Shown here: piece by piece, positions 1 to 64,000 of the stretch | How positions within the stretch are numbered: position 1 is the stretch's first letter | How the letters are laid out: the number at the start of each line of letters is the position of its first letter | NCBI GenBank assembly: GCA_004299235.1 | Contig: SCQL01000003.1 | Coordinates: 1 to 64,000 of the forward strand | DNA: 64,000 nt | DNA from: a bacterium | GTDB lineage: Bacteria > Chloroflexota > Dormibacteria > Dormibacterales > Dormibacteraceae | Direction of reading: 5' to 3' | Translations under genes and position numbers: made by a program | The notes under the pieces: generated by a model | The model's database searches: none | The model's input: only the letters and a program-made list of their open reading frames with translations | What the model was told of the DNA's origin: nothing

Positions 1-193
1 TGCCTGACGACCGGCCAGCCCACGTTAACAACGAGCTCCCTCGCACCAAAGAAAGTCGGGCCGTTCCCACCAAGCCCCATTTTCATTGCTGTCGGTTCAC
101 CCCGCGGGTGGCGTGTCGTTTACAGGCAGGGTTGTGCGCCGGTTTTTTGAACTCTAAGGTGAGCGGCGGTGTGCCGGTGGGGGAGGGCCGGCC

Positions 194-218
194 TGGAGGA
201 GGGAGGGCCCTCCCCAGG
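194..218. other. GC-rich palindrome downstream of small-protein gene
   Basis: A perfect 14-bp palindrome (GGGAGGGCCCTCCC, 201-214) lies inside a longer CCTGG...CCAGG inverted repeat, about 30 bases beyond the stop of the minus-strand gene ending at 244. It could fold at the end of that transcript, but there is no T run, so a terminator role is only a guess. I see no convincing gene in the remainder of 1-243. Confidence 0.3.
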
Positions 219-243
219 TGTGGGCGGCCCGGCTCGGTCGGGG

Positions 244-546
244 TTAGGGGCCGACCCTGGGGGTCGCGGGGGGCTTGCCCGGCAGCCGGCGCCACTGCCG
301 CGGCCCGACGCCGTTGTTCGGGTTCCCGGGTACGAACTCCACCGCCGTGGGCTTGACCATGCAGTTGTCCTTCCGCACGACGCTTCGCTCGCCGCCCTCG
401 TGGTGCTCGATCACAACCGTCCTCTCCAGCACGGCGCGCACGCGCACCTCCTTGCCATCGACGATCGCATTAAAGCCACCGCTGATCTCTTGGTTGGGTG
501 GAGGGACGATGCTGGCCAGCGAAACGAGATCAACGATCTTGCTCAT
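244..546 (-). CDS. Small conserved hypothetical protein (100 aa), paralogue of the 661-999 gene
   Basis: I do not recognise a family. The protein has no signal peptide or membrane segment. Its core (about residues 25-70) contains DGKEVRVRAVLERTVVIEHH, which closely matches DGRRVWVTAVLERTAVVEPA in the neighbouring minus-strand gene, so the two are paralogues, probably from a tandem duplication. The core alternates hydrophobic and charged residues, like a small beta-sheet domain. The C-terminal 30 residues are rich in Pro, Gly and Arg and look disordered. It is the last gene of a minus-strand run below dedA, about 115 bases from its paralogue. Expression as a protein is supported mainly by the paralogy. 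Confidence 0.6.
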   Translation of the reverse strand: MSKIVDLVSLASIVPPPNQEISGGFNAIVDGKEVRVRAVLERTVVIEHHEGGERSVVRKDNCMVKPTAVEFVPGNPNNGVGPRQWRRLPGKPPATPRVGP

Positions 547-660
547 GTGGTGGCTTCCTCGGGCTAGGCGGCGGTCGTCCGCCGCAGAATTAAAGCGCCG
601 ATTCTATTCGACAGCAGCAGATTTTACCAGAAGGCTCTCAGCAGACCTGAAGCTCACGCT

Positions 661-999
661 CTAGGCCGCCGAGCTGTGTTCCTGCATCCGCAGCTGGCGA
701 GCGGCCTCACGCCCTCGGCGCGCCGCTTCCTTGCTCGCCAGGTGGCGGACGCGAAGTTGGCTTGGGTCGACCATCAGGCGCCGGCGGTTGACCAAGACCT
801 TGGGCTCGCCCGGAGCGGGTTCGACCACGGCGGTTCGCTCGAGTACCGCGGTCACCCAGACGCGCCGTCCGTCAACCTCAGCCTCGAAGTCGGGGAGGAT
901 CTCGTCGTCTTCGTCCAGCGAGACGCTGTCCAGGCAGACGAGTTCAGTGCTGCTGTTCGACGGGCTGTCGAGGTCTTTGCGGTTTGAATCCATGTTCAT
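661..999 (-). CDS. Small conserved hypothetical protein (112 aa), paralogue of the 244-546 gene
   Basis: Unknown function. The N-terminal 35 residues are acidic and Ser-rich. They precede the shared core with the AVLERT motif, and the C-terminal 25 residues are basic and Ala/Arg-rich. The 5' end overlaps the 3' end of dedA (stop at 944) by about 55 bases in another frame; a second ATG six bases inside would shorten the overlap slightly. The overlap suggests cotranscription with dedA. The acidic head and basic tail differ from the paralogue, so only the central domain is conserved. Confidence 0.6.
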   Translation of the reverse strand: MNMDSNRKDLDSPSNSSTELVCLDSVSLDEDDEILPDFEAEVDGRRVWVTAVLERTAVVEPAPGEPKVLVNRRRLMVDPSQLRVRHLASKEAARRGREAARQLRMQEHSSAA

Positions 1000-1648
1000 A
1001 TGCCAGATACCCGATGGTGAGAAGAATCAAACCCAGCGCCAGCCAGGGGATCAGATGAGCCGGGAAAAGGTGAAAAAGCTCCCGGACGCGGGGCCCCAGC
1101 CGCCGTCCCAGCTCGAGGAAGATCGCGGCCCAGATCGACGCGGATATGAGTACGCACGGTACGAAAACCTTGTACGGGACCCCGAGTATTCCAGACAGGG
1201 CCGACAAAACGATCCGCATGCCTGGGATGTGGCGCCCGATGATGATCGTCCAGGGGCCCCAACGCCTGAACGTGCGCTCCGCCAGCGCGAGTTTTTCGTC
1301 CGTCACCCCGATGTACCGGCCGAATCGCTGAATGAACGGGCGGCCGTACCGGCGGCTGATGGTCAGGTTGCATGTGCTGCCCAGGACCGCGGCGCAGATG
1401 ACCGCCAGATAGGCCATCGGATAGGAGATGGCGCCGGTGGTCGTCAGGTAGCCCCCGTACGCGATGGCGGCGTCGCCGGGCGCGGGGAGCGGCACGCCGA
1501 TCTCCTCACTGAAGATGACGAAGAAGAGGCCGCCCATCTGGTGCTGCATGACGAAGACCCGCAACGCATGGGTCAGGGGCTCCAACCATTCAGGCTCTTG
1601 CAGCCAGCCGGGCAGGTTGTCGGAAAGAAAGGCAGCTAGCGCCAGCAT
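944..1648 (-). CDS. DedA/SNARE-associated family membrane protein
   Basis: An integral membrane protein of 234 residues, typical for the DedA family of undecaprenyl-phosphate or phospholipid flippase-like transporters. The family's re-entrant acidic motif is present (SEEIGVPLPAPGD, residues 47-59), as is the basic motif GRHIPGMR (138-145), followed by two C-terminal hydrophobic segments. A second DedA gene lies at 50201-50962; the two share the layout of both motifs. The start at 1648 is an ATG about 65 bases below lipB, and the 3' end overlaps the small gene downstream. The substrate cannot be told from sequence. Confidence 0.9.
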   Translation of the reverse strand: MLALAAFLSDNLPGWLQEPEWLEPLTHALRVFVMQHQMGGLFFVIFSEEIGVPLPAPGDAAIAYGGYLTTTGAISYPMAYLAVICAAVLGSTCNLTISRRYGRPFIQRFGRYIGVTDEKLALAERTFRRWGPWTIIIGRHIPGMRIVLSALSGILGVPYKVFVPCVLISASIWAAIFLELGRRLGPRVRELFHLFPAHLIPWLALGLILLTIGYLAYEHGFKPQRPRQPVEQQH

Positions 1649-1712
1649 GGGTAGTGCGCCTTCGTCGGCCCGAGGGGATTATAGGTGTTGAGTCCTTCGG
1701 CTCCCTGGGGGA

Positions 1713-2411
1713 CTACGCGAGGGCTGCCAGAACCTCCTGGCCGGCGCTCCACTCCGCCTCTGCCCCGAAGACACGTTCAAAGTGCCTGGTGTAGTCCCGC
1801 GCCGCGGTCTCGGGGTCGATGCGCCGCCCGCTGATCGCTTCCACCGACGTCGGGCGTTTCTCGACGTGTCCGCAGGGAATGATCCCGTCGAAGTACGTCA
1901 GGTCGGTCGTGAGGTTGAGTGCGAAGCCGTGGCTGACGATGGAACGGTTCAGCTTGACGCCGATGGCCGCCACCTTCTCGCCTTTTGACCACACGCCGGT
2001 CAGGCCCGGTTCGCCGGGTTGCGATTCGATGCCCAGCTCGTCCAGGTAGTCGATGAGCGAGCGTTCGAGCTTTTCGAGATACATCGGGATGGTCATGCCG
2101 AAATGGGTCAGGTCGAGGATGGGATATCCCACCAGCTGGCCGGGACCGTGATAGGTGGCCTCGCCACCGCGGTCCGACCAGATGACGTCCACCTGTCGCT
2201 TGGTCCGCTCGCCCTCATCCCACAGCAGGTGATCAGCGCTGGCGGCCTTGCCCATGGTGAAGACGTGCGGGTGCTCCAGCAGCAGCAGGGTGTCGGGAGC
2301 GCGGCCGTCGCGCCGGGCGGCAACGAGCTCCGCCTGGACGTCCCACGCCTCCCGGTACGGGGTTCTACCCAGCCAGCAGGTTCTTACGCGCTGGGACTTG
2401 TTCATCGGCAT
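1713..2411 (-). CDS. lipB: Octanoyltransferase LipB
   Basis: Transfers octanoyl from octanoyl-ACP to lipoyl domains, the first step of endogenous lipoate synthesis. It has the family signature RGGEATYHGPGQ (residues 81-92), the catalytic Lys in the GVKLNR context (about 153) and the catalytic Cys in IIPCGHV (about 180). Its 232 residues match the usual length. The 5' end overlaps the 3' end of lipA by about 45 bases; no closer start keeps the conserved LGRTPYREAWDVQ segment, so the overlap appears real. It is cotranscribed with the E2 gene and lipA, which supplies both the lipoyl acceptor and the sulfur-insertion step. Confidence 0.95.
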   Translation of the reverse strand: MPMNKSQRVRTCWLGRTPYREAWDVQAELVAARRDGRAPDTLLLLEHPHVFTMGKAASADHLLWDEGERTKRQVDVIWSDRGGEATYHGPGQLVGYPILDLTHFGMTIPMYLEKLERSLIDYLDELGIESQPGEPGLTGVWSKGEKVAAIGVKLNRSIVSHGFALNLTTDLTYFDGIIPCGHVEKRPTSVEAISGRRIDPETAARDYTRHFERVFGAEAEWSAGQEVLAALA

Positions 2412-3258
2412 GGTAGGAGGAGCGGACCAGCGGGCCGGCCTCGACGTGGCCGAAACCCATTTCGAGCGCCTGCTCTTTCAGGCGCACGAATTCTTCCGGC
2501 CGGTAGTAGCGGACGACCTCGGCATGTTTGCTCGACGGTCGCAGGTACTGACCGACCGTGAGCACGTCGATGTCGTGGGCCCGCATGTTGCGGAACACTT
2601 CGAGCAGCTCGTCTTCGGTTTCGCCCAGCCCGACCATCAGGCCCGATTTGCTCACCATGTGCGGCGCCAGCGTCTTGACGTGGCGCAGGAGCGCGAGGCT
2701 GTTGGCGTAAACCGCCTTGGGTCGGATCCGTGAATAGAGTCGCGGGACGGTCTCGGTGTTGTGATTGAAGATGTCCGGCCCGGCCTCGACCACGGTGCGC
2801 ACGGCCTCGAAGTCGCCCTGAAAGTCCGGCGTCAGAACCTCGATCGTCGTGCCGGGGCTGCGGCGGTGGATGGCCCGAATGGTGCGCGCGAAGATGCCCG
2901 CGCCCCCGTCCTTCAGGTCATCTCTGTCGACCGAGGTGATGACGGCGTGCTTGAGGCCGAGCTCGGCCACCGACTCGGCCACCCTCAGCGGTTCACCCAG
3001 GTCGAGCTCGGTCGGCCTGCCTGAGGTCACGGCGCAGAATCGGCACGCGCGAGTGCACACGTCTCCAAGGATCATGAAAGTCGCCGTGCGGCGGCTCCAG
3101 CAATCGAAGATGTTGGGACAGCGCGCCTCCTCGCACACCGTGTGCAGCCGGCTGCCGCGGACGATCTTCTTGAGGTCCTTGAAGTTCTCGCCCTCGGTGA
3201 CCCGCACGCGGATCCACGAGGGGATCGATGCCGGTCGCAGTGGCTCCGTTGTGCTCAC
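2365..3258 (-). CDS. lipA: Lipoyl synthase LipA (radical SAM)
   Basis: Inserts two sulfurs into protein-bound octanoyl groups. The auxiliary cluster cysteines appear as CX4CX5C (residues 42, 47, 53). The radical-SAM cysteines appear as CX3CX2C (68, 72, 75). The C-terminal RSSYHA motif that ligates the auxiliary cluster is present. At 297 residues it is full length. Its ATG overlaps the stop of the E2 gene (ATGA), and its own 3' end overlaps lipB, so E2, lipA and lipB form one translationally coupled operon. Confidence 0.97.
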   Translation of the reverse strand: MSTTEPLRPASIPSWIRVRVTEGENFKDLKKIVRGSRLHTVCEEARCPNIFDCWSRRTATFMILGDVCTRACRFCAVTSGRPTELDLGEPLRVAESVAELGLKHAVITSVDRDDLKDGGAGIFARTIRAIHRRSPGTTIEVLTPDFQGDFEAVRTVVEAGPDIFNHNTETVPRLYSRIRPKAVYANSLALLRHVKTLAPHMVSKSGLMVGLGETEDELLEVFRNMRAHDIDVLTVGQYLRPSSKHAEVVRYYRPEEFVRLKEQALEMGFGHVEAGPLVRSSYHADEQVPARKNLLAG

Positions 3259-4535
3259 AAGCGGATGCTACCGGGAGTCCATTCCTCGAGTCGCTTTTTG
3301 ATCGCGCCGAGGAACTGACCCGCCATCATGCCGTCGATTATTCGATGGTCGAAGCTGAGGCACATGTTCATCATGTGACGAACCGCGATTCCGTCGCCGA
3401 CGACCACCGGGCGCTTGACGATCGACTCCGTGGTCAGGATCGCCGCCTGCGGCTGGTTGATGATCGGCTGGCTGGCAATCGAGCCGGTCGCGCCGGTGTT
3501 GTTCAGCGTGAAGGTGCCACCTTGCACGTCCTCCGGCTTGAGCTGCTTGCCGCGCGCCCGCTCGATGAGATCGCTCAGCGACCTGACCAGGTCGGTGAAG
3601 CCCCGCTGGTCGGCATCTCTCAGCACCGGCACGATGAGACCGTCGGGGATCGAGACCGCGATACCCATGTTGATGTAGCGCTTCAGGATCACGCCCTCAT
3701 CGCTCCAGGTCGAGTTGAGCCAGGGGAACTGTTGGATGGCGTCACCAACGATCTGGACCACAAAGGGCAGGTAGGTGAGCGACACGCCGTGCCGGGCCTT
3801 GAAGCTCTCCTTCTCGACCTCTCGGTAACGGACCAGCGTGCTCACATCGACCTCCTGGAGGGTCCAGGCGTGAGGTGACGTGGCGAGGCTTCTCACCATG
3901 TGCTCTGCGATCGAGCGGCGCATGACGCTGAGCTTGACGAGCTCCTCTCGAGTGCCGTCGACACGCGCGGGGTGTGCGACCGGGCCCGGAGCAGGCTGCG
4001 CCGGAGCGGCGGCGGTGGGAGGCGCGGCGGTTGCCTGGCTCCCGGCCGTTGCCGCCAGGACGTCGTCGCGAGTGATGCGGCCGCCCATCCCGGTGCCGCG
4101 CAGGGCGGCGGCGTCGATGCCGTGCTCGGCCGCAAGCTTGCGCACGGCCGGCGAGAGGCGAGGGCGGTCATGGCCGCCATCCGCTGCCGCCGCCGGCGCC
4201 TCGACGCCAACCGAGCCGGGCGCCGGCCCGCTCGCGGCGACGGCCGGAACCTCTGGGGAAGCGACCCCGGGCTCGGTCGTCTTCGGAGCCGTGCCCGGCA
4301 CCTCGATCTGGGCGATGACCGCGCCGACCCGCACCGTCTCGCCTTCAGTGACGGCGATCTTCACCAGCTTGCCTTCAAACGGGGAGGGGATCTCAGCGTT
4401 CACCTTGTCCGTCACGACCTCGACCAGGGGCTCGTCGCGCCTGACGAAGTCGCCCTCGTGCTTGAGCCATTTGTCGACCGTGCCCTCGGTGACCGATTCA
4501 CCGAGCTGGGGCATCTTGATCTGGGCCAAGCCCAT
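3255..4535 (-). CDS. 2-oxoacid dehydrogenase E2 component (dihydrolipoyl acyltransferase)
   Basis: The acyltransferase core of a 2-oxoacid dehydrogenase complex. Domains in order: a lipoyl domain with the lipoylated Lys in VTDKVNAE (about residue 44), a Pro/Ala-rich linker, a peripheral-subunit-binding domain (about 125-160), a second linker, and a catalytic domain ending in the SFDHRIIDG active-site motif (His about 397, Asp about 401). One lipoyl domain and 426 residues fit either SucB or BkdB; sequence alone does not separate them and no E1 or E3 gene is in the window. A strong Shine-Dalgarno (AAGGAGGAG) precedes the ATG. The gene heads the lipA-lipB operon directly behind tRNA-Cys. Confidence 0.93.
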   Translation of the reverse strand: MGLAQIKMPQLGESVTEGTVDKWLKHEGDFVRRDEPLVEVVTDKVNAEIPSPFEGKLVKIAVTEGETVRVGAVIAQIEVPGTAPKTTEPGVASPEVPAVAASGPAPGSVGVEAPAAAADGGHDRPRLSPAVRKLAAEHGIDAAALRGTGMGGRITRDDVLAATAGSQATAAPPTAAAPAQPAPGPVAHPARVDGTREELVKLSVMRRSIAEHMVRSLATSPHAWTLQEVDVSTLVRYREVEKESFKARHGVSLTYLPFVVQIVGDAIQQFPWLNSTWSDEGVILKRYINMGIAVSIPDGLIVPVLRDADQRGFTDLVRSLSDLIERARGKQLKPEDVQGGTFTLNNTGATGSIASQPIINQPQAAILTTESIVKRPVVVGDGIAVRHMMNMCLSFDHRIIDGMMAGQFLGAIKKRLEEWTPGSIRL

Positions 4536-4562
4536 GCTGGCTCCTCCTTAGATGGTCGAGTA

Positions 4563-4636
4563 TGGAGGCGACGCCCAGAATCGAACTGGGGATGGAGGTT
4601 TTGCAGACCTCTGCCTTGCCACTTGGCTACGTCGCC
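4563..4636 (-). tRNA. tRNA-Cys (GCA)
   Basis: Read on the minus strand, the gene gives a full cloverleaf of 74 bases with acceptor stem GGCGACG/CGTCGCC, anticodon loop CTGCAAA (anticodon GCA), T arm with TTCGATT, discriminator T and an encoded CCA. It ends 27 bases before the E2 start and reads the same way, so it may share a transcript with the lipoate operon. The open frame reading across it on the plus strand is an artefact. Confidence 0.96.
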
Positions 4637-4683
4637 GCTATTTCGACGACGATTCTACCGTCGCCCCTGCTCAGCTTCGCGGT

Positions 4684-4689
4684 TAGGCT
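4684..4689 (+). promoter_or_regulatory. Candidate -10 element TAGGCT, leaderless start
   Basis: TAGGCT lies 10 bases before the GTG chosen for the flavin reductase gene. This matches the spacing rule seen in front of about a dozen other genes here and helps place that start downstream of the tRNA-Cys gene. Confidence 0.4.
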
Positions 4690-4699
4690 GTGGAAGCAC

Positions 4700-5173
4700 G
4701 TGCCAGCGCAGGAATTCCGCGACGTCATGGCGCGCCTCGCCTCCGGGGTCGTGGTCGTGAGCGCCCGCGTCGGGAACGGCTACCGGGGGCTCACGGCCAG
4801 CAGCCTGGTCTCAATCTCGACCGAGCCGCCGATGGTGCTGGTCGGCCTCGAGCGCGAGGCGGCGACGCGAGCGGCCGTGGTCGAGGGGAAGGCGTTCAAC
4901 GTGAGCGTCCTGACGCGATCACAGGAGTTCATCGCCGACCGCTTCGCCGGGCGGGCGCCGGCGATCGACACCCGGTGGCAGGGCGTGCCACACCGCTTGG
5001 GCGCCAACGGCATACCGCTCATCGAGGGCTGCGCCGCGTGGCTCGAATGCAGGCTCGTACAGGTCCATGCCGCCGGCGACCACGAGATCTGCGTCGGCGA
5101 GATCGAAGCCGCCATCAGGGGCTCGGGCGATCCGCTCATCCTGTGGGACCGCTCGTTCTGGACCCTCCGCTAG
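4700..5173 (+). CDS. Flavin reductase family protein (FMN-binding split barrel)
   Basis: A 157-residue single-domain protein of the flavin reductase-like family. Members reduce FMN or FAD with NAD(P)H, often for a partner monooxygenase, or serve as small FMN enzymes. Conserved features are the opening FRDVMARLASGVVVVSA, the GLTASSLVSIS nucleotide-binding stretch near residue 32 and FNVSVL further on. The open frame extends upstream across tRNA-Cys, so I place the start at the GTG at 4700, which also sits behind a TAGGCT hexamer. The 3' end overlaps the convergent zincin-like gene by 4 bases. The partner enzyme is not evident nearby. Confidence 0.85.
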   Translation: MPAQEFRDVMARLASGVVVVSARVGNGYRGLTASSLVSISTEPPMVLVGLEREAATRAAVVEGKAFNVSVLTRSQEFIADRFAGRAPAIDTRWQGVPHRLGANGIPLIEGCAAWLECRLVQVHAAGDHEICVGEIEAAIRGSGDPLILWDRSFWTLR

Positions 5174-5472
5174 TAGGGGAGGTCGTCCTCCTCCATCCCG
5201 AAGTGATGGCCGACCTCGTGAAGGATCGTCCGCCGCACCTCCGCGACCAGGTCCTCCATCGATCGGGCCGCCTCCTCGTGCGAGCGCTTGTACAGGGTGA
5301 TCCGCTCCGGCATCCCCTCACCGGCCGCGAGCGCTGTCGCCCCCTCGTACAGACCCATGAGGCCGTCGGGCGAGCTCTCCTCGAGGATGAAGACGGTGTT
5401 CTCGAGGTAGGGCCCGAAGGTTTCGGGGATCGAGTCCACGGCCGCCTGCGCGGCGGCCTCGAATTGCTTCAT
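5170..5472 (-). CDS. Zincin-like metallopeptidase family protein (MMP/DUF1025 type)
   Basis: A small protein (about 100 residues) with an HEVGHHFG zinc motif close to the C-terminus, followed by acidic residues, as in the possible metallopeptidase family PF06262. No substrate is known for that family. The start may be the ATG at 5472 or the in-frame ATG at 5484. Each ATG shares a CATG with one of the candidate starts of the divergent dehydrogenase gene, leaving essentially no intergenic DNA. The 3' end overlaps the flavin reductase stop. Confidence 0.8.
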   Translation of the reverse strand: MKQFEAAAQAAVDSIPETFGPYLENTVFILEESSPDGLMGLYEGATALAAGEGMPERITLYKRSHEEAARSMEDLVAEVRRTILHEVGHHFGMEEDDLPY

Positions 5473-5482
5473 GCTCACCCGC

Positions 5483-6343
5483 ATGCATGAATTGAAGCGT
5501 GTGCTGGTCGTCGGCGCCGGGACCATGGGATCCCAGATCGCACTGCAAACCGCGCTCGCGGGTCGTTACGAAGTCACGCTCGTCGACGCGGTGCCTGGTC
5601 AGCTGGAGCGCGCGCGCGCGCAGAACCGCCGCCTGCTCAGCCGATCGGTCGAGAAGGGACGGATCAATGAGGCCAAGGCGGCCGATGCTCTCGCGAGTAT
5701 CCGAGACTCGAGCGACCTCAGCTCCGCCGCCGCTGCCGCGGATCTGGTCATCGAAGCCGTGATCGAGGACTTCGACGCGAAGAAAGGCGTGTTCGAAGCG
5801 CTGGGAGCGCACGCCAAGAAGGACGCGATCCTCGCCAGCAACTCGAGCACCATCGCCATCAGCCGGCTCGCCGGCTTCACCGGCCGGCCCGAGCTGTGCT
5901 GCAACATGCACTTCTTCCACCCGGTCACCGTCATGCAGCTCTGCGAGGTCGTTCGCGGGCCCAAGACCGCGGACTCCGCCATCGAGGCGGCGATGGAATT
6001 CGTCCGCAGCATCGATCGCACCCCGGTGCTGCTGCAGAAGGAGATCTGGGGCTTCATCGTCAACCGCATCCTGTTCGCCGCCTCCGAGGAGGCCCTTCGT
6101 CTTCTGGAAGGTGGCTACGCCAGCGCCGAGGACATCGACGTCGCCGTGCAGAAGGGCTTGAACTGGCCTATGGGTCCCTTCCACCTTCTCGACTTCAGCG
6201 GCCTCGACATCTTCTATGGGGCGATGAAGGACCGGCACCGCCAGGGCGAGGGCGCCGACGCGCCGGCGCTACTGACCAAGCTGGTCGAAGCCGGCCACCT
6301 CGGCCGCAAGACCGGCAAAGGCTTTTTCGAGTACCCGAAGTAA
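5483..6343 (+). CDS. 3-hydroxyacyl-CoA dehydrogenase (3-hydroxybutyryl-CoA dehydrogenase type)
   Basis: NAD-dependent oxidation of 3-hydroxyacyl-CoA, in fatty-acid beta-oxidation or butyrate/PHB-type metabolism. The N-terminal Rossmann domain opens with VLVVGAGTMGSQIA. The middle holds SNSSTIAIS and the catalytic-His segment FHPVTVM. The C-terminal helical domain ends with GRKTGKGFFEY. At 286 residues it matches the short single-function enzymes rather than the FadB fusion. I choose the ATG at 5483 (MHELKRVLVVGAG); an in-frame ATG at 5471 adds four residues. Both overlap starts of the divergent metallopeptidase gene. Confidence 0.93.
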   Translation: MHELKRVLVVGAGTMGSQIALQTALAGRYEVTLVDAVPGQLERARAQNRRLLSRSVEKGRINEAKAADALASIRDSSDLSSAAAAADLVIEAVIEDFDAKKGVFEALGAHAKKDAILASNSSTIAISRLAGFTGRPELCCNMHFFHPVTVMQLCEVVRGPKTADSAIEAAMEFVRSIDRTPVLLQKEIWGFIVNRILFAASEEALRLLEGGYASAEDIDVAVQKGLNWPMGPFHLLDFSGLDIFYGAMKDRHRQGEGADAPALLTKLVEAGHLGRKTGKGFFEYPK

Positions 6344-6369
6344 CCGCCCGCCGGGGCAGAATTGGTGTT

Positions 6370-6442
6370 GCCCCCGTAGCCCAATGGCAGAGGCAGCCGG
6401 CTTAAACCCGGTCCAGCGCGGGTTCGACCCCCGCCGGGGGTA
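6370..6442 (+). tRNA. tRNA with anticodon UAA (Leu?) and short class I variable arm
   Basis: A complete cloverleaf of 73 bases: acceptor GCCCCCG/CGGGGGT (G1-T72 wobble), D arm with a 3-bp stem and GG in the loop, anticodon stem GCCGG/CCGGT around loop CTTAAAC, a 5-base variable region, T arm GCGGG-TTCGACC-CCCGC and discriminator A. CCA is not encoded. The 7-base loop places TAA at 34-36, so it would read UUA (Leu). Leucine tRNAs normally have a long variable arm and this has none, so the identity is uncertain. The next gene starts 32 bases downstream. Confidence 0.8.
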
Positions 6443-6460
6443 CGCCGTGGACCTTCGGCC

Positions 6461-6466
6461 TACAAT
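6461..6466 (+). promoter_or_regulatory. -10 element TACAAT, leaderless start
   Basis: TACAAT ends 8 bases before the ATG at 6475, and no Shine-Dalgarno is present. The surrounding bases (GGCCTACAATCG) resemble those before tatA (GGCCTATAATCG), which suggests the same promoter class. Confidence 0.55.
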
Positions 6467-6474
6467 CGACGGCA

Positions 6475-6813
6475 ATGGGCATCCACTCCGAAGAAGAACC
6501 CGACGACCCGGACGAGCCCGACGAGCCCGAGCAGCCCGGTCATCCTGGCGATGGCGCCGCGACCGCGCCCGGCCTGGTGCCCTCCGTGGGCCTGCCGGCC
6601 CGCGAGTGGGAGTACTCGACCCAGATTCTGACCGTGGCCCAGGTTGTCGATGGCGTCACGCTGGTCAAGCTCCTGAGGGAATCCGGCGCCGATGGCTGGG
6701 AGCTCGCCGACGTGCTCGACGGGGGGGATAAGCGCGTTCTCCTGATGAGGAGACCGAAGCGCTCAGCACGTGAGTCGCGGCGGGTAGGGTTCGCGCCTCC
6801 GACACACAACTGA
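6475..6813 (+). CDS. DUF4177-like small protein
   Basis: A 112-residue soluble protein. The first 40 residues are acidic with repeated Asp-Glu-Pro units. The second half (WEYSTQIL, then GADGWELADVL and LLMRRPKR) has the WEY...GWEL pattern of the DUF4177 beta-sheet family, whose function is unknown. It probably starts on a leaderless mRNA, because TACAAT ends 8 bases before the ATG. Its stop abuts the possible CTG start of the response regulator. Confidence 0.65.
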   Translation: MGIHSEEEPDDPDEPDEPEQPGHPGDGAATAPGLVPSVGLPAREWEYSTQILTVAQVVDGVTLVKLLRESGADGWELADVLDGGDKRVLLMRRPKRSARESRRVGFAPPTHN

Positions 6814-7532
6814 CCGCTGGGCCCGCCCGTCGAAGGCGGCGGATCCTGCTGATCGAGGACGACGCGCCGATCAGGATGCTGGTCGCCGAGGTGTGCCGGC
6901 TGCAGGGCCACGACGTGTTGGAGGCCGCCACCGGTGCCCAGGGCATCGAGCTGGCGACGAGCGCCCGGCCCGACCTGGTGCTCATCGACTGGGTGCTCCC
7001 CGACATCAGCGGCACGGAGGTGATCCGCGAGCTGCGCCGCCAGGACCTCCTCAGTCCGATGGTCATGCTCACCGGCCGCTCCGCCAAGATGGACGAGGTG
7101 GTCGGTCTGGAGGTCGGCGCCGACGACTACATCACCAAGCCGTTCGACTCACGCATCCTTGCGGCGCGGATCAACGCGCACCTGAGGCGGTCGGCGCTCA
7201 CGGAGACGGGAGGCACCAGGGAGGGTGTGCTCACGATCGGCCCTCTCCACATCGACAACGCGGCGCGGCGTGTGAAGATCGGCGAGGAGGAGATATCGCT
7301 GACGATGACCGAGTTCAACCTGCTCGCCGTGCTCGCCGCCAATCCGGAGCGCGTCCTCACCCGTGCACAGCTGCGCGACAAGGTCTGGGGTTATCCATAC
7401 GACCTGGACGACCACTCGGTCGACCCCCATGTGCAGCGTCTGCGCCGCAAGCTGACGGAGCGTGCGCATGCGGGCGTGAGCCTGGAGGCCGTTCCGGGCC
7501 TGGGTTACCGTCTCTCGGTCAAATCCGTTTGA
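6810..7532 (+). CDS. OmpR/PhoB-family response regulator (start uncertain, possibly CTG)
   Basis: A two-component response regulator: receiver domain (phosphoacceptor Asp in LVLIDWVLPD, conserved Lys in YITKPFD) followed by a winged-helix DNA-binding domain (SLTMTEFNLLAVL, VDPHVQRLRRKL, GLGYRL). The acidic pocket LLIEDD lies upstream of the first ATG (6876), so that ATG cannot be the true start. The frame is open back to a stop at 6771-6773 with no ATG, GTG or TTG. A CTG at 6810 overlaps the preceding TGA as CTGA and is my tentative start, though without a clear ribosome site. No histidine kinase gene lies nearby, so it is an orphan in this window. Confidence 0.85.
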   Translation: MTAGPARRRRRILLIEDDAPIRMLVAEVCRLQGHDVLEAATGAQGIELATSARPDLVLIDWVLPDISGTEVIRELRRQDLLSPMVMLTGRSAKMDEVVGLEVGADDYITKPFDSRILAARINAHLRRSALTETGGTREGVLTIGPLHIDNAARRVKIGEEEISLTMTEFNLLAVLAANPERVLTRAQLRDKVWGYPYDLDDHSVDPHVQRLRRKLTERAHAGVSLEAVPGLGYRLSVKSV

Positions 7533-7543
7533 ACCTCGGATAC

Positions 7544-8356
7544 ATGGGCGACCAGCGTCCGATCGGGATCTTCGACTCCGGCGTGGGCGGTCTCACGGTG
7601 CTCAAGGAAATCCGCGAGCGGCTGCCGCTCGAGCCGACGATCTACATCGCCGATCTGCTGCACTTCCCGTACGGCCCGCGCTACCAGGAGGAGGTGCGCG
7701 GCTTCGCCGTCGACATCATCCGTTACCTCGAATCGCGTGACGTCAAGCTGGTCGTCATCGCGTGCAACACGGCCACAGCCGCCGCGCTCAACCACGCGCG
7801 TGAGCTCTTCGAGCTGCCGATCATCGGAGTCATCAGCCCGGGCGCCCAGGCCGCGGTCGAGGCGACGAAGAACAACCGCATCGGAGTCATCTCCACCGAG
7901 GGCACCATGCGCAGCCAGGAATACCTGCATGCCATCAAGGAGCTGGATCCGATGGTGGGCGTGTACCAGAAGGCCTGCCCGGAGCTGGTGGAGATCGTGG
8001 AGGCGGGTCAAGCCGACTCGCCGCGGGCCGAGACGGTGCTGCGCCGGGACCTGGCCGACATCGTCCAGCTCGGCGCCGACACCCTGGTCCTCGGCTGTAC
8101 CCATTACCCGCTTTTGAAACCCGCCATCGGCCGGCTCTACCCCGGCTGCTTCGAGATGGTCGACTCGGCGACGACGACGGCGGCCAAGGTCGAGCGACAC
8201 CTCGAGCACTCGCGCCTGCGCGCTGACGGCGATGTGCCGCGCCATGAGGTTCTGGTCACCGCCGTGCCTCAGCGGTTCGACGAGATCGCGGCCAACCTCT
8301 TCGGTGAAGCGATCGAGGCGGAGGAGGTGAGAATCTGGCAGGAGTCGACGACGTAG
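7544..8356 (+). CDS. murI: Glutamate racemase MurI
   Basis: Converts L- to D-glutamate for peptidoglycan. Both catalytic cysteines are visible, in ACNTATAA (Cys74) and GCTHYP (Cys185), together with the N-terminal IGIFDSGVGGLTVLKE signature. At 270 residues it is full length. The start is the ATG at 7544, 11 bases after the response-regulator stop. The last 20 bases overlap the polyprenyl synthase gene if that gene starts at CTG 8335. The terminal codons also encode the Shine-Dalgarno of that next gene, which implies coupling. Confidence 0.95.
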   Translation: MGDQRPIGIFDSGVGGLTVLKEIRERLPLEPTIYIADLLHFPYGPRYQEEVRGFAVDIIRYLESRDVKLVVIACNTATAAALNHARELFELPIIGVISPGAQAAVEATKNNRIGVISTEGTMRSQEYLHAIKELDPMVGVYQKACPELVEIVEAGQADSPRAETVLRRDLADIVQLGADTLVLGCTHYPLLKPAIGRLYPGCFEMVDSATTTAAKVERHLEHSRLRADGDVPRHEVLVTAVPQRFDEIAANLFGEAIEAEEVRIWQESTT

Positions 8357-9315
8357 GCCTGTTCGGCCCGGTTGCGACCGACCTCGCGAAGGTCGACGCG
8401 ACCCTCCGCCGCGCCATCCTCGCCGATCCAGACGTCGTCGCCACCCCCATGGCCGACCTGTTCGATGCCGGGGGCAAGCGGATCCGGCCGGCGCTGGTGC
8501 TGCTGTCGGCCGGGGTCGGGAGGTACGACCTGGAGAGGCTGACCCCGGCGGCGATGGCGGTTGAGCTGACGCACGCCGCGACTCTCGTCCACGACGACGT
8601 CATCGACCGGGCCGCCGTGCGCCGGGGCCGTCCCACGGTGGCGGCTCGGTTGGGCGACGAGGCGGCCATCGTGGTCGGCGACTACTACTTCGCCAAGGCG
8701 TACGAGCAGGCGGCCCACACCGACTCGCCTGAGGTCGTCGCGATCCTGGCGCGGACGGTGATGGACATCTGCGCGGGTGAGGTGCGCCAGCAGGCGATCC
8801 GCTACCGCTACAGCACCGGCGTGGACGAATACATGCGGCGCATCGAGGCCAAGACCGCGACCCTGCTCTCGGCGTGCTGTGAGATCGGCGCTCTGCTCGG
8901 CGGGCTGGGCGGCGTCGAACGCTCGGCGCTACGCGCGTACGGCCGTCTCCTCGGCATGGCGTTTCAGATCGCCGATGACGTCCTCGATTACACCGGCAGC
9001 GAGGATGAGATCGGCAAGCCGATCGGCCACGACATCGCGGAGGGCTTTGCCACGCTGCCGCTGATGCTGGCGATCGAGGAGCCGTCCGCCGCCGGCTGGC
9101 CTCGGCAGACACTCGAGGACGGACGGCAGCTGAGCAGCGAGCAGGCGCGTGAGCTGGTTGAGCTGGTGCGTGGCAGTCACGGTCCGCGACGGGCCATCGA
9201 ACGCGCCCGCGCTCATGCCGCCGAGGCGCGCGACCAGCTGGGCGCGCTGCCGGCCGGAGCAGCGCGCGAAGCGCTGGCGGCGGTGGCCGATTACGTTGTC
9301 TCGCGAAAGCTCTAA
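8335..9315 (+). CDS. Polyprenyl (all-trans) diphosphate synthase, probable CTG start
   Basis: Elongates isoprenoid diphosphates, probably for quinone side chains. It carries both Asp-rich motifs: LVHDDVID (first) and QIADDVLDYTG (second), plus GGKRIRP for substrate binding. The first ATG (8449) would remove an N-terminal helix common to the family. Upstream in frame there is no ATG, GTG or TTG, but a CTG at 8335 follows a near-perfect Shine-Dalgarno (GGAGGAGGTGA) at proper spacing. That start gives 326 residues, the normal family length. The chain length of the product cannot be read from sequence with confidence. Confidence 0.92.
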   Translation: MAGVDDVGLFGPVATDLAKVDATLRRAILADPDVVATPMADLFDAGGKRIRPALVLLSAGVGRYDLERLTPAAMAVELTHAATLVHDDVIDRAAVRRGRPTVAARLGDEAAIVVGDYYFAKAYEQAAHTDSPEVVAILARTVMDICAGEVRQQAIRYRYSTGVDEYMRRIEAKTATLLSACCEIGALLGGLGGVERSALRAYGRLLGMAFQIADDVLDYTGSEDEIGKPIGHDIAEGFATLPLMLAIEEPSAAGWPRQTLEDGRQLSSEQARELVELVRGSHGPRRAIERARAHAAEARDQLGALPAGAAREALAAVADYVVSRKL

Positions 9316-9347
9316 CCTGTCTAGCGGGCGATGACCAGGGTGGAGGC

Positions 9348-10778
9348 GTGAGCAGAGTCAGGCTCGTCGGTGTCGGACCGGGACACCCAGGCCTGACCAC
9401 TGTGCAGGCGGTCGAGGCGATCAAGGAAGCCGACGTCATCCGCAACTGCGACGGCTGTGGCGCGGGCCTGCTGCACCTGGCGCCGGCGAACGCGGACATC
9501 GCGCCGTTCGAGTCGATCGATGAGGTGGTGAAGCTAGCGCGCGCCGGAAGGAGCGTGACCGTCCTGTTCCCCGGCAACCCCTATGCCTTCTCCAACGGCA
9601 GCGAGTTCGCCGAGCGGCTGGAGCGGGCGGGCGTGGACTTCGAGGCCGTGCCCGGTCTCATCGTCGAGCTCGCGGCGCCGGTGATGAGCGGGATTCCCCT
9701 CACCGTCGAAGGTTTGTCGGCCTCGATCGGCTTCGGGATCGTCAAGGGCGGCGACACCGTGGTGCTCCGGCTCGCCTCGGGTTGGTGGGAGTCCGGGATC
9801 ACCGCGCTCCTCACCAATGGCCGGAGTCCCCAGACGCCTTCCGCGCTCATCCTCAATCCGGGCCAGCCCGGACAGCACCGCGTCAGCGCACCGCTGGGTG
9901 AGCTGGCCAGAAAGGCGACCACGTATGGGCTGCGCGGCGATGCCCTCCTGGTGCTGGGACCGGGAGTGGACATGGCCGAGCGGCTGGACACCATGTCGAA
10001 GCGGCCGCTGCACGGCCGGCGCCTGCTGATCACGCGCGCGCGGCACCAGGTCGACCCGTTCCGTCGCGAGCTGGTCGATCTCGGCGCCTACGTGGTCGAG
10101 ATCCCAACCATCGAGATCATGCCCATGCCGACGGACGATCGGGTGCGCAAGGCGATCGCGCGCCTTGACGGCACGGCGCTGGTCATCTTCGCCTCCGCGA
10201 ACGCCGTCCACATCTTCTTCCAGATGCTGCTGACGACGGGCGCGGACGCGCGCGCGCTGCATGCCTCGAAGCTCTGCGCCATCGGCCAGGAGACGGCCGA
10301 ATCGCTCGAGACACATGGGCTGCGGCCGGAGCTCGTGACCTCGGAGTACACGGCCGAAGGGCTGGCCAAGGCGCTGGAAGGCTGGGAGATGGAAGGCATG
10401 CGGGTGCTCGTGCCGCGAGCGGAGATCGCGCGCGACGCCCTACCCGCGCTGCTTGCCAACCGTGGCGCCGAAGTCGAGATCCTTCCCGTCTATCGCGCGA
10501 TGTGCCCGCCGGCGGCGGGCGCCTCGCTGCTGCGCCTGTTCAATGCCGAGGGCGTCGACGTGATCACCTTCACGAGCTCTTCGACGGTCGCGAACTTCGT
10601 CCGCGCTTTCCCGGAGGATCGCCTGCCGGCTGTGCTCGGTGATGCGGAGATCGCCTGCATGGGCCCCGTCACCGCCGACACGGCGCGCAAGCTCGGACTG
10701 CGGGTTGCCATCGTGGCGCGCGAGTACACGACGCACGGCCTCGTCCAGGCGATCGCGGAATCCGCGGCGAGGAAGTGA
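9348..10778 (+). CDS. Divergent uroporphyrinogen-III methyltransferase (CobA-like)/HemD synthase fusion
   Basis: The C-terminal half (about 225-475) is a uroporphyrinogen-III synthase: RRLLITRAR start, VIFASANAVHIFF, VLVPRAEIARDALP and VITFTSSSTVANF. The N-terminal half is a tetrapyrrole methylase fold with VGVGPGHPGLTT and MSGIPLT. It is diverged, with GNPYAFSNG where the family has GDPFxFGRG and no MG dipeptide in the VVLRLAS strand. The first domain may therefore have altered or lost methyltransferase activity. A GTG start behind GGTGGAGG fits. No other haem or sirohaem genes are nearby; chelatase genes lie at 54.3 kb. Confidence 0.85.
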   Translation: MSRVRLVGVGPGHPGLTTVQAVEAIKEADVIRNCDGCGAGLLHLAPANADIAPFESIDEVVKLARAGRSVTVLFPGNPYAFSNGSEFAERLERAGVDFEAVPGLIVELAAPVMSGIPLTVEGLSASIGFGIVKGGDTVVLRLASGWWESGITALLTNGRSPQTPSALILNPGQPGQHRVSAPLGELARKATTYGLRGDALLVLGPGVDMAERLDTMSKRPLHGRRLLITRARHQVDPFRRELVDLGAYVVEIPTIEIMPMPTDDRVRKAIARLDGTALVIFASANAVHIFFQMLLTTGADARALHASKLCAIGQETAESLETHGLRPELVTSEYTAEGLAKALEGWEMEGMRVLVPRAEIARDALPALLANRGAEVEILPVYRAMCPPAAGASLLRLFNAEGVDVITFTSSSTVANFVRAFPEDRLPAVLGDAEIACMGPVTADTARKLGLRVAIVAREYTTHGLVQAIAESAARK

Positions 10779-10782
10779 GCCG

Positions 10783-11481
10783 GTGAGCAATGCCAAGGCG
10801 GCGGCACGGCGCGTCGCGCCGGCGGCCGATGAGGAGGCCGCCGTGCCCGAGGCGTGGCAGCGCCGGCCCTGGGTGCCGCTTTTGATCATGGGCGCGCTGG
10901 TGGCGGCGGTCCTCGGCTCGGGCCTGCTGATCAATCGGGCCCTTGAACCGCAGGTGCCGGCCGAGCTGGCGGCATGCGCGACATCGACTCAAATCGCACC
11001 CCACCAGTTCATCGGCCCCCAACCGATGTGCATCTCGGCGACCCGCAAATACCACGCCGTGGTCAACACCACGCTGGGCACGATCGTGATCCAGCTGCAC
11101 CCGGAGATCGCGCCGGTGACGGTCAACAACTTCATCGTGCTCGCGATCCACGGCTACTACGACGGCCTCGACTTCTGGAAGAGCGAGGACTGGGTCGTGC
11201 AGGGCGGCGACCCCAACGGCGATGGGACCGGAGGTCCCGGCTACACCCTGCCCGAGGAGCCCAACACGACCCCGGACTGGGACCTGGGCGCGGTCGGCAT
11301 GGCGCGGGTGCCTGGGGGCGCGATCAACGGCAGCCAGTTCTTCATCGAGAAGGCGCCGTGGCCGGACACCGGCCCGACGGCCGTCTACAACCGGTTTGGC
11401 ACTGTGATCTCGGGCCTGGACAAAGCCCAGCAGCTGAGCGCGACGGACCACATCACCTCGATCGCCATCAAAGTCTCCTGA
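10783..11481 (+). CDS. Membrane-anchored cyclophilin-type peptidyl-prolyl isomerase
   Basis: A 232-residue protein with an N-terminal cytoplasmic tail, one membrane helix (about 30-50) and an extracytoplasmic cyclophilin domain (about 85-230) that catalyses proline isomerisation in secreted proteins. Recognisable segments are TLGTIVIQLHPEIAPVTVNNF, the VVQGGDPNGDGTGGPGY core and NGSQFFIE. The cyclophilin FHR motif appears as FWK here, so catalytic efficiency is uncertain. The GTG start at 10783 lies 4 bases after the previous stop. tatA and tatC follow, consistent with a role in export or folding. Confidence 0.9.
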   Translation: MSNAKAAARRVAPAADEEAAVPEAWQRRPWVPLLIMGALVAAVLGSGLLINRALEPQVPAELAACATSTQIAPHQFIGPQPMCISATRKYHAVVNTTLGTIVIQLHPEIAPVTVNNFIVLAIHGYYDGLDFWKSEDWVVQGGDPNGDGTGGPGYTLPEEPNTTPDWDLGAVGMARVPGGAINGSQFFIEKAPWPDTGPTAVYNRFGTVISGLDKAQQLSATDHITSIAIKVS

Positions 11482-11511
11482 CCGGGCCTCGGCGCCTCAC
11501 CGGCTGGGGCC

Positions 11512-11517
11512 TATAAT
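11512..11517 (+). promoter_or_regulatory. -10 element TATAAT before tatA, leaderless start
   Basis: A consensus TATAAT ends 8 bases before the tatA ATG, and no Shine-Dalgarno fits between. Transcription would begin at or within a base or two of the start codon. Confidence 0.6.
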
Positions 11518-11525
11518 CGGCGCAA

Positions 11526-11783
11526 ATGCCTATTCATCCCCTGTGGATCGTCGCCATCCTCGTCATCGTGCTGATCATCTTTGGTCCGGGCCGCCTGCCC
11601 GAGCTGGGAGGCGCGGTGGGCAAGGCCATGCGCGAATTCCGCAAGGCGACTTCGGAGCTGACCAACGAGGTGACGTCTTCGGTGCACGCCACGCCCGCGC
11701 CGGCCCCGCCGCCGCCGCCCGCTCCCGCCGCCGACACCACCCCCGCGAAGGGCTCGGACTCAACCTCCTCGACCAACAGCTGA
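11526..11783 (+). CDS. tatA: Twin-arginine translocase subunit TatA
   Basis: An 85-residue protein with an N-terminal membrane helix (about 5-22), the [23 protein letters not shown] hinge and amphipathic helix, and a Pro/Ala/Ser-rich tail, as in TatA/E. It forms the translocation pore for folded proteins with Tat signals. tatC follows 10 bases downstream. No tatB is seen, as is common outside proteobacteria. TatA probably has a leaderless mRNA. Confidence 0.95.
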
Positions 11784-11793
11784 GGCCGCCTTC

Positions 11794-12543
11794 TTGGCCC
11801 TCCTAGATCGGGTCCTTCGGCGCGCCCCACGCGCCGACCTTCCGGTCGAGGAACAGCGCATGTCGGTGATCGAGCACCTCGAGGCGCTGCGGCGCGCGCT
11901 CATCGTCGCCATCGCCGCTTGGGCGATCGCCACCGTCGCCGCGTTCTTCATCTCAGGCCAGGTCATCGGTCAGCTGGTGCGCCGAGCCGGCGTCGGGCAT
12001 GCGTACTACCTGCAGCCGGCGGGTGGATTCCTGCTCGAGCTCAAGGTCGCCCTCTACCTCGGCCTGATCCTCGCGGCGCCGGTCGTGATCCAGCAGGTCT
12101 GGTGGTTTGTCAGCCCGGGCCTTCACCGGCACGAGCGCCGGCTGATGCTCCCGCTGATCGTCGCCACCATTTTCTTTTTCGCGCTGGGCGTGGCGGCGGC
12201 GATTTTCGCCCTGCCGCTCTACCTGCACGTCCTCAACGCGCTGTCGCCGCCGAGCGTCTCGTATTTCGCGGACATCAGCGAGCTGATCGGCTTCATCCTC
12301 ACCATGGTCATCGGGTTCGGCCTGGTGTTCGAGCTGCCGGTCGTGCTCTTCGTGCTGGGTATGCTGGGCATCATCAGCTCGCGCTGGCTCTACAAGAACC
12401 GGCCGTGGTGGATGCTGGGCCTTGGGTTGCTGTCGAACTTCCTGACCCCCGGCGCCGACCCGCTGACCCCGCTCATCATGTTCGTGCCGCTGTACATCTT
12501 TTACGAAGGAACCGCCTTGATTCTCAAACTCAGCCGCCGATGA
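11794..12543 (+). CDS. tatC: Twin-arginine translocase subunit TatC
   Basis: The core Tat receptor, six membrane helices. The cytoplasmic N-terminus contains the conserved VIEHLEALRRALI motif. The later segments are typical: LLELKVALYLGLILAAPVVIQQVWWFVSPGL, and FELPVVLFVLGMLGI. At 249 residues it is full length. The start is a TTG at 11794, 10 bases after tatA. The stop overlaps the rph start (ATGA). Confidence 0.96.
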   Translation: MALLDRVLRRAPRADLPVEEQRMSVIEHLEALRRALIVAIAAWAIATVAAFFISGQVIGQLVRRAGVGHAYYLQPAGGFLLELKVALYLGLILAAPVVIQQVWWFVSPGLHRHERRLMLPLIVATIFFFALGVAAAIFALPLYLHVLNALSPPSVSYFADISELIGFILTMVIGFGLVFELPVVLFVLGMLGIISSRWLYKNRPWWMLGLGLLSNFLTPGADPLTPLIMFVPLYIFYEGTALILKLSRR

Positions 12544-13271
12544 CGCAGGACTCACGCCCGGACGGGCGCCAGCCCGACCAGCTCCGACCGTTGAAGATCG
12601 AACTCGGCGTCAACGTGCACGCCGAGGGTTCGTGCCTGATCGAGATGGGCCGCACGCGTGTCTGGATCACCGCCAGCGTCGAAGACCGCGTGCCCTCCCA
12701 CCGCCGCGGCAGCGGGCAGGGCTGGATCACCGCCGAGTACTCGATGCTGCCTCGATCCACGCACGACCGCGGCACGCGAGAGTCGATCCAGGGCCGGCTG
12801 GGCGGCCGCACGCACGAGATCCAGCGCCTGATCGGACGGTCGCTTCGAGCGGCCGTCGACATGAGCAAGATCGGCGAGCGGACGATCACGCTTGACTGCG
12901 ACGTGCTGCAGGCCGACGGCGGCACGCGCACGGCTTCGATCACCGGCGCTTTCGCCGCCCTGTACATGGCGGTCAAGCGCATGAAGGATGCGCGCATGGT
13001 CGACCAGGTCCCTGTGCGGCAGTACCTCGCCGCCGTCAGCTGCGGCATCGTCGACGGCAGCCCGGTGCTGGATCTCGATTACACCGAGGACTTCCAGGCA
13101 TCGACGGACCTCAACTGCGTGATGACCGAAGACGGCCGCCTGGTCGAACTGCAGGCGACGGCCGAGGGAGCGCCGTACGCGCGCGCCGAGCTGGACTCGA
13201 TGCTCGCGCTCGCGCACAAGGGCATCAAGGAGTTGATCGTCCAGCAGAAACGCGCGATCGCGACCCTGTGA
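12540..13271 (+). CDS. rph: Ribonuclease PH
   Basis: A phosphate-dependent 3' exoribonuclease that trims tRNA precursors. It begins RPDGRQPDQLRPLKIELGVN and carries the RNase PH family segments GWITAEYSMLPRSTHDR and QGRLGGRTHEIQRLIGRSLRA, with DCDVLQADGGTRTASI in the catalytic core. At 243 residues it is full length. It overlaps tatC by 4 bases and is followed by rdgB, a frequent pairing. Confidence 0.96.
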   Translation: MTQDSRPDGRQPDQLRPLKIELGVNVHAEGSCLIEMGRTRVWITASVEDRVPSHRRGSGQGWITAEYSMLPRSTHDRGTRESIQGRLGGRTHEIQRLIGRSLRAAVDMSKIGERTITLDCDVLQADGGTRTASITGAFAALYMAVKRMKDARMVDQVPVRQYLAAVSCGIVDGSPVLDLDYTEDFQASTDLNCVMTEDGRLVELQATAEGAPYARAELDSMLALAHKGIKELIVQQKRAIATL

Positions 13272-13304
13272 AGCGCTCGGCGCTGCCCTGGGCTGGGACC
13301 ACGC

Positions 13305-13907
13305 TTGGCTGACCGCGGTCGCCTTGTCATCGCGTCCGGCAACGCCGGCAAGCTGACCGAGTACCGCGAACTGCTCGCCGGCTCGGGGTTGGAGCTCATC
13401 GCCTTCGACAGCGAGGTGGAGGAGGTGGGGGAGACCTACGCCGACAACGCGCGGCTGAAGGCGGAGGCGGCGGCGGCCCGCTCCGGGCTGCCGGCGCTGG
13501 GTGATGACTCGGGGGTCGAGGTGGACGCGCTGGACGGCTTCCCGGGCATACGGTCGGCCCGCCTGGGGCCCAACCAGAAGGAGCGTACCGCCGAGCTGCT
13601 GCGGCGGCTGGACGGCCACGCGCGGCCCTGGCGGGCTCAGTTCACCTGCACGCTGGCGCTGGCGGGCCCAGGCCAGGCCACGCAACTCTTCCGGGGCGAG
13701 TGTCACGGCGAGATCGTGCCCGACTGGCGCGGCCAGGCCGGGTTCGGCTACGACCCCGTGTTCCTTGTGCCGCAGGCCGGGAAGACGTTCGGGGAGATGC
13801 CGCCGGAAGAGAAGCGTCAGTACAGCCATCGGGCCGCGGCGGTGCGTGCGCTGCTACAGTCGGGTGCGCTCGAACGGCTCTCGGATGGGGCGTCCGGCGG
13901 GCGGTAG
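13305..13907 (+). CDS. rdgB: dITP/XTP pyrophosphatase (RdgB/Ham1)
   Basis: Hydrolyses non-canonical purine nucleoside triphosphates such as dITP and XTP. It starts with the family SGN-K motif (IASGNAGKLTEY) and contains ALGDDSGVEVDAL, GFGYDPVF and SHRAAAVRAL. There are 200 residues from a TTG start (LADRGRLVIASGN). The last ten bases, including the TAG stop, lie inside the tRNA-Pro gene, so the coding end and the tRNA 5' end overlap. Confidence 0.95.
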   Translation: MADRGRLVIASGNAGKLTEYRELLAGSGLELIAFDSEVEEVGETYADNARLKAEAAAARSGLPALGDDSGVEVDALDGFPGIRSARLGPNQKERTAELLRRLDGHARPWRAQFTCTLALAGPGQATQLFRGECHGEIVPDWRGQAGFGYDPVFLVPQAGKTFGEMPPEEKRQYSHRAAAVRALLQSGALERLSDGASGGR

Positions 13908-13974
13908 CTTAGCTCGGTAAAGCGCCTGGTTTGGGACCAGGAGACCGCGAGTTCAAATCTCGCCCGCCCGACCA
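13898..13974 (+). tRNA. tRNA-Pro (UGG), integration site of the adjacent island
   Basis: A 77-base cloverleaf with acceptor CGGGCGG/CCGCCCG, anticodon loop TTTGGGA (anticodon TGG), T loop TTCAAAT and encoded ACCA. The 5' end overlaps the rdgB stop. The segment from the anticodon arm to past the CCA is repeated at 18150-18204, which marks it as the attachment site of a tRNA-targeting element. The functional copy now carries the element-derived 3' half. Confidence 0.96.
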
Positions 13975-13982
13975 ACACGTTT
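13928..13982 (+). repeat. attL: 55-bp direct repeat at the left island end
   Basis: These 55 bases run from the anticodon arm of tRNA-Pro to 8 bases past the CCA. They recur at 18150-18204 with one mismatch (A at 13955, G at 18177). The integrase gene starts about 150 bases inside. Confidence 0.92.
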
Positions 13983-13992
13983 TGAGACCCAG

Positions 13993-14027
13993 AAAACGGC
14001 CGATTTCGATCTCGTTTCGACCGTTTT
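13993..14027. repeat. Inverted repeat AAAACGG...CCGTTTT beside attL
   Basis: Seven-base arms (13993-13999 and 14021-14027) flank a 21-base loop that itself repeats CGATTTCGA/CGTTTCGA. The position between the attachment core and the integrase gene suggests an arm-type integrase site or the terminator of tRNA-Pro; sequence does not decide between these. Confidence 0.4.
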
Positions 14028-14129
14028 GGAAGGCCTTGGGCGCGGGGTTGGAACGGCTGTGGAAAACTCCTGGAACATGCCGAGTTAAGAGACCTGGACG
14101 CTGGCCTACCCGTTACAAGGGAGGCCAAG

Positions 14130-15152
14130 ATGGGCGCCGTGAAACATTCGGTTCGGGTCGTCAGGGGCGGTGGCTTTGCTGTTCCGGTTCGCCGGCAGCC
14201 GCCGCTGGTCGTTGGCTACGAGCACTTCCGACTGGACCGCCAGGGCCAGCTGCTCTCGCCGAAGACGCTGATCTACTACGACGATACGGTCCTCCCGTTT
14301 CTGTGCTGGCTGGAGGCTGAGGGAGTGCGAAGCTTCGACGAGGTCGACGTGGGGCGGGTGCGCACGTTTCGAGCACACCTAGCCGCAAGGGTCGGCAAGT
14401 ACGGCCGGCCGCTGGCGCCAAAGACGATCCTGGAGTATCACCGAGCCATCCTCTGCTTTCTCCGCTGGGCTCGCCGGGAGGGCTACGCGGTCGATTCACG
14501 AATCCTCGAGCTCACCGCGCCTCGCGTGCCGGACAAGGAGCCGACCGTCTACCACATCGCCCAGCTAAGGAAGATCCTTGCCGCTTGCAACCCCGCCTTA
14601 CATACGGAGGACCTGGTGGTCCGGATCCTCGTCGGCTCAGGTCTCCGGCGCCAGGAGCTCTGCGGCCTGGCAGTGGTGGGTCCGGACGGCCTGTCTGACG
14701 TCATGACTGACTCGCTGAGTAGCGGACGTGTGGAGCTCCGCGTTCGCTGGAACGCCGGCGCCAAGGGCCGCAAGTCACGCCGGGTGCCGATCACACCCAA
14801 GCTGGCGGCGGCGATCAAGCGCTACGAAGCCCGCCATCGCGGCGATACAGACCTGCCGCAGCTACTTATCAACGAGTACTCGAGGCCGTACCAGGGGCCA
14901 GGGATCAAGTCGATGATGGACCGCATCACTCGGCGCGTTGGCTTTCGCGTGCATGCCCACGCGTTTCGCCATACCTTTGCTACCGTCGCGGCGAAGATGG
15001 GGTGGAACTTCGAGCATCTGCGAGCGGCGATGGGCCACTCGGACTATGGAGTGCTGCAGCGCTATGTACGCCTGGCCACGGAGCGCGACCTGGGCTCGCG
15101 GGCGGACTGGGTCGAGCTAATTGCGAGCAACCCCGCGACCGACTGGTCGTAG
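14130..15152 (+). CDS. Tyrosine recombinase (phage-type integrase)
   Basis: Site-specific recombinase expected to catalyse integration and excision at tRNA-Pro. The N-terminal SAM-like core-binding domain spans about 25-130. The catalytic domain shows Arg in GSGLRRQEL (about 173), Lys in AKGRKSRRVP (about 215), HxxR in HAHAFRHTF (His277, Arg280), His in MGHSDY (303) and the nucleophile Tyr in LQRYVRL (312). All catalytic residues are present, so it is probably active. At 340 residues it is full length. It faces away from the tRNA and ends 4 bases from the convergent gene. Confidence 0.95.
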   Translation: MGAVKHSVRVVRGGGFAVPVRRQPPLVVGYEHFRLDRQGQLLSPKTLIYYDDTVLPFLCWLEAEGVRSFDEVDVGRVRTFRAHLAARVGKYGRPLAPKTILEYHRAILCFLRWARREGYAVDSRILELTAPRVPDKEPTVYHIAQLRKILAACNPALHTEDLVVRILVGSGLRRQELCGLAVVGPDGLSDVMTDSLSSGRVELRVRWNAGAKGRKSRRVPITPKLAAAIKRYEARHRGDTDLPQLLINEYSRPYQGPGIKSMMDRITRRVGFRVHAHAFRHTFATVAAKMGWNFEHLRAAMGHSDYGVLQRYVRLATERDLGSRADWVELIASNPATDWS

Positions 15153-15156
15153 GGGA

Positions 15157-16266
15157 TCACTCGTCCCGCTGAACACCCTTAGACCGGCGACCCCTCGGAG
15201 GACGCGGAGGCGGCGTCTGACGGCTCTTTCCACTCGAAGCTGAGATCGCAACATTGAAAGGCGTCGTTGACGACCCCGTGACGTCACCGAGTGGTGCATC
15301 GAGGACTCGTGGATCCCAGAACACTCCTGAACCTCCTTCTAACCACGGAATCGAAGTTGACGACCGGGGGTGCGATTCAACCGGGGCATCAAGCACGGTC
15401 AAATCGAATGGGGTCACGTGGCCCACAGCGAATGTTGGCGTGGTTGTTGAAACAATTCCCTCTCGGGAAAGCGGCATATCTGCGCTCGGGGTTTCCATCT
15501 CAATTGGCCGAAGACGCTTGCGGCTGACCTTGCGCCCGCGCAGCAACTCACTCCATGATCGATTCAGATAGCGGGTTGTTCGCTTCCACGCATCTTCGGT
15601 GATTGCGGCAGCATGGGCAAAGTCGCGACCAGCGCGTCGTGGCAGCGGACCAGAGGCCTTCCGCCAGTCCCAATAATTGGAGTGCCGGCCGACCCTCGGA
15701 AAGATAGGACCCTCCTCCCAATGCATGAACGGTCCGCTGTGTATGAGTTGGTTCCTGTACTTCTGCAGTTCTGCCAAGTAGGGATGCGAATGAGCCTTAC
15801 GCCACCTGCTCCGATTCACCTGAGCCTTATTCCATGGATCCGCCACGATGGGCCGGCCAGCATTGTCTAGCTGAAGCAACTCGTCGGCCACATCGAGCGC
15901 CGAGCACAGTCGAATGATCGTGTGCACAAAGAGCTGGGACTCCCAGCCACGAGTCGCTGCAGTAGCGCGCATGGCATACGCGGCAGAGAGGTGCCAGATC
16001 ACCGAATAGTTCAACTGAGCGAGATAGATGTCGAAGAAGTCGCGTGGTGGCGTCAGCCCACCGAGTTCGGTGTCCATTTTGAAGTGGACATCGGGCGGAA
16101 TGGCGTCCCGGTTTGTGAGCGGGACTACGAACCAAACCCAGAACCGTTCGTAGCTCGGAAAGTCGTGCTCGATGAAGAGCGGCCAGCACCGCCGTTCTAA
16201 TCGGTCTCCGTCGGTCACCAATCGAATGGAGCGGACCATTGAGGCCAAGATAGCCCCACACCGCAA
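15157..16266 (-). CDS. Island-borne hypothetical protein with HEPN-like RX4H motif (369 aa)
   Basis: I do not recognise a named family. The N-terminal 180 residues are helical and rich in aromatic residues (ERFWVWFVVPLTNRD, YLAQLNYSVIWHLSAAYAMRA). They end with YRNQLIHSGPF, where Arg171-Asn172-x3-His176 fits the RX4-6H motif of HEPN RNase domains found in toxins and defence proteins. The C-terminal 150 residues are low-complexity, rich in Ser, Thr, Pro and Arg, and probably disordered. It is the largest cargo gene of the island, tail-to-tail with the integrase. A defence or toxin role is inference from motif and context only. Confidence 0.7.
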   Translation of the reverse strand: MRCGAILASMVRSIRLVTDGDRLERRCWPLFIEHDFPSYERFWVWFVVPLTNRDAIPPDVHFKMDTELGGLTPPRDFFDIYLAQLNYSVIWHLSAAYAMRATAATRGWESQLFVHTIIRLCSALDVADELLQLDNAGRPIVADPWNKAQVNRSRWRKAHSHPYLAELQKYRNQLIHSGPFMHWEEGPIFPRVGRHSNYWDWRKASGPLPRRAGRDFAHAAAITEDAWKRTTRYLNRSWSELLRGRKVSRKRLRPIEMETPSADMPLSREGIVSTTTPTFAVGHVTPFDLTVLDAPVESHPRSSTSIPWLEGGSGVFWDPRVLDAPLGDVTGSSTTPFNVAISASSGKSRQTPPPRPPRGRRSKGVQRDE

Positions 16267-16681
16267 CCTTGTTTTCGCGCAAGGCTGCGGACCGTCGGAC
16301 GTTTAGGGGACGTTTGGGACGTTTGCAGGCGTCCCAAGATGCGGTTGAAACGTCCTTGTCGCGCTGGTCTCATCGTCGCCGATGAGGCTGATAGGCATGG
16401 TTGGCATCGGGAGCCGCGGGCCGGCGCGTTCCATACGGTGGAGCCGCGCGGCTCGTGCTGCGGCGAGGCAGGCGTCGTTGACTGCACCATGGGGAGCGCG
16501 GGCGCGCACTTACGCGCGCGGCGCGCAGCGTGATCGGGGTCGAGTTTTTGCGCATCCAGCACGCGGCGAGCATCGGGCGGACATCGCGTTGGACCTCGTA
16601 CGTATCCACGGAATGCACGGAATGCGTAACACCGTGCATTCCAGGGCGTTTTGAGGAACCAAGCCCTCCACTCCCAGTGGG
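16267..16681. other. Island regulatory/intergenic region without a confident gene
   Basis: About 415 bases between the divergent HEPN-like gene and the XRE gene. Open frames here overlap on both strands and none has a recognisable domain. The left part holds the GGACGTTT repeat array (16297-16355). A minus-strand frame ending at 16303 could be the remnant of a short protein, but the support is weak. The region probably contains the promoters of both flanking transcripts. Confidence 0.5.
16297..16355. repeat. Array of GGACGTTT repeats (iteron/operator-like)
   Basis: GGACGTTT occurs directly at 16297-16304, 16308-16315 and 16317-16324, and inverted (AAACGTCC) at 16348-16355. The array lies upstream of the HEPN-like gene's 5' end. 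Such clusters are typical binding sites for a small repressor, excisionase or replication initiator; the XRE protein 330 bases away is a candidate ligand. Confidence 0.6.
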
Positions 16682-16687
16682 GTGTAC

Positions 16688-16915
16688 ATGACGTCGCTCG
16701 CCGCCTGGTCGGTTGACGTCGCGGTTCTCGACCGGGCGCGCATTCTGCGCGGGTGGACCCGCCGCGACCTCGGTCGGCGGGCCCGGGTTGACGAAGGCAC
16801 CTTGTGCGACCTTGTCGCTGGCCGCCGCCGTCCGACGTTCGGCACTCTTCGCGCAGTCTGTCTGGCTCTTGGGCTGGCGATGGAGGATGTGATTAGCTTC
16901 CCGGCACATGCATAG
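16688..16915 (+). CDS. XRE-family helix-turn-helix regulator
   Basis: A 75-residue single-domain DNA-binding protein. The Cro/C1-type HTH is clear: ILRGWTRRDLGRRARVDEGTLCDLVAGRRRPTFGTLRAVCLAL, with helices two and three around residues 27-45. It was probably acquired with the island. Likely roles are repression of the divergent cargo or the integrase, or control of excision. A GTG six bases upstream (16682) is an alternative start. Confidence 0.85.
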   Translation: MTSLAAWSVDVAVLDRARILRGWTRRDLGRRARVDEGTLCDLVAGRRRPTFGTLRAVCLALGLAMEDVISFPAHA

Positions 16916-16957
16916 CTTCAGCCATAACCAAGCTGGTCAAGCCGCCGTTTACCCGAG

Positions 16958-18079
16958 ATGAAGGCGTTAGGTTTCCTGGCGGCACTCCTCGTACTCAGCT
17001 CCTGTGGCTCACCTCGCGGTTCATCAGGCGGAGCGAACTCGCCGTTTGCGTCGGGAACCGTCACCGCCTCGTCGGCAAGGCTCGACAGCCCGAGTCCGAG
17101 TGCCGCTCCATCCGTATCCACGTGGCCTAGCTTGCCGGCGGTCGCCCGAGCTCCTTTTCCTGACTGTCGGCTGTCCTACATCAAGCCTGCCTCCATGGGG
17201 TTTGGGGGCCCTCCGTTCTCGGGCGGTTTTATCAGCGGGCAGTTAGGCTCGTGGACTGCAGATGCAGCTGGAGGTCTCAGCACGGCCGGTGACTTGCTGG
17301 TTACTGACCAGGCGCCGACGCTGAAGGGCTCGGCCTTTGGCAGCTCTGATTCAGGAAGTTACGACCTTGCCGCAAAGCGATGGTTGCCGGTGCGGAGGGA
17401 GCAGGTCCGTAACGACGGACTGGCATACGCCTATGCCGAACCATACAAAGCGAGTTCGTCTGACACGTTAAATAGCGCGACGCGGATCCACGTTGTATCA
17501 CTACAGGATGCGAGTGACCGGGTTATCTATTCGGGTCCACCGCGGGCAGTGTTGGCTTATCAGCCCGACGGTATTTACATCACCGCGGTCAGGTACTACA
17601 GCGGCGAGGGTGGCAGAGGCCTGTGGCGACTTGATCCAGTGACCGGTGCCAGCACCGAGATTCCGAACGTGCAAGCCGGATGGATCGAAGCGTTCAGGAA
17701 CGGGATCGCGTGGACGGACGGTGGAACGATCATGCCTCGCCGGCTGTTACGGATGGATCTCACATCGGGGACCCAAGATGCGTGGGCGACGGTCGGCGAC
17801 AACGCGTGGATCTGGTTCATGGGGCTCGATTCACACGGCTATCCACTGGTCACGGAGTTTCCGATTCCGCTGACTTCGGCATCGCCGGTTCTGTACGTCT
17901 ACACGACGGCGACATCCGGGACTCCGATCTCTAACGGCTCGTTCAAACAGCTGACCATCTCCGACAGTCACGGCACATGGCTGGCGGGTGAAGATGGCAT
18001 CTACCTCCTCGACACCAACGACACGCTCGTCAAGGTGTCGGACGTCACCGGTGGCACAGTCGCCGGCGGATGCAATTGA
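16958..18079 (+). CDS. Island-borne secreted lipoprotein, possible beta-propeller
   Basis: The N-terminus MKALGFLAALLVLSSCGS is a lipoprotein signal peptide with lipobox LSSC (Cys about 16). A Ser-rich linker follows, then about 300 residues of beta-strand-type repeats such as GLWRLDPVTGASTEIPN, LLRMDLTSGTQDAWATV and IYLLDTNDTLVKVSDV, typical of propeller blades. I find no enzymatic motif. It would be anchored to the outer face of the membrane. The stop is 70 bases from the right attachment site, so it is the last cargo gene. Function unknown. Confidence 0.75.
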   Translation: MKALGFLAALLVLSSCGSPRGSSGGANSPFASGTVTASSARLDSPSPSAAPSVSTWPSLPAVARAPFPDCRLSYIKPASMGFGGPPFSGGFISGQLGSWTADAAGGLSTAGDLLVTDQAPTLKGSAFGSSDSGSYDLAAKRWLPVRREQVRNDGLAYAYAEPYKASSSDTLNSATRIHVVSLQDASDRVIYSGPPRAVLAYQPDGIYITAVRYYSGEGGRGLWRLDPVTGASTEIPNVQAGWIEAFRNGIAWTDGGTIMPRRLLRMDLTSGTQDAWATVGDNAWIWFMGLDSHGYPLVTEFPIPLTSASPVLYVYTTATSGTPISNGSFKQLTISDSHGTWLAGEDGIYLLDTNDTLVKVSDVTGGTVAGGCN

Positions 18080-18149
18080 GTTAAGAGACTTGCGCTCGAT
18101 TGGCAGACCGGCGCTAAGATCGGGTCGAATACGGTAGGCCTTTGCCTTC

Positions 18150-18204
18150 GGTTTGGGACCAGGAGACCGCGAGTTCGAATCTCGCCCGCCCGACCAACAC
18201 GTTT
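18150..18204 (+). repeat. attR: 55-bp direct repeat (tRNA-Pro 3' half)
   Basis: A second copy of the tRNA-Pro segment from anticodon arm to beyond the CCA. It lacks any 5' half and so is not a functional tRNA. The T loop reads TTCGAAT, probably the pre-insertion host version, against TTCAAAT in the intact gene. Confidence 0.92.
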
Positions 18205-18333
18205 CTGAGGGCATCCCGCGATGGAGTGGACATGACGGTGGTCAATAACGTCGGTCGTATGGCGTGGCTTGAAATTCGTTGACCTTGTTCAGAGCATTAA
18301 CCGGCTCAAGGTCGAGGCGCTTCTACAAGTGCC

Positions 18334-18600
18334 TTAGATCCACGTCTGACCACCTGCTGGCCACCGACCAGAACAACACATTGCTGTCCGCGTCGAGAAA
18401 CACGTAGATCGGGTCCCGCATTCCGAAGCCACTAACTGACTCGAGGTGAACCGTCGACAAGTCTTGAGGGGAATTTGCAGCTCCTTCGCGCTCGGACGTC
18501 GGACCACCAATCGGTCCGGGTACAGCGTCGCGACACTACTTTTCTGGCGAGCGCTGGTCGTTAGATTCGCGCTTCTGGGTACCCAATGCTGGACCTCCAG
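18334..18600 (-). pseudogene. Frame-disrupted remnant of a small protein gene
   Basis: Two minus-strand frames each read as sensible protein over part of this stretch. One gives VATLYPDRLVVRRPSAKELQIPL and the other, after about 18470, DLSTVHLESVSGFGMRDPIYVFLDAD and then NVLFWSVASRWSDVDL before a stop. Joined by a single frameshift they form a plausible beta-rich, PH-like domain of about 70 residues. Neither frame alone has a good start and a coherent full sequence. It lies just outside the island's right end, in the low-GC zone. A sequencing error is the other explanation. I see no other gene in 18205-18652. Confidence 0.45.
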
Positions 18601-18652
18601 TTGGCTCCCCGACCACTGCGTTTCTGAACGCTCGAAGGCTGCCACCGACTGG

Positions 18653-19798
18653 TCATGAGGGAGTCACTGCGGGCTGCGGGACGTTGGCTCGGGTCCAATG
18701 AAGGCCGCCGTCGCTGGTCAAGGCCAATCCGTAGCCGCCCACAACGGTCAACTCCGCCCATGCATGCCTCGAGTCGAGAACGTGAGGGACGAACTGCCAA
18801 TCCGGCAAGGCTTTCGTGACCTGGCTCCATGTTTGGCCGGCATCCGACGATTTGGAAAGGACGGAGCCCTTGATGGCCCACCAGTGAGACGCATCCTGAT
18901 GCCCGACCTCGCCCGGCGGGGCCGGCACGTACCTCCACGTGTTGCCGGTATCAAATGACGTGAAGAGGTCGCCCTTGGTCGCTGCGACCGCGCCCATCTG
19001 GGGAAGTAATTGGACCGTGGTCCCGCCACCGCCGGTGTCCCAGGTTCTTCCTGGCGGTGGCGGCAGATCACGTCGCTGCCAGGTATGACCCGCATCCGCG
19101 GACACGTAAACGTGGGGAGGGCCTGGACCCAGGCTGCCCATCCAGGCTTCAGTCGGGCCGCGGAACGCCAGGTAGTAAGCGTCGCCCGGCGGGTCGGGGA
19201 GTCGTTGCCAGGCAGCGCCGCCATCGCCGGATGCGTACAACTTGAAAAGCTGACCTGGGGCGTTGGCCTGGGCAAGCGCCCAGCCGTAGCCGGCATCGTC
19301 GAACACGACCACAACGCTCTGAGGCGCCGGCAGCACAACAGCCTGCCACTCCTCGCCACCATCATTCGTCGTGTAGACCTGCTCGCCTGTGAACGCCAGG
19401 TCCAGCGCCATGTAGCCGTGCTTCCTATCGAGGAACTGGACAGTGATCGGGATGAACCCAGGGCTGCTGCTTTGGCCGGCGAGCTGTAGCTGCCAATGCT
19501 TTGCGCCGTCAAGGGTCCTGAAAACGAGAAACCGGCCCACCGAACTTGGCGGAGTGAAAGGGTTCATGACTGCCCATCCCACCGACGGGGTCACGAACTC
19601 GTATCTGACCGGGTTGAGGCCGGCCGCCAGGGGATTGGTGTTGGGCACTCCCACCGTCGTCAGGGTGTTGCTCGAGCGAAGGTAAGCGAAGCTGGCCGCA
19701 CCGATCACGAGGAGCACCAGTGCCCCTACGCCAACCGCGCGGCGGCCGCGTCGAGATAGTCGTTCGGTCGGCGTGGAGTCAAGCGGCAGCTGGTTCAT
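18653..19798 (-). CDS. Membrane-anchored Asp-box beta-propeller (BNR/sialidase-like repeat) protein
   Basis: The N-terminus is a short cytoplasmic basic tail and one membrane helix (VGVGALVLLVIGAASFAYL). The rest is extracytoplasmic, with seven Asp-box repeats of the S/T-x-D-x-G-x-x-W type: TLDGAKHW, TNDGGEEW, SGDGGAAW, SADAGHTW, SFDTGNTW, SSDAGQTW and TSDGGLHW. This number fits a closed propeller as in YCF48/BNR-repeat proteins. No sialidase catalytic set is evident, so binding or scaffolding is more likely than hydrolysis. The open frame extends further upstream across the start of the GH2 gene; I place the start at the ATG at 19798 (19813 possible). Confidence 0.8.
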   Translation of the reverse strand: MNQLPLDSTPTERLSRRGRRAVGVGALVLLVIGAASFAYLRSSNTLTTVGVPNTNPLAAGLNPVRYEFVTPSVGWAVMNPFTPPSSVGRFLVFRTLDGAKHWQLQLAGQSSSPGFIPITVQFLDRKHGYMALDLAFTGEQVYTTNDGGEEWQAVVLPAPQSVVVVFDDAGYGWALAQANAPGQLFKLYASGDGGAAWQRLPDPPGDAYYLAFRGPTEAWMGSLGPGPPHVYVSADAGHTWQRRDLPPPPGRTWDTGGGGTTVQLLPQMGAVAATKGDLFTSFDTGNTWRYVPAPPGEVGHQDASHWWAIKGSVLSKSSDAGQTWSQVTKALPDWQFVPHVLDSRHAWAELTVVGGYGLALTSDGGLHWTRANVPQPAVTPS

Positions 19799-19874
19799 TC
19801 GCACGTAGTACATCACCGGGAGCGCGTGGTTCCCTGCGGATTCCCTCACCACGGCCCCGATCGGAGATGACCGG

Positions 19875-19880
19875 TACGAT
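19875..19880 (+). promoter_or_regulatory. -10 element TACGAT before the GH2 gene
   Basis: TACGAT ends 6 bases before a GTG (19887) in frame with the glycoside hydrolase. This supports leaderless initiation at that GTG rather than at the ATG at 19911. Confidence 0.4.
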
Positions 19881-19886
19881 CGATTC

Positions 19887-22070
19887 GTGCTGGGCTGCGC
19901 CTGGACCGCGATGCCCACCCGAGCCGGATGGCTGGTCCTCGGCAGCCTGTTGGTTGCCTCTTCGATCGGCGCCTGCGGTTTTGCCACCGCGCCCGGCCGG
20001 GCCGACCTGCCGGCGACGCTGTCCCTGCGGGACGTATCTGGCGGAGTCGTCGCCTTCCAGTCCGGCTTGCCGGTGCCGACGTTCGACCCGCAGCCACGCT
20101 TTCGCCAGAACCTCGACGGCGCCTGGAAGTTCGAGCCACAGGCGCTTGACTCGGACCTCAGCCTCGACGATCGCGACCGCACGCTCAAACCCATCACCCG
20201 GGAGCTGGGCATGCGGGCCGGCCTCACTTTCAACGACGCGAGCTGGTCTTCTCTGGCCGTGCCCGGCACCTTCGACCCGCCACCGGTGCGCAGCGTCACA
20301 GGCGGCTATTACCGGCGCGTTTTCCTGGCCGTCGCCGGCTGGGCGGGCTCGTACGCGACGCTGAAGTTTGGAGCTGTCCGCTACGTCGCAGACGTCTGGT
20401 TGAACGGCACGTACCTCGGCTACCACGAAGGTGGCGATACGCCGTTCGCGCTCGATGCCACCAAGGCGCTTTTGCCCGGGACTCTAAACACGCTGCTGGT
20501 GCGTGTCGACAACCCGGCGTGGGGAACACGCAACGACATCGTCCCCTGGGGCCTTGCCGACTGGTGGAACTATGGCGGCATCGTGGGCGACGTGTGGCTC
20601 GAGGCGACCCCGGCCCTGAGTGCCGTCCGCGCCGATGTCGTGCCGCACCTCGATGGCGCCGATGTCTCGGTCGTCGTGGAGCATCGGGGGAGTGTCGCCG
20701 CGAATGCCGCCATCGACGTGGCGCTCTTTCCCGCCCAGGTCACCGCCTCCAACCTGGCCGATCCCGATCCGTTGAGCCTCATCCCACGCGACGCGACGCC
20801 GCTGCTCGAGCGGCACATCGACATCGGAAACCTGGGCGAGGACGCGGTGGTTCGAATCGAGGCGCCATTCGCGATTCGGGGCCGCGACCTGTGGAGTCCC
20901 AGCACGCCCTCTCTTTATGTGCTCGGCGTGGCGGTCGATGACGGTGGCACGCCCGTCGACCACCTGTACACGAGCTTTGGCCTTCGCCAGGTCAAAGTCG
21001 ATTCGCACGCGCCGCGCGTGCTCCTCAACGGCGACCCGATCGCGTTCAATGGGGTGGCGTTGCACGAGGAACGCGAGCAGCCCGCCCATGCCGGCCGGCC
21101 CGCGGGCGGCCAGCTCGACGCCGCGGCGGAGATCGAGGCCATGCTCAAGCGCGTGCTGCGGGTCCACGCGGACTTCGCCAGGATCGACCACCATCCGCCC
21201 AACCAGCTGTTCCCGGTGCTCGCCGATCGCCTCGGCGTCGCGCTCTGGGAGGAGATCCCGCTCTACCACTACACGCCCGAGACCTTCTCGATCGCGATGG
21301 ATCGCGGCCTGGCTCAGCAAATGCTCGTGGAGATGGACCTGCGCGACTTCAATCGCCCCTCGGTGCTCTTCCATGGATTCGCCAACGAGTCGACCGGTGG
21401 CGCGGAGCGGAAGGCGGCGCTGGACACGTTGAACGCGCTCGATCGCCGCATCGACGGCACCCGCCTGACCGGCCAGGCGGCCTACGGCACGGATCCGGCG
21501 GATCCGACCAGCGCGGGTCTCGACGTCGCCGGCTACACCTTCTACTACGGCGTGCTCTACGGCGGCCGCCTGTCAGCGCCTGACATCCAGACGGCTCTGA
21601 TGCGGGCGCACAATGCCTATCCGGACAAGCCGCTCATGATCCTGGAATTCGGGCACTGGGCAGACGACCCGGCTGACGAGACGCGACAGCTGAGGGTCTT
21701 CAACGTCACGTACTCGCAGCTGTCGGCGCAATTCGACGTGCATCCGCGCGGATTCATCGCCGCGGCCACCTGGTGGTCGCTTGACGACTATTGGACGCAG
21801 CGGCCCGGGATCGAAGTCGAAACCTTCGGCCTCTTCCGGCCGGACGGCTCGCTGCGGCCGGCCGGAGCCGCCGCGGCGCGCGCCTACGCGATCACCGGGC
21901 CGCCCGCACCCGTGGTCGGCGGGCAGTCGAGCGGGATCGCCGTCGCCATCCAGCCCAGCGAGCGGCACGGCAGGCTGCTGGGTTATATCGCCGCCGGCGT
22001 CGCGCTGCCCGCGCTTTTTCTGCTCGCCGTCATCGTCGTGCTCTCGTGGCGGCCGCGCTCGGCATGTTGA
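19887..22070 (+). CDS. Family 2 glycoside hydrolase, lipoprotein with C-terminal membrane anchor
   Basis: A beta-galactosidase/glucuronidase/mannosidase-type enzyme of 727 residues. An N-terminal export signal ends in lipobox SIGAC. The sugar-binding jelly-roll domain (about 60-240) contains YYRRVFLAV and ADVWLNGTYLGYHEGGDTPF. An immunoglobulin-like domain follows, then the TIM barrel. The acid/base Glu is in FHGFANEST and the nucleophile Glu in MILEFGHW. A final helix (RLLGYIAAGVALPALFLLAVIVVL) anchors the C-terminus. The specific sugar is not predictable. The GTG start is preferred because of the TACGAT hexamer. The stop overlaps the next gene. Confidence 0.9.
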   Translation: MLGCAWTAMPTRAGWLVLGSLLVASSIGACGFATAPGRADLPATLSLRDVSGGVVAFQSGLPVPTFDPQPRFRQNLDGAWKFEPQALDSDLSLDDRDRTLKPITRELGMRAGLTFNDASWSSLAVPGTFDPPPVRSVTGGYYRRVFLAVAGWAGSYATLKFGAVRYVADVWLNGTYLGYHEGGDTPFALDATKALLPGTLNTLLVRVDNPAWGTRNDIVPWGLADWWNYGGIVGDVWLEATPALSAVRADVVPHLDGADVSVVVEHRGSVAANAAIDVALFPAQVTASNLADPDPLSLIPRDATPLLERHIDIGNLGEDAVVRIEAPFAIRGRDLWSPSTPSLYVLGVAVDDGGTPVDHLYTSFGLRQVKVDSHAPRVLLNGDPIAFNGVALHEEREQPAHAGRPAGGQLDAAAEIEAMLKRVLRVHADFARIDHHPPNQLFPVLADRLGVALWEEIPLYHYTPETFSIAMDRGLAQQMLVEMDLRDFNRPSVLFHGFANESTGGAERKAALDTLNALDRRIDGTRLTGQAAYGTDPADPTSAGLDVAGYTFYYGVLYGGRLSAPDIQTALMRAHNAYPDKPLMILEFGHWADDPADETRQLRVFNVTYSQLSAQFDVHPRGFIAAATWWSLDDYWTQRPGIEVETFGLFRPDGSLRPAGAAAARAYAITGPPAPVVGGQSSGIAVAIQPSERHGRLLGYIAAGVALPALFLLAVIVVLSWRPRSAC

Positions 22071-22498
22071 CGGGCCGTGTGGCGCGGCTCTCCTTGCGGG
22101 GAGCGATCTCTGCCGGTGGCGTGGCCGGGCTGGTCGCCGGCATGTTCCTGGGCGGCTTACTCGGCGCGCTGATCAGCTGGTTTGCGGGCGCCGTGGTCGA
22201 CTGGCAGCGGCAGCTGGGATTCAGCCTTGGGGTCACCCAGCAGCTCCTTCCATTCGGGGACCAGGCCAGCTCGCTGGAGACCGTCGCCGACCTCTGGTAC
22301 GTCGCCGTGCCGGCCTCCGCGCTCCTCCTCGGGCTCCTCGGGGCCCTGGTCGGCGCCCTGGCCGGCGGCCTCTGGGCGGCGCTGGTCAACCGGGGATTCG
22401 TACGCCTGGAGGTGGGCGTCACTCCCACCTCCTCGGCGGCCGTCCACGAGCTCCCCGAGCGCCCGGCGGCTCCGCGACGCAAGGCCGCCGGGCGCTAG
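22064..22498 (+). CDS. Hypothetical integral membrane protein (144 aa)
   Basis: I do not recognise the family. There are two long Gly/Ala/Leu-rich hydrophobic segments (about 12-45 and 75-105), separated by a hydrophilic loop (DWQRQLGFSLGVTQQLLPFGDQ), and a basic C-terminal tail. The ATG overlaps the stop of the glycoside hydrolase by 7 bases, so the two are coupled. A link to glycan hydrolysis or to cell-surface organisation is only contextual. Confidence 0.65.
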   Translation: MLTGRVARLSLRGAISAGGVAGLVAGMFLGGLLGALISWFAGAVVDWQRQLGFSLGVTQQLLPFGDQASSLETVADLWYVAVPASALLLGLLGALVGALAGGLWAALVNRGFVRLEVGVTPTSSAAVHELPERPAAPRRKAAGR

Positions 22499-22606
22499 GG
22501 TCGGCCCGGCAGCAAGCCCCCAGGCGGGCACCCTTGCGGTGATCACGGTCGCTTTGGAGCGGCGCGCGGGCGTGAGTCCTAAACTGCAGACGCTGGTGGT
22601 GAGGAA

Positions 22607-23158
22607 TTGAGCGCGGCCGACCTCGTCTTCGGCGTGTGCCTGCTGCTCGGCGGCGGCCTCCTGCTGCTGACCCTCATCGTCGACGACATCTTCGGCGGCC
22701 TGCTCGGCGCCATCCACCTGGGCTTTGACGTCGCGGGCGTGTCGCCGACCCCGATGCTGCTCGGCTTCGTCGCCATGTTCGGCGTCGGCGGCCTTTTCGG
22801 CCTGCACAGCATCGACGCCGGTCCTGGCGTCGCGACGCTGACCGGCGTGGTCGCGGGAGCGCTCGGGTCGGGTGTGGTGTTCGCCGCGTTCAAGGTGCTG
22901 CGCCAGTCGGAGTCGACCGAAACCTTCAGCCTGCAGGACATGGTCGGATCGACCGGCCGGGTGTCCGTGGCGATCCCCGCCAACCACTTTGGCACCGTTC
23001 TGATCAGCTTCGCCGGCGCGACGCACAACCTGACCGCCACCGCCGATGCCGAGATCCCGGCCGGCCGGGCGGTCAGGGTCGTTTCCGTCGCCGGCGGCAA
23101 TCTCGTGGTTTCTCCCACCCCGGCAGCCAGCAATGAAGGAGCACGGTCGGATGCCTGA
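22607..23158 (+). CDS. NfeD-like membrane protein
   Basis: A 183-residue protein with three hydrophobic segments (about 5-25, 48-65, 75-97) and a C-terminal soluble OB-fold domain (DMVGSTGRVSVAIPANHFGTVLISFAG through AVRVVSVAGGNLVVSP), the NfeD layout without a protease domain. NfeD and flotillin genes are commonly adjacent and are thought to act together in membrane microdomains. It starts at a TTG behind GGTGAGGAA. The last 8 bases overlap the flotillin gene. Confidence 0.88.
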   Translation: MSAADLVFGVCLLLGGGLLLLTLIVDDIFGGLLGAIHLGFDVAGVSPTPMLLGFVAMFGVGGLFGLHSIDAGPGVATLTGVVAGALGSGVVFAAFKVLRQSESTETFSLQDMVGSTGRVSVAIPANHFGTVLISFAGATHNLTATADAEIPAGRAVRVVSVAGGNLVVSPTPAASNEGARSDA

Positions 23159-24977
23159 TTTCTTGACGTCAACACCATTCCTCGCGGTGACCGGCGTGGT
23201 CATCCTCATCCTCCTCATCGCCTTCGTCGCCAGCCGGTATCACGTGGCCGGGGCGAACGAAGCGCTCATCGTCGCCGGCTCGCGCGGCGCCAAGGTGCGC
23301 GACGAGCGCGGCCAGGTCGTGGCCTCCCCTGGCGACAAGGGGGTCAAGGTCGTGGTCGGCGGCGGGACCTTCATCCGCCCGCTGCTCGACCGGGTCGGCA
23401 AGCTGAAGCTCACCGCCCGCCAGATCAACGTGCAGCTCAGCGACGCGGTGACCAGCCAGGGCATCAAGGTCCAGGTCCAGGGCGTGGCCACGTTCAAGAT
23501 CGGGCGCGACGTCGAGTCCCTGCGCAACGCCGCTGAGCGCTTTCTCGACGCCAAGCCGGAGCAGGTCGATTCCATCGTCAAGAACGTGCTCGAGGGTTCG
23601 CTGCGGTCCATCGTCGGCACGCTGACCATCGAAGAGCTGATCCGCGACCGCCAGAAGCTCCTGCAGCAGGTGCAGGACGCCGCCAAGGGCGACCTTGCCA
23701 CGAGCGGGCTGCAGATCGACGCCTTCACTATTCAGAGCTTCTCGGACGAGTCGAACTACATCGAGCTGCTGGGCCAGCAGAGCGTCTCCACCGTCACGCG
23801 AGACGCGCGCATGGCCAAGGCCTCCACCGACCAGGAGGCGGCGGTGCGAGAAGCCGAGGCGCAGCAGATCAAGATCAACGCGGGGCGTGACGTCGCGCTG
23901 CGGGAAGCCGAGACCAAGACCCAGGTCGCCGCCGCCCAGGCGCGCGCCGACCAGGCCGGCCCGCTCGCCCAGGCCCAGGCGCAGCAGGAGGTCGTGCGCA
24001 AGCAGACCGAGCTGGCCGAGCTCGAGGCCCAGCGCAAGGAGAAGGAGCTGCTGTCGTCCACCGTCAAGCCGGCGGCGGCGGAGGCGCAGGCGGTGATCGC
24101 GCGAGCCGAAGGCGACAAGCGCGCCAGGATCGCTTCGGCCGAAGCGGACGCCGAGACGACGCGCCTCGAAGGCGGCGCGGAGGCGCAGATCGTGCTCACC
24201 AAGGGTGAGGCGGAGGCCAAGGCGCTGGCGATGCGTGCCGACGCCTACAAGCAGTTCAACGAGGCGGCCATCATCCAGACGGTGCTGGCCGCGCTGCCCG
24301 ACATCGTGCGCGCCGCGGCGGAGCCGATGAGCCACATCGATTCTCTGACCGTGATGAGCGCGGACGGCGCATCGGACATCGTCCGCAACGCGACGCGGGC
24401 GATGGTCGAATCCACGACCGCCATCAAGGGCCTGACCGGGCTCGACGTGCCGAACCTGATCGGCGGGGCTCTCGGTCGGGGCTTCGGTGAGAGGCTACGC
24501 ACCGGAGAGGGCGCCGGCGGCGGCGGCACGGAGAAAGGCACGGATCGCATAAGCGAGATCGCCGGCGAGGGCTTGACGGCGCTGAAGGCGCAGGCCGCGG
24601 AGTCGGCGCTGCACGCCGAGGCGGCCGCCAAGGAAGCCGCGGAGAAGGCGGCGGCGGAGGCCGGGCAGGCAGCCGCCGAGGCAGAGAAGGTCGCGGCGGG
24701 AGCGAGGAAAGCGGTGGCCGCCGCCGAATCCAAGGTGGCCGCCGCGGCGGCCAAGGTCGCGCCCAGCGACGGCAACGTCACGCAGTGGGCGAAGTGGCTG
24801 GCCGACCAGCTGCGCCGGGTGCCGGAGATCCAGGTCTACGACGCCCTTCGCCTCGCCGACCTGGCAGACCGCGGCCCGGCCTCGGCCCGCGGGGTGTGGG
24901 CGACCGCGCAGGCGGTGCTGGGGAAGGACTACGGCGCCGTGACCGTCGGGGACCTGCTCAAGCGTTTCGCCCCATAA
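23151..24977 (+). CDS. Flotillin family protein with extended Ala-rich C-terminus
   Basis: SPFH-domain scaffold of membrane microdomains. One N-terminal membrane helix (about 8-28) is followed by the SPFH domain (about 35-215, VVVGGGTFIRPLLDRVGKL, TIEELIRDRQKL), then a long coiled coil with Glu/Ala/Lys repeats (about 215-370). The C-terminal 150 residues are unusual: a second Ala/Glu/Lys coiled coil and a short folded-looking end (WLADQLRRVPEIQVYDALRLAD...DLLKRF). At 608 residues it is longer than the typical 470-510. The ATG at 23151 overlaps nfeD, so the pair is an operon. Confidence 0.93.
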   Translation: MPDFLTSTPFLAVTGVVILILLIAFVASRYHVAGANEALIVAGSRGAKVRDERGQVVASPGDKGVKVVVGGGTFIRPLLDRVGKLKLTARQINVQLSDAVTSQGIKVQVQGVATFKIGRDVESLRNAAERFLDAKPEQVDSIVKNVLEGSLRSIVGTLTIEELIRDRQKLLQQVQDAAKGDLATSGLQIDAFTIQSFSDESNYIELLGQQSVSTVTRDARMAKASTDQEAAVREAEAQQIKINAGRDVALREAETKTQVAAAQARADQAGPLAQAQAQQEVVRKQTELAELEAQRKEKELLSSTVKPAAAEAQAVIARAEGDKRARIASAEADAETTRLEGGAEAQIVLTKGEAEAKALAMRADAYKQFNEAAIIQTVLAALPDIVRAAAEPMSHIDSLTVMSADGASDIVRNATRAMVESTTAIKGLTGLDVPNLIGGALGRGFGERLRTGEGAGGGGTEKGTDRISEIAGEGLTALKAQAAESALHAEAAAKEAAEKAAAEAGQAAAEAEKVAAGARKAVAAAESKVAAAAAKVAPSDGNVTQWAKWLADQLRRVPEIQVYDALRLADLADRGPASARGVWATAQAVLGKDYGAVTVGDLLKRFAP

Positions 24978-25007
24978 AAGCGGGAAGCCCGCTTGCGCGA
25001 GCTTCCC
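24978..25007 (+). terminator. Hairpin after the flotillin gene
   Basis: Immediately after the stop, AAGCGGG/CCCGCTT (3-base loop) can form, or alternatively GGGAAGC/GCTTCCC (24982-24988 with 25001-25007). There is no T run, so it is either a terminator of the type used by some GC-rich bacteria or an mRNA-stabilising hairpin. Confidence 0.5.
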
Positions 25008-25120
25008 AAGGCTGGGGTGGGGCCGTGGTGTCGAATTTCAGGGGGCCGGCTCACCGGCCGACGATATGGTAGCACGGGGCTTCGCTATCCACAAGATATA
25101 GACAACTGGGGAAAAATCTG

Positions 25121-26173
25121 GTGAAACTTCCGCTCTCCCTGGACCTGGAACCGATGCTCGCGGCGCCGGCCGACGGCATGCCGGCCGGCGACCGCTGGGA
25201 GTACGAGCCCAAGTGGGACGGCTTCCGGACGCTGGTCTTCCGGGACGGGGACGAGGTCGCGCTGATCAGCCGGGGGGCGCGCCCGATGACGCGCTACTTC
25301 CCCGAGGTCCTGCCCGCGTTTCGCACGCTGCGCGATGAGCAGGTGGTGCTCGACGGAGAGCTCGTCGTCGTCGGCGACAACGGCCTGGATTTCGGCGCCC
25401 TCCAGCAGCGCATCCACCCGGCCGACTCGCGCGTCCGCATGCTCAGCGAGGCGACGCCGGCCTGGTACATCGCGTTCGATCTGCTGTGCGAAGGCGGTGC
25501 CGATTTGCGCGGCCAACCGCTCGGCGAGCGGCGCCAGCGCCTCGAGCAGCTGCTGCAAGGCATCAAGCCCCCGATCTTCCTCACGCCATACACCCGCGAC
25601 CGCAGGACGGCCGAGGATTGGTTCGAGCGCTTCGAAGGCGCGGGCCTCGACGGTGTCATCGCCAAGTCGTGGGACGGGGAGTACGTCCCCGGCAAGCGCA
25701 TGTGGGTGAAGATCAAGCACCGGCGCACCTGTGATTGCGTCGTCATCGGCTGGCGCAGGTCCAACGACGGCCTGTCGCTCGGCTCGCTGCTCCTCGGCCT
25801 GTACGACCGCAAAGGCACCCTGCATTACGTCGGGCACACGTCATCGTTCAGCGTCGCCGAGCGCAAGGCGTTGATCGCCAAATTGCAACCCCTGGCCGTC
25901 GACGTGCCCGAGTCGGAGTGGGGGGCGGGCCACGCCGGCCGCATGCCGGGCGGGCCGAGCCGGTGGTCGCGCGGTAAGGACACCGAGTGGGCCACGGTGC
26001 GGCCCGAGCTGGTGTGCGAGGTCGCCTACGACAAGCTCGAGGCGGGCGAGCGCTTTCGTCACGCCACGCGGTTCCTGCGCTGGCGGGCCGACAAGCCGCC
26101 GCGCGAGTGCGGCTTCGACCAGATCGCGTCCGCGGCCGCGTTCGACGTCCGCGGGATCTTCGGGAGTCGGTAA
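25121..26173 (+). CDS. ATP-dependent DNA ligase (LigC/LigD-ligase type)
   Basis: Nick-sealing ligase of 350 residues. The adenylation Lys is in the EPKWDGFR motif (KxDG, about 30). LDGELVVVG and the LDGVIAKSWDG motif follow in the nucleotidyltransferase domain. The C-terminal OB domain starts near MWVKIKHRRTCDCVVIGW and ends with RHATRFLRWRADK. It resembles the stand-alone ligases of mycobacterial LigC type rather than replicative NAD-dependent ligase. No Ku or polymerase domain is present in the window. A GTG start is used. Confidence 0.93.
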   Translation: MKLPLSLDLEPMLAAPADGMPAGDRWEYEPKWDGFRTLVFRDGDEVALISRGARPMTRYFPEVLPAFRTLRDEQVVLDGELVVVGDNGLDFGALQQRIHPADSRVRMLSEATPAWYIAFDLLCEGGADLRGQPLGERRQRLEQLLQGIKPPIFLTPYTRDRRTAEDWFERFEGAGLDGVIAKSWDGEYVPGKRMWVKIKHRRTCDCVVIGWRRSNDGLSLGSLLLGLYDRKGTLHYVGHTSSFSVAERKALIAKLQPLAVDVPESEWGAGHAGRMPGGPSRWSRGKDTEWATVRPELVCEVAYDKLEAGERFRHATRFLRWRADKPPRECGFDQIASAAAFDVRGIFGSR

Positions 26174-26289
26174 CCCGGCTTCTGATCGTGGCCCCGGCCG
26201 GCGGGTGGGCCTCGGTGCCCCGGGAGGCTGAGCGCTTGGTTACCGAGATGCAGTCGCAGGTGCCAGGGGCGCCGGCTGAATACGAAGTT

Positions 26290-26302
26290 GCGACTTTGTC
26301 GC
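26290..26302. promoter_or_regulatory. Palindromic operator candidate GCGACTTTGTCGC
   Basis: A perfect 5-3-5 inverted repeat lies 9 bases upstream of the TAGGCT hexamer, in the -35/spacer zone of the Ni/Co transporter gene. A repressor bound here would block transcription, as expected for metal-uptake control. Confidence 0.45.
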
Positions 26303-26311
26303 GATAGCGAT

Positions 26312-26317
26312 TAGGCT
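26312..26317 (+). promoter_or_regulatory. -10 element TAGGCT before the Ni/Co transporter gene
   Basis: TAGGCT ends 6 bases before the ATG at 26324, pointing to a leaderless mRNA and to that ATG rather than the in-frame TTG at 26318. Confidence 0.5.
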
Positions 26318-26323
26318 TTGAGC

Positions 26324-27400
26324 ATGGCTTCGCCCTGGACTCTGCTCGGGCGGTCTTTCGACCGGGGCGAGCGAACGCGGCTGGGGGCTTTCTTCGGCGG
26401 CGTCGGCGCTCTGCACGTCGCCGGTTGGGGCCTGCTTCTGGTGTATGGCGCCCAGCATCCATCCCTTCTGGCGTTGGGCGGCCTGGCCTACACGTTCGGC
26501 CTCCGCCACGCGTTCGACGCCGATCACATCTCGGCCATCGACAACACCACGCGCAAGCTCCTGCAGAGCGGACGTAAGCCGGTGGGCGTGGGCTTTTTCT
26601 TCTCGCTGGGCCACTCGACGGTCGTGTTCCTGATCGCGGTCGCATTGGGGCTCGCGGCCAAGTCGATCGTGCAGGGCGTGGTCGGCGACAACGGACAGCT
26701 GAGGAGCATCGGCGGAGCGGTCGGCACGCTGGTGTCCGGCGGCTTCCTGGTGCTGATCGGGATCTTGAACCTGGTGATCCTGCTCGACATCATCCGCGTC
26801 TACCGCAACATGCACCGCGGCGAGTACGACCGCGAGAGCCTGGAAAACGAGCTGGTGGCGGGCGGGATCATGACCCGGATCTTCGGCCGGATCTTCCGCC
26901 TCATCGACCACAGCTGGCAGATGTACCCGATCGGCTTTCTGTTTGGGCTCGGCTTCGACACCGCCTCGGAGGTGGCTCTGCTGGCGATCTCGGCCGGGGC
27001 CGCGGCCCAGGGCATTCCGTTCACGGTCGTGATCGCGCTGCCGCTGATATTCGCCGCGGGCATGTCGCTGATGGACACGACCGATGGCGCGTTCATGTCG
27101 AAGGCATACTCGTGGGCTTTCGCCAGCCCGATCCGCAAGGTCTTCTACAACCTGACCGTGACGTCGCTGTCGGTGTTCGTCGCGCTCTTCGTCGGCGTCG
27201 TGGAGCTGGTGCAGATCCTGATCCAGATCCTGAAGCTGCACGGCGGCCTCTTCGACGCCATCGCGAATTTCGACTTCATCGGCAAGGCCGGCTACGTGAT
27301 CGTGGCCGCGTTCGTGATCGCCTGGGCCGGAGCGCTCGCGATCTACAAGGTGCGAGGTATCGACGAGCGCTGGGCGGCCCTGATCGACGACGTCGCGTGA
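26324..27400 (+). CDS. Nickel/cobalt permease (NiCoT family)
   Basis: High-affinity uptake of Ni2+ or Co2+ through the membrane. The signature RHAFDADHISAIDN lies in the second helix (about 50-64). Further family motifs LGFDTASE and FAAGMSLMDTTDG are present, and there are about eight membrane segments. At 358 residues it is typical. Cobalt supply would serve the B12-dependent ribonucleotide reductase and any cobalt chelatase in this genome, but metal preference cannot be read from sequence. A 13-bp palindrome overlaps the promoter. Confidence 0.94.
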   Translation: MASPWTLLGRSFDRGERTRLGAFFGGVGALHVAGWGLLLVYGAQHPSLLALGGLAYTFGLRHAFDADHISAIDNTTRKLLQSGRKPVGVGFFFSLGHSTVVFLIAVALGLAAKSIVQGVVGDNGQLRSIGGAVGTLVSGGFLVLIGILNLVILLDIIRVYRNMHRGEYDRESLENELVAGGIMTRIFGRIFRLIDHSWQMYPIGFLFGLGFDTASEVALLAISAGAAAQGIPFTVVIALPLIFAAGMSLMDTTDGAFMSKAYSWAFASPIRKVFYNLTVTSLSVFVALFVGVVELVQILIQILKLHGGLFDAIANFDFIGKAGYVIVAAFVIAWAGALAIYKVRGIDERWAALIDDVA

Positions 27401-27436
27401 GCGGCGCCGAGTAGCCGCAGGTCGCAGGCGGCCGGT

Positions 27437-28597
27437 CTATTCGATCGGCGCCGTTTGCCTGACCTCGGGCTGGTGGGCGAGCCGGACCAGCACCGAGGAC
27501 GTCGCGATGCTGATCACGACGGCGCCGATGAGACCGACGCTGGCCTGTCTGGTGATCAGGCCGGCGCCGAGCGCGAGCGCTCCGAGGACGTAGCTGAACT
27601 CGCCCACCTGGCCGAGCCCGACGGCCAGTTGTAGCGATCGAGCGTGCAGGCCGCCAAACTTGGCCAGCACCCAGACGAGAAGCACCTTGGTGACGACGAC
27701 CAGAGCCAGAAACAAGCCAAGCCAGGGCAGCGCCGGGATGAGGGCGCGGGGGTCGATGACGGTACCCAGCGCGACGAAGAACATGACGGCGAACAGGTCG
27801 CGAAACGGGAGCAGGCGCTGGCGCGCCTCGGCGGCCACCTCGCTCTCGGTGATCGCCAACCCGGCCACGAACGCGGCGAGCGCCAGCGGGATGCCGAAGA
27901 ACCGGGAGCCCAAGCCCGCCAGCAGCAGCCCGCTGGCCACCGAGACCAGGAGGAACAGGTCGTGCTCCGCCTGCAGGCGTCGCAGGAGCCACGGGAGGAT
28001 GACGGCCGCCGCCACCGCGATGGCGATGAAGGCCACCAGCTCGACCAGCGCGGTGGGTCCCGACCGGCCGCCCAGCCCGATGACGATCACGAGCACCAGC
28101 GCCGAGGCGACACCGACCAGGTCCTGGATCACACTCCAACCGAGCAGCACCTCGTCGGTGTCGGGATCGGTGGTGCGCCTGCGGCTGCGAGTGATGTTGA
28201 CGACCACGACGCTCGAAGACATGGCGATCGACAGGCCGACCATCGCCGCTCCGGCTGGGCTCATCGCGAACAGCAGGCAGGCGGCGGTGGCCAGCCCCCA
28301 GGTCACGAACACCTGCAGCGGCGACAGCAGCAGAAGGCGGCGGCGCTCACGCGCCAGGCGTACGGGGTTGATCTCGATGCCGACCTCGAAGAGGAGCAGC
28401 ACCACGCCGACATCGGCCAGGACGGAAAGCTGCTCGCGATTGGCCACGTAGCCAGGGGTGAAGGGTGAGACCACGACCCCCACGAGCAGGTAACCGATGA
28501 CCGCCGGGAGGCCCAGGCGCCGGGCGGCTTTGCCGGCGAGCGCGGCGAGCAAGAGGAGCAATCCGAGATCGAGGACGGCGGGCGCGGTGTGCTCCAC
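27437..28597 (-). CDS. CPA2-family cation:proton antiporter (KefB-like membrane domain)
   Basis: Na+/H+ or K+/H+ antiporter of 386 residues, about 11-12 membrane segments and no RCK/TrkA-N regulatory domain. Typical segments are LGLPAVIGYLLVGVVVSPF, VLLLFEVGIEINPVRLARERR and ALAAFVAGLAITESEVAAEARQRLLPFRDLFAVMFFVALG. The final helices GQVGEFSYVLGALAL match the family. Transcribed convergently to the Ni/Co permease and divergently from the GNAT gene, 66 bases away. Ion specificity is not evident. Confidence 0.92.
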   Translation of the reverse strand: MEHTAPAVLDLGLLLLLAALAGKAARRLGLPAVIGYLLVGVVVSPFTPGYVANREQLSVLADVGVVLLLFEVGIEINPVRLARERRRLLLLSPLQVFVTWGLATAACLLFAMSPAGAAMVGLSIAMSSSVVVVNITRSRRRTTDPDTDEVLLGWSVIQDLVGVASALVLVIVIGLGGRSGPTALVELVAFIAIAVAAAVILPWLLRRLQAEHDLFLLVSVASGLLLAGLGSRFFGIPLALAAFVAGLAITESEVAAEARQRLLPFRDLFAVMFFVALGTVIDPRALIPALPWLGLFLALVVVTKVLLVWVLAKFGGLHARSLQLAVGLGQVGEFSYVLGALALGAGLITRQASVGLIGAVVISIATSSVLVRLAHQPEVRQTAPIE

Positions 28598-28663
28598 TCA
28601 GCGGGAGTCTAGCGGCGACCGGCGCGGGGCCTGGGCTCGGCGGCACACAATACTGCGCACACG

Positions 28664-29362
28664 ATGAGCAAATTGGAGTTGGAGTGGAAGACGCCGGGTC
28701 CGCCCGGGCGCGGCACCCTGGACGGCGAGCTCGTCCGTTTGGAGGCGATCGACCCTGGACGCCACGCCGAGCCGCTTTTCACCGCCTCGCACGGCGCGGC
28801 TGGTGATCCGCGCATCTGGGACTACCTGTCGTACGGCCCATTCGCTCACCAGGGTGAGTTCACAGCCTGGCTCGAGCGGTGCGCCGCCTCGGACGATCCG
28901 CTCTTCTACGCCATCGTGGACCGTGAGGCGATGCAACCGCGGGGGATGGCGAGCTACATGCGGATCGTGGCCGAGCATGGGGTGATCGAGATCGGGCACA
29001 TCTGGTTCGCGCCCGTGCTCCAGCGCACTCGCCAGGCCACCGAGGCGATCTTCCTGATGGCGCGCCACGCCTTCGACGATCTGGGCTACCGCCGCCTCGA
29101 ATGGAAGTGCGACTCGGCCAACGCGCCGTCGCGCCGGGCGGCGCAGCGGTTCGGCTTCACCTACGAAGGCGTGTTCCGCCAGCACATGGTCGTCAAGGGC
29201 CGGAACCGCGACACCGCCTGGTTCTCGATCACCGACGGGGAGTGGCCGCTCAGGCGAGCGGCCTTCGAAGCCTGGCTCGCGCCTTCGAATTTTGACGGCG
29301 ACGGCCGCCAGCGAGAGTCACTGGCGGCCGTGCGTGCCGGGATCGAGGGACCAAAGGTTTAG
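28664..29362 (+). CDS. GNAT-family N-acetyltransferase (RimJ/RimL-like)
   Basis: Acetyl-CoA-dependent acetyltransferase of 232 residues, similar to the group that includes ribosomal-protein and amino-acid acetyltransferases. It begins LEWKTPGPPGRGTLDGELVRLEAID. The core strand is GVIEIGHIWFAPVLQRTRQATEAI (acetyl-CoA loop near QRTRQAT). The C-terminal part is YRRLEWKCDSANAPSRRAAQRFGFTYEGVFRQHMVVKGRNRDTAWFSI. The substrate is unknown. The gene ends one base from the convergent nrdJ stop. Confidence 0.9.
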   Translation: MSKLELEWKTPGPPGRGTLDGELVRLEAIDPGRHAEPLFTASHGAAGDPRIWDYLSYGPFAHQGEFTAWLERCAASDDPLFYAIVDREAMQPRGMASYMRIVAEHGVIEIGHIWFAPVLQRTRQATEAIFLMARHAFDDLGYRRLEWKCDSANAPSRRAAQRFGFTYEGVFRQHMVVKGRNRDTAWFSITDGEWPLRRAAFEAWLAPSNFDGDGRQRESLAAVRAGIEGPKV

Positions 29363-29363
29363 T

Positions 29364-32177
29364 TCAGCTGCAGCCGGTTGTCGCCCCGCAGTTCAGGCAC
29401 TTGTAGCACGAGCCTGAGCGCACGGTGATCGCGCCGCAGTCCGGGCATGCCGGCGCGTCGGTGTTGATGAAGGTGATCTTCTGCACTGAACCGCCGTTGC
29501 CGTTGGCGGCCGGCATGGCGATCACCTTCAGCTCCGAGGCGGAGTGCGCGGCCTTGGCCACGGTCGCCGGCGCGGGTGCGGGGTCGGCGGGCGCGTCACG
29601 CCGGATGATGCCCGCCTCGTCCTGGTCCTCGACCGGCAGGAAGTGGCTCGCCATCCACCGGAAGATGTAGTCGACGATCGACTTCGCGATCGGGATCTCC
29701 TTGTTCTTGGTGAACCCGGAGGGCTCGAATCGCATGTGGCTGAACTTGTCGACCATGAATTTCAGCGGGACCCCGAACTGCAACGCGTACGAGGTCTGGG
29801 TCGCGAACGCGTCCATCAGGCCCGAGATGGTCGAGCCTTCCTTGGCCATCGTCACGAACAGCTCCCCCGGTGTGCCGTCGTCGAACAGGCCGACCGTCAG
29901 GTAGCCCTCGTGGCCCCCGATGTCGAACTTGTGCGTGACCGCCTTGCGCTCGTCGGGCAGCTTGCGCCGGACCACGCGGTACTCGACCGTTTCCTCGGCG
30001 CCCTGCGCGCGCGGGGCCTTCTTGTCCTTGTCGAGCGAGGTGGACAGAGGCTGCGAACGCTTGCAGCCGTCGCGGTAGATGGCGATGCATTTGAGACCCA
30101 GCTTCCAGGACTCGAGGTACGTCTGCTCGATGTCCTCGACCGTCGCATCCGTCGGCAGGTTCACGGTCTTGGACATCGAGCCGGAGATGAACGGCTGGAC
30201 CGCAGCCATCATCCGCACGTGACCCATCGGCGCGATCGAGCGAGAGCCGTTGACCGGCTTGAATGCGCAATCGAAGACCTTCAGGTGCTCGTCCATCAGG
30301 TGGGGAGCGCCCTCGATGGTGTCGTTCTCGTCGATGTACTCGACGATCTCCTTCACCTTCAGCTCGTCATAGCCGAGCTTGCGCAGCGCGGCGGGCACGG
30401 TGGTGTTGACGATCTTCAGCAGTCCGCCGCCGACGAGCTTCTTGTATTTCACCAGCGCCAGGTCGGGCTCGATGCCCGTGGTGTCGCAATCCATCATCAG
30501 CCCGATGGTGCCGGTTGGCGCCAGGACGGTGGCCTGGGCATTGCGGTAGCCGTGAGTCCGGCCGAGCTTGACCGCTTCGTCCCAGGTTTCCCTCGCCGCG
30601 TCGACCACCTCGGCCGAATCGGGTGACGTGCTCAGTTGGTGCGCTGCCTGGCGGTGCTTCTCCATCACGCGCAGCATCGGCTCGCGGTTCCTGGCGTACT
30701 CGCTGAACGGGCCCTTGACCTGAGCCATGCTCGCCGACTGGGCGAATGCGCGACCGGTCATGATCGCGGTCAGCGCGCCGGCAAAGCGTCCGCCCTCCTC
30801 GGAATCGTAGGCGAGTCCCATCGACATCAAAAGCGCGCCCAGGTTGGCGTATCCAAGACCCAGGGGACGAAGCGCCTCGGAGTTCCTGGCGATCGCCGGA
30901 GTGGGGTAGGAGGCGTTGGAGACGAGGATCTCCTGCCCGGTGAAGCACACGTCGATCGCGCGCCGGTAGCGCTCGACGTCGAACTTGCCGTCCTCGGACT
31001 GGAACTTCATCAGGTTGAGCGAGAGCAGGTTGCAGGCGGTGTCGTCGAGGAACACGAACTCCGAACAGGGGTTGGTGGCGTTGATGCGTCCGGTGTTGGG
31101 GACGACGTTCCAATCCTGGATGGTGGTGTCGAACTGAAGCCCGGGGTCGCCGCAGATCCAGGCCGCCTCGGCGATCTCACGCCACAGGTCGCGTGCCTTG
31201 TGCTTGTCGATCACGCGGCCGCCGACGATCGCCTTGGTCGTCCAGGGCTTGTCGTCGACGACGGCCCGCATGAACTCGTCGCTGGCGCGCACGGAGTGGT
31301 TGGCGTTCTGGAACTGGACCGAGTCGTAGGCGCCGCCCGGGACGTTGAAGCCGACGTTGTAGCCGGCTTCGATCAGGGCCCAGGCCTTCTTCTCCTCCTC
31401 CGCCTTGCAGCGGATGAAGTCGAGGATGTCCGGGTGGTCGGCGTTGAGGATGACCATCTTCGCCGCCCGGCGGGTGGTGCCGCCCGACTTGATCGAGCCC
31501 GCGAACGAGTCGTAGCCCTTCATGAAGGAGACCGGGCCGGAGGCGGTGCCGCCGCCGGACAGCTGCTCCTTCGACGAGCGCAGGACCGACAGGTTGGTGC
31601 CGGTGCCGCTGCCGAACTTGAAGAGCATGCCCTCGGTCTTGACCAGGTCGAGGATCGACTCCATCGAGTCCTGGATCGAGTTGATGAAGCAGGCCGATCC
31701 CTGCTGCGCGCGGCCGGGGACGCCGATGTTGAACCAGACGGGGCTGTTGAACGACGCGTGCTGGGTGACCAGGAGGTAGCGCAGCTCCTGCGCCCAGTTC
31801 TCGGCGTCCTCCTCGCTCGCGAAGTAACCGTCCGCGCGGCCCCAGCCGGCGAGCGTCTCGACGACGCGGTCGATGATCTGGCGGACGCTGGTCTCACGCT
31901 CCGGGCTGCCCGGGCTGCCCCGGAAGTACTTCTGGGCGACGACGTTGATCGCCAGCTGCGACCAGGCGCGGGGGACCTCGACGTCCTTCTGCTCGAAGAT
32001 GACCTGGCCTTTCTCGCCGATGATGGCCGCGGTGCGCCGCTCCCACTCCACCAGGTCATAGGCGTGACTGCCCGCTGGCGTGAAGTAACGCCCGAAGCGA
32101 AGCCCTGTTTTGGTTCCGTTCTTGGCACGGTGGCCGTTCTTACCGGCTCCGGCGAGGTCGGCGACATTTTTGGCCAT
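29364..32177 (-). CDS. nrdJ: Vitamin B12-dependent (class II) ribonucleoside-diphosphate reductase NrdJ
   Basis: Makes deoxyribonucleotides with adenosylcobalamin. 937 residues in the usual layout: N-terminal region, the ten-stranded barrel with GSACFINSIQDS and the finger-loop NPCSEF (catalytic Cys), LAPTGTIGLMMDCDTTGIEPD, then a C-terminal extension ending in a zinc-ribbon with CPDCGAITVRSGSCYKCLNCG and a final CS. The cysteines act in reduction and metal binding. A Shine-Dalgarno AAAGGAGG precedes the ATG. A promoter and two NrdR-like boxes lie upstream. The gene stands alone. Confidence 0.97.
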   Translation of the reverse strand: MAKNVADLAGAGKNGHRAKNGTKTGLRFGRYFTPAGSHAYDLVEWERRTAAIIGEKGQVIFEQKDVEVPRAWSQLAINVVAQKYFRGSPGSPERETSVRQIIDRVVETLAGWGRADGYFASEEDAENWAQELRYLLVTQHASFNSPVWFNIGVPGRAQQGSACFINSIQDSMESILDLVKTEGMLFKFGSGTGTNLSVLRSSKEQLSGGGTASGPVSFMKGYDSFAGSIKSGGTTRRAAKMVILNADHPDILDFIRCKAEEEKKAWALIEAGYNVGFNVPGGAYDSVQFQNANHSVRASDEFMRAVVDDKPWTTKAIVGGRVIDKHKARDLWREIAEAAWICGDPGLQFDTTIQDWNVVPNTGRINATNPCSEFVFLDDTACNLLSLNLMKFQSEDGKFDVERYRRAIDVCFTGQEILVSNASYPTPAIARNSEALRPLGLGYANLGALLMSMGLAYDSEEGGRFAGALTAIMTGRAFAQSASMAQVKGPFSEYARNREPMLRVMEKHRQAAHQLSTSPDSAEVVDAARETWDEAVKLGRTHGYRNAQATVLAPTGTIGLMMDCDTTGIEPDLALVKYKKLVGGGLLKIVNTTVPAALRKLGYDELKVKEIVEYIDENDTIEGAPHLMDEHLKVFDCAFKPVNGSRSIAPMGHVRMMAAVQPFISGSMSKTVNLPTDATVEDIEQTYLESWKLGLKCIAIYRDGCKRSQPLSTSLDKDKKAPRAQGAEETVEYRVVRRKLPDERKAVTHKFDIGGHEGYLTVGLFDDGTPGELFVTMAKEGSTISGLMDAFATQTSYALQFGVPLKFMVDKFSHMRFEPSGFTKNKEIPIAKSIVDYIFRWMASHFLPVEDQDEAGIIRRDAPADPAPAPATVAKAAHSASELKVIAMPAANGNGGSVQKITFINTDAPACPDCGAITVRSGSCYKCLNCGATTGCS

Positions 32178-32338
32178 TTTCTAGAGAACGCCTCCTTTAA
32201 TCATCCCCGGTGAGGGTGCTTCTGAACCAGCTGTAGGTGCGTCGTCAGGTGGGTCGTTGAACTTATTCGTTTGGGGATGCAAGAGGCCCCAGAGCATGCC
32301 CGCCACTAATGCCCCAGGGCCTCGATGTAACGGCTCCG
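32178..32338 (-). other. nrdJ 5' leader with hairpin
   Basis: The leader from the predicted start of transcription (about 32332) to the ATG is about 155 bases and contains an inverted repeat GAGGCCC/GGGCCTC (32283-32289 with 32317-32323). I looked for cobalamin-riboswitch features (B12 box, pseudoknot) and found none. The hairpin could affect translation or stability. Together with the promoter block this accounts for the gene-free stretch 32178-32497. Confidence 0.45.
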
Positions 32339-32367
32339 AATATACGACCCGACTTTCGACTTGTCAA
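32339..32367 (-). promoter_or_regulatory. Sigma70-type promoter of nrdJ
   Basis: On the minus strand a perfect TTGACA (-35, 32362-32367) is separated by 17 bases from TATATT (-10, 32339-32344). This is the best consensus promoter I found in the window. Confidence 0.8.
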
Positions 32368-32374
32368 GCCTGAA

Positions 32375-32422
32375 ACACAAGATATTCGGCCTCAGCTGCC
32401 TCCAAAGTACCACATATGGGTG
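32375..32422. promoter_or_regulatory. Pair of NrdR-box-like sites upstream of nrdJ
   Basis: 32375-32390 (ACACAAGATATTCGGC) has one full half of the NrdR box palindrome. 32407-32422 (GTACCACATATGGGTG) matches the core less well. Their starts are 32 bases apart, about three helical turns, the usual spacing for NrdR boxes. They sit just upstream of the -35, consistent with NrdR repression of ribonucleotide reductase. Confidence 0.6.
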
Positions 32423-32497
32423 GATTGCCTGTGCAAATCCCTGGTGACGAGTTGGGCACAGGCTGGGTATTGACTGGGCAAAACTGTTCAAAAGCGC

Positions 32498-33511
32498 CTA
32501 CTGGTTGGGATCGACGAGAGCCAGGCTCAGGGGCTCTGTGGAAATCTGCTTGGCCTCCCTCGGAGGCGGGGAGGCGGACTGGACGCTCTGCGCCGAGGCG
32601 CGGATCCGAGCCGACACCTGCTTGCCCTCGCCGTAGGCGTTCTGGAGCATCGTCACCGCCCTTTGCAGCTTGTTCTCCAGGACGGTCTCCAGGGTGTCGA
32701 GATGCCGCTCCACGTCGATGAGGGCGGATTGGAGCTTTTCCATGTCGACCGAGCGGGCGAACTGCAGGTGCAGCTGGTAGAGGGTCAGCAGGTAGGGCAG
32801 CGCCATCGCGTAGCCGACCACCATCACGTGCCGCTGGTGGGCGCCCACGATGGCGCCGCGACACACGTCGTAGGCAGCGTCGGGGATGACGGCGAGCGCG
32901 AAGGGCGAGGTGGTGGCCGGGTCGATGTACTGGCCGACCTCGCGGACCCGCCTCTCCACCTCGCGCTCCACCTGCGCCGTGAGCTGGGAGCGGCGGGTCG
33001 CGTCGAGCCCAGGCTCGGCGAGCTGTTCGAGCGCGCCGCTGGAGACCCACTTGGAGTCCATCGGCAGCAGCTTGCCGCCGGGCAGCCGCATCGCCAGCTC
33101 CACCACCTTGCCGCCGACCCAGACGTTGCGCTGCAGCATCTCGGGCGGCAGGTGCCGGAGCGCCTCTTCCAGGATGTTCTCGCCCGCCGCGCCACGGGTC
33201 GAGCTGCCGGCGATGACGCTCTCCAGCCGCCTGAGGCTCGCCCGAGCCTCGTCCTCCACCGGTTGACGCGCGGACAGGGCCGAGCGCAGGCCCTCGACCA
33301 CCGACTGGGTCTGGGTGAGCCGCTCGCGCAGCTCCGCCGCCTGGGACTCCTGGGTGTGACCCCCCGCCTCCAGGCTGCTCCTGAGCTCGGCGACGTCACG
33401 GGCCTGCCCGTCGGCGCGCCGGACCAGGTTCCAGACCAGGGCGGCCACGCCCGCGACGCCGGCCAGGAGACATACAAGGAGAAGGGCGAACAAGAGTTCG
33501 AGCAGCGACAT
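32498..33511 (-). CDS. rmuC: DNA recombination protein RmuC homologue
   Basis: A membrane-anchored coiled-coil protein with an endonuclease-like domain that limits recombination at repeats in other bacteria. One N-terminal membrane helix (MSLLELLFALLLVCLLAGVA), a coiled coil (about 35-95), then the RmuC core with RGAAGENILEEALRHLPPEML, GGKLLPMDSKW and FALAVIPDAAYDVCRGAI. The usual family pattern is E...LP...D.K. It has 337 residues from the ATG at 33511. An earlier ATG overlaps a TACAAT hexamer, so the later one is preferred. Confidence 0.9.
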   Translation of the reverse strand: MSLLELLFALLLVCLLAGVAGVAALVWNLVRRADGQARDVAELRSSLEAGGHTQESQAAELRERLTQTQSVVEGLRSALSARQPVEDEARASLRRLESVIAGSSTRGAAGENILEEALRHLPPEMLQRNVWVGGKVVELAMRLPGGKLLPMDSKWVSSGALEQLAEPGLDATRRSQLTAQVEREVERRVREVGQYIDPATTSPFALAVIPDAAYDVCRGAIVGAHQRHVMVVGYAMALPYLLTLYQLHLQFARSVDMEKLQSALIDVERHLDTLETVLENKLQRAVTMLQNAYGEGKQVSARIRASAQSVQSASPPPREAKQISTEPLSLALVDPNQ

Positions 33512-33518
33512 ATGGTGC

Positions 33519-33524
33519 ATTGTA
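33519..33524 (-). promoter_or_regulatory. -10 element TACAAT before rmuC
   Basis: On the minus strand TACAAT ends 7 bases before the ATG at 33511 and overlaps the upstream in-frame ATG, indicating a leaderless start at 33511. Confidence 0.55.
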
Positions 33525-33553
33525 GTCCCGAAAAGCGAGCGTCACAAGCCTGT

Positions 33554-33559
33554 TAACCT
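33554..33559 (+). promoter_or_regulatory. -10 element TAACCT before the deaminase gene
   Basis: TAACCT lies 4 bases before the first and 7 bases before the second of two adjacent ATGs; the second fits the spacing seen elsewhere in the window. It faces away from the rmuC promoter across a short intergenic region. Confidence 0.4.
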
Positions 33560-33566
33560 GACCATG

Positions 33567-34031
33567 ATGGCCCGTCCCGAACCTGTTTCCGAGCGCGAGC
33601 AGGCGCCCGAGCGCATCCCGCTCGAAGAGGTCTACATGCGCATGGCGGAGGAGCTGGCGAAGCGCTCCACCTGCGCCCGGCTCCAGGTCGGCAGCGTGAT
33701 CACGACGGCGGACCTGACGCAGGTCCTCGGCATCGGCTACAACGGCAACGCCAGGGGCCTGCCCAATCGCTGCGACTCGGCCCAGCCAGGAAATTGCGGC
33801 TGCCTCCATTCGGAGCAGAACTGCCTCATCAAGGCGGGCGCCCAGACGCCGGGGAAGATCATGTTCGTCAGCGCGTCACCTTGCGTGATGTGCGCCAAGA
33901 TGATCATCAACACCAACGTGGCACGCGTCCACTACCGCGAGGCCTACCGCGACCCCGCCGGCCTCGACGTGCTCAGGCAGGGCGGGGTCGAGGTGATCCA
34001 CTACAACCGCTGGCGCGACCGCTGGCGCTGA
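33567..34031 (+). CDS. Deoxycytidylate deaminase-like protein (ComEB family)
   Basis: Zinc-dependent deaminase of about 154 residues, probably dCMP to dUMP for thymidylate synthesis. The catalytic HSEQN (His-x-Glu) and PCVMCAK (PCxxC) motifs are intact. GYNGNARGLPNRCDS is the ligand-binding loop of dCMP deaminases. The start could be either of the ATGs at 33564 and 33567; the second matches leaderless spacing. Together with nrdJ 1.4 kb away it belongs to DNA-precursor metabolism, although it is on the other strand. Confidence 0.9.
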   Translation: MARPEPVSEREQAPERIPLEEVYMRMAEELAKRSTCARLQVGSVITTADLTQVLGIGYNGNARGLPNRCDSAQPGNCGCLHSEQNCLIKAGAQTPGKIMFVSASPCVMCAKMIINTNVARVHYREAYRDPAGLDVLRQGGVEVIHYNRWRDRWR

Positions 34032-34035
34032 GGTC

Positions 34036-34722
34036 CTAGCGGACGATCTCCCAGCCGCCCGCGGTCTGGACGATGCGCGGCTCGATGGTCGGCACGTCTT
34101 TGAGGCGTCGCGTGCGAGCCAACAGGGCGGTCGCGGCACCGCCGCCGGCGACCGACTCGAGCACCGCCCGCGTCGCGTAGACCAGCGTGAGGTCCGGGCT
34201 GGTCAAGGCCCGCTCGGGCGTGATCCAGAGCCAGTCCGTGACCTCACCCTCCTGCGGCCGGACCTCCTGAGCGGCCGGCAGCCGGGCCAGGTAAAAGCGC
34301 GCGTCGAACCGCCGGCGCAGCTGCGCCGGGGTGACCCAGCGGGCGAGGAAGACCAGGCGGTCCAGCGCCGCCACCAGGCCGAGCTCGCGCAGCGCCTGGC
34401 CGAAGGTCCTGCCGCCGCCGACGAGAGCGCGGACCTGCTCGCAGTCGGCGCCGCGTGCCAACCGGCGGCCTCGCCGCGCCAGCAGGATCCCGACCTCTTC
34501 GAAGAGCTCGCGCACCGCCGCCGCGCGGATGGCGTCGTTCCCGCCGCCATCGTCGGCATGCACCGAGCCGCCCGGAAACACGTAGGCGCCGGGCGCGAAG
34601 TCCGCGCCGCGCGGCCGTCGCATGAGCAGCAGCTCCCACGGCTCGCGCCCCCGGATCAAGAGCACCGTGGCGGAAGGGCGCGGCGTGGTCGGAGGCTCTG
34701 AAAGGTTCAAGAGGCCCGTCAT
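34036..34722 (-). CDS. NUDIX hydrolase (NUDT19-like variant)
   Basis: Hydrolyses a nucleoside-diphosphate-linked compound, possibly CoA or a related molecule. The NUDIX box is present but stretched: GGSVHADDGGGNDAIRAAAV and then RELFEEVGIL, with REL-x-EE-x-G intact. The spacing between the first Gly and the REL is longer than the usual Gx5Ex7RE, as in the NUDT7/19 type. It has 228 residues from the ATG at 34722 (MTGLLNLSEPP). The open frame continues upstream without support. It is transcribed divergently from the SDR gene. Confidence 0.85.
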   Translation of the reverse strand: MTGLLNLSEPPTTPRPSATVLLIRGREPWELLLMRRPRGADFAPGAYVFPGGSVHADDGGGNDAIRAAAVRELFEEVGILLARRGRRLARGADCEQVRALVGGGRTFGQALRELGLVAALDRLVFLARWVTPAQLRRRFDARFYLARLPAAQEVRPQEGEVTDWLWITPERALTSPDLTLVYATRAVLESVAGGGAATALLARTRRLKDVPTIEPRIVQTAGGWEIVR

Positions 34723-34760
34723 GTCGGGCAGCGTGGCGATGCGCTCAAGTCTAGTGACAC

Positions 34761-34766
34761 TAGTAT
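34761..34766 (+). promoter_or_regulatory. -10 element TAGTAT before the SDR gene
   Basis: TAGTAT ends 7 bases before the GTG at 34774; no Shine-Dalgarno fits between. Confidence 0.45.
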
Positions 34767-34773
34767 TCGGCAG

Positions 34774-35529
34774 GTGGACTTGGGCATCGGGGGCAAGGTC
34801 GCCCTGGTCACCGCCGGCACGCGCGGCATCGGGCTGGGCATCGCCCGGGCGCTCAGCGCCGAGGGCGCGCGCGTCGCCGTCGCGGCGCGCACCGCGGCCG
34901 ACGTCGAGCGCACCGCGGCGTCGCTCGGCGGCGGTGGCGTCGCCGCCGACCTGCTGACCGAAGACGGCTGCCGGCGCGCCGTCACCGAGACCGAGCGCGC
35001 CCTGGGACCGATCGAGATCCTGGTCAACAACCTGGGCCTGCGCTCGGGCAGCTCGTGGAGCGACACCGGGCCGGCGGAGTTCGAAGCCGCCTTCGCCGGC
35101 AACGTCGGCGTCAGCGTGCGGATGAGCCAGCTCGTCCTGCCGGGGATGCTGCTCCGCGGGTGGGGTCGCATCGTCGTCATCACCTCGGTGTGGGGACGCG
35201 AGGCGGGCGGCGCGCCGGCCTACAACGCGGCCAAGGCCGCCGAGATCAGCTACGTCACCTCGCTGGCGCGGGAGGTTGCCGCCAGGGGCGTCACCGTCAA
35301 CGCGGTGGCGCCGGGCTCGATCCTGTGGACGGGTGGCGGCTGGCACCGCCGCCAGGAGGCAGACCCCGAGGGGATGGCGGACTACGTGCGCCGCGAGATG
35401 CCGCTGGGCCGGTTCGGCTCGGTCGATGAGGTCGCGAACGTGGTCGCCTTCGTCTGCTCGCGGCAGGCGAGCCTGGTCAACGGCGCGTGCATATCGGTCG
35501 ACGGCGGGCAGTCGCGCTCCAACATCTGA
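34774..35529 (+). CDS. Short-chain dehydrogenase/reductase (FabG-like)
   Basis: NAD(P)-dependent oxidoreductase of 251 residues with a classical Rossmann motif (TAGTRGIGLGIA, about 14-25), NNLG, catalytic Ser in VVITSVWG, YNAAK catalytic Tyr-Lys, and the C-terminal substrate loop GRFGSVDEVANVVAF...SVDGGQ. The substrate is unknown; FabG-like 3-oxoacyl reduction is a default guess. The GTG start lies 7 bases after TAGTAT. It converges on nuoN. Confidence 0.9.
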   Translation: MDLGIGGKVALVTAGTRGIGLGIARALSAEGARVAVAARTAADVERTAASLGGGGVAADLLTEDGCRRAVTETERALGPIEILVNNLGLRSGSSWSDTGPAEFEAAFAGNVGVSVRMSQLVLPGMLLRGWGRIVVITSVWGREAGGAPAYNAAKAAEISYVTSLAREVAARGVTVNAVAPGSILWTGGGWHRRQEADPEGMADYVRREMPLGRFGSVDEVANVVAFVCSRQASLVNGACISVDGGQSRSNI

Positions 35530-35578
35530 CCCTATTCGTCACCCCGCATCCCGGGCCGCATCCGCGACCCTTCGGGGG

Positions 35579-37084
35579 CTACGGGCCGGTGATCGGGATC
35601 GCGCCCAGCTGGCCCGCGATCAAAAGCGTGGCCGGGAACAGGCCGAGCACCAGCGACAGGACGCCGCTGAGCGCGATCGCCGTGGTGCTGCTGATCGAGG
35701 CGTCGAGCCGGTCGGTCCGGGTCGACGCCGACCACACCGGGATCAGCACGCGCACGTAGTAGAAGACGGAGACGACGCTCATCAGCACCGCGAGCACGAC
35801 GAGCCAGGTGTAGCCGGCGCCGATCCCGGCGGTGAATAGGAACAGCTTGCCGAAGAACCCGACCGTGGGCGGAAAACCGGCCAGCGAGAGCATGAACACG
35901 GTCATGAGGATCGCCATCAGCGGATTTCTCCGGTAGAGGCCGTCGAGGTCCGAGAAGCGGTCCCGGTCGCCGTCGCTCCCGGCCAGCAGGGTGATGACCG
36001 CGAAGGCGCCGAAGTTCATGAACATGTAGATGAACAGGTAGTAGAGGACCGCGGCCAGGCCGCTCTGGCCGCCCGCGATCACGCCGATGAGGATGTAGCC
36101 GGCCTGCGCCACGCCGGAGTAGGCGAGCAGCCGCTTCAAGCTGGACTGCGCGATCGCCATCAGGTTGCCGACCACCATGCTGGTGGCGGCGACGAAGGCG
36201 AGCACCACTTGCCACTCGGGCGCGAGGTGGGGGAGCCCGCCGGCGAAGACGCGGACGATCATCGCGAACGCGGCCGCCTTGGTCCCCACCGACATGAAGG
36301 CGGTGACCGGGATGGGTGCGCCCTGGTAGACGTCGGGGGTCCACATGTGGAAGGGCGCCGCCGAGACCTTGAAAGCGAAACCCACTCCCATCAGCATGAT
36401 CCCGAGGAGGATCAGAGGGTTGCCGGCGGCCGAGGAGCCGAGACGCGTCGCGATGTCCGGGATCAGGGTCGTGCCCGCGCCGCCGTAGACCAGCGCCATG
36501 CCGTACAGCACGAAGGCGCTGGCGAAGCCGCCGACCAGCAGGTACTTGGCCGCCGCCTCCTGCGAGCGGTGCTCGCCGCGCGCGAACCCGCAGGCGATGT
36601 ACAGCGCGATGGAGACGAGCTCGAGGCCGAGGAACACGCTCAAGAGCGAGGTGGCGGACGCGAGCACCATCATCCCGATGACCGCGGCGACGATGAGGAT
36701 GTGGAACTCGGCCTCCAGCATCTTGCGCCGCCGCAGGTAGGAGTGGGAGACCGCCACGGTGAGGATGCCGAGGATCGCGAACAGCATCTCGAAGAAGAGG
36801 GCGAAGCTGTCGCCGGTGGCCATCTTGTGGTACGCGTAGCCGCCCTGGCCGTAGAGCCAGCGATATAGGGCGACGCCGAGGGAGTAGGTGAAGCCGGTCG
36901 CGGCGACGATGGCGACCGCACCCCCGCGCCGCCTCCGCGGCAGCACGAGGTCGGTCACGATCGCGAACAGCAGGAACCCCGCGAGGGTGGCGATGGGGGC
37001 GATCTGGCCGAGGTCGGCCAGCGCCTGCGACCACGAGTAGTCGAGGTTGATCGCGGGCGTGCCATGGAGCCACAGTCCGGCCAT
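35579..37084 (-). CDS. nuoN: NADH-quinone oxidoreductase subunit N
   Basis: An antiporter-like proton-pumping membrane subunit of complex I. About 14 membrane helices. Typical sequences: GLELVSIALYIACGF, the broken helix 7 region, VGFAFKVSAAPFHMWTPDVYQGAP with the conserved Lys, and KRLLAYSGVAQAGYILIG. It has 501 residues and is the last gene of the nuo operon. Its ATG touches the nuoM stop at 37084. Confidence 0.95.
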   Translation of the reverse strand: MAGLWLHGTPAINLDYSWSQALADLGQIAPIATLAGFLLFAIVTDLVLPRRRRGGAVAIVAATGFTYSLGVALYRWLYGQGGYAYHKMATGDSFALFFEMLFAILGILTVAVSHSYLRRRKMLEAEFHILIVAAVIGMMVLASATSLLSVFLGLELVSIALYIACGFARGEHRSQEAAAKYLLVGGFASAFVLYGMALVYGGAGTTLIPDIATRLGSSAAGNPLILLGIMLMGVGFAFKVSAAPFHMWTPDVYQGAPIPVTAFMSVGTKAAAFAMIVRVFAGGLPHLAPEWQVVLAFVAATSMVVGNLMAIAQSSLKRLLAYSGVAQAGYILIGVIAGGQSGLAAVLYYLFIYMFMNFGAFAVITLLAGSDGDRDRFSDLDGLYRRNPLMAILMTVFMLSLAGFPPTVGFFGKLFLFTAGIGAGYTWLVVLAVLMSVVSVFYYVRVLIPVWSASTRTDRLDASISSTTAIALSGVLSLVLGLFPATLLIAGQLGAIPITGP

Positions 37085-38526
37085 CAGTGCGCCAGCCCGG
37101 CCTGGGCGACCGAGGTCATGAGGTTGGTCAGCACGTTGGGGTCAAGTCCGATGGCGAACATCAGGACGATGAGCGGCGTGAGCAGGGCGAGCTGGCCGGC
37201 AAAGATGTCCGATTTGGGCACCGGGCCCTCCGGCACGCCCTGCATGGTGCCCTGGAACAGCCGCAGCATGTAGACCGGCGCCAGCACCAGGCCCAGGGCG
37301 CCGACCACCGCCAGGACCGGCGCGAGCTGCCAGGCGCCGAGCAGGGTCATGAACTCGCCGACGAAGCTGTTGAGGCCTGGCAGGCCCAGCGCCGCCAGGG
37401 TGACGACGATGAACACCCCCGCCATCACCGGCATGCGTCGCGCCAGGCCGGCGAACGCGGCCCGGTCGCGCGTCCCCGTGCGGTCGGCGATCCAGGCCAC
37501 CAGGAGGAAGAGCGCCGAGATGATGATCCCGTGGTTGACCATCTGCAGGATGGCGCCCTGCTGGCCCTGGACGTTGAGCGCGAAGATGCCGAGCACGATG
37601 AAGCCCATGTGGCTGACGCTGGAGTAGCTGACCAGCAGCTTCATGTCGCGCTGGGCGATCGCCATCAGCGCGCCCCAGATGATCGCCGCCACCGCCAGCA
37701 CCGGCACGACCCATCGCCAGTCCCACCAGCCCACGGGCTCGGGGAACAGCGGCACCGCGATCCGCAGGAAGCCGTACGCGCCCGCCTTGCCCATGACGCC
37801 GGCGAACGTGACCAGAAGCGGCGTGGGCGCGGCGGCGTAGGCGTCGGGCAGCCAGCTGTGGAACGGGAACAGCGGGGTCTTGATCGCGAACGCCAGCGCG
37901 AAGACGAAGAAGAGGCCGAACTGGAGCGCGGGTGAGGGGGCGAGCGTCGACAGGGTCGCGATGTTGAAGGTCTGCTTGCCGGTGACGATGTACTCGCCGA
38001 TCACGCCGACCAGCATCAGGAGCGAGCCGGCCAGGGTGAAGAGCACGAACTTCAGGGCCGCGCGTCCCGGCCGCTCGCCCTCGCCGAAGAGCCAGAGCAT
38101 GAAGTAGGCGGGGATGAGCATCGCCTCCCAGAAGACGTAGAAGAGGACGAGGTCGACGGCCATGAACACGCCCGCGAGCCCGGCCGACATGGCGAGCATC
38201 AGGGCGACGAAGCGGCCTGAGTTGCGGCTCGAGGCCGGGGTGGCCAGGATCCCGATCACGGTCAAGAACGCGTTCAGCACGACCAGCCACAGGCTGATGC
38301 CGTCGACGCCGAGGCGGTAGAAGACGCGCAGCTGCGGAATCCAGGGCACCACCTCGGTGAACTGGTAGCCGCGATAGCCAGGCGCGAACGAGAAGGCGAC
38401 GAAGGCGGCGACGGCGAGCGCGCCCAGCGCCACCACCACGCCGAGCCATTTGGCCAAGCGCGGCGGCATGAAGGCGATGAGGGCGGCGCCGACCAGGGGC
38501 AGCAGCCAGATGACGGTGAGCGTCAT
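37084..38526 (-). CDS. nuoM: NADH-quinone oxidoreductase subunit M
   Basis: Proton-pumping antiporter-like subunit, 480 residues. It carries FYVFWEAMLIPAYFML with the key Glu, AIKTPLFPFHSWLPDAYAAAPT with the pumping Lys, and MKLLVSYSSVSHMGFIVLG. The start at 38526 overlaps nuoL by 4 bases (ATGA). The frame extends upstream, but the in-operon ATG fits the family N-terminus ([15 protein letters not shown]). Confidence 0.96.
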   Translation of the reverse strand: MTLTVIWLLPLVGAALIAFMPPRLAKWLGVVVALGALAVAAFVAFSFAPGYRGYQFTEVVPWIPQLRVFYRLGVDGISLWLVVLNAFLTVIGILATPASSRNSGRFVALMLAMSAGLAGVFMAVDLVLFYVFWEAMLIPAYFMLWLFGEGERPGRAALKFVLFTLAGSLLMLVGVIGEYIVTGKQTFNIATLSTLAPSPALQFGLFFVFALAFAIKTPLFPFHSWLPDAYAAAPTPLLVTFAGVMGKAGAYGFLRIAVPLFPEPVGWWDWRWVVPVLAVAAIIWGALMAIAQRDMKLLVSYSSVSHMGFIVLGIFALNVQGQQGAILQMVNHGIIISALFLLVAWIADRTGTRDRAAFAGLARRMPVMAGVFIVVTLAALGLPGLNSFVGEFMTLLGAWQLAPVLAVVGALGLVLAPVYMLRLFQGTMQGVPEGPVPKSDIFAGQLALLTPLIVLMFAIGLDPNVLTNLMTSVAQAGLAH

Positions 38527-40445
38527 GAGCCCGCCCTCACGAGGATCAGGACGGCGGCGACGACGGCCCCGCCGACGAAGACGAGCACGTAGTTGCGGAA
38601 GTAGCCGCTCTGGGTGAGGCTGAGGCCGGACGCGCCGGCCGCGGTCGCCTGGCCGGTGCCGACGACGGCGCCGTCGATGACCGGCAGCTCGACGCCGCGC
38701 AGCGCCGCATCGGCGGCCGCGTCCATCGGCCGGACGAAGGCCGCGTCGTAGATCTCGTCGAAGTAGTACTTGCGCTCGAGCAGCCGCTGCGCCCATGGCA
38801 GGGCCGCGCTCCAGGCCTTCCAGGAGCGCTGGATGTAGATGCGATAGGCGAGAAGGAAGAGCAGCGCGGCCAGGACCACGGTCACCGCCGTCACCACGAC
38901 CTCCGACGTGCCGCCCTCCCAGCGCGGACTGCCCACGGCCGAGGCCAGGTAGTCCGATACCGCCGACGGGCCGGTGCCGAGCGCGCGGGTCTGGATGAGG
39001 CCGCCGACCGTGGCTAGGACGGCCAGGATGACGACCGGGACCATCATCACCGGGCGGGCCTCATGCGGGTGCTCGACCGGGCGCTCGGGTGAGGGCTTGC
39101 CCCAGAACGCGATCCACCACATACGGCCGGTGTAGAAGCCCGTGATCAGGGCGGTGACGAAGCCGATGCCCCACACCGCCAGGGCGAGCGAGTCGTCGGG
39201 CTTGGAGAAGGCCGCGCCGAGGATCTGCTCCTTGGAGAAGAAGCCGACGAAGGGGATGACGCCCACCAGTGACAGCGAGCCGACCAGGAAGGAGATCGAG
39301 GTGGGGCGCATCTGCTTCCAGAGCCCGCCGTACTTGCGCATGTCCTGCTCGTCGTGCATGGCGTGGATGACGTTGCCCGCGGCCATGAACAGCAGCGCCT
39401 TGAAGAAGGCGTGGGACATGAGGTGGAAGAAGCCGGCGGAGTAGGCGCCGATGCCGACCGCCAGGAACATGTAGCCGATCTGGCTCATGGTCGAATAGGC
39501 CAGCACGCGCTTGATGTCGACCTGGACGATGGCGATCGTGGCGGCGAAGATCGCGGTCACCGCGCCGACGATCGCCACCGCCCCGTGGGCGTAGACCGCG
39601 ATGTCGAATATGGGGTGCATCCGGCCGACCAGGTAGACGCCGGCGGTGACCATGGTCGCGGCGTGGATGAGGGCGCTGACGGGGGTGGGCCCCTCCATCG
39701 CATCGGGCAGCCAGGTGTGGAGTGGGAGCTGCGCGGACTTGGCGATCGCCCCGAGCAGGAGAAGGAAGGCGGCCAGCTCCAGGGTTCCTGAATCGAATCC
39801 TCCCGCGCACAGGCGGCCGCCGGAGCACGGATTCACCCTCGCGAACACTCCGGCGTACGTGATCGCGTGGTAGGTGGCGAACAGGACGAAGGCGCCCAGG
39901 ATCATGCCGCCGTCGCCGACCACGTTCATGACGAAGGCCTTGCGCGCCGCGAGCACCGCCGACCGGCGCTGGTACCAGAATCCGATCAGGAAGTAGGAGC
40001 TCAGACCGACCATCGCCCAGCCGACGATGAGGAAGACGAAGTTCCCGGCCAGGACGAGCAGGAGCATCGAGAAGATGAAGACGTCCATGTAGGTGAAGAA
40101 CCGGGCGTAGCTCGGGTCGTCCTCGTGCTCCATGTAGCCGACGGAGTAGGTGATGATCAGGCCGCCCACCCCGGTGACGACCAGGCACATGAAGATTGAG
40201 AGGTTGTCGACCAGCAGGTTGAAAGGGACCTCCAGGGACCCGCTCTTGATCCAGGTCCAGTACGTGAAGTCGCCCGAGGCCTTGTTGATGAACAGCACCA
40301 GGGTGCACACGAACGCCGCCCACACGACGCCGGGGCCGACGATCTGGGTGACGATGCGCGGCAGGCGCCAGCCTCGAATGGCAAGGATGGCGGCGCCGGC
40401 CGCGGGCAGGAGCAGGATGAGCAGCGCGAGCTGGCTGGCGCTCAT
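38523..40445 (-). CDS. nuoL: NADH-quinone oxidoreductase subunit L
   Basis: The largest antiporter-like subunit, with the long lateral helix at the C-terminus. It has 640 residues. Conserved segments: [55 protein letters not shown] and [15 protein letters not shown]. The long insertion near residues 440-520 is typical. The stop overlaps nuoM; the start lies 3 bases inside the nuoK end. Confidence 0.97.
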
Positions 40446-40771
40446 CCCTTCAGCTCGCTGAGGTCGTCGACGTCCTCGACGTCGCGCACGCGGAAGATGT
40501 CGACCAGGATGGCCAGGCCGACCACGGCCTCAGCCGCGGCGACGGTCATCGCCATCAGCGCGAAGAGCTGGCCCTCGATGTTCTGCAACTGGCGCGCGAA
40601 GGTGATCAGCGTCAGGTTGACCGCGTTCAGCATCAGCTCGATGCAGATGAGGATCACCAGCGGGTTGCGGCGCACGAGCACCCCGGCCGCGCCGATGGCG
40701 AAGAGGATGGCGCCGAGCAGGAGGAACCACGAGGTGTCGAGCTGCGAGCCGCCGATGTCCAGTCCGCTCAT
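40442..40771 (-). CDS. nuoK: NADH-quinone oxidoreductase subunit K
   Basis: Three-helix membrane subunit of 109 residues with the two conserved glutamates ([15 protein letters not shown] and [13 protein letters not shown]). It starts at MSGLDIGG, overlapping the nuoJ stop by 4 bases. The longer upstream open frame is in another gene's sequence. Confidence 0.96.
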
Positions 40772-41271
40772 CCTCGATCCGACTCCTTGCGGCTCAGGTA
40801 GATGGCGCCGATCGCGGCCACCAGGAGCAGGATCGAGGTCAGCTCGAACGGGTAGAGGTAGCTGGTGAAGAGCGCGATGCCGATCGACTGCACGGTGCCG
40901 AACACCGAGAGGTCGGCCTGGTCCGGCTGGCGGTACTGGACGCCCTGCAGCATCGCCCACATGAGGCCCAGGAGCGCCACCACGAACAGCGCCGACAGCC
41001 AGCCCTGGAAGCGCAGGCGACCCCGCGCCGCCTCGCGAGCCGGGCCGAGCAGGGCGATGACGAAGAGGAACAGGACCATGACCGCGCCGGCGTACACGAT
41101 GATCTGGACGACGAACACGAACTGCGCGCTGAGCAACAGGAACAGGATCGACAGGGCGATCATGACCACGACCAGGCTGAGGACGCAGCGGATCGGCTCG
41201 CGGAAGGTGATCACGCCGATGCCTCCCGCCACGGCCAGGGCGGCGGCGATGAAGAAGATGGCCAGCGCCAA
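40768..41271 (-). CDS. nuoJ: NADH-quinone oxidoreductase subunit J
   Basis: Five-helix membrane subunit of 167 residues. It includes [51 protein letters not shown], with the flexible helix-3 pi-bulge region ([10 protein letters not shown]). The start is 11 bases after the nuoI stop. Confidence 0.96.
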
Positions 41272-41282
41272 AGGTTTTCTGG

Positions 41283-41903
41283 CTACCTCCCCGCTCGGTG
41301 GGGAGGGTCGGCGTGGGGAGGAGTCGTCCCCGTACCGCTTGCCTTGTCGTTCAACCGCGCCTGCACGTCCGGGGGCAGCGGCTCGAGCAGCCTCTCCTTG
41401 GTGTAGATGAACTTCTCCCGGCTCGTATCCGAGAGCTCGTACTCGGGGCCGAGCACGATCGCCTGCACCGGGCAGGCGTCTTCGCAGTAGCCGCAGAAGA
41501 TGCAGCGCAGCATGTTGATCTCATAGGTCTTGGCGTAGCGTTCGCCGGGCGACACGCGCTTTTCGTCGGTGTTCTCGGCCGCGACCACCAGGATGCAGCC
41601 CACCGGGCAGGCCGCCGCGCACAGCTCGCAGCCGATGCAGCGCTCGAGCCCGTTGTCGTAGCGGCGCAGGTAGTGGCGGCCGCGGTAGCGTTCCGATCGA
41701 GGCGTCTTGTCCTCCGGGTACATGGTCGTGACCACGGGCCTGAAGAACTCCTGCAGCGTGGTCTTCAGGCCGGCCCCGAGTGCCACCACGTCGCTGACGA
41801 CACCCGGCCGCTCGCCCTGCGGCGGCGGCGGCACACCTTCGCCCGGACGCCGCAGCGGCGTCGGGTTGTCCGGCTGATCCTGCTTGGTTTCTTCGTCCGC
41901 CAT
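41283..41903 (-). CDS. nuoI: NADH-quinone oxidoreductase subunit I (2x[4Fe-4S])
   Basis: Ferredoxin-like subunit with two CxxCxxCxxxCP clusters: [15 protein letters not shown] and [15 protein letters not shown], carrying N6a and N6b. It has 206 residues. The N-terminus has a Pro-rich extension. The last 15 residues ([14 protein letters not shown]) are encoded by a palindromic repeat (41286-41321), which appears to have extended the reading frame. The frame upstream of 41903 belongs to another reading frame of nuoH. Confidence 0.95.
41286..41321. repeat. Palindromic repeat, copy e (inside nuoI 3' end)
   Basis: CCTCCCCGCTCGGTGGGGAGG followed by a degenerate second arm. It resembles the repeat copies at 51742, 53775, 54226 and 59383, and it encodes the last residues of NuoI. 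Confidence 0.5.
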
Positions 41904-41905
41904 CC

Positions 41906-42919
41906 CTACCCCTGCAGCGCCACCAGGACGATCCCGGTGACGACCACGTTTGCGATTGCCAGTGGCAGCAGCACCTTCCAGCCGAGCCTCATGAGCATGT
42001 CGTAGCGGAGGCGCGGGAAAGTGCCGCGGAGCCAAATGTAAAGGAACAGGAAGAGCACCACCTTGCCCAGGAAGGCCAGCACCGGCGGCACGATCCACAG
42101 GTACCAGCCGCCGAAGAACAGCAGGGCGGCGAGCGCGGAGACCGTGATCATGTTCACGTACTCGGCCAGGTAGTACATGACGAACTTCAGCCCCGAGTAC
42201 TCGGTGAGGAATCCGCCGATCAGCTCCTGCTCGGCCTCCGGGAGGTCGAATGGAGCGCGGTTGGTCTCGGCCACGGCGGCCATCAGGTAGATGACGAACC
42301 CCACCGGGGTCAGGATGATCAGCGGCAGGGGGCCGTGATAGGGACCCCACGTCACCGTGTACTCGACGATGTCCTGCAGGCGCAGCGAGCCGACGATCAT
42401 GAAGGTCGGGACGAGGGCGAGGCCGAGCGCCATCTCATAGCTGATGAGCTGCGCCGCCGAACGCAGCCCGCCCAGCAGCGAGTACTTGTTGTTGGACGAG
42501 TAGCCGCCGAGGACGATCGCGTAGACGTTCAGGGAGCTGAAGGCGAAGATCAGCAGGATCCCGATGTTGAGGTCGGCGATCCAGTACTGGACGTCGTACC
42601 AGAGGCCGATCGGGATCACCGCCCAGGACAAGAAGGCGGCCGCGACCGCGATCGCGGGGGCGACGACGTAGACGACCTTGTCGGTCTTGGCCGGGATGAA
42701 GCTCTCTTTGAAGGCGAGCTTGACGCCGTCCGCCGCCAGCTGCATCAGGCCGAACGGCCCGACACGGTTGGGCCCGGGCCGCCGCTGGATGCGGCCGAGC
42801 GCGACCCGCTCGAACCACACGGTGTAAGCGGTCGCCGTCAGGACGGTGAAGAGCAGCAGCGCGATCGCGATGGTGACGATCACCCAGTGGCCGACCGCGT
42901 TGTTGTAGAGGTCGTTCAC
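41906..42919 (-). CDS. nuoH: NADH-quinone oxidoreductase subunit H
   Basis: Membrane subunit lining the quinone channel, 337 residues, eight helices. Conserved pieces: YTVWFERVALGRIQRRPGPNRVGPFGLMQ, LISYEMALGLALVP and AETNRAPFDLPEAEQELIGGF with the acidic loop. A GTG start (VNDLYNN) overlaps the end of nuoG by 4 bases. nuoI begins 2 bases after its stop. Confidence 0.96.
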   Translation of the reverse strand: MNDLYNNAVGHWVIVTIAIALLLFTVLTATAYTVWFERVALGRIQRRPGPNRVGPFGLMQLAADGVKLAFKESFIPAKTDKVVYVVAPAIAVAAAFLSWAVIPIGLWYDVQYWIADLNIGILLIFAFSSLNVYAIVLGGYSSNNKYSLLGGLRSAAQLISYEMALGLALVPTFMIVGSLRLQDIVEYTVTWGPYHGPLPLIILTPVGFVIYLMAAVAETNRAPFDLPEAEQELIGGFLTEYSGLKFVMYYLAEYVNMITVSALAALLFFGGWYLWIVPPVLAFLGKVVLFLFLYIWLRGTFPRLRYDMLMRLGWKVLLPLAIANVVVTGIVLVALQG

Positions 42920-44811
42920 GGGCGGGAGGGTCCGAGCAGGACCGGCGGCGGCAGCGGCTCGGGCGACGGCGGCTGGGCCAGGGCCGCGAGGGCGGGGACC
43001 CGGCTTGCGATCTCGCGCTGAATGGGGAAGACGCCAGGGTACTCGAGGTCCAACCCGAGCGCCGCTCCCAGCTCGCACAGCACCTCCCACGACTCCTTCA
43101 GCGGCGGCTGGACCGCGATCGGCGGGCGCAGGAACTGAACCTGCCCTTCGACGTTGGTGTAGCTGCCCTGCCGCTCGGCGAACGTGGTGGCGGGGAGGAG
43201 GACGGCGGCGCCCTGGTGCTCGGGCCGCGGCAGGTGGTCCCAGGCGGCGACGAAACGAGCCGACGCGGGAACGCCGGCGGTCGGAGGCGGGCCCCAGATC
43301 AAGAGCGCCTCCACGCCGTCGAGCGAGTCCCAGCCGGCGACGCCGAGCGCCAGGCCGCCGCGCTCGTTGGTGCCGCGATACAGCGGCATGGCCTTGCCTC
43401 CGACCGCGGCCGCCAGCTCGCCGCACGCCGCCGCCAGGTCGGTCGCATCCTCGGTCCCGCGGCCGTCGCCGTAGAGGATCGCCACCGGGCCGTCGGGGTG
43501 CTTCAGGATTTCGTGCTCGGCCAGCCGGCGCACCTCAGCCGCCGCCGAACCCGCCGCGTTGCGGATGTGCACGGTGTGCTGGTTGCGGTCGAGATCGACG
43601 CCGTCGGGATGGATGACGATGAGCTTGGCGCCGCGCTTGCCGACCGCCTTCTTGACCCGCAGGTTGATGATCGGGACGTCGGTCTCGGTGTCGGAGGCGA
43701 CGATGACGATCACGCGCGCGTCATCGATGTCCTTGATGCGGAGGGCGCCGTCGCCCTGCGCCGGAGCCGGCAGCGCGGTGCGGCCGTGCATCTTCACCTT
43801 GGCGCCGCGCAGCGGGCCGTCGAGGAGCCGGCGGAAGAGGAAGGCCTCCTCGTTGGTCAGGTCCTGGGGCAAGGAGATGCCCAGCTTCGGGCCCTTGCCC
43901 TTGATCCCGGCGGCGAGCTCCGTCAGGGCGTCGGCCCAGGTCGCCTTGGCCCCGCGCACGGTCGGCACGCGCAGGCGGGCCGGGTCGTTGACATCCGTGT
44001 AGTCGAACCGGCCGCGGTCGCAGATCCAGCCCTCGTCGATGTCGTCGTTCTCTCGCGAGGTGACGCGCACCAGCTGCCCGCGGCGCTGCCACAGCGTCAC
44101 GTTGCAGCCGACGGCGCATTTCGAGCAGACGCTCTCGGTGCTCGTCAGGTCCCAGGGACGCGACTCGAAGCGCCAGACGCGGGAGGTCAATGCGCCGACC
44201 GGGCACAGGTCGATGATGTTGCCGCTGAAGACCGACTGCAGTGGCTGGTCGAACTGGCTCGTGATGAACGATTCCACGCCGCGCTGGCCGACGGTCAGCT
44301 CCTGCTCCCAGGCGACCTCGTCGTAGTAGCGCGTGCAGCGGTAGCACAGCACGCAGCGCTCGCGGTCGAGCGCGATGTTCGCCGACAGAGGGATGGGCTT
44401 CTTGAAATGCAGGCGTGGGCCGTCGATGCGGCTGGTCGGGTAGCCGTGGCGGAACGTGAAGTCCTGCAGCGGGCACTCGCCGCCCTTGTCGCAGACCGGG
44501 CAGTCGAGAGGGTGGTTGACCAGCTCGAACTCGAGGATGTCGGCGCGGGCCTGCACGGCCATGGCGCTCTGCGTCCGCACGACCATGCCCTCCGCGACCG
44601 GCGTCGTGCAGGCGGTCTGCGGGCGCGGCGGTCCGGGCGAGAAGTCGACCAGGCACAGGCGGCAGGCTCCGACCGGGTCGAGCTTGTGGTGGTAGCAGAA
44701 GACGGGGATCTCGATCCCGACGGTCTTCGCCGCCTCGACGATGAGCGTGCCGGGGGGCACGGTGATCTTGTGGCCGTCGATGGTCAGGTTGATCAAAGGC
44801 GTATCAGGCAT
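42916..44811 (-). CDS. nuoG: NADH-quinone oxidoreductase subunit G
   Basis: Iron-sulfur subunit of the peripheral arm. The N-terminal [2Fe-2S] ferredoxin domain has CYHHKLDPVGACRLC, then a distal Cys in ACTTP. The His-Cys ligated cluster is in HPLDCPVCDKGGECPLQ. The [4Fe-4S] site is CVLCYRCTRY...IIDLCPVGALTS. A molybdopterin-type domain begins at CSKCAVGCNV, with four cysteines for the extra N7-type cluster. It has 631 residues, shorter than enterobacterial NuoG. The start overlaps the nuoF 3' end by 8 bases. Confidence 0.95.
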   Translation of the reverse strand: MPDTPLINLTIDGHKITVPPGTLIVEAAKTVGIEIPVFCYHHKLDPVGACRLCLVDFSPGPPRPQTACTTPVAEGMVVRTQSAMAVQARADILEFELVNHPLDCPVCDKGGECPLQDFTFRHGYPTSRIDGPRLHFKKPIPLSANIALDRERCVLCYRCTRYYDEVAWEQELTVGQRGVESFITSQFDQPLQSVFSGNIIDLCPVGALTSRVWRFESRPWDLTSTESVCSKCAVGCNVTLWQRRGQLVRVTSRENDDIDEGWICDRGRFDYTDVNDPARLRVPTVRGAKATWADALTELAAGIKGKGPKLGISLPQDLTNEEAFLFRRLLDGPLRGAKVKMHGRTALPAPAQGDGALRIKDIDDARVIVIVASDTETDVPIINLRVKKAVGKRGAKLIVIHPDGVDLDRNQHTVHIRNAAGSAAAEVRRLAEHEILKHPDGPVAILYGDGRGTEDATDLAAACGELAAAVGGKAMPLYRGTNERGGLALGVAGWDSLDGVEALLIWGPPPTAGVPASARFVAAWDHLPRPEHQGAAVLLPATTFAERQGSYTNVEGQVQFLRPPIAVQPPLKESWEVLCELGAALGLDLEYPGVFPIQREIASRVPALAALAQPPSPEPLPPPVLLGPSRP

Positions 44812-46111
44812 GAGCCAGCGCTCCTTGGACCGAGCACGCGTGATGCAGGCAGTGCTCCTCGTACTCGTCGCGGAAATGCCGCATCGTCGACTCGATGACC
44901 CAGCCCGCGGCATCGCCGAGACCGCAGAGGCAGCGGCCGTTCTGAAGCCCTTGGGAGACGCGATCGAGGAGCGCGAGCTCGATCTCCGAGCCCTCGTTGG
45001 CGAGGATGCGTTCGTAGGTTCGCACCGACCAGTTGGTGCCGACGCGGCAGGGCGTGCACTTGCCGCACGACTCGTGCGCGTAGAAGCGCAGCAGGCGGGC
45101 CGCAGCCTTGACCATGCAGTGCGAGTCGTCCATGACGATGATCCCGCCGGAGCCGCCCATGGTCCCCAGCGCCTTCAGGCCGTCCAGGTCGGTCGACGTG
45201 TCGAGCATCGAGGCGGGGAGGACCTTGGCCGATGAGCCTCCCGGCCAGAAGACCTTCAGCGTGCGTCCGGGTAGGGCGCCACCCGCGAGCTCTTCGATGA
45301 TGTGGCGGTACGTGACCCCGATCTCGATCTCGTAATTGCCCGGCCGCCGCACGTCGCCGCTCACGGTGACCATGCGCGTGCCCTTCGCCTTCTCGGTGCC
45401 GCGCTTGGCGTACTCGGCGCCGCCGTGGCGAATGATCCACGGCACCGTCGACAGCGTCTCCACGTTGTTGACCGCGGTGGGCATCCCCCAGGCGCCCTTG
45501 ACGGCCGGGAACGGGGGGCGTGAGCGCGGCTGGGCGCGCTTGCCCTCGAGCGATTCGAGCAGCGCGGTCTCCTCGCCGCAGATGTAGGCGCCGTGTCCAC
45601 GGTACAGGCGCACGTCGAGCGGATGGTCCGAACCGAATGGATGCTCGCCCAGGTAGCCCTTCTCGTGCGCCTGCGCGATCGCGTCACGCAGCAGCTCGTA
45701 CGGCAGGTCGTACTCGCCGCGGATGTAGATCCAGGCCTGATGACCGCCGATCGCGAACGCGGCGATGGCGGCGCCCTCGATCAGCGCGTGCGGTGAGTTC
45801 TCCATCAGGTAGCGGTCCTTGGCGCTGCCCGGCTCCGACTCGTCGGCGTTGACGACGATGTATTTCGGGCCGGGATGGGCCTTGGGCACGAACGACCACT
45901 TGGTGGCGGTCGAGAAGTCGGCGCCGCCACGGCCGCGAAGCCCGGAGATCTTGACCTCGTCGATCACCTGCTGCGCGGTCATCTCGGTGACGACCTTGCG
46001 CAGGGCGGCGTAGCCGCCCAGGGACTCGTAGACGTCGAGCGTGTGGAGGTTGGGCGTGGCGAACCACGCGGTCAAGACCGGCCCGCCGACCGTCCCGCGC
46101 TGCTCAGCCAT
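44804..46111 (-). CDS. nuoF: NADH-quinone oxidoreductase subunit F
   Basis: The NADH- and FMN-binding subunit with cluster N3. It has the glycine-rich GLRGRGGADFSTATKWSFV motif, NADESEPGSAKDR, YICGEETALLESLEG for FMN, and ESCGKCTPCRVG...C for the [4Fe-4S] cluster. It has 435 residues. The start overlaps nuoE by 8 bases. Confidence 0.97.
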   Translation of the reverse strand: MAEQRGTVGGPVLTAWFATPNLHTLDVYESLGGYAALRKVVTEMTAQQVIDEVKISGLRGRGGADFSTATKWSFVPKAHPGPKYIVVNADESEPGSAKDRYLMENSPHALIEGAAIAAFAIGGHQAWIYIRGEYDLPYELLRDAIAQAHEKGYLGEHPFGSDHPLDVRLYRGHGAYICGEETALLESLEGKRAQPRSRPPFPAVKGAWGMPTAVNNVETLSTVPWIIRHGGAEYAKRGTEKAKGTRMVTVSGDVRRPGNYEIEIGVTYRHIIEELAGGALPGRTLKVFWPGGSSAKVLPASMLDTSTDLDGLKALGTMGGSGGIIVMDDSHCMVKAAARLLRFYAHESCGKCTPCRVGTNWSVRTYERILANEGSEIELALLDRVSQGLQNGRCLCGLGDAAGWVIESTMRHFRDEYEEHCLHHACSVQGALAHA

Positions 46112-46661
46112 CTTGCTTGGGAGCCCTCCTTCGTGGCGCGCGCTTGGGCTTTTCCGGCCCGCTCTCGGAGACGGCGTCGGCTCGAGGAGACCGGCGCTCG
46201 GCCACCAGGTGATCGATCTTCTCCCGCGTCAGGTCGTAGTGGTAGCGGTGGTCGAGCCGCAGCATCGGCGCGTACTCGCACGCCCCCATGCACTCGACCT
46301 CCTCGTACGAGAAGAGCCCGTCGCCCGACACCTCGCCCGGCGCCTTCACCCCGATCGCCCCGCGCAGGTGCTCGACGATGTCCTCAGCGCCGCGCAGCGT
46401 GCAGCTGAGGTTGGTGCACATGTAGAACCGGTGCTGGCCGACCGGCTCGAGGTGGAACAGCGTGTAGAACGTCGCCACGCCCTGGACGTAGCCGGGGTCG
46501 AGCTGCAGCGCGCCCGCGACCTCGGTCATCGCCTCAGACGTCAGGTGTCCGAGCTCCTCCTGGGCGAGGTCGAGCGCCGGCATCACCGCCGATCGCGGCT
46601 GCGGGTAGCGGGCGGGCAGGGCCTTGATCTCGTCCAGGACGTGAGCGGAAAGCGCGCTCAT
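46104..46661 (-). CDS. nuoE: NADH-quinone oxidoreductase subunit E
   Basis: Thioredoxin-fold [2Fe-2S] subunit (cluster N1a) of 185 residues. The ligands are CTNLSC (C-x4-C) and CMGAC (C-x3-C), preceded by YVQGVATFYTLFHLEP. A basic C-terminal tail (EKPKRAPRRRAPKQ) extends the usual domain. The start overlaps nuoD by 4 bases. Confidence 0.96.
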   Translation of the reverse strand: MSALSAHVLDEIKALPARYPQPRSAVMPALDLAQEELGHLTSEAMTEVAGALQLDPGYVQGVATFYTLFHLEPVGQHRFYMCTNLSCTLRGAEDIVEHLRGAIGVKAPGEVSGDGLFSYEEVECMGACEYAPMLRLDHRYHYDLTREKIDHLVAERRSPRADAVSESGPEKPKRAPRRRAPKQDG

Positions 46662-47878
46662 CGGTCCACGTCGCCCAGCACCGTGTCGGCGGTGCCGATG
46701 ATCGCGATCATGTCCGCGACCATGTGGTTGAGCGCCATGCGCTCGAGCGCCTGGAGGTTGACGAAGGACGCGGAGCGGAACTTCACGCGCCGCGGCTTGT
46801 GGGTGCCGTCGCTGACGACGTAGCACCCGTTCTCGCCGCGGCCCGACTCGACCGCGACGTAAACGTCGCCCGGCGGGACGGAGTAGCCCTCGGTGAACAG
46901 CTTGAAGTGGTGGATGACGGCCTCCATCGAGGTTTCGAGCTCCTCGCGCGGGGGCGGCAGCATCTTGCGGTCGTCGACGTTGACCGGCCCGTCCGGCAGC
47001 CTGTCGAGCGCCTGGCGCAGGATCTTGACCGCCTCCCGCATCTCCTTGATGCGCACGAGGTATCGCCCGTAGCAGTCGCAGTCGTTCGAGGTCGCGACCT
47101 CGAAGTCGTAGTTCTCGTAACCCGAGTACGGCATCGCCTTGCGAATGTCCCAGGGGATGCCCGAGCCGCGGATCATCGGCCCGCTCGCGCCCAGCACCTT
47201 CGCGTCTTCGGGCGACAGCCGCCCGATGCCGATGGTGCGCGAGCGCCAGATCGGGTTCATGGTCAGCAGGTCCTCGTACTCGTCGACGCGACCCGGCATG
47301 ATGCGGAGGAACGCGTCGAGCATCTCCAGGAATCGCGGCGTCGCGTCCGCCATGACGCCCCCCGGCCGGATGTACGACGTGTGCATGCGGAAGCCCGAGA
47401 TCTCCTCATTCATGTCGAGGATGGTGTCGCGCTCCCGGAAGCAGTACATGAGCATCGACATCGCGCCCAGCTCGAGCCCGCTCGTGCCCATCCAAACCAG
47501 GTGCGAGGAGAGGCGGGTCAGCTCGGACATGATCACCCGCAGCGCCTGCGCCCGAGGCGGCACCTCGACGCCCATCAACCGCTCGACCGCGAGGGCGTAG
47601 GCCAGGTTGTTGATGGGCGGGGACAAGTAGTCGTGGCGATCGGTGACGACCACGCCCTGCTGCCAGCGCAGCGCCTCCATCTGCTTCTCGATGCCGGTGT
47701 GCAGGTAGCCGATCACCGGCTTGACGCGCCGGATCTGCTCACCGTCCAGGTCGACGATGAGCCGCAGCACGCCGTGGGTCGAAGGATGGTGGGGTCCGAA
47801 GTTGACGGTCAGCAGCTCGCCGCCGAACGCGCCCTTCTCGCCCGTGTGAGTGATGGTCACGCCCTCGGGGGTGCTCAT
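46658..47878 (-). CDS. nuoD: NADH-quinone oxidoreductase subunit D
   Basis: The 49-kDa subunit, part of the quinone-binding site. It has 406 residues with NFGPHHPSTHGVLRL (the quinone-ligand His loop), GYLHTGIEKQME, YLSPPINNLAYALAVE, RMHTSYIRPGGVM and the late RIKEMREAVKIL and GDVYVAVESGRGENGCYVVSDG. The start overlaps nuoC by 4 bases. Confidence 0.97.
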   Translation of the reverse strand: MSTPEGVTITHTGEKGAFGGELLTVNFGPHHPSTHGVLRLIVDLDGEQIRRVKPVIGYLHTGIEKQMEALRWQQGVVVTDRHDYLSPPINNLAYALAVERLMGVEVPPRAQALRVIMSELTRLSSHLVWMGTSGLELGAMSMLMYCFRERDTILDMNEEISGFRMHTSYIRPGGVMADATPRFLEMLDAFLRIMPGRVDEYEDLLTMNPIWRSRTIGIGRLSPEDAKVLGASGPMIRGSGIPWDIRKAMPYSGYENYDFEVATSNDCDCYGRYLVRIKEMREAVKILRQALDRLPDGPVNVDDRKMLPPPREELETSMEAVIHHFKLFTEGYSVPPGDVYVAVESGRGENGCYVVSDGTHKPRRVKFRSASFVNLQALERMALNHMVADMIAIIGTADTVLGDVDR

Positions 47879-48360
47879 GCGTCCTCCGGTGCGGTCTGCC
47901 AGGCTTCGTGCTCCGCGGAGAACTCCACGACCTCGCCGCCCACCGGGTAGTCGCGGCGCAGCGGATGGCCGACCCAGTCGTCGGGCATGAGGATGCGCGT
48001 CAGGTCGGGGTGGTCGCTGAAGACGATGCCGAACAGGTCGTAGGTCTCCCGCTCGTCCCAGTTGGCGGGTGGGAAGAGGTCGTGGACGGAGTCGATCTGG
48101 GGCCGGTCGCCATCGACGAAGGTCCGAACCCTGATCTGGTCGCGGGTCTGGAGGTCGCGGAGCTGGTAGACGAGCTCGTAGCGGCCCGGCCATGCCTCAC
48201 GCGACCGGTCGACCAGGTGGTCGACGCAGGTGAGGAACACCAGCAGGCGATAACCGTCCGCCTTGAGCCCGGCGAGCGCCTCTCTGATCCTGGCGGAGGG
48301 CACCGTCACCCACGTGTCGCCCGCGCTTTCGCCCCGGTCGACGACCAGCTCTTCAGTCAT
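47875..48360 (-). CDS. nuoC: NADH-quinone oxidoreductase subunit C
   Basis: The 30-kDa subunit of 161 residues with the family signature ERETYDLFGIVFSDHPDLTRILMPDDWVGHPLRRDYP. It is separate from nuoD, as in most bacteria. The start at 48360 (MTEELVVDRGES) lies 29 bases after nuoB; the longer upstream frame lacks similarity. Confidence 0.95.
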   Translation of the reverse strand: MTEELVVDRGESAGDTWVTVPSARIREALAGLKADGYRLLVFLTCVDHLVDRSREAWPGRYELVYQLRDLQTRDQIRVRTFVDGDRPQIDSVHDLFPPANWDERETYDLFGIVFSDHPDLTRILMPDDWVGHPLRRDYPVGGEVVEFSAEHEAWQTAPEDA

Positions 48361-48389
48361 GTGCGGGGGTAGTCCCCCGGCCGCCCGTA

Positions 48390-48868
<479 letters not shown>

Positions 48869-48878
<10 letters not shown>

Positions 48879-49225
48879 TCCAGGCCTCCCTTGCGCCAGA
48901 TGTGCGCGAGGGCGATGAGCAGGATGCCCATGAAGACCAGCATCTCGATCAGACCGAACCATTTGAGCTGGCGGAGGAGGACCGCCCACGGGTAGAAGAA
49001 CACCGCCTCGACGTCGAAGATGATGAAGAGCATGGCGGTCAAATAGAAGCGGACCGACAGGCGGCGGTGGGCCGGACTTTCGGGGATGATCCCGGACTCG
49101 TACGGGGCCAGCTTGGTGCGGTGAGGCTTGCTCGGTCCGAGGACGAAGCTCAGGCCCACCAGCGCTCCGATGAGCCCGAGGACGATGAGGACGAAGATCA
49201 GCAGTGGGACGTAGCTTTCGAGCAA
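48869..49225 (-). CDS. nuoA: NADH-quinone oxidoreductase subunit A
   Basis: Three-helix membrane subunit of 118 residues. It contains [41 protein letters not shown], the typical NuoA loop with the conserved acidic residues. The start is a TTG at 49225, in frame just below a stop, so no longer version is possible. It is the first gene of the 14-gene operon; 49226-49304 must hold the promoter, though I see no consensus. Confidence 0.95.
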
Positions 49226-49304
49226 GTTTCCGTAGCGGCCTCACACGTAAACAGGGGGCTTTTGGGGAACGCCATTAATTCTAGGGATGTCTTGAGAAAG
49301 GTCG

Positions 49305-49787
49305 TTAGCGGGCGTCCTTGCGGCGGTGTTCGATGCTGGTCCCGTGTGACAGGGTCGCGTGGATCGGACAGTAGCGATTGCACGCCATGTCCAGCGCCTG
49401 CTCCACCAGCTCCTTGTCGTACTGGCCATCCCAGCCGATGTGAAACGTGAGCTCGATCTTGTTGAAGGCGCGGGGCCATTCCTTGTCCTGCTCGCCTTCG
49501 ACCTCGACCTCCAGCGAGCGGAACGGCTGCTTGAACTTCTTCAGCAGCAGGACCGCGTTGAGGCCGGTGCAGCCGCCGAGCGCGCCGAGCAGCATCTCGG
49601 TGGGCCGCATCGCCGCGTCGTCGCCGAACACCGGCGGCTCATCGATGCCTGCCGTGTGCCCGGACTCCGAGTCGATGTCGAACTTGACCTTGTGCCCGCT
49701 CCATTTCGCGATCGCCTTCGCCACGTTGGAACCATAATCCGAAACCGACGTCACCTGCCCGGATTCGCGGATGAATCCGCGTGACAC
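49305..49787 (-). CDS. OsmC/Ohr family protein
   Basis: A peroxide-detoxification-type fold, 160 residues from the GTG at 49787. The two redox cysteines are present, in GALGGCTGLN and NRYCPIHATLSHG, with RPTEMLLG as the conserved helix start. It more resembles the YhfA/OsmC group than Ohr. A GTG 33 bases inside (49754) would remove an overlap with the divergent promoter region. Regulation may be shared with the riboswitch-controlled operon, because their promoters face away from one another. Confidence 0.88.
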   Translation of the reverse strand: MSRGFIRESGQVTSVSDYGSNVAKAIAKWSGHKVKFDIDSESGHTAGIDEPPVFGDDAAMRPTEMLLGALGGCTGLNAVLLLKKFKQPFRSLEVEVEGEQDKEWPRAFNKIELTFHIGWDGQYDKELVEQALDMACNRYCPIHATLSHGTSIEHRRKDAR

Positions 49788-49796
49788 CGGGTATGC
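49766..49796 (+). promoter_or_regulatory. Promoter region with inverted repeat before the riboswitch
   Basis: TATGCT (49791-49796) fits a -10 for the riboswitch transcript. An inverted repeat CGCGGAT-GA-ATCCGCG (49766-49781) sits in the -35 zone, and it also overlaps the 5' end of the divergent OsmC gene. It could be a shared operator. Confidence 0.4.
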
Positions 49797-49808
49797 TGGA
49801 GGGAACGT

Positions 49809-49905
49809 AGGGGGGAGTAGCCACTCCCGCTGGCCCCGTCAGGACGGCAGCAATGCCCGGGGCCGCAGCGGACAGCATGTCCGCGGCAAGACCTCTACTC
49901 GAATT
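49809..49905 (+). ncRNA. yybP-ykoY (manganese) riboswitch
   Basis: The leader shows both conserved metal-binding blocks of the Mn2+-sensing yybP-ykoY family: GGGGGAGTAGCC at the 5' side and GGCAAGACCTCTACTC at the 3' side. GAGTAG and CTACTC pair as the basal stem. Between them are two GC-rich hairpins (around GGCCCCGTCAGG..., and GCGGACAGCATGTCCGC). It precedes a TerC-family gene, the most common target of this riboswitch, and a Shine-Dalgarno (TTGGAGG) follows at once. Binding of manganese would switch on export. Confidence 0.88.
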
Positions 49906-49925
49906 AAGAGTTGGAGGTCGCCGTG

Positions 49926-50204
49926 ATGAAGAGCATCCTGGTCTCGGTTCTGCTGATCGCGTTCACCGATGTGGCCCTGCAGCTGGACAACGCTTTAGCC
50001 ATCTCGTCGGTGGCCAGCAACGTGCCGGCGCCGCACCGGCTCCCGGTTCTGGCTGGCGGAGTGCTCCTGGCCGCGTGCTGCCTGCTGGTGTTCACGCTGA
50101 TCGGCTCGGCGCTCATCGAGCGCATCGGCTGGTTGAAACCGGTGGCCGGGGTGGCGTTGATCCTGATCGGAGCCAAGCTCGCGATCGACTTCTATCGCGC
50201 GTGA
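49926..50204 (+). CDS. Half-size TerC/YjbE-family membrane protein, likely manganese exporter
   Basis: Only 92 residues and three membrane helices, against about 200 or more for TerC/YjbE proteins. The sequence matches their N-terminal half: AFTDVALQLDNALAISSVA with the metal-site Asp and Asn, and the helix GVALILIGAKLAIDF. It may work as a homodimer. The ATG lies 8 bases after GGAGG. The riboswitch upstream and the TerC similarity both point to Mn2+ export. The stop overlaps the GTG of the DedA gene (GTGA). Confidence 0.85.
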   Translation: MKSILVSVLLIAFTDVALQLDNALAISSVASNVPAPHRLPVLAGGVLLAACCLLVFTLIGSALIERIGWLKPVAGVALILIGAKLAIDFYRA

Positions 50205-50962
50205 GCCCGGTGGTGGAGCCAGGGAAATCGGAGCGCCGCCCGTCGGTGCGCTGGCGGATTCTCGCCGGCGCGGCCTTGCTGGCCGGCGTCGTCGTGGCCA
50301 TGGCCCTGCTGGTCGAGCACGACGCGGCAGGCCAGGCCCTCGAAACGGATGTTTCGATCGCCGCGCTGCTCAAGCGTCACGGCTACCTGGCCGGGTTCGC
50401 CCTCATCTACATCGAGGAGTCCGGCATCCCCCTGTTCATTCCCGGAGACGCGTTCCTCCTCTATGTCGGCCACCATGTGCCACACCACGTGCCGGCTTTG
50501 GCCGTGGCCTGGCTCGGCATGGTCCTGGCGGTCACGTTGGGAGCCACGAACCTCTACCTCATCTCGCGGCGGTTCGGCAGGCGCCTGTTGGACCACCGGC
50601 TGGCGACCCTTCTCCACCTGACCCCCGGACGCATGGACCGCGCCGAGCTCTGGTTCAGGCGCTGGGGGCCATGGGCCTTGATCCTCGGCCGCCACGTGCC
50701 AGGACTGCGCGTCCCGCTCACGGTGGCGGCCGGCGTGCTTCAGCTCCGGTACCGCGTCTTCGCGATCAGCGTCGCCGTCTCGAGCGCCGCCTGGACAGCC
50801 GCCTTCCTGGCCCTCGGCGCGGTGTTCGGCGCCAGCCTCGAACGGTGGATACGCTCCACCCCGGTGCTGTACGGCATGCTGCTCGTCCTGGTCGTGCTGG
50901 CGGTGGGGGCGGTCGCCGCCCTTCGCGCCCGGCGGCCCGCGCCCGGCCCGCGGCGAAACTAG
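50201..50962 (+). CDS. DedA family membrane protein (second copy)
   Basis: A 253-residue membrane protein with an extra N-terminal helix (WRILAGAALLAGVVVAMALL) and the DedA motifs EESGIPLFIPGD (about 72-83) and GRHVPGLRVPL. A long helix near the C-terminus is followed by a basic tail. The GTG start overlaps the terC stop, so it is cotranscribed with the manganese-riboswitch gene. Its layout parallels the DedA protein at 944-1648. The transported lipid is unknown. Confidence 0.9.
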   Translation: MSPVVEPGKSERRPSVRWRILAGAALLAGVVVAMALLVEHDAAGQALETDVSIAALLKRHGYLAGFALIYIEESGIPLFIPGDAFLLYVGHHVPHHVPALAVAWLGMVLAVTLGATNLYLISRRFGRRLLDHRLATLLHLTPGRMDRAELWFRRWGPWALILGRHVPGLRVPLTVAAGVLQLRYRVFAISVAVSSAAWTAAFLALGAVFGASLERWIRSTPVLYGMLLVLVVLAVGAVAALRARRPAPGPRRN

Positions 50963-50965
50963 ACT
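50960..50965 (+). promoter_or_regulatory. -10 element TAGACT before the methyltransferase gene
   Basis: TAGACT ends 6 bases before the GTG at 50972; its first three bases are also the stop codon of the DedA gene. Confidence 0.45.
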
Positions 50966-50971
50966 CACGCT

Positions 50972-51733
50972 GTGCCCGACGACGTTCGCGCCCGCTTCGC
51001 CCCGGTGGCGGCCAACTACTCGCGCTCCAGCTTCCACACCGCGCCCGAGCGGCTGCGCGAGGTGCTCGAGCTGGCGGGCCCGCTGCCGGGCGACCTGGCG
51101 CTGGACGTCGCGACCGGTACCGGCAACACCGCTTTTGCGCTGGCGCCGCACGTCCGCAGGGTCGTCGGCCTCGACCTCACCAAGGAGATGCTCGACGTGG
51201 CGCGCCGCGTCAGCACCGAGCGAGGCGTCAGCAACGCCGAGTGGGTGCTGGGCGACGCCGCTCGCCTGCCCTTCGAGGACGAGACGTTCGACCTCTACAC
51301 GGTGAGGGCGGCGCCGCATCATTTCGGGGACTTCGATGCCTGCCTTCACGAGGCGTTTCGCGTCCTGAAGCCCGGCCGCCATGCGGCGTTCGTCGACTGC
51401 GCCGCATCGGCCGCCGCCCGCGACCTGCTCCACGAGGTGGAGGTGCGCCGCGACCCGTCGCACGTGCGCTCCCTGACCTTGGGCGAGTGGAGCGAGCGGC
51501 TCGAGGCCGCGGGGTTCGAGGTCGAGACCGCCCACGCGCGCGAGCTCGATTGGGACTACGAGGCGTGGATGGGGAACATGGCGGTCGCGCCCGCGCTGAG
51601 AGAAGAGCTGGCGCAAGTGATCGAAAGCGCGACCGGCGAGGCTCGCGCCCTGCTGCACCCGCAGCGCCGCGACGGCAAGCTCTGGCACGGATACTGGCAC
51701 TGCCTGATCCGCGTGCGCAAACCAGGTGAATGA
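50972..51733 (+). CDS. Class I SAM-dependent methyltransferase
   Basis: UbiE/COQ5-like methyltransferase of 253 residues. Motif I is LALDVATGTGNTAFAL, motif II VVGLDLTKEMLDVARR, and AEWVLGDAARLPFEDETFDLYTVRAAPHHFGD corresponds to motifs IV-V. The C-terminal part has RVLKPGRHAAFVDC. The substrate is unknown. The GTG start follows TAGACT. Its 3' end overlaps the trmI-type gene by 8 bases. Confidence 0.9.
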   Translation: MPDDVRARFAPVAANYSRSSFHTAPERLREVLELAGPLPGDLALDVATGTGNTAFALAPHVRRVVGLDLTKEMLDVARRVSTERGVSNAEWVLGDAARLPFEDETFDLYTVRAAPHHFGDFDACLHEAFRVLKPGRHAAFVDCAASAAARDLLHEVEVRRDPSHVRSLTLGEWSERLEAAGFEVETAHARELDWDYEAWMGNMAVAPALREELAQVIESATGEARALLHPQRRDGKLWHGYWHCLIRVRKPGE

Positions 51734-52598
51734 GGATGTGTCCTCCCCGCCGGCCGGGGAGGGTGAGGCGGGTGAGCTGGTGCAACGGCCTCTGGTCCCG
51801 GGCGAGCTGATCCTCCTCGTCGACAAGGTCGGGCGCCGGCACCGCGTGCGCCTCAAGGCCGGCGAGCGTCACTCCCTCCACTCGGGCGTGATCGCCCATG
51901 ACGAGCTGATCGGGCGATCCGAGGGCGTGATCGTGACCACCCAGCTGGGCGCCCGCCTGCTGGCCGTCCGCCCGACGTTCGCGGAGCAGGTCACCGGCCG
52001 GCAGCGCCAGGCCCAGCCGATCTATCCCAAGGACCTCGGCGCCATCCTGATCGCGGCGGACATCCACCCCGGCGCCCGAGTCCTGGAGGCCGGCACGGGC
52101 ACCGGGGCGCTCACCCTGGCCGCGCTGCGGGCGGTGGGCCGGGACGGCGAGGTCGTGAGCTACGAGCAGCGCGAAGAGTTCCTGGAAGCGGCCCGGCGGG
52201 CGATCTCCGAGACGCTGGGCGGCCTGCCGCCCAACCTCACCCTCAAGCAGGGGGACGTTTACACCGGAGTCGACGAGAGCGACCTGGACCGCGTGCTCCT
52301 CGACCTGCCCGAGCCCTGGCAGGCCGTGCCGGCGGTCAAGGGCGCGCTGCGGGCGGGCGGGATCGTCTTCGCCCACTGCCCCAACGTCAGCCAGGTCCAG
52401 CGCTTCTTCGACTGCCTTCGCGAGGTGCGCGGCTTCGGCATGCTCGAGGTGTTCGAGGTCCTGCAGAGGGGGTGGACGGTGCGCGGCCGCAGCCTCCGCC
52501 CGTCGCATCGCATGGTCGCCCACACGGGTTTTCTGTGCTTCGCCCGGCGCCTGGCCGGCGACGACCTGTTCGAGCCCGAGGGCGAAGGCTTCCGGTAA
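51726..52598 (+). CDS. trmI: tRNA (adenine-N1-)-methyltransferase TrmI
   Basis: Methylates A58 in the T loop of tRNA. The N-terminal beta-domain is followed by the SAM domain: LEAGTGTGALTLAALRAVG, EVVSYEQREEFLEAA and LDRVLLDLPEPWQAVPAV (DLPEPW motif). It ends RMVAHTGFLCFARR. From the ATG at 51726 it has 290 residues, but residues 6-18 (SSPPAGEGEAGEL) are encoded by a palindromic repeat; a GTG at 51780 could be the original start. It overlaps the upstream methyltransferase. Confidence 0.92.
   Translation: MNEDVSSPPAGEGEAGELVQRPLVPGELILLVDKVGRRHRVRLKAGERHSLHSGVIAHDELIGRSEGVIVTTQLGARLLAVRPTFAEQVTGRQRQAQPIYPKDLGAILIAADIHPGARVLEAGTGTGALTLAALRAVGRDGEVVSYEQREEFLEAARRAISETLGGLPPNLTLKQGDVYTGVDESDLDRVLLDLPEPWQAVPAVKGALRAGGIVFAHCPNVSQVQRFFDCLREVRGFGMLEVFEVLQRGWTVRGRSLRPSHRMVAHTGFLCFARRLAGDDLFEPEGEGFR
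51742..51776. repeat. Palindromic repeat, copy d (inside trmI 5' end)
   Basis: CCTCCCCGCCGGCCGGGGAGG, then GTGAGGCGGGTGAG: the hairpin arm plus tail, in the same orientation as the copy at 54226. It alters the N-terminus of TrmI if the ATG is used. Confidence 0.55.
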
Positions 52599-52732
52599 CG
52601 CCCGGAACCTTCTTGCGCCGGCCGCCGTTGTTATCGGCATGGGGGCGCCGCGGTCCACCAATCGCCATCCTCACCGTCGCTGAATCCGCCCGTCTTGCGA
52701 TCGTCGCCGGCGCCCCAATTGCCTCGACGGGC

Positions 52733-52738
52733 TAGCAT
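52733..52738 (+). promoter_or_regulatory. -10 element TAGCAT before mdh
   Basis: TAGCAT ends 11 bases before the mdh ATG, slightly longer than at the other leaderless genes. The rest of 52599-52749 shows nothing further. Confidence 0.4.
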
Positions 52739-52749
52739 TTGGCTCACAC

Positions 52750-53772
52750 ATGAGCACCTCCACCGACGGATCGCGAAGGCCAGTCCACGTCACCGTCACC
52801 GGGGCCGCGGGCCAGATCGGATACGCGCTGCTGTTTCGCATCGCCTCGGGTCAGCTGCTGGGTCCGGACCAGCCGGTCGTCCTCCGCCTGCTGGAGATCG
52901 AGCCGGCGTTGAAGGCGCTCGAAGGCGTGGCCATGGAGCTGGACGACTGCGCCTTCCCGCTGCTCCACGACATGGTCCTCACGAGCCGGGCCGAGGAGGC
53001 GTTCGACGGCACGTCCTGGGCGCTGCTCGTGGGCTCGGTGCCGCGCAAGGCCGGCATGGAACGGGGCGACCTGCTATCCATCAACGGCGGGATCTTTGGG
53101 CCGCAGGGCAGAGCGATCGCCGCCAGGGCGGCGAGCGACGTGCGCATCCTCGTCGTCGGCAACCCCTGCAACACCAATTGCCTCATCGCCCGCGCCAACG
53201 CGCCCGAAATCGCGCCCGAGCGGTGGTTCGCGATGACCCGCCTGGACGAGAACCGCGCCAGGACCCAGCTCGCCAAGAAGGCGGGAGTGCCGGTCTCGGC
53301 GGTGTCGAACCTGACGATCTGGGGCAACCACTCGGCGACGCAGTACCCCGACGCCCGGAACGCGCGGATCGCCGGCCGGGGCGTCTACGAGGTGATCGAG
53401 GACCACGACTGGCTCAACAAGGAGTTCATCGGCACCGTCCAGAAGCGGGGCGCCGCGGTGATCGAGGCGCGTGGGATGTCGTCGGCCGCCTCCGCCGCCA
53501 ACGCGGTGATCGACTCGATCAACAGCATCCGCAACCCGACCCCCAGGGGCGAATGGCACTCGCTGGCGGTGGTCAGCAAGGGAGAGTACGGGGCCCCGGA
53601 GGGCCTGCAGTTCGGCTTCCCGGTGCGCACCGACGGCACCAACTGGGAGGTCGTCCAGGGGCTGGAGCACGACGATGAGGCCAAGGAGCGTCTCCGGGTC
53701 ACGACCGAAGAGCTGGTCCAGGAGCGGGAACTCGTCAAAGCGCTGGTCCCCTCCGCCGGGATGCACGCCTAG
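52750..53772 (+). CDS. mdh: Malate dehydrogenase
   Basis: TCA-cycle NAD(P)-dependent malate/oxaloacetate enzyme of the cytosolic-type group. It has [25 protein letters not shown] (nucleotide binding), [15 protein letters not shown] (substrate Arg), [17 protein letters not shown] and the catalytic His in [11 protein letters not shown]. At 340 residues it is full length. The stop lies 3 bases before a palindromic repeat. It is flanked by unrelated genes. Confidence 0.96.
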
Positions 53773-53774
53773 GG

Positions 53775-53809
53775 CCCCTCACCCCAACCCTCTCCCCAGG
53801 GGGAGAGGG
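53775..53809. repeat. Palindromic repeat, copy a (left flank of the DUF559 gene)
   Basis: 35 bp: CCCCTCACCCCAACCCTC and then TCCCC-AG-GGGGAGAGGG. It is nearly identical to the reverse complement of copy b (54226-54260), so the two copies flank the DUF559 gene as inverted repeats. Confidence 0.85.
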
Positions 53810-53851
53810 AGATCGCTGTAAAGGCGCTATCCAACCAGGGCGGTCGTCCGG

Positions 53852-54256
53852 ATGATTCGCGGCGTGCGACGAGATCCGATCCACATCGAACGTGCCCGAC
53901 AACTCCGCAAGGACATGGGCGACGCCGAGCGGCGCTTGTGGTCGAGGCTGCGGGCGCGGCGACTGGCCAGTTACAAGTTCCGCCGGCAGCACGCGATCGG
54001 CCCGTACATCGCGGACTTCGCGAGCATCACCGGGCGCCTGGTCGTCGAGGTCGATGGCGGCGAGCACAACGAGCTCATCAACCAGAGGCGAGATGCCATG
54101 CGCACCCGGTACCTGCAACGAGCGGGTTACCGGGTTTTGCGCTTTTGGAACCACGAGGTCCTGTCCGAAACCGATGACGTCACCGAGGCGATCTGGAACG
54201 CGCTGAACGCTGCATCAACGAGTGGCCCTCTCCCCTCCGGGGAGAGGGTTGGGTGA
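53852..54256 (+). CDS. DUF559 (Vsr/very-short-patch-type) endonuclease-like protein
   Basis: A 134-residue PD-(D/E)XK-fold protein of the DUF559 family. Family features: RARQLRKDMGDAERRLWSRL, KFRRQHAIGPYIADF and the active-site-like LVVEVDGGEHNE (Asp-Gly-x-x-His), then GYRVLRFWNHEVL. The last ten residues (GPLPSGERVG) and stop are encoded by the right palindromic repeat. It lies between inverted repeats, so it may be part of a repeat-associated mobile unit. Function unknown; a DNA-cleaving role is inferred from the fold. Confidence 0.88.
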   Translation: MIRGVRRDPIHIERARQLRKDMGDAERRLWSRLRARRLASYKFRRQHAIGPYIADFASITGRLVVEVDGGEHNELINQRRDAMRTRYLQRAGYRVLRFWNHEVLSETDDVTEAIWNALNAASTSGPLPSGERVG

Positions 54257-54260
54257 GGGG
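54226..54260. repeat. Palindromic repeat, copy b (right flank, inside the DUF559 3' end)
   Basis: CCCTCTCCCC-TCC-GGGGAGAGGG, then TTGGGTGAGGGG. It is inverted relative to copy a and supplies the last codons and stop of the DUF559 gene. Confidence 0.85.
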
Positions 54261-54293
54261 CGGGTGCCGGCCTTCCGGCGGTTAGCGTCCATC

Positions 54294-54299
54294 TAATCT
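54294..54299 (+). promoter_or_regulatory. -10 element TAATCT before the chelatase D gene
   Basis: TAATCT ends 6 bases before the GTG at 54306, supporting that start over the in-frame TTG at 54300. Confidence 0.45.
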
Positions 54300-54305
54300 T
54301 TGGGG

Positions 54306-56393
54306 GTGAGCGTCACCCTCGACCGCCACAGCTTTCCGTTCACCGCGATCGTCGGCCAGGAGTCGATGAAGCTGGCTTTGATCCTTAACGCCATCGTGCC
54401 CACCATCGGCGGCGTTCTGATCCGCGGCGAGAAGGGCACGGGCAAGTCCACGGCCGTTCGCGCCCTGGCCCGGCTGCTCCCCGAGCACGACGTCGTCGAG
54501 GGCTGTCATTTCGGCTGCGACCCGACCGACCGCGAAGCCCTCTGCGCCGACTGCCGCGGGCGGGCCGGGGTCCTGCCCCACCACAAGCGCCGGATGCGCG
54601 TGGTCGAGCTGCCGATCAACTCGTCCGAGGACCGTGTGGTCGGCACGATCGACATCGAGGCGGCCCTGCGGACGGGCGCCCGGCGCTTCGAGCCGGGCGT
54701 GCTGGCGGAGGCCAACCGCAACATCCTCTACGTCGACGAGGTCAACCTGCTGGACGACCACCTGGTCGACGTGCTCCTCGACGCCGCGGCCATGGGCGTC
54801 AACGTGGTCGAGCGCGAGGGCGTGTCGTTCGCCCATCCAGCGCGGTTCATCCTGGTCGGGACGATGAACCCCGAGGAGGGGGAGCTGCGCCCGCAGCTGC
54901 TCGACCGCTTCGGCCTGTGCGTCGACGTCGAGGGCATCCGCGATCCCGACCAGCGCGTCCTGATCGCCGAGCGCGACGCGGCGTTCAAGCGGGGCGAGCA
55001 CGAGTTCGCGAACGAATTCGCGGCCGCCGACAACAACCTGGCGCGCGCGCTGGGAGAGGCGATCGCGGCGGTGAAAAACGTGCGCGCCACACCGGGTCAC
55101 GCGCGCCTGATCTCTTCGCTCTGCGTCGAGGCCGAGGTCCTGGGACACCGGGCCGACGTCGTCATCGACCACGCGGCGCGAGCCCTGGCGGCATACCGGC
55201 GTCACGCCGCGCCCGGCCGCGACGACATCTACGACGCCGCGGCCCTGGCGCTGGCGCACCGCGCCCGGCAGCCGTTGAAGCGAGACCAGGACGAGACCAC
55301 CTCGGCCGAGCATGGGGAGGAGCAGGAGGGTTCGAAGCCGGCCGAGCCGGAAGCGGGCGACCCGCAGGCGTCGGACAGCGAGTCGGCGGCGGAAGCCTCG
55401 GCCGAGTCGAGCGCCAGCGCGTCCGACAGCGGCGAGCAGTCCGCCGGCAGCGACCAGGGCACGACGACCGGGGGCTCCAGCGGTCACGAGTCCGCGACCG
55501 ACGCCGTGGAGACCTTCAACCTGCGGCGCATCGACCTGCCGCGGCAGAGACGCGTGCGCAAGCAGGGCGGCAAGCGCGCGGCGAGCCAGACTCCGGATCG
55601 CCGCGGCCGCTACGTGCGAGCGGAGCCGAAGGCCAAGGTCAACGACCTCGCCATCGACGCCACGGTGCGTGCGGCGGCGCCGATGCAGAAGGACCGGGGG
55701 CGCAGGGAGGGCGAACGCCTCAAGCTCGAGCGCGAAGACCTGCGGCAGAAGGTCCGCGAGCGCAAGGTGGGCAACCTGATCGTGTTCGTGGTCGACGCGT
55801 CGGCGTCGATGGACGCGGAGCAGCGCATGGCCGCGACCAAGGGCGCCATCCTGTCGCTCCTGCAGGACGCGTATGTGCGGCGCGATCGCGTCGCGGTCGT
55901 GATCTTCAAGAACCGGACCGCCGAGGTGGTGCTGCGCCCGACCTCCAGCGTGTCGCTCGCGCGCCGCCGCCTCGAGAGGCTTTCGGTCGGCGGCACGACG
56001 CCGCTGACGCACGGCCTGATGGCCGGCTACAAGGTGGTCAAGACCGAGCTGCTCCGCGACCCTTCGATCCGCCCGCTCCTGGTCCTCATCAGCGACGGTC
56101 GCGGCAACATCTCGATGTTCAAGGAAGAGCCGCTGATCGAAGCCCAGAAGGTGGCGGCGATGATCGAGGCCGAGCAGATCGATTCGCTGGTCATCGACTC
56201 CGCTCGCGACTACAGCCACCTGCCGTCGGTGCAGCACCTCGCGAGGGTGGCGCCGATGTATCAGACCTACGCGATCAACGCCTGCGCGGACCTGGCCGAG
56301 AGGATGGGCGCGCGCTACTACGGCCTGTACGACCTCTCGCGCGACGAGATCGCCTCGGCGGTGGAGCGCGAGCTCGGCAGGGGCGGCCGGTAA
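54306..56393 (+). CDS. Mg/Co-chelatase subunit D (BchD/ChlD-like) with intact AAA+ P-loop
   Basis: Motor/platform subunit of an ATP-driven metal chelatase for Mg-protoporphyrin or cobalt-corrin. 695 residues: an AAA+ domain (1-330) with Walker [10 protein letters not shown], Walker [11 protein letters not shown] and a Cys cluster CHFGCDP...CADC; an acidic Ser/Ala-rich linker (about 330-415); and a VWA domain with the MIDAS motif DASASM. D subunits usually have a degraded P-loop, while this one is intact. The AAA+ part is closely similar to the I subunit that follows. The large H/CobN subunit is not in the window. Confidence 0.9.
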
Positions 56394-56396
56394 CAT
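56391..56396 (+). promoter_or_regulatory. -10 element TAACAT before the chelatase I gene
   Basis: TAACAT includes the stop codon of the D gene and ends 9 bases before the ATG at 56406, so the I gene could be transcribed separately from a leaderless promoter. Confidence 0.4.
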
Positions 56397-56405
56397 TCCA
56401 AGCCT

Positions 56406-57437
56406 ATGGCCATAGACCGATACTCCTATCCGTTCACCGCGATCGTCGGCCAGGACGAGATGAAGCTGGCATTGGTGCTCAACGCGATCAACCCGTCCAT
56501 CGGCGGCGTCCTGATCCGCGGCGAGAAGGGCACCGGCAAGTCGACCGCGGTCCGCGCGCTCGCCAAGCTGCTGCCGGAGCAGCAGGTCGTCGAAGGCTGC
56601 CACTTCGGCTGCCACCCCGACGACCCCGAGGACTGGTGCCTCGACTGCCGCGAGCGGGCGCGATCGGGTGAGCTGCCGGTGACCACGCGGCGCATGCGCG
56701 TCGTCGAGCTGCCGATCAACGCCTCGGAAGACCGCGTCGTCGGCACCATCGACCTCGAGGCGGCGTTGAAGGAAGGCTCGCGACGCTTCGAGCCCGGAGT
56801 GCTCGCGGAGGCGAACCGGAACATCCTCTACGTGGACGAGGTCAACCTGCTCGACGACCACATCGTCGATGTGCTGCTGGACGCGGCCGCCATGGGCATC
56901 AACACCGTGGAGCGCGAGGGCGTGTCGGTCTCGCATCCATCGCGCTTCATCCTGGTCGGGACCATGAACCCCGAGGAGGGCGAGCTGCGGCCGCAGCTGC
57001 TCGACCGCTTCGGCCTGTGCGTCGACGTGGAGGGCATCCGCGACCTCGACCAGCGGGTCGCGATCGTCGAGAAAAGAGCCGTGTGGGAAGACGACCCCAA
57101 CCTCTTCTACGAGCAGCACGCCGAGTCGGAGCAGAGCGTGCGCTCACAGATCGCCGAGGCGATCGCGACCTTTCCCGAGGTCGAGCTGCCGCGCGAGATG
57201 CTGCGGCTCATCGCTCAGATCTCGATCGCCTTGGAGGTCGACGGTCACCGCTCCGACCTGGTGTGCGCGCGCGCCGCGCAGGCGAAGGCGGCCTATGACA
57301 GCGCGAGCGAGGTCGGCGTCGGCCACGTCGGCGAGGTGGCGGAGATGGTGTTCGCCCACCGCGTCCATTCGGTGCCTTTCGGCAAGGGCGGGCCGAACCT
57401 GGGCGAGGTCATCGCCCGCATGGTCGGACAGGCTTAA
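56406..57437 (+). CDS. Mg/Co-chelatase subunit I (BchI/ChlI-like ATPase)
   Basis: AAA+ ATPase of 343 residues: Walker A GEKGTGKS, Walker [12 protein letters not shown], Cys cluster CHFGCHP...CLDC, and the arginine-finger region [15 protein letters not shown]. The sequence is nearly the same as residues 1-280 of the D protein upstream, indicating an internal duplication. It is 12 bases behind D. With no bacteriochlorophyll genes in sight, cobalt insertion for B12 (used by NrdJ) is as likely as Mg insertion. Confidence 0.9.
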
Positions 57438-57516
57438 AACCGGCACGCACTCTTAGATTCGCCCGTGGCGGGTAGGTGGCCGGAGCCGAGACGAGTGCGA
57501 GAGCTGGCGGACCGCT

Positions 57517-57522
57517 TATCCT
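57517..57522 (+). promoter_or_regulatory. -10 element TATCCT before pepF
   Basis: TATCCT ends 8 bases before the GTG at 57531; no ribosome site fits between. Confidence 0.4.
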
Positions 57523-57530
57523 GACGGCCC

Positions 57531-59327
57531 GTGTTCCGAGCAGTTCCCACAGGCGCCGAGGCGGTCCGCTGGGACCTCAACGACCTCTTCGCGTCGCCGG
57601 CCGACCCGGCGATCGAGGCGCGGCTGACGCATGCGCTCGAGCGCGCGAAGGCGTTTGAGGCGAAGTACAGGGGCAAGGTCGCCACGCTGGAGCCGCGGGA
57701 GTTCGCCGCCATGATGCGCGAGCTCGCGGAGGATGAGGAGGCGGCGGCCACGCCCGAGGTGTACGCGTACCTGCTCCACAGCCAGAACACGCAGGACCCG
57801 GCTGCAGGGCGGCTGCTGGCTCGGGTGCGCGAGGCGAACGCGGAGCGCGGCCGGCACGGCGTGTTCTTCCCCCTCGAACTGGCGCAGGTCTCCGACGAGC
57901 ACGCAGCCAAGCTGTACGCGGACCCCGGGTCGGCGCCCTACCGCCACACCGTGGAGGAGGCGCGCAAGTTCCGGCCGCACCAGCTGTCCGAGCCCGAAGA
58001 GCGCGTCCTCACCGACTACAGCCCGGTCGGCAACTCCGCCTGGACGCGGCTGTTCGAAGAGCTGTGCGCCGGCATCCGCGTCGATTTCGACGGCCGGCAG
58101 CTGGTCCTGGAGGAGGCGCTGACCCTGCTGCGCGAGCCCGATCGCGAGGTGCGCCGGCGCGCCAGCGGGGCGATCACGACCGCGCTGGGCCGCGACATCC
58201 GGACCCGCGCTTACGTCTTCAACGTCATCCTGCAGGAGAAGGCGATCGACGACCGCCTCCGTCATTTCCCGACCTGGATCTCGTCGAGGAACCTGGCCAA
58301 CGAGACCTCCGACGAGGCGGTGTCGGCGCTGGTGGAGGCCGTCACCGGCCGCTACGACGTCTGCGTGCGCTACTACCGGGTTAAAAAGCACCTTCTCGGC
58401 GTGGACGCGCTCCACGAGTGGGACCGATACGCGCCGATCCAGGAGGTGACCCGCGACCTCTCGTGGGAGGAGGCGAAGGAGCTGGTGCTCGGCGCGTACC
58501 GGCGCTTCTCCACCCGCGCGGGCGCGCTGGTCGAGGACTTCTTCACGCGCCACTGGGTCGACGCCGCCGTGCTGCCCGGCAAGTCGGGCGGGGCGTACTG
58601 CATGCCGGTGACGCCGCACCACCACCCGTACGTCATGCTGAACTTCACCGGCAAGCTGCGGGACGCGCTCACGCTGGCGCACGAGCTGGGCCACGGCCTG
58701 CACGACCGCCTCGCGTCGAAGCAGCACATCTTCGATTTCCACCCGCCGCTGACGCTGGCCGAGACGGCGTCGGTCTTTGGAGAGGCGCTGACCTTCGACC
58801 GCATCATGGCCGAGGAGAAGGACCCCCAAATCCGCCTGGCGATGCTGTGCAACCAGTGCGAGGACGCCTTCTCGACCGTCTTCCGGCAGGTGGCCTTCAA
58901 CCGCTACGAGGAGGCGTGTCACACGGCGCGGCGCGTCGAGGGCGAGCTCGCGGTGGATCAGCTGGGCGAGCTCTACCAGGCCAAGGTCCAGCCGATGTTC
59001 GGCGATGCCCTGATCCTGACCGGCGAGCACAAGGATTGGTGGAGCTACGTCGGGCACTTCGTCCACACGCCGGGGTACGTGTACGCCTACGCGTTCGGCA
59101 ACCTGCTCGCTCTGTCGGTGTACCACCGCTTCCTGGAGCGCGGCCCCGCCTTCGTCGAGGATTACCTGGACTTCCTGGCCGCCGGCGGGTCGACGCGGCC
59201 GAACGAGCTGGTCCGCCGTCTCGGCATGGACATCACCGACCCGGGCGTCTGGGACGCGGGCCTAAAGATCCTGGACGGGATGGTCACGGAGGTGGAACAG
59301 CTCGCCGCGGCGACCGGTCGCGCCTAG
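57531..59327 (+). CDS. pepF: Oligoendopeptidase F (M3B metallopeptidase)
   Basis: Cytoplasmic zinc peptidase that degrades oligopeptides. It has 598 residues with the M3 family zinc motif LAHELGHGLHDR (HEXXH), the downstream ETASVFGEALTFD Glu ligand and YVYAYAFGNLLALSVY. The N-terminus WDLNDLFASPADPAIEARL is typical. The GTG start lies 8 bases after TATCCT. It is followed by a palindromic repeat. Confidence 0.95.
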   Translation: MFRAVPTGAEAVRWDLNDLFASPADPAIEARLTHALERAKAFEAKYRGKVATLEPREFAAMMRELAEDEEAAATPEVYAYLLHSQNTQDPAAGRLLARVREANAERGRHGVFFPLELAQVSDEHAAKLYADPGSAPYRHTVEEARKFRPHQLSEPEERVLTDYSPVGNSAWTRLFEELCAGIRVDFDGRQLVLEEALTLLREPDREVRRRASGAITTALGRDIRTRAYVFNVILQEKAIDDRLRHFPTWISSRNLANETSDEAVSALVEAVTGRYDVCVRYYRVKKHLLGVDALHEWDRYAPIQEVTRDLSWEEAKELVLGAYRRFSTRAGALVEDFFTRHWVDAAVLPGKSGGAYCMPVTPHHHPYVMLNFTGKLRDALTLAHELGHGLHDRLASKQHIFDFHPPLTLAETASVFGEALTFDRIMAEEKDPQIRLAMLCNQCEDAFSTVFRQVAFNRYEEACHTARRVEGELAVDQLGELYQAKVQPMFGDALILTGEHKDWWSYVGHFVHTPGYVYAYAFGNLLALSVYHRFLERGPAFVEDYLDFLAAGGSTRPNELVRRLGMDITDPGVWDAGLKILDGMVTEVEQLAAATGRA

Positions 59328-59632
59328 GGTGGCCGGTAAATCACCAACAAATCTTTCGCCGCGCAGCGGTAGCAAGCCCGCGCCCCTCACCCTTGCCCTC
59401 TCCCCGGCGGGGAGAGGGGGCGCCACCGACATCGCTTGAGGCCTCCGAACGCCACGCGCACACCCCCTTCTCAGTCCTTCAGCCGCCTGCACGGGGATCT
59501 GACAGCCTAGGGCTGGAGTGGTGGATGCCGGGAGGGTCGTATTCGACGGCTCGGTAGACTTGGGTCTAACACACAGCCAGGTCCCGCGGCCGCGCCGTGG
59601 GCAGTCGCCACTCTGCAGTGGTAGGGAGTGAG
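59328..59632 (+). other. Intergenic region with repeat copy c and tkt leader
   Basis: About 305 bases without a gene. The first half contains repeat copy c (59383-59418). The second half holds a TAGACT hexamer (59555-59560) that could start the transketolase transcript, giving a leader of about 65 bases with a short CCACT/AGTGG hairpin (59609-59622) and a Shine-Dalgarno-like GGGAGTGAG before the ATG. Confidence 0.5.
59383..59418. repeat. Palindromic repeat, copy c
   Basis: CCCCTCACCCTTGCCCTC and then TCCCC-GGC-GGGGAGAGGG, in the same orientation as copy a and with the same tail, but with no DUF559 gene beside it. Confidence 0.8.
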
Positions 59633-61501
59633 ATGACGGTAACCGAATCCTTAACGACCACCGATCTCGAGTTCGCTCGCCAGTTGGGTCAGCAGCTGCG
59701 GGTCGACTCCATCCGATGCAGCACGGCGGCGGGATCGGGGCATCCGACGTCCTCCATGTCGGCGGCGGACCTGATCGCCGTCCTGATCGCCCGCTACCTG
59801 CAGTACGACTGGTCCAAGCCGAAGGACCCCAACAACGACCACCTCATCTACTCCAAGGGCCACGCCTCGCCGCTCTGCTACGCGATGTTCAAGGCTGTCG
59901 GCGCCGTCAGCGACGCCGAGCTGATGACGTATCGAGAGTTCGGCTCTCGCCTGCAGGGCCACCCGACGCCGGCCATCCCGTGGGTGGACGTGGCGACGGG
60001 CTCCCTCGGCCAGGGACTGCCGATCGCGGTCGGGGTCGCGCTGGCCGGCATGTACCTCGACAAGCTCCCGTTCCACGTCTGGACCCTGTGCGGGGACTCG
60101 GAGCTCGCCGAGGGCTCGATCTGGGAGGCGCTGGACAAGGCCGGCCACTACCAGCTGTCCAACCTGACCGCGATCTTCGACATCAACCGGCTCGGCCAGC
60201 GCGGCGAGACCGAGTTCGGCTGGAACCTCGACGCCTACCGGCGCCGGGTGGAGGCGTTCGGCTGCTTCCCGATCGTGATCGACGGCCACGACGTGACCGC
60301 CATCGACCGCGCCTTCGGCCAGGTGCTCTCGGCCACCGGTAAACCGACCGTGATCATCGCCAAGACGGTCAAGGGCAAGGGCTTCCCGGAGATCGAGAAC
60401 AAGGACGGATGGCACGGCAAGGCCCTGCCGCCCGAGATGGCGGAGCGGGCGATCAAGGCACTCGGCGGCCTGCGGCACCTCAAGGTCAAGACCAGCCGGC
60501 CGGAGCGGACAGCGCGCGCCTCCAAGAACGCCGATCCCCCGCCCGTCACCCTGCCCGTCTACGGGAAGGAGGCCAAGGTCGCCACGCGCAAGGCATACGG
60601 AGACGCGCTGCTGGCGCTGGCCGCCATTCCGGACGTCGTCGCGATGGACGCCGAGGTGTCCAACTCGACGCACGCGGACGAGTTTGGCAAGGCCCACCCG
60701 GAACGGTTCTTCGAGATGTGGATCTCGGAGCAGCAGCTCGTCGCCACGGCGGTGGGCATGAGCGTGCGGGGCTACCGTCCGTTCGCCTCCACCTTCGCCG
60801 CGTTTTTCAGCCGCGCCTACGACTTCATCCGCATGGCGGGCATCTCGCAGGCCAACCTCCGGCTGGTCGGCTCGCACGCCGGGGTCGAGATCGGACAGGA
60901 CGGGCCGTCGCAGATGGCGCTCGAAGACCTGGCCGCGATGCGCGCGGTCCACGGCTCGACGGTGCTCTACCCGTGCGATCCCAACCAGGCGGCGAAGCTC
61001 ACGCGGCTGATGGCGGACACGCCGGGCGTCGTGTACATGCGCACGACCCGCGGCGCCTATCCGACCCTGTACGGACCGGCCGACAGCTTCCGCGTGGGGG
61101 GTGCGAAGGTGCTGCGCCAGAGCGCCAAGGACAAGGTCGCGCTCATCGGCGCCGGCGTCACCCTGCACGCCTGCCTCGCCGCCGCCGAGGCTCTGGCGGC
61201 GAAGAAGATCCCGGCCCGCGTCATCGACCTGTACTCGGTGAAGCCGGTCGACCTCAAGACGCTGCGCGAGGCGGCGCGCGTGACCAAGGGCAGGTTCGTG
61301 ATCGTCGAGGACCACTACCCGGAGGGCGGGCTGGGGGCGGCGGTGATGGAGGCGATGGCGGCCGACGCCCCGCCGCGCGTCGCGCACCTGGCGGTGAGGG
61401 GGCTCCCGACCTCGGGCAAGCCCGATGAGCTGATCAACGCGGCCGGCATCTCGAGCCGGCACATCGTGGCGGCGGCGACCAAGCTGCTGCAGGCGAAGTA
61501 G
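59633..61501 (+). CDS. tkt: Transketolase
   Basis: Thiamine-diphosphate enzyme of the pentose-phosphate pathway, 622 residues in one chain (not split). The N-terminal TPP domain contains SAADLIAVLIARYL, YSKGHASPLCYAMF and LCGDSELAEGSIWEALDKAGHYQLSNL (TPP motif GDSE...). The middle domain starts at TRKAYGDALLALAAIPDVV and has ISEQQLVATAVGM. The C-terminal domain ends near IPARVIDLYSVKPVD. It follows a leader with a Shine-Dalgarno. The tal-pgi gene begins 4 bases after the stop. Confidence 0.95.
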   Translation: MTVTESLTTTDLEFARQLGQQLRVDSIRCSTAAGSGHPTSSMSAADLIAVLIARYLQYDWSKPKDPNNDHLIYSKGHASPLCYAMFKAVGAVSDAELMTYREFGSRLQGHPTPAIPWVDVATGSLGQGLPIAVGVALAGMYLDKLPFHVWTLCGDSELAEGSIWEALDKAGHYQLSNLTAIFDINRLGQRGETEFGWNLDAYRRRVEAFGCFPIVIDGHDVTAIDRAFGQVLSATGKPTVIIAKTVKGKGFPEIENKDGWHGKALPPEMAERAIKALGGLRHLKVKTSRPERTARASKNADPPPVTLPVYGKEAKVATRKAYGDALLALAAIPDVVAMDAEVSNSTHADEFGKAHPERFFEMWISEQQLVATAVGMSVRGYRPFASTFAAFFSRAYDFIRMAGISQANLRLVGSHAGVEIGQDGPSQMALEDLAAMRAVHGSTVLYPCDPNQAAKLTRLMADTPGVVYMRTTRGAYPTLYGPADSFRVGGAKVLRQSAKDKVALIGAGVTLHACLAAAEALAAKKIPARVIDLYSVKPVDLKTLREAARVTKGRFVIVEDHYPEGGLGAAVMEAMAADAPPRVAHLAVRGLPTSGKPDELINAAGISSRHIVAAATKLLQAK

Positions 61502-61505
61502 AGCG

Positions 61506-64000
61506 ATGGCGACCAAAAGCACACGCCGACCGGCTCCGCTCAAGGAGCTTAAGCAGATCGGCCAGTCCCTATGGCTCGACAACATCCGCCGTCAGCTCAT
61601 CACCTCCGGCGAGCTGGCCCGGCTGCGCGACGAGGGCCTGACCGGCGTCACGTCCAACCCGACCATCTTCGAGAAGGCGGTCAGCGGCTCGAGCGACTAC
61701 GACGAGGCGATGGTCCGGCTGGTGAACGCCAAACGAACACCGGCCGAGATGCTCTGGGAGTTGATGGTCGAGGACATCCAGGCCGCGGCCGACGTGTTCC
61801 GGCCGGTCTACGACAGGACCAAGGGCCAGGATGGATTCGTCAGCATCGAGGTGTCGCCGACCGTCGCCGCGAGCACCAGGCGGACGATCGCGTTCGCCGA
61901 GGACCTCCGCGAGCGCTGCCGCCGGCCGAACGTGATGGTCAAGATCCCCGCCACCAAAGAGGGGCTGCTGGCCATCTACGACCAGGTCTCCAAGGGCCAC
62001 AACATCAACATCACGCTGATCTTCGCCGTCGAGCGCTACGCCGAGGTCGTCGAGGCGTACCTGTCGGGCCTGGAGAAATGGCACGAGCGGGGCGGGGACC
62101 TGCGCAAGGTCGCCAGCGTCGCGAGCTTCTTCGTCAGCCGCGTCGACACCAAGGTCGACAAGCTCCTGGCGGAGAAGGTCCAGCTGAGCACGGACCCGGC
62201 CCAGAAGCGCGCTCTCGAGCGGCTGTACGGCAAGGCGGCCATCGCCAACTCGAAAAGGGCGTACGAGCGCTACCAGCAGCTGTTCAGCGGCCCGCGCTGG
62301 GACAGGCTGCGCAAGGCCGGGGCCCAGACGCAGCGGTGCCTGTGGGCCAGCACTTCGACCAAGGACCCGCGCTACCCCGACACCTACTACGTCGAGGAGC
62401 TGATCGGCTCGCACACCGTCGACACCATTCCCCCGGCCACGCTGGCCGCGTTCCGGGAGCACGGCGAGGTCCGGCGCAGCCTGGACGAGAACGTGGAGCT
62501 CGCCAAGCGCCAGCTGAAGCAGCTGGCGGACGCCGGGGTGGACCTCGACCAGGTCACGCGCGAGCTCGAGGTCGAGGGCGTCGAGGCGTTCACGAAGTCG
62601 TTCGAGACCCTGCTCGCGACGCTCGCCAAGGCTTCGAAGGACATCAGGGCGGGGAAAGGGCCGCGGCAGTGGCACAGCCTGGGCGAGCTGCAGCCGGCCG
62701 TCGATGCGCAGCTCGGCAAGCTGCAGAAGGAAGAGGCGGCGCGCCGTCTGTGGGCCAAGGACTCGACGCTTTGGAGCGCCGACCCTAAGAAGCGCGAGGA
62801 GATCCGCGACCGCCTCGGCTGGCTGAACGTCGCCGAGAAGATGCTCGAGCACGGAGCGGAGTTCCGCGACCTGGCGAAGCACGGCCGCACGTACTCCGAC
62901 GTCGTGCTGCTGGGCATGGGCGGCTCGAGCCTGTGCCCGGACGTGCTGCGGCACACGTTCGGCGCCGTCAAGGGCCATCCCCAGCTGCACGTGCTGGACA
63001 CCACCGACCCGGCGACGATCCTGGGCGTCCGATCGAAGATCAGAATCCAGGACACGCTCTTCGTCGTCGCGTCGAAATCCGGCGAGACGACCGAGACGCT
63101 CTCGCACTTCGCCTACTTCTGGGACCAGGTCAACATCAACGGGCGCGCGGGCATGGCCGGGCGGCACTTCGCCGCCATCACCGACCCCGGCACGTCGCTC
63201 GAGAAGCTCGCCAAGGACCACGGGTTCCGCTGGATCTTTCCCAACCCCCCGGACATCGGCGGCCGCTACTCGGCGCTGAGCTACTTCGGCCTCGTGCCCG
63301 GGTCGCTCATGGGCGTCGATGTCACGCAGATGCTCGAGCGGGCGATGGAGATGGCGAGCTCGTGCGCCGACTCGGTGCCGGTCAACATCAATCCCGGCGT
63401 GTGGCTGGGTGCGGTCCTGGGCCGGCTCGCTGCCGGCGGCCGCAACAAGCTCACGCTCATCGCCTCGCCGAAGGTCGCGACGTTCGGCTACTGGGTCGAG
63501 CAGCTCATCGCCGAGAGCACGGGCAAGCAGGGCAAGGGGATCGTGCCCGTCGAGGGCGAGCCCCTGGGCAAGCCCGCGGTCTACGGCGACGACCGCGTGT
63601 TCGTCCACATCCGGATGGATTCCGACCCGGTCAACCGCGCCGTGCAGGCGCTGGAGAAGGCGGGCCAGCCGGTGGTGACGCTGACGTTGCGGGACAAGCT
63701 CGACCTGGGTGGCGAGTTCCTCCGCTGGGAGGTGGCGACCGCCATCGCGGGCTCGATTCTCGGCATCGACCCGTTCGACCAGCCCAACGTGCAGGAGTCC
63801 AAGGACAACACGAAGAAGGTCCTGGCGAAGTTCAAGAGCAGCGGCAAGCTGCCGGCGGCGGAGTCGGTGCCCGCGGCCGAGTCGCTCGCCGGGCTCCAAG
63901 CGCTGCTGGCGCGCGCCAAGCCGGGCGCCTACTTCGCGATCATGGCCTACACGGCGCGCACGCCGGGATCCGAGTCGGCGATCGCCGCCATCCGCTCGGC
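61506..64000 (+). CDS. Bifunctional transaldolase/glucose-6-phosphate isomerase (partial, 3' end outside window)
   Basis: Fusion of two central-carbon enzymes. The N-terminal transaldolase (about 1-370) shows GVTSNPTIFEKAVSGS, the Schiff-base Lys in VMVKIPATKEG and SVASFFVSRVDTKVDK. The C-terminal phosphoglucose isomerase starts near residue 400 with LLGMGGSSLCPDVLRHTFG, VVASKSGETTETL and LIAESTGKQGKG. The gene begins ATG-GCG-ACC 4 bases after tkt, so the two are an operon. The frame is open to the end of the window. Such fusions are known in several terrabacterial groups. Confidence 0.95.
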   Translation, partial: MATKSTRRPAPLKELKQIGQSLWLDNIRRQLITSGELARLRDEGLTGVTSNPTIFEKAVSGSSDYDEAMVRLVNAKRTPAEMLWELMVEDIQAAADVFRPVYDRTKGQDGFVSIEVSPTVAASTRRTIAFAEDLRERCRRPNVMVKIPATKEGLLAIYDQVSKGHNINITLIFAVERYAEVVEAYLSGLEKWHERGGDLRKVASVASFFVSRVDTKVDKLLAEKVQLSTDPAQKRALERLYGKAAIANSKRAYERYQQLFSGPRWDRLRKAGAQTQRCLWASTSTKDPRYPDTYYVEELIGSHTVDTIPPATLAAFREHGEVRRSLDENVELAKRQLKQLADAGVDLDQVTRELEVEGVEAFTKSFETLLATLAKASKDIRAGKGPRQWHSLGELQPAVDAQLGKLQKEEAARRLWAKDSTLWSADPKKREEIRDRLGWLNVAEKMLEHGAEFRDLAKHGRTYSDVVLLGMGGSSLCPDVLRHTFGAVKGHPQLHVLDTTDPATILGVRSKIRIQDTLFVVASKSGETTETLSHFAYFWDQVNINGRAGMAGRHFAAITDPGTSLEKLAKDHGFRWIFPNPPDIGGRYSALSYFGLVPGSLMGVDVTQMLERAMEMASSCADSVPVNINPGVWLGAVLGRLAAGGRNKLTLIASPKVATFGYWVEQLIAESTGKQGKGIVPVEGEPLGKPAVYGDDRVFVHIRMDSDPVNRAVQALEKAGQPVVTLTLRDKLDLGGEFLRWEVATAIAGSILGIDPFDQPNVQESKDNTKKVLAKFKSSGKLPAAESVPAAESLAGLQALLARAKPGAYFAIMAYTARTPGSESAIAAIRS

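What the first reader, a model, noticed from the sequence alone, without database searches (positions are those of the whole stretch)
6370..6442. tRNA with anticodon UAA but a class I (short variable arm) fold
The sequence folds perfectly with a 7-base loop CTTAAAC, giving anticodon UAA (UUA, leucine). Leucine tRNAs normally have a long variable arm; this one has five bases and a 3-bp D stem. Discriminator A fits leucine. It may be a leucine tRNA of unusual structure, a tRNA charged with another amino acid at UUA, or a non-decoding RNA. UUA is expected to be a rare codon in such a GC-rich genome, so a special decoder could be regulatory, as bldA is in Streptomyces.
Basis: partly seen in the sequence, partly recalled or inferred. 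Interest (0 to 1): 0.65.

Follow-up and report, generated by a model that had tools for sequence, protein, structure and literature searches.

The report
Bacterial leucine tRNA without long arm
This bacterium and many of its relatives read the rare codon UUA with a leucine tRNA that lacks the long arm normally found on leucine tRNAs; it sits where relatives keep the ordinary gene and belongs to a tRNA family common in phages, which suggests that the arm can be dispensable in living bacteria.

Summary
Window 6370-6442 (+) is a real tRNA gene: anticodon UAA, 5-nt variable region, 3-bp D stem, A73. It is not a pseudogene. The 73-nt gene is 100% identical in 11 of 41 related genomes, across six genera. 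In the class (110 genomes), 39 hold this short-arm gene, 54 hold a match of long-arm (class II) tRNA-Leu(UAA) length, none holds both, and 17 show neither.

Where long and short forms occur in close relatives they occupy the same slot. One same-genus pair is colinear over 2.7 kb at 86% identity with the tRNA exchanged. UUA still means leucine: masked UUA codons align with Leu in 22 of 33 cases (CUA 79%, UUG 76%). The body carries known leucine determinants (A73, A14, A15, G18G19, A20a).

An anticodon-blind search for the same body and short arm in viral contigs found 247 matches; 245 were named as tRNAs, and all 245 have leucine anticodons.

Verdict: a functional class I tRNA-Leu, the only UUA decoder found in this genome, from a family also abundant in phages. 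A review says tRNA-Leu lacks the long arm only in animal mitochondria. Charging, expression and direction of transfer are inferred.

The parts
6370..6442 (+). class I tRNA-Leu(UAA) gene, 73 nt, no encoded CCA
   Evidence: ARAGORN; Rfam; model R2 95.6 bits; 100% identical in 11 of 41 relatives
6403..6405 (+). anticodon TAA (UAA, reads UUA), in loop CTTAAAC 6401-6407
   Evidence: CTTAAA invariant in the 8 class I sequences of A2
6413..6417 (+). variable region CCAGC, 5 nt; class II Leu tRNAs of this genome and relatives have 13-17 nt
6379..6394 (+). leucine-type D arm: 3-bp stem, C13.A22 mismatch, A14, A15, G18G19, A20a
   Evidence: of the own-genome tRNAs tested only the four class II Leu tRNAs match the same D-arm pattern; determinants listed in PMC9976931
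6442..6442 (+). discriminator A73
   Evidence: invariant in A2; A in 243 of 245 viral homologues
6357..6364 (+). AT-rich block just upstream (cAGAATTg), probable -10 region
   Evidence: positions -12 to -7 are conserved among 29 main-type loci (A at -9 in 29 of 29) while the region beyond about -24 is not; promoter function is inferred
5471..6343 (+). 3-hydroxyacyl-CoA dehydrogenase family gene immediately upstream; one side of the conserved slot
   Evidence: NCBIfam matches below the curated cut-offs; synteny
6475..6813 (+). 112-aa ORF immediately downstream; other side of the conserved slot
   Evidence: conserved next to the class I gene, and next to the class II gene in G003 and G016

Best explanation
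The gene encodes a functional elongator tRNA-Leu that decodes UUA. The host's ordinary leucyl-tRNA synthetase charges it through determinants that do not involve the long arm (A73, U8:A14, A15, G18G19, A20a and the D-loop/T-loop contacts). In this lineage it has taken the place of the normal class II tRNA-Leu(UAA), at the same chromosomal slot. It belongs to a distinct class I tRNA-Leu family found in many phages, on plasmids and in a minority of bacterial chromosomes. Shown: gene, structure, conservation, mutual exclusion with class II, same slot, UUA = Leu, anticodons of the family confined to leucine. Inferred: expression, charging by LeuRS, and that a class I gene from a phage or plasmid replaced the resident gene rather than the arm being lost on the spot.
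For: No class II Leu(UAA) among the 45 tRNAs of this genome, which does have class II Leu gag, tag, caa and cag. In 41 relatives: class I 19, class II 20, both 0, neither 2. In 110 genomes of the class: class I 39, class II-length match 54, both 0, neither 17. Same slot: the class II gene lies between the same two neighbours in G003 and G016; the same-genus pair G009 (class I) and G019 (class II) is colinear over 2,750 aligned bases at 86.4%. UUA masked and aligned across five class I genomes: Leu 22 of 33. The anticodon-blind viral scans gave 247 matches, 245 named, 245 of 245 with Leu anticodons; A73 in 243, U48 in 243, U8 in 245 of 245. One LeuRS over the cut-off in this genome, 1004.9 bits. 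Literature: E. coli tRNA-Leu determinants exclude the long arm, and truncated tRNA-Leu stays active (passages of PMC9976931).
Against: No aminoacylation or expression data. The main type found here has C48 (A15.C48, not A15:U48) and a G1:U72 pair, so one known E. coli determinant is not met in this gene itself. The assembly has 100 contigs and is 96.8% complete, and tRNA-Tyr was also not found, so a missed class II gene cannot be excluded from this genome alone. 11 of 33 UUA alignments are not Leu. Seventeen of the 110 genomes show neither form, including all 7 of one genus, so the searches do not find a UUA decoder in every genome.
Confidence: 0.88

Rival explanations
1. UUA has been reassigned: the tRNA is charged with another amino acid, as the absence of the leucine hallmark arm would suggest.
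For: Absence of the class II arm; UUA is extremely rare (73 of 230,709 codons), which makes reassignment cheap; allo-tRNAs with Leu anticodons that insert Ser are known (passage in PMC7609411).
Against: UUA aligns with Leu in 22 of 33 pairs, with no other residue more than 3 times. All 245 named viral tRNAs of this body type carry Leu anticodons although the pattern left the anticodon free. The acceptor/T stems are 7/5, not the 8/4 or 9/3 of allo-tRNAs.
Confidence: 0.03
2. A pseudogene or a non-decoding RNA with another job, for example a tRNA substrate for a tailoring enzyme.
For: No encoded CCA, whereas most other own tRNAs end in CCA; low score against the general tRNA model (53.8 bits, near the bottom of the 45 hits).
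Against: 100% identity in 11 of 41 relatives while the flanks diverge; mutual exclusion with class II tRNA-Leu(UAA); about 0.3 UUA codons per 1000 still need a decoder.
Confidence: 0.03
3. A bldA-like regulatory tRNA: UUA codons are kept rare and the tRNA's level gates a set of genes. This is not exclusive of the best explanation.
For: UUA is the rarest sense codon in three sampled genomes; UUA codons are less frequent in well conserved genes (0.22 per 1000) than in others (0.43-0.46); a single gene copy.
Against: 64 of 636 called genes carry UUA and 59 of 693 well conserved genes do, so it is not confined to a special set. The rarity may simply follow from 67.6% G+C; no comparison with a class II genome of equal G+C was made.
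Confidence: 0.1
4. A normal class II tRNA-Leu(UAA) exists in the genome but lies in an assembly gap; the class I gene is an accessory.
For: Draft assembly of 100 contigs; tRNA-Tyr was not found either.
Against: 0 of 39 class I holders in the class show a class II-length tRNA match, against 54 of the 71 other genomes; the class I gene occupies the class II slot; G249, a 2-contig genome of 99% completeness in another family, also shows only the class I gene among the matches printed.
Confidence: 0.04
5. The arm was lost on the spot: the short tRNA descends from the local class II gene by deletion, and the phage family arose separately or from hosts. This rivals only the origin part of the best explanation.
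For: Same slot; G009 (class I) and its congener G019 (class II) share an identical T stem (GTGGG/CCCAC) and nearly the same D loop and anticodon loop.
Against: Outside the variable region, bacterial class I genes are closer to viral class I genes (best match 0.77-0.93) than to any class II Leu tested (best 0.61-0.74); acceptor and D stems differ wholesale. The 70-nt tree did not resolve the origin.
Confidence: 0.25

Closest known systems
Bacterial class II tRNA-Leu (E. coli and this genome's own Leu gag, tag, caa, cag)
   Same: Leu anticodon; A73, A14, A15, G18G19, A20a; 3-bp D stem with 13.22 mismatch; presumably the same LeuRS
   Different: No long variable arm (5-6 nt against 13-17 nt); different acceptor and D-stem sequences
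Animal mitochondrial tRNA-Leu(UUR)
   Same: A leucine tRNA without long arm, reading UUA; A73 and A14 as determinants (passage of PMC9976931)
   Different: Organelle with a dedicated mitochondrial LeuRS; here a bacterial chromosome whose one LeuRS must also charge four class II tRNA-Leu
Phage- and plasmid-borne tRNA-Leu genes of the same body (e.g. Streptomyces phage CeilingFan, Mycobacterium phage Myrna, cyanophage P-RSM6, Mycolicibacterium plasmid pTY66_01)
   Same: Same D arm, short variable region, Leu anticodons; several records name them tRNA-Leu
   Different: On mobile elements, presumably beside the host's own set; here the only UAA tRNA found in the genome
Phage tRNA complementing a lost host tRNA (tRNA-dependent lysogeny, PMC10865867)
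   Same: A mobile-element tRNA substitutes for an essential host isoacceptor (abstract and passages)
   Different: There by prophage integration; here a same-slot chromosomal exchange, with conserved host genes on both sides
Streptomyces bldA tRNA-Leu(UAA)
   Same: Reads UUA, a rare codon in a GC-rich genome
   Different: bldA is recalled as an ordinary class II tRNA-Leu; no regulatory role is shown here

Membership tests
tRNA (Rfam RF00005) | covariance-model score over the gathering threshold, full length | tested here: met
   53.8 bits against 29, positions 1-71 of 71
bacterial tRNA-Leu | leucine anticodon and decoding of a leucine codon | tested here: met
   anticodon UAA; UUA aligns with Leu in 22 of 33
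bacterial tRNA-Leu | LeuRS determinants A73, A14, A15, G18G19, A20a | tested here: met
   read; determinants from passages of PMC9976931
bacterial tRNA-Leu | trans-Levitt pair A15-U48 | tested here: not met
   C48 in the window gene; U48 in other bacterial class I forms (G025, G012, G004, G029, G009) and in 243 of 245 viral ones
bacterial tRNA-Leu | class II long variable arm | tested here: not met
   5 nt here against 13-17 nt in ten class II Leu tRNAs
bacterial tRNA-Leu | aminoacylation with leucine by LeuRS | not testable with these tools
   needs an in vitro charging assay
class I tRNA-Leu family of phages and plasmids | D arm of the GCCCAA..GGCAGAGGC or GTCCAA..GGCAGAGAC type, variable region of 3-6 nt, A73, Leu anticodon | tested here: met
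allo-tRNA (8/4 or 9/3) | acceptor/T stem of 8/4 or 9/3 bp | tested here: not met
   7/5
bldA-type regulatory tRNA | growth-phase regulation of tRNA level, with UUA confined to a special gene set | tested here: inconclusive
   no expression data; UUA in 59 of 693 conserved genes

The most novel reading that the evidence does not exclude
An arm-less leucine tRNA that evolved in phages and plasmids has repeatedly taken over the host's only UUA-decoding gene at its own chromosomal slot. The reason could be that the arm-less body escapes nucleases or toxins that recognise class II tRNA-Leu, so that phage and host alike keep the resistant form. If so, these genomes are a natural, repeated test of whether the tRNA-Leu long arm is dispensable in a living bacterium.
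Probability: 0.15. Interest if true: 0.82.

Novelty: new variant of a known kind. Interest (0 to 1): 0.68.

Why it matters
[quoted passage not shown] Here bacteria show only a short-arm tRNA-Leu for UUA, while the one LeuRS found must also charge four long-arm tRNA-Leu. This gives natural pairs, even within one genus, for testing what LeuRS needs and how it avoids other class I tRNAs. It also shows exchange of an apparently essential tRNA gene at one slot, and it points to a large, little-noticed family of phage leucine tRNAs. Automatic annotation names the gene plain tRNA-Leu, so nothing flags it.

Tried and rejected
Codon reassignment was tested with UUA masked as X in five class I genomes and rejected as the main reading. 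The pseudogene reading was rejected.

From the match table alone, the gap in the profile around positions 570-605 and the open frame lengths are similar in class I holders (G010, G009) and class II holders (G003, G019, G016), so they do not track tRNA type. Relative to T. thermophilus LeuRS (1h3n) the protein of this genome lacks about 56 residues (chain 580-635), which I recall as the leucine-specific domain.

Origin by tree: a FastTree tree of 231 tRNAs without the variable region did not resolve class I against class II; identities were used instead. The tree of the neighbouring dehydrogenase (33 rows) separates class I and class II by one branch (95/86), but it lacks G009 and G019, which break that pattern within one genus.

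My own errors: model R1 was built with a shifted structure and was not used; R2 replaced it. The patterns had one N too many before TTAA. (the only genome-contig scan) therefore says nothing about how widespread the gene is in named genomes; its 6 hits are not tRNAs. Viral hits with altered anticodon loops were found for the same reason. The script stopped on an N-containing codon and was finished.

None showed a report of a short-arm bacterial or phage tRNA-Leu. The library lacks most subscription papers, so this is not proof of absence. Papers seen: passages only of PMC8629427, PMC7609411, PMC9976931, PMC10865867, PMC5966550, PMC8450103, PMC4033280, PMC6409571; the rest as search listings.

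Full report
What is there. The window holds a tRNA gene at 6370-6442 on the + strand, 26 bases after the stop of a 3-hydroxyacyl-CoA dehydrogenase family gene and 32 bases before the start of a 112-aa ORF. ARAGORN and Rfam agree. The body has a 7-bp acceptor stem (G1:U72 wobble), a 3-bp D stem with a C13.A22 mismatch, anticodon UAA in the loop CTTAAAC, a 5-nt variable region, a 5-bp T stem and A73; CCA is not encoded. Energy folding of the single sequence does not yield the cloverleaf; the structure rests on the covariance models and on 8 homologues in which all 160 stem cells pair, with compensatory changes in 3 pairs.

It is the only UAA tRNA found in the genome. RF00005 gives 45 tRNAs in the 2.87-Mb draft. 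ARAGORN on their loci names class II tRNA-Leu with anticodons gag, tag, caa and cag, but no class II taa. tRNA-Tyr was not found either, so gaps exist.

It is conserved and excludes the ordinary gene. Of 41 related genomes (own included), 20 match the 73-mer; one of these, G035, is a tRNA-Arg, leaving 19. Eleven are 100% identical, from six genera. Patterns for the anticodon-to-T-arm stretch show class II tRNA-Leu(UAA) in 20 of the other 22 genomes and in none of the 19; G022 and G040 (84% and 82% complete) show neither. Over the class (110 genomes), model R2 separates class I UAA genes (94-100 bits) from other tRNAs (68 bits or less): 37 clear hits, plus G002 (cut by a contig end), plus G059 at 77 bits, which ARAGORN names Leu(taa) with a short variable region, 39 in all. 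A class II-length match occurs in 56 genomes; I dropped G001 and G017, whose matched strings are not tRNA-like, leaving 54. These were judged by pattern, a subset by ARAGORN. Overlap 0, neither 17. Seven of those 17 are all members of one genus, g27; a looser pattern found nothing recognisable there. I cannot explain that.

Same slot. In G003 and G016 the class II gene lies between the dehydrogenase and the 112-aa ORF, exactly where the class I gene lies here; G013 has the same downstream genes. G009 (class I) and G019 (class II) belong to one genus and align over 2,750 bases at 86.4% with the two different tRNAs at the same place. The tree of the dehydrogenase needs one change between the types, and the G009/G019 pair, which is not in that tree, implies at least one more (inference). 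In the main type an AT-rich block at -12 to -7 is conserved in 29 loci and may be the -10 region.

Wider in the phylum. In a sample of 400 genomes R2 finds 28, of which 9 lie outside the class, in three families. ARAGORN names 8 of these 9 Leu(taa); the ninth (G279) has the loop CCTAAAA and also a class II tRNA-Leu(UAA) match. In the other 8 I recognised no class II form among the printed matches. A pattern search centred on G249 gave 21 of 399, consistent with this.

UUA still means leucine. UUA is the rarest sense codon in three sampled genomes and occurs 73 times in 230,709 codons, in 64 of 636 called genes, of the sampled 0.87 Mb of this genome. With UUA masked, proteins of five class I genomes were aligned. 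In 33 well-aligned pairs (29 sites) the partner is Leu 22 times, Ile 3, Lys 2, Val 2, and Thr, Ala, Asn and Arg once each. Under the same filter CUA gives Leu in 222 of 282 and UUG in 1204 of 1578. With a looser filter it is 42 of 69 against 314 of 459 for CUA. The numbers are small but point to leucine and to no other residue.

Why leucine identity is expected. A review reports that leucine identity in E. coli rests on A73, the A15-U48 pair, G18G19 and A20a and not on the long arm or the anticodon, that tRNA-Leu variants without the arm stay active, and that U8:A14 is crucial in Aquifex (passages of PMC9976931). The window gene has A73, U8, A14, A15, G18G19 and A20a. It lacks U48 (it has C48), a real departure that several other bacterial members of the family do not share. 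Of the own tRNAs tested only the four class II Leu share the D-arm pattern. One LeuRS passes the family cut-off in this genome (1004.9 bits).

The strongest independent evidence is the phage family. The 73-mer finds 39 phage and 12 plasmid records. I examined 14 of these 51 (8 phage, 6 plasmid): 13 are short-arm Leu tRNAs (taa 8, tag 2, caa 2, gag 1) and one is a tRNA-Arg. Of 247 matches ARAGORN names 245, and all 245 have Leu anticodons: taa 173, tag 29, caa 28, cag 8, gag 6, aag 1. A73 is present in 243 of 245, U48 in 243 and U8 in 245. A tRNA body whose anticodon moves only among the six leucine codons is, by inference, a leucine tRNA.

Mechanism. Best reading: LeuRS charges this tRNA through the acceptor end and the elbow, the tRNA decodes UUA, and in this lineage it replaced the class II gene. 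Outside the variable region bacterial class I genes resemble viral class I genes (best match 0.77-0.93) more than any class II Leu tested (best 0.61-0.74), which favours replacement by a gene of the mobile family over arm loss on the spot. But the shared T stem of G009 and G019 leaves local origin or recombination open.

Known or new. The same review says that tRNA-Leu keeps the long arm everywhere except in animal mitochondria. Individual phage genes of this body are annotated as tRNA-Leu in public records, so the sequences are known; I found no text that notes the missing arm, nor one that reports such a gene as the sole bacterial UUA decoder (searches listed under Tried and rejected). I therefore call it a new variant of a known kind. 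The allo-tRNA class is excluded by stem lengths (7/5). A bldA-like role is not shown.

Limits.

Noticed in passing
G049-G055 (genus g27 of family f2), whole genomes: Neither a class I nor a class II tRNA-Leu(UAA) was found in any of 7 genomes (67-89% complete), by model R2 and two patterns; possibly a divergent or lost UUA decoder.
   Followed up: partly
L330 4142-4218, L333 4578-4654 (viral contigs): tRNAs with the same leucine-type body but an apparent 8-nt anticodon loop, which ARAGORN reads as a four-base anticodon (ttaa); they could be frameshift-reading phage tRNAs.
   Followed up: no
L176 1501-1574 (G279), L177 1377-1449 (G260): Class I UAA-like tRNAs with C instead of the near-universal U at position 33 (loops CCTAAAA and CCTAAGA); G279 also has a class II tRNA-Leu(UAA) match.
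   Followed up: no
L334 1759-1836 (viral contig): A different short-variable-region tRNA-Leu(UAA) (D arm GGCGTAATTGGCAACCGC) in a phage tRNA cluster, suggesting more than one kind of arm-less phage tRNA-Leu.
   Followed up: partly
whole genome G000: No tRNA-Tyr was found among the 45 RF00005 hits; probably an assembly gap.
   Followed up: no
L193 1146-3581 (LeuRS of G000): LeuRS lacks about 56 residues relative to T. thermophilus LeuRS (chain 580-635); a similar gap in the profile occurs in class I and class II holders.
   Followed up: partly
G013:C37:11-1942: A second, partial leuS-like frame (634.7 bits with its neighbours) besides the full-length LeuRS gene of that genome.
   Followed up: no
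called genes of five sampled genomes: TTA codons are concentrated in the first tenth of called genes (80 of 225, against 179 of 931 for CTA); wrongly placed starts may explain this.
   Followed up: no

Follow-up and report, generated by a model that had tools for sequence, protein, structure and literature searches.

Genes of the DUF559 family are, at most of the loci sampled here, flanked on one or both sides by hairpin repeats that carry a third, G-rich strand, and each gene tends to have a repeat type of its own. Judged by its sequence, the repeat is the BoxC/PIT/TM_ECO triplex motif known from E. coli and not a new one. We consider it probable that gene and repeats together make up a minimal nuclease-plus-repeat unit, which spreads its cognate repeats in a homing-like manner. 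Since repeat and protein domain are each known, the novelty lies in the link between them; a literature search, with poor coverage of preprints and many journals, returned no paper joining DUF559 or ycjD to these repeats, and an earlier description is possible.

The DUF559 locus and its repeats

The locus lies near the end of the window, by which we mean the whole stretch of 64,000 nucleotides analysed (Table 1). Inverted copies of a palindromic repeat had been reported on both sides of the gene by the first-pass annotation, and both copies were recovered. Read on the - strand, the left copy is CCCTCTCCC CCTG GGGAGAGGG TTG GGGTGAGGG GC, representing in this order a pyrimidine arm, a loop, a purine arm, three nucleotides (N3), and a third G-rich strand; the right copy, on the + strand, is CCCTCTCCC CTCCG GGGAGAGGG TT GGGTGAGGG GC, with a second loop of 2 nt, not 3. 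The two are inverted and 75% complementary when aligned ungapped, and nearly identical with a 1-nt gap per side. The term "palindromic" holds for the hairpin but not for the whole repeat, as the hairpin carries an asymmetric G-rich tail. Likewise, the right copy encodes not ten codons, as annotated before, but nine (PLPSGERVG) plus TGA, the latter belonging to the GGGTGAGGGG tail of the repeat. Allowing up to 3 mismatches, a search with a 20-mer from the repeat gave 2 matches in the window (53777 and 59385) vs 0.00 expected, and 0.02 chance occurrences are expected for the palindromic core. Rfam gave no family above gathering score, and PADLOC returned only weak and partial matches, hence there is no case for a defence system. 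Beside the unit, at 54300-57437, two chelatase-like ATPase genes are arranged in tandem, with closely similar protein starts.

Table 1. Position of the DUF559 gene, its repeats, and neighbouring genes within the window
Feature	Position	Strand	Remarks
Malate-dehydrogenase-like gene	52750-53772	+	left neighbour of insertion site
Left repeat	53774-53809	-	fits published TM_ECO/BoxC consensus; tail directed away from gene
DUF559 (PF04480) gene, Vsr-like/EDxHD-like endonuclease	53852-54256	+	134 aa, intact; PF04480 E=1.2e-38
Right repeat	54226-54261	+	inverted with regard to left repeat; encodes last 9 codons and stop of the gene
Magnesium-chelatase-like gene	54300-56393	+	right neighbour of insertion site
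Dispersed solo repeat, same family	59383-59419	-	no adjoining DUF559; CCCCTCACCCTTGCCCTCTCCCCGGCGGGGAGAGGGG read on +

Elsewhere in the window genome (G000), most CTGACCCTCTCCC copies lie in a larger repeat of ~300 bp with ccaaacatccgttcgggcgtcaagc on one side. This larger repeat with its hairpin (L001, L002, L009-L016, L018-L020) is often found at contig ends and also in the interior of contigs, and it is possibly another mobile element carrying the hairpin. On contig C7 (5777-6803), at least six repeat copies (5777, 5897, 6017, 6119, 6179, and 6784), several of them spaced ~120 bp apart, have the look of a local array.

Predicted fold and activity of the nuclease

With 131.8 bits against a curated Pfam cut-off of 20.6, the window protein is a member of PF04480, while the NCBIfam vsr model gave 18.6 bits, below its cut-off of 97.85. 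Alignment-invariant DUF559 residues are E26, Q46, D55, E66, H72, and D81 together with an RFWN block, and in the window protein E26, D55, E66, D68, H72, D81, and RFWN are all intact. The best structural match of its AlphaFold2 model (mean pLDDT 82) was the gonococcal DUF559-like protein 3hrl, followed by the EDxHD homing endonuclease I-Bth0305I (3r3p; E 1e-4, TMt 0.76), with Vsr ranking lower. Thus, the predicted fold is PD-(D/E)XK and resembles those of EDxHD homing endonucleases and Vsr, in line with the earlier description of the protein as Vsr-like and not a HUH transposase. No HUH Y1 transposase (Y1_Tnp, PF01797) was found in the window genome, and RAYT mobilisation was rejected there for this reason.

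Caulobacter cells without the ScmA methyltransferase show an SOS response for which VsrA, a DUF559 protein, is needed (PMC12907096), so that at least one family member is likely an active nuclease. VsrA is induced as part of the response to DNA damage, and has been read as a mismatch-repair enzyme linked with a cytosine methyltransferase (PMC12907096).

The repeat is a known triplex motif

The left copy, on the - strand, fits the TM_ECO consensus 5'-CCCTCNCCCN3-6GGGNGAGGGN3GGGNGAGGG (PMC4666352), from which the right copy deviates by its shorter second loop. BoxC-type repeats, described in E. coli as early as 1992 (Bergler 1992), occur in >260 genomes, with 23 copies listed for MG1655 (PMC4666352). 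The E. coli motif is able to form an intrastrand triplex in vitro (Holder 2015, PMC4666352); footprinting in vivo gave no support for a stable triplex, and tests for promoter or terminator activity found neither (PMC4666352). Furthermore, BoxC repeats, which also occur as inverted pairs, were linked with genome rearrangement, and with genome variability in 56 E. coli strains, and the authors of 2015 reported that mobility genes were never found near the motif, leaving its origin unanswered (PMC4666352). Compared with these descriptions, the repeat is the same but is here tied to DUF559 genes, has several stem classes in which the third strand covaries, and occupies the ends of units.

DUF559 genes are flanked by palindromes

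Repeats near DUF559 genes are not confined to the window: a strong palindrome was present within 250 bp of 88/110 DUF559 loci vs 98/379 matched windows, and among 195 distinct full-length DUF559 genes, 176 had a pyrimidine-rich palindrome within this distance, including 114 with one at each end of the gene. Palindrome density was 3.1 per kb near DUF559 compared to 0.72 in other intergenic DNA. Genuine vsr genes, belonging to a sister nuclease family that shares the fold, had flanking palindromes in 0/29 loci. For VsrA, itself of the DUF559 family, no repeats were reported (PMC12907096). The span between the nearest hairpins around DUF559 had a median of 454 bp (interquartile range 432-496), and 106/162 DUF559 ORFs extend into their downstream hairpin.

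Where both tails were readable, they pointed inwards in 53 units and outwards in 6, and were discordant in 5. The window unit is of the out/out type, which differs from the in/in majority and was counted against a mobile unit; it might have arisen from flanking inverted pairs like those of Sinorhizobium, had the inner member of each pair been lost. In Sinorhizobium, at L173, L214, and L215, inverted REPIN-like hairpin pairs of ~130 bp with a partly shared spacer stand on both sides of the DUF559 gene; ISRm16 interrupts the downstream pair in S. meliloti Ak57. On a Synechocystis plasmid (L175) the DUF559 gene lies beside a DUF1156 gene amid VapC and hypothetical genes, which points to a different setting for some members of the family. 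In phage records, matches to DUF559 were few and distant.

Each gene has its own repeat, and the third strand covaries with the stem

Cognate pairing was assessed within genomes, and therefore free of relatedness effects, for 60 genes from 16 genomes with several DUF559 genes each. In 51/60, the upstream flank best matched, in inverted form, the downstream flank of the same gene, and 0/20,000 permutations reached the observed sum. In Sphingobium nicotianae (G041), for instance, the 5 examined units had 5 different hairpins. Comparison of repeat sequences with nuclease clades, as proposed in the first-pass annotation, revealed that the stem class follows the DUF559 tree, with 29 changes, compared to 71.8 when labels were shuffled (lowest value in 200 shuffles, 63).

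Between classes, the tail changes along with the stem and stays the mirror image of the purine arm. The stem GGGGAAGG, for example, is paired with the tail GGATGGGG, and in another class GGGGAGGG is paired with GGGTGGGG. Scored by the purine-motif triplex rule, with T or A allowed opposite A, a perfect 8-nt mirror was present in 192/238 hairpins with a G-rich tail, and in class-swap permutations 0/20,000 were comparable. As the tail covaries with the stem, the third strand probably matters, and this mirror covariation fits an intrastrand triplex.

Could GC-rich intergenic sequence or terminators mimic both the association and the mirror symmetry? The repeats are indeed rich in C/T and G/A, and hairpins are commonly terminators. 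The controls already contradict this explanation, which we regard as barely conceivable: the reversed pattern was near absent, with 88 matches vs 4266 for the true pattern, far intergenic DNA and vsr loci are without such repeats, own-pair and class-swap permutations gave the 0/20,000 reported above, and in published tests the motif showed no promoter or terminator activity (PMC4666352).

Co-occurrence of gene and repeats across genomes

In 349 genomes from one phylum sample, we called DUF559 at E<1e-10 and counted as repeat-positive those genomes with at least 5 copies of one stem class. DUF559 was present in 91/349 genomes, repeats in 72, and both in 58. Without correction for kinship, 58/91 DUF559-positive vs 14/258 negative genomes had repeats (odds ratio 31, p=4e-29), i.e. 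repeats were not found in equal numbers in genomes lacking the gene. Of the two observations that the first-pass annotation would have taken as refutation, namely DUF559 genes elsewhere without nearby repeats and repeats just as numerous in genomes devoid of DUF559, neither was made. The association was kept in every genome-size bin above 2.5 Mb. For vsr, the odds ratio was 2.3, and this association disappeared in DUF559-negative genomes (p=0.71). The window's own family showed a similar pattern, with one clear exception, G010.

Several findings weigh on the other side. The 14 genomes with at least 5 repeats and no strong DUF559 gene were counted against a mobile unit, many genomes hold only few copies, and the larger repeat encloses many of the copies found in the window genome, all three being weak points of this reading. 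Moreover, 33 DUF559-positive genomes fell below 5 copies of the stem class tested, some of them carrying other stem classes, and a scan of 400 kb of G423 for dispersed hairpin families revealed only ~14 relevant hairpins, so that a DUF559-rich genome need not be repeat-rich. G440 contains 146 repeats and no intact DUF559, but a shortened remnant of the gene that abuts a repeat.

As a separate observation, G280, G301, G194, and others combine tens to >100 repeats with a lack of detectable intact DUF559, and in some of these genomes a Y1 transposase is missing as well.

These exceptions bear on two alternatives. First, DUF559 might be a passenger, that is, cargo between repeats moved by a RAYT/IS200 (Y1) transposase or by host recombination. 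Other kinds of REP are, in the literature, associated with RAYTs and thought to be mobilised by them (PMC3686654, PMC2817692), and Y1 transposases do occur in 7/15 exception genomes; yet Y1_Tnp is absent from the other 8/15 as well as from the window genome, gene-specific repeat types are not expected of cargo, and the gene family that best matches the repeats is DUF559 itself, on a unit of one gene. We therefore deem a passenger role improbable. Second, in an addiction- or restriction-like system the nuclease would cut DNA without protected repeats, or the repeats would act as titrating decoys. In Caulobacter, a DUF559 protein is genotoxic when the methyltransferase is missing (PMC12907096), and repeat copies persist in cognate sets, which would both suit such a system, but the unit of ~450 bp has a single gene with no methyltransferase or partner gene seen, and loss of the gene is tolerated while many repeats survive, as in G440. 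This second alternative seems very unlikely to us.

Unit boundaries and presence/absence

Sharp edges are best seen in Sphingobium nicotianae, where two units of 452 bp and 89% identity end exactly at the repeats, and the DNA outside is unrelated; G016 contains a similar pair. At the insertion site of the window, 531 bp separate the malate-dehydrogenase-like gene from the chelatase-like one. In the equivalent site of G001, this gap is 44 bp and contains neither DUF559 gene nor repeat, in G010 it is 78 bp with one solo repeat, and in G005 it is 237 bp with repeats of another type. The search for empty sites in sister genomes, which the first-pass annotation had proposed, was thus answered by G001 and G010, both from sister genera; among close relatives, no clean empty site turned up at base level. 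No clean empty site spanning the junction of either S. nicotianae unit was detected in 91 genomes of the genus, and in a strain-level test on Sinorhizobium meliloti plasmids, repeats were abundant and the gene occurred only in related-locus records, yielding no insertion contrast.

The original suggestion of a mobile or maintained unit draws support from cognate pairing, unit edges, and empty sites. With regard to maintenance, a solitary Vsr-like repair nuclease might trim or resolve hairpins and triplexes, while the repeats would spread by slippage or recombination and be tolerated only in the presence of the cognate enzyme, with the flanking copies regulating or insulating the gene. The Vsr-like fold of DUF559 and the view of VsrA as a damage-induced mismatch-repair enzyme (PMC12907096) are compatible with this, and the frequent position of the gene end inside the repeat would suit 3'-end regulation. 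Maintenance alone, however, leaves unexplained the sharp unit edges with unrelated flanks, the private inverted repeat pairs of paralogs, and the presence or absence of whole units, and we judge it unlikely, albeit the strongest of the alternatives.

ycjD and BoxC in E. coli

The DUF559 gene of E. coli is ycjD, located between sapF and fabI (L339, L340); BoxC repeats occur both at its 3' end and farther downstream. An earlier name of fabI is envM. By position, one of the repeats is no. 9 of the MG1655 copies, so that the same motif stands beside ycjD-fabI in K-12, and the discovery reference cited for the motif is the envM sequence paper (PMC4666352).

The ycjD region was present at >=80% cover in 3333/5426 E. 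coli genomes and absent in UTI89 and an O157:H7 isolate, among others. In UTI89, an RND-efflux/TetR operon replaces ycjD in the sapF-fabI interval; the absence allele is hence a swap with the efflux operon and not a clean empty site. At the tkt-ypfG site, the repeat region varies between strains. In E. coli 2024CK-00616 (L344), ycjD is shortened by a ~106-bp deletion between short direct repeats (TGCTGGAGAATATTC), which takes its 3' end together with the adjoining BoxC-like hairpin.

Relation to known systems and proposed mechanism

The unit is reminiscent of REP/RAYT systems (REPtrons, REPINs), in which a single nuclease gene lies between inverted palindromic repeats (PMC2817692, PMC3686654, PMC3116915); dispersed solo repeats, inverted pairs, and cognate classes of gene and repeat are further similarities. 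In contrast to RAYTs, the enzyme here has a predicted PD-(D/E)XK/EDxHD fold and not that of a HUH Y1 transposase, and the repeats are C/T-G/A triplex motifs with the tail TTGGGGTGAGGG instead of a GTAG tag. Flanking cognate inverted repeats and dispersed copies are present, whereas the Y1 gene and the GTAG tag are lacking. With differences in enzyme fold, repeat sequence, and tag alike, the unit falls outside REP/RAYT, and the comparison drawn in the first-pass annotation stands as an analogy with an unrelated enzyme: on the best reading, the unit would work like REP/RAYT without being a member. CGTC-tagged REPs (PMC3733652) are likewise a palindromic superfamily stated to be without dedicated transposase, but their sequence is of the ATTCCC..GGGAAT type; they were rejected as a DUF559 partner, as none was near the DUF559 genes scanned.

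I-Bth0305I matches the predicted fold, and E, D, H, and D residues (E26, D55, H72, D81) that may correspond to those of EDxHD enzymes are invariant in DUF559. I-Bth0305I differs by extra DNA-binding regions and a ~60-bp target (PMC3943268), while DUF559 is a bare protein of catalytic size between its own repeats, which are only its proposed target. The likeness to EDxHD homing endonucleases points to a homing-like way of copying into cognate repeats.

In our favoured model of a homing-like unit, we infer that an autonomous element of ~450 bp consists of a DUF559 gene bracketed by two inverted hairpin-plus-third-strand repeats, with each enzyme recognising its own bracketing repeat. The nuclease would nick or cut cognate repeats, probably when these are folded into a hairpin or intrastrand triplex, as might occur in single-stranded DNA at replication. 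As in homing, another cognate repeat could then be the template from which repair of the break copies a single repeat, a pair, or the entire unit, which would give rise to repeat-gene-repeat units and to many non-autonomous solo repeats and inverted pairs. Solo repeats and inverted pairs may outlive the gene, and BoxC of E. coli would represent a population of this kind. A wider claim, which in our opinion could equally well hold or fail, is that DUF559 genes and triplex-forming repeats constitute an unrecognised class of minimal mobile elements, with BoxC and similar repeats as non-autonomous progeny and ycjD as the E. coli representative.

Through the link to these repeats, a common domain of unknown function gains a testable role. 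DUF559 units are suggested by the sequence data as the source of the unexplained BoxC repeats of E. coli, and this origin can be tested in K-12, where both ycjD and the BoxC copies are present. If the enzyme acts on folded DNA, the unit would amount to a REP/RAYT-like solution that evolved a second time, independently and with an unrelated nuclease.
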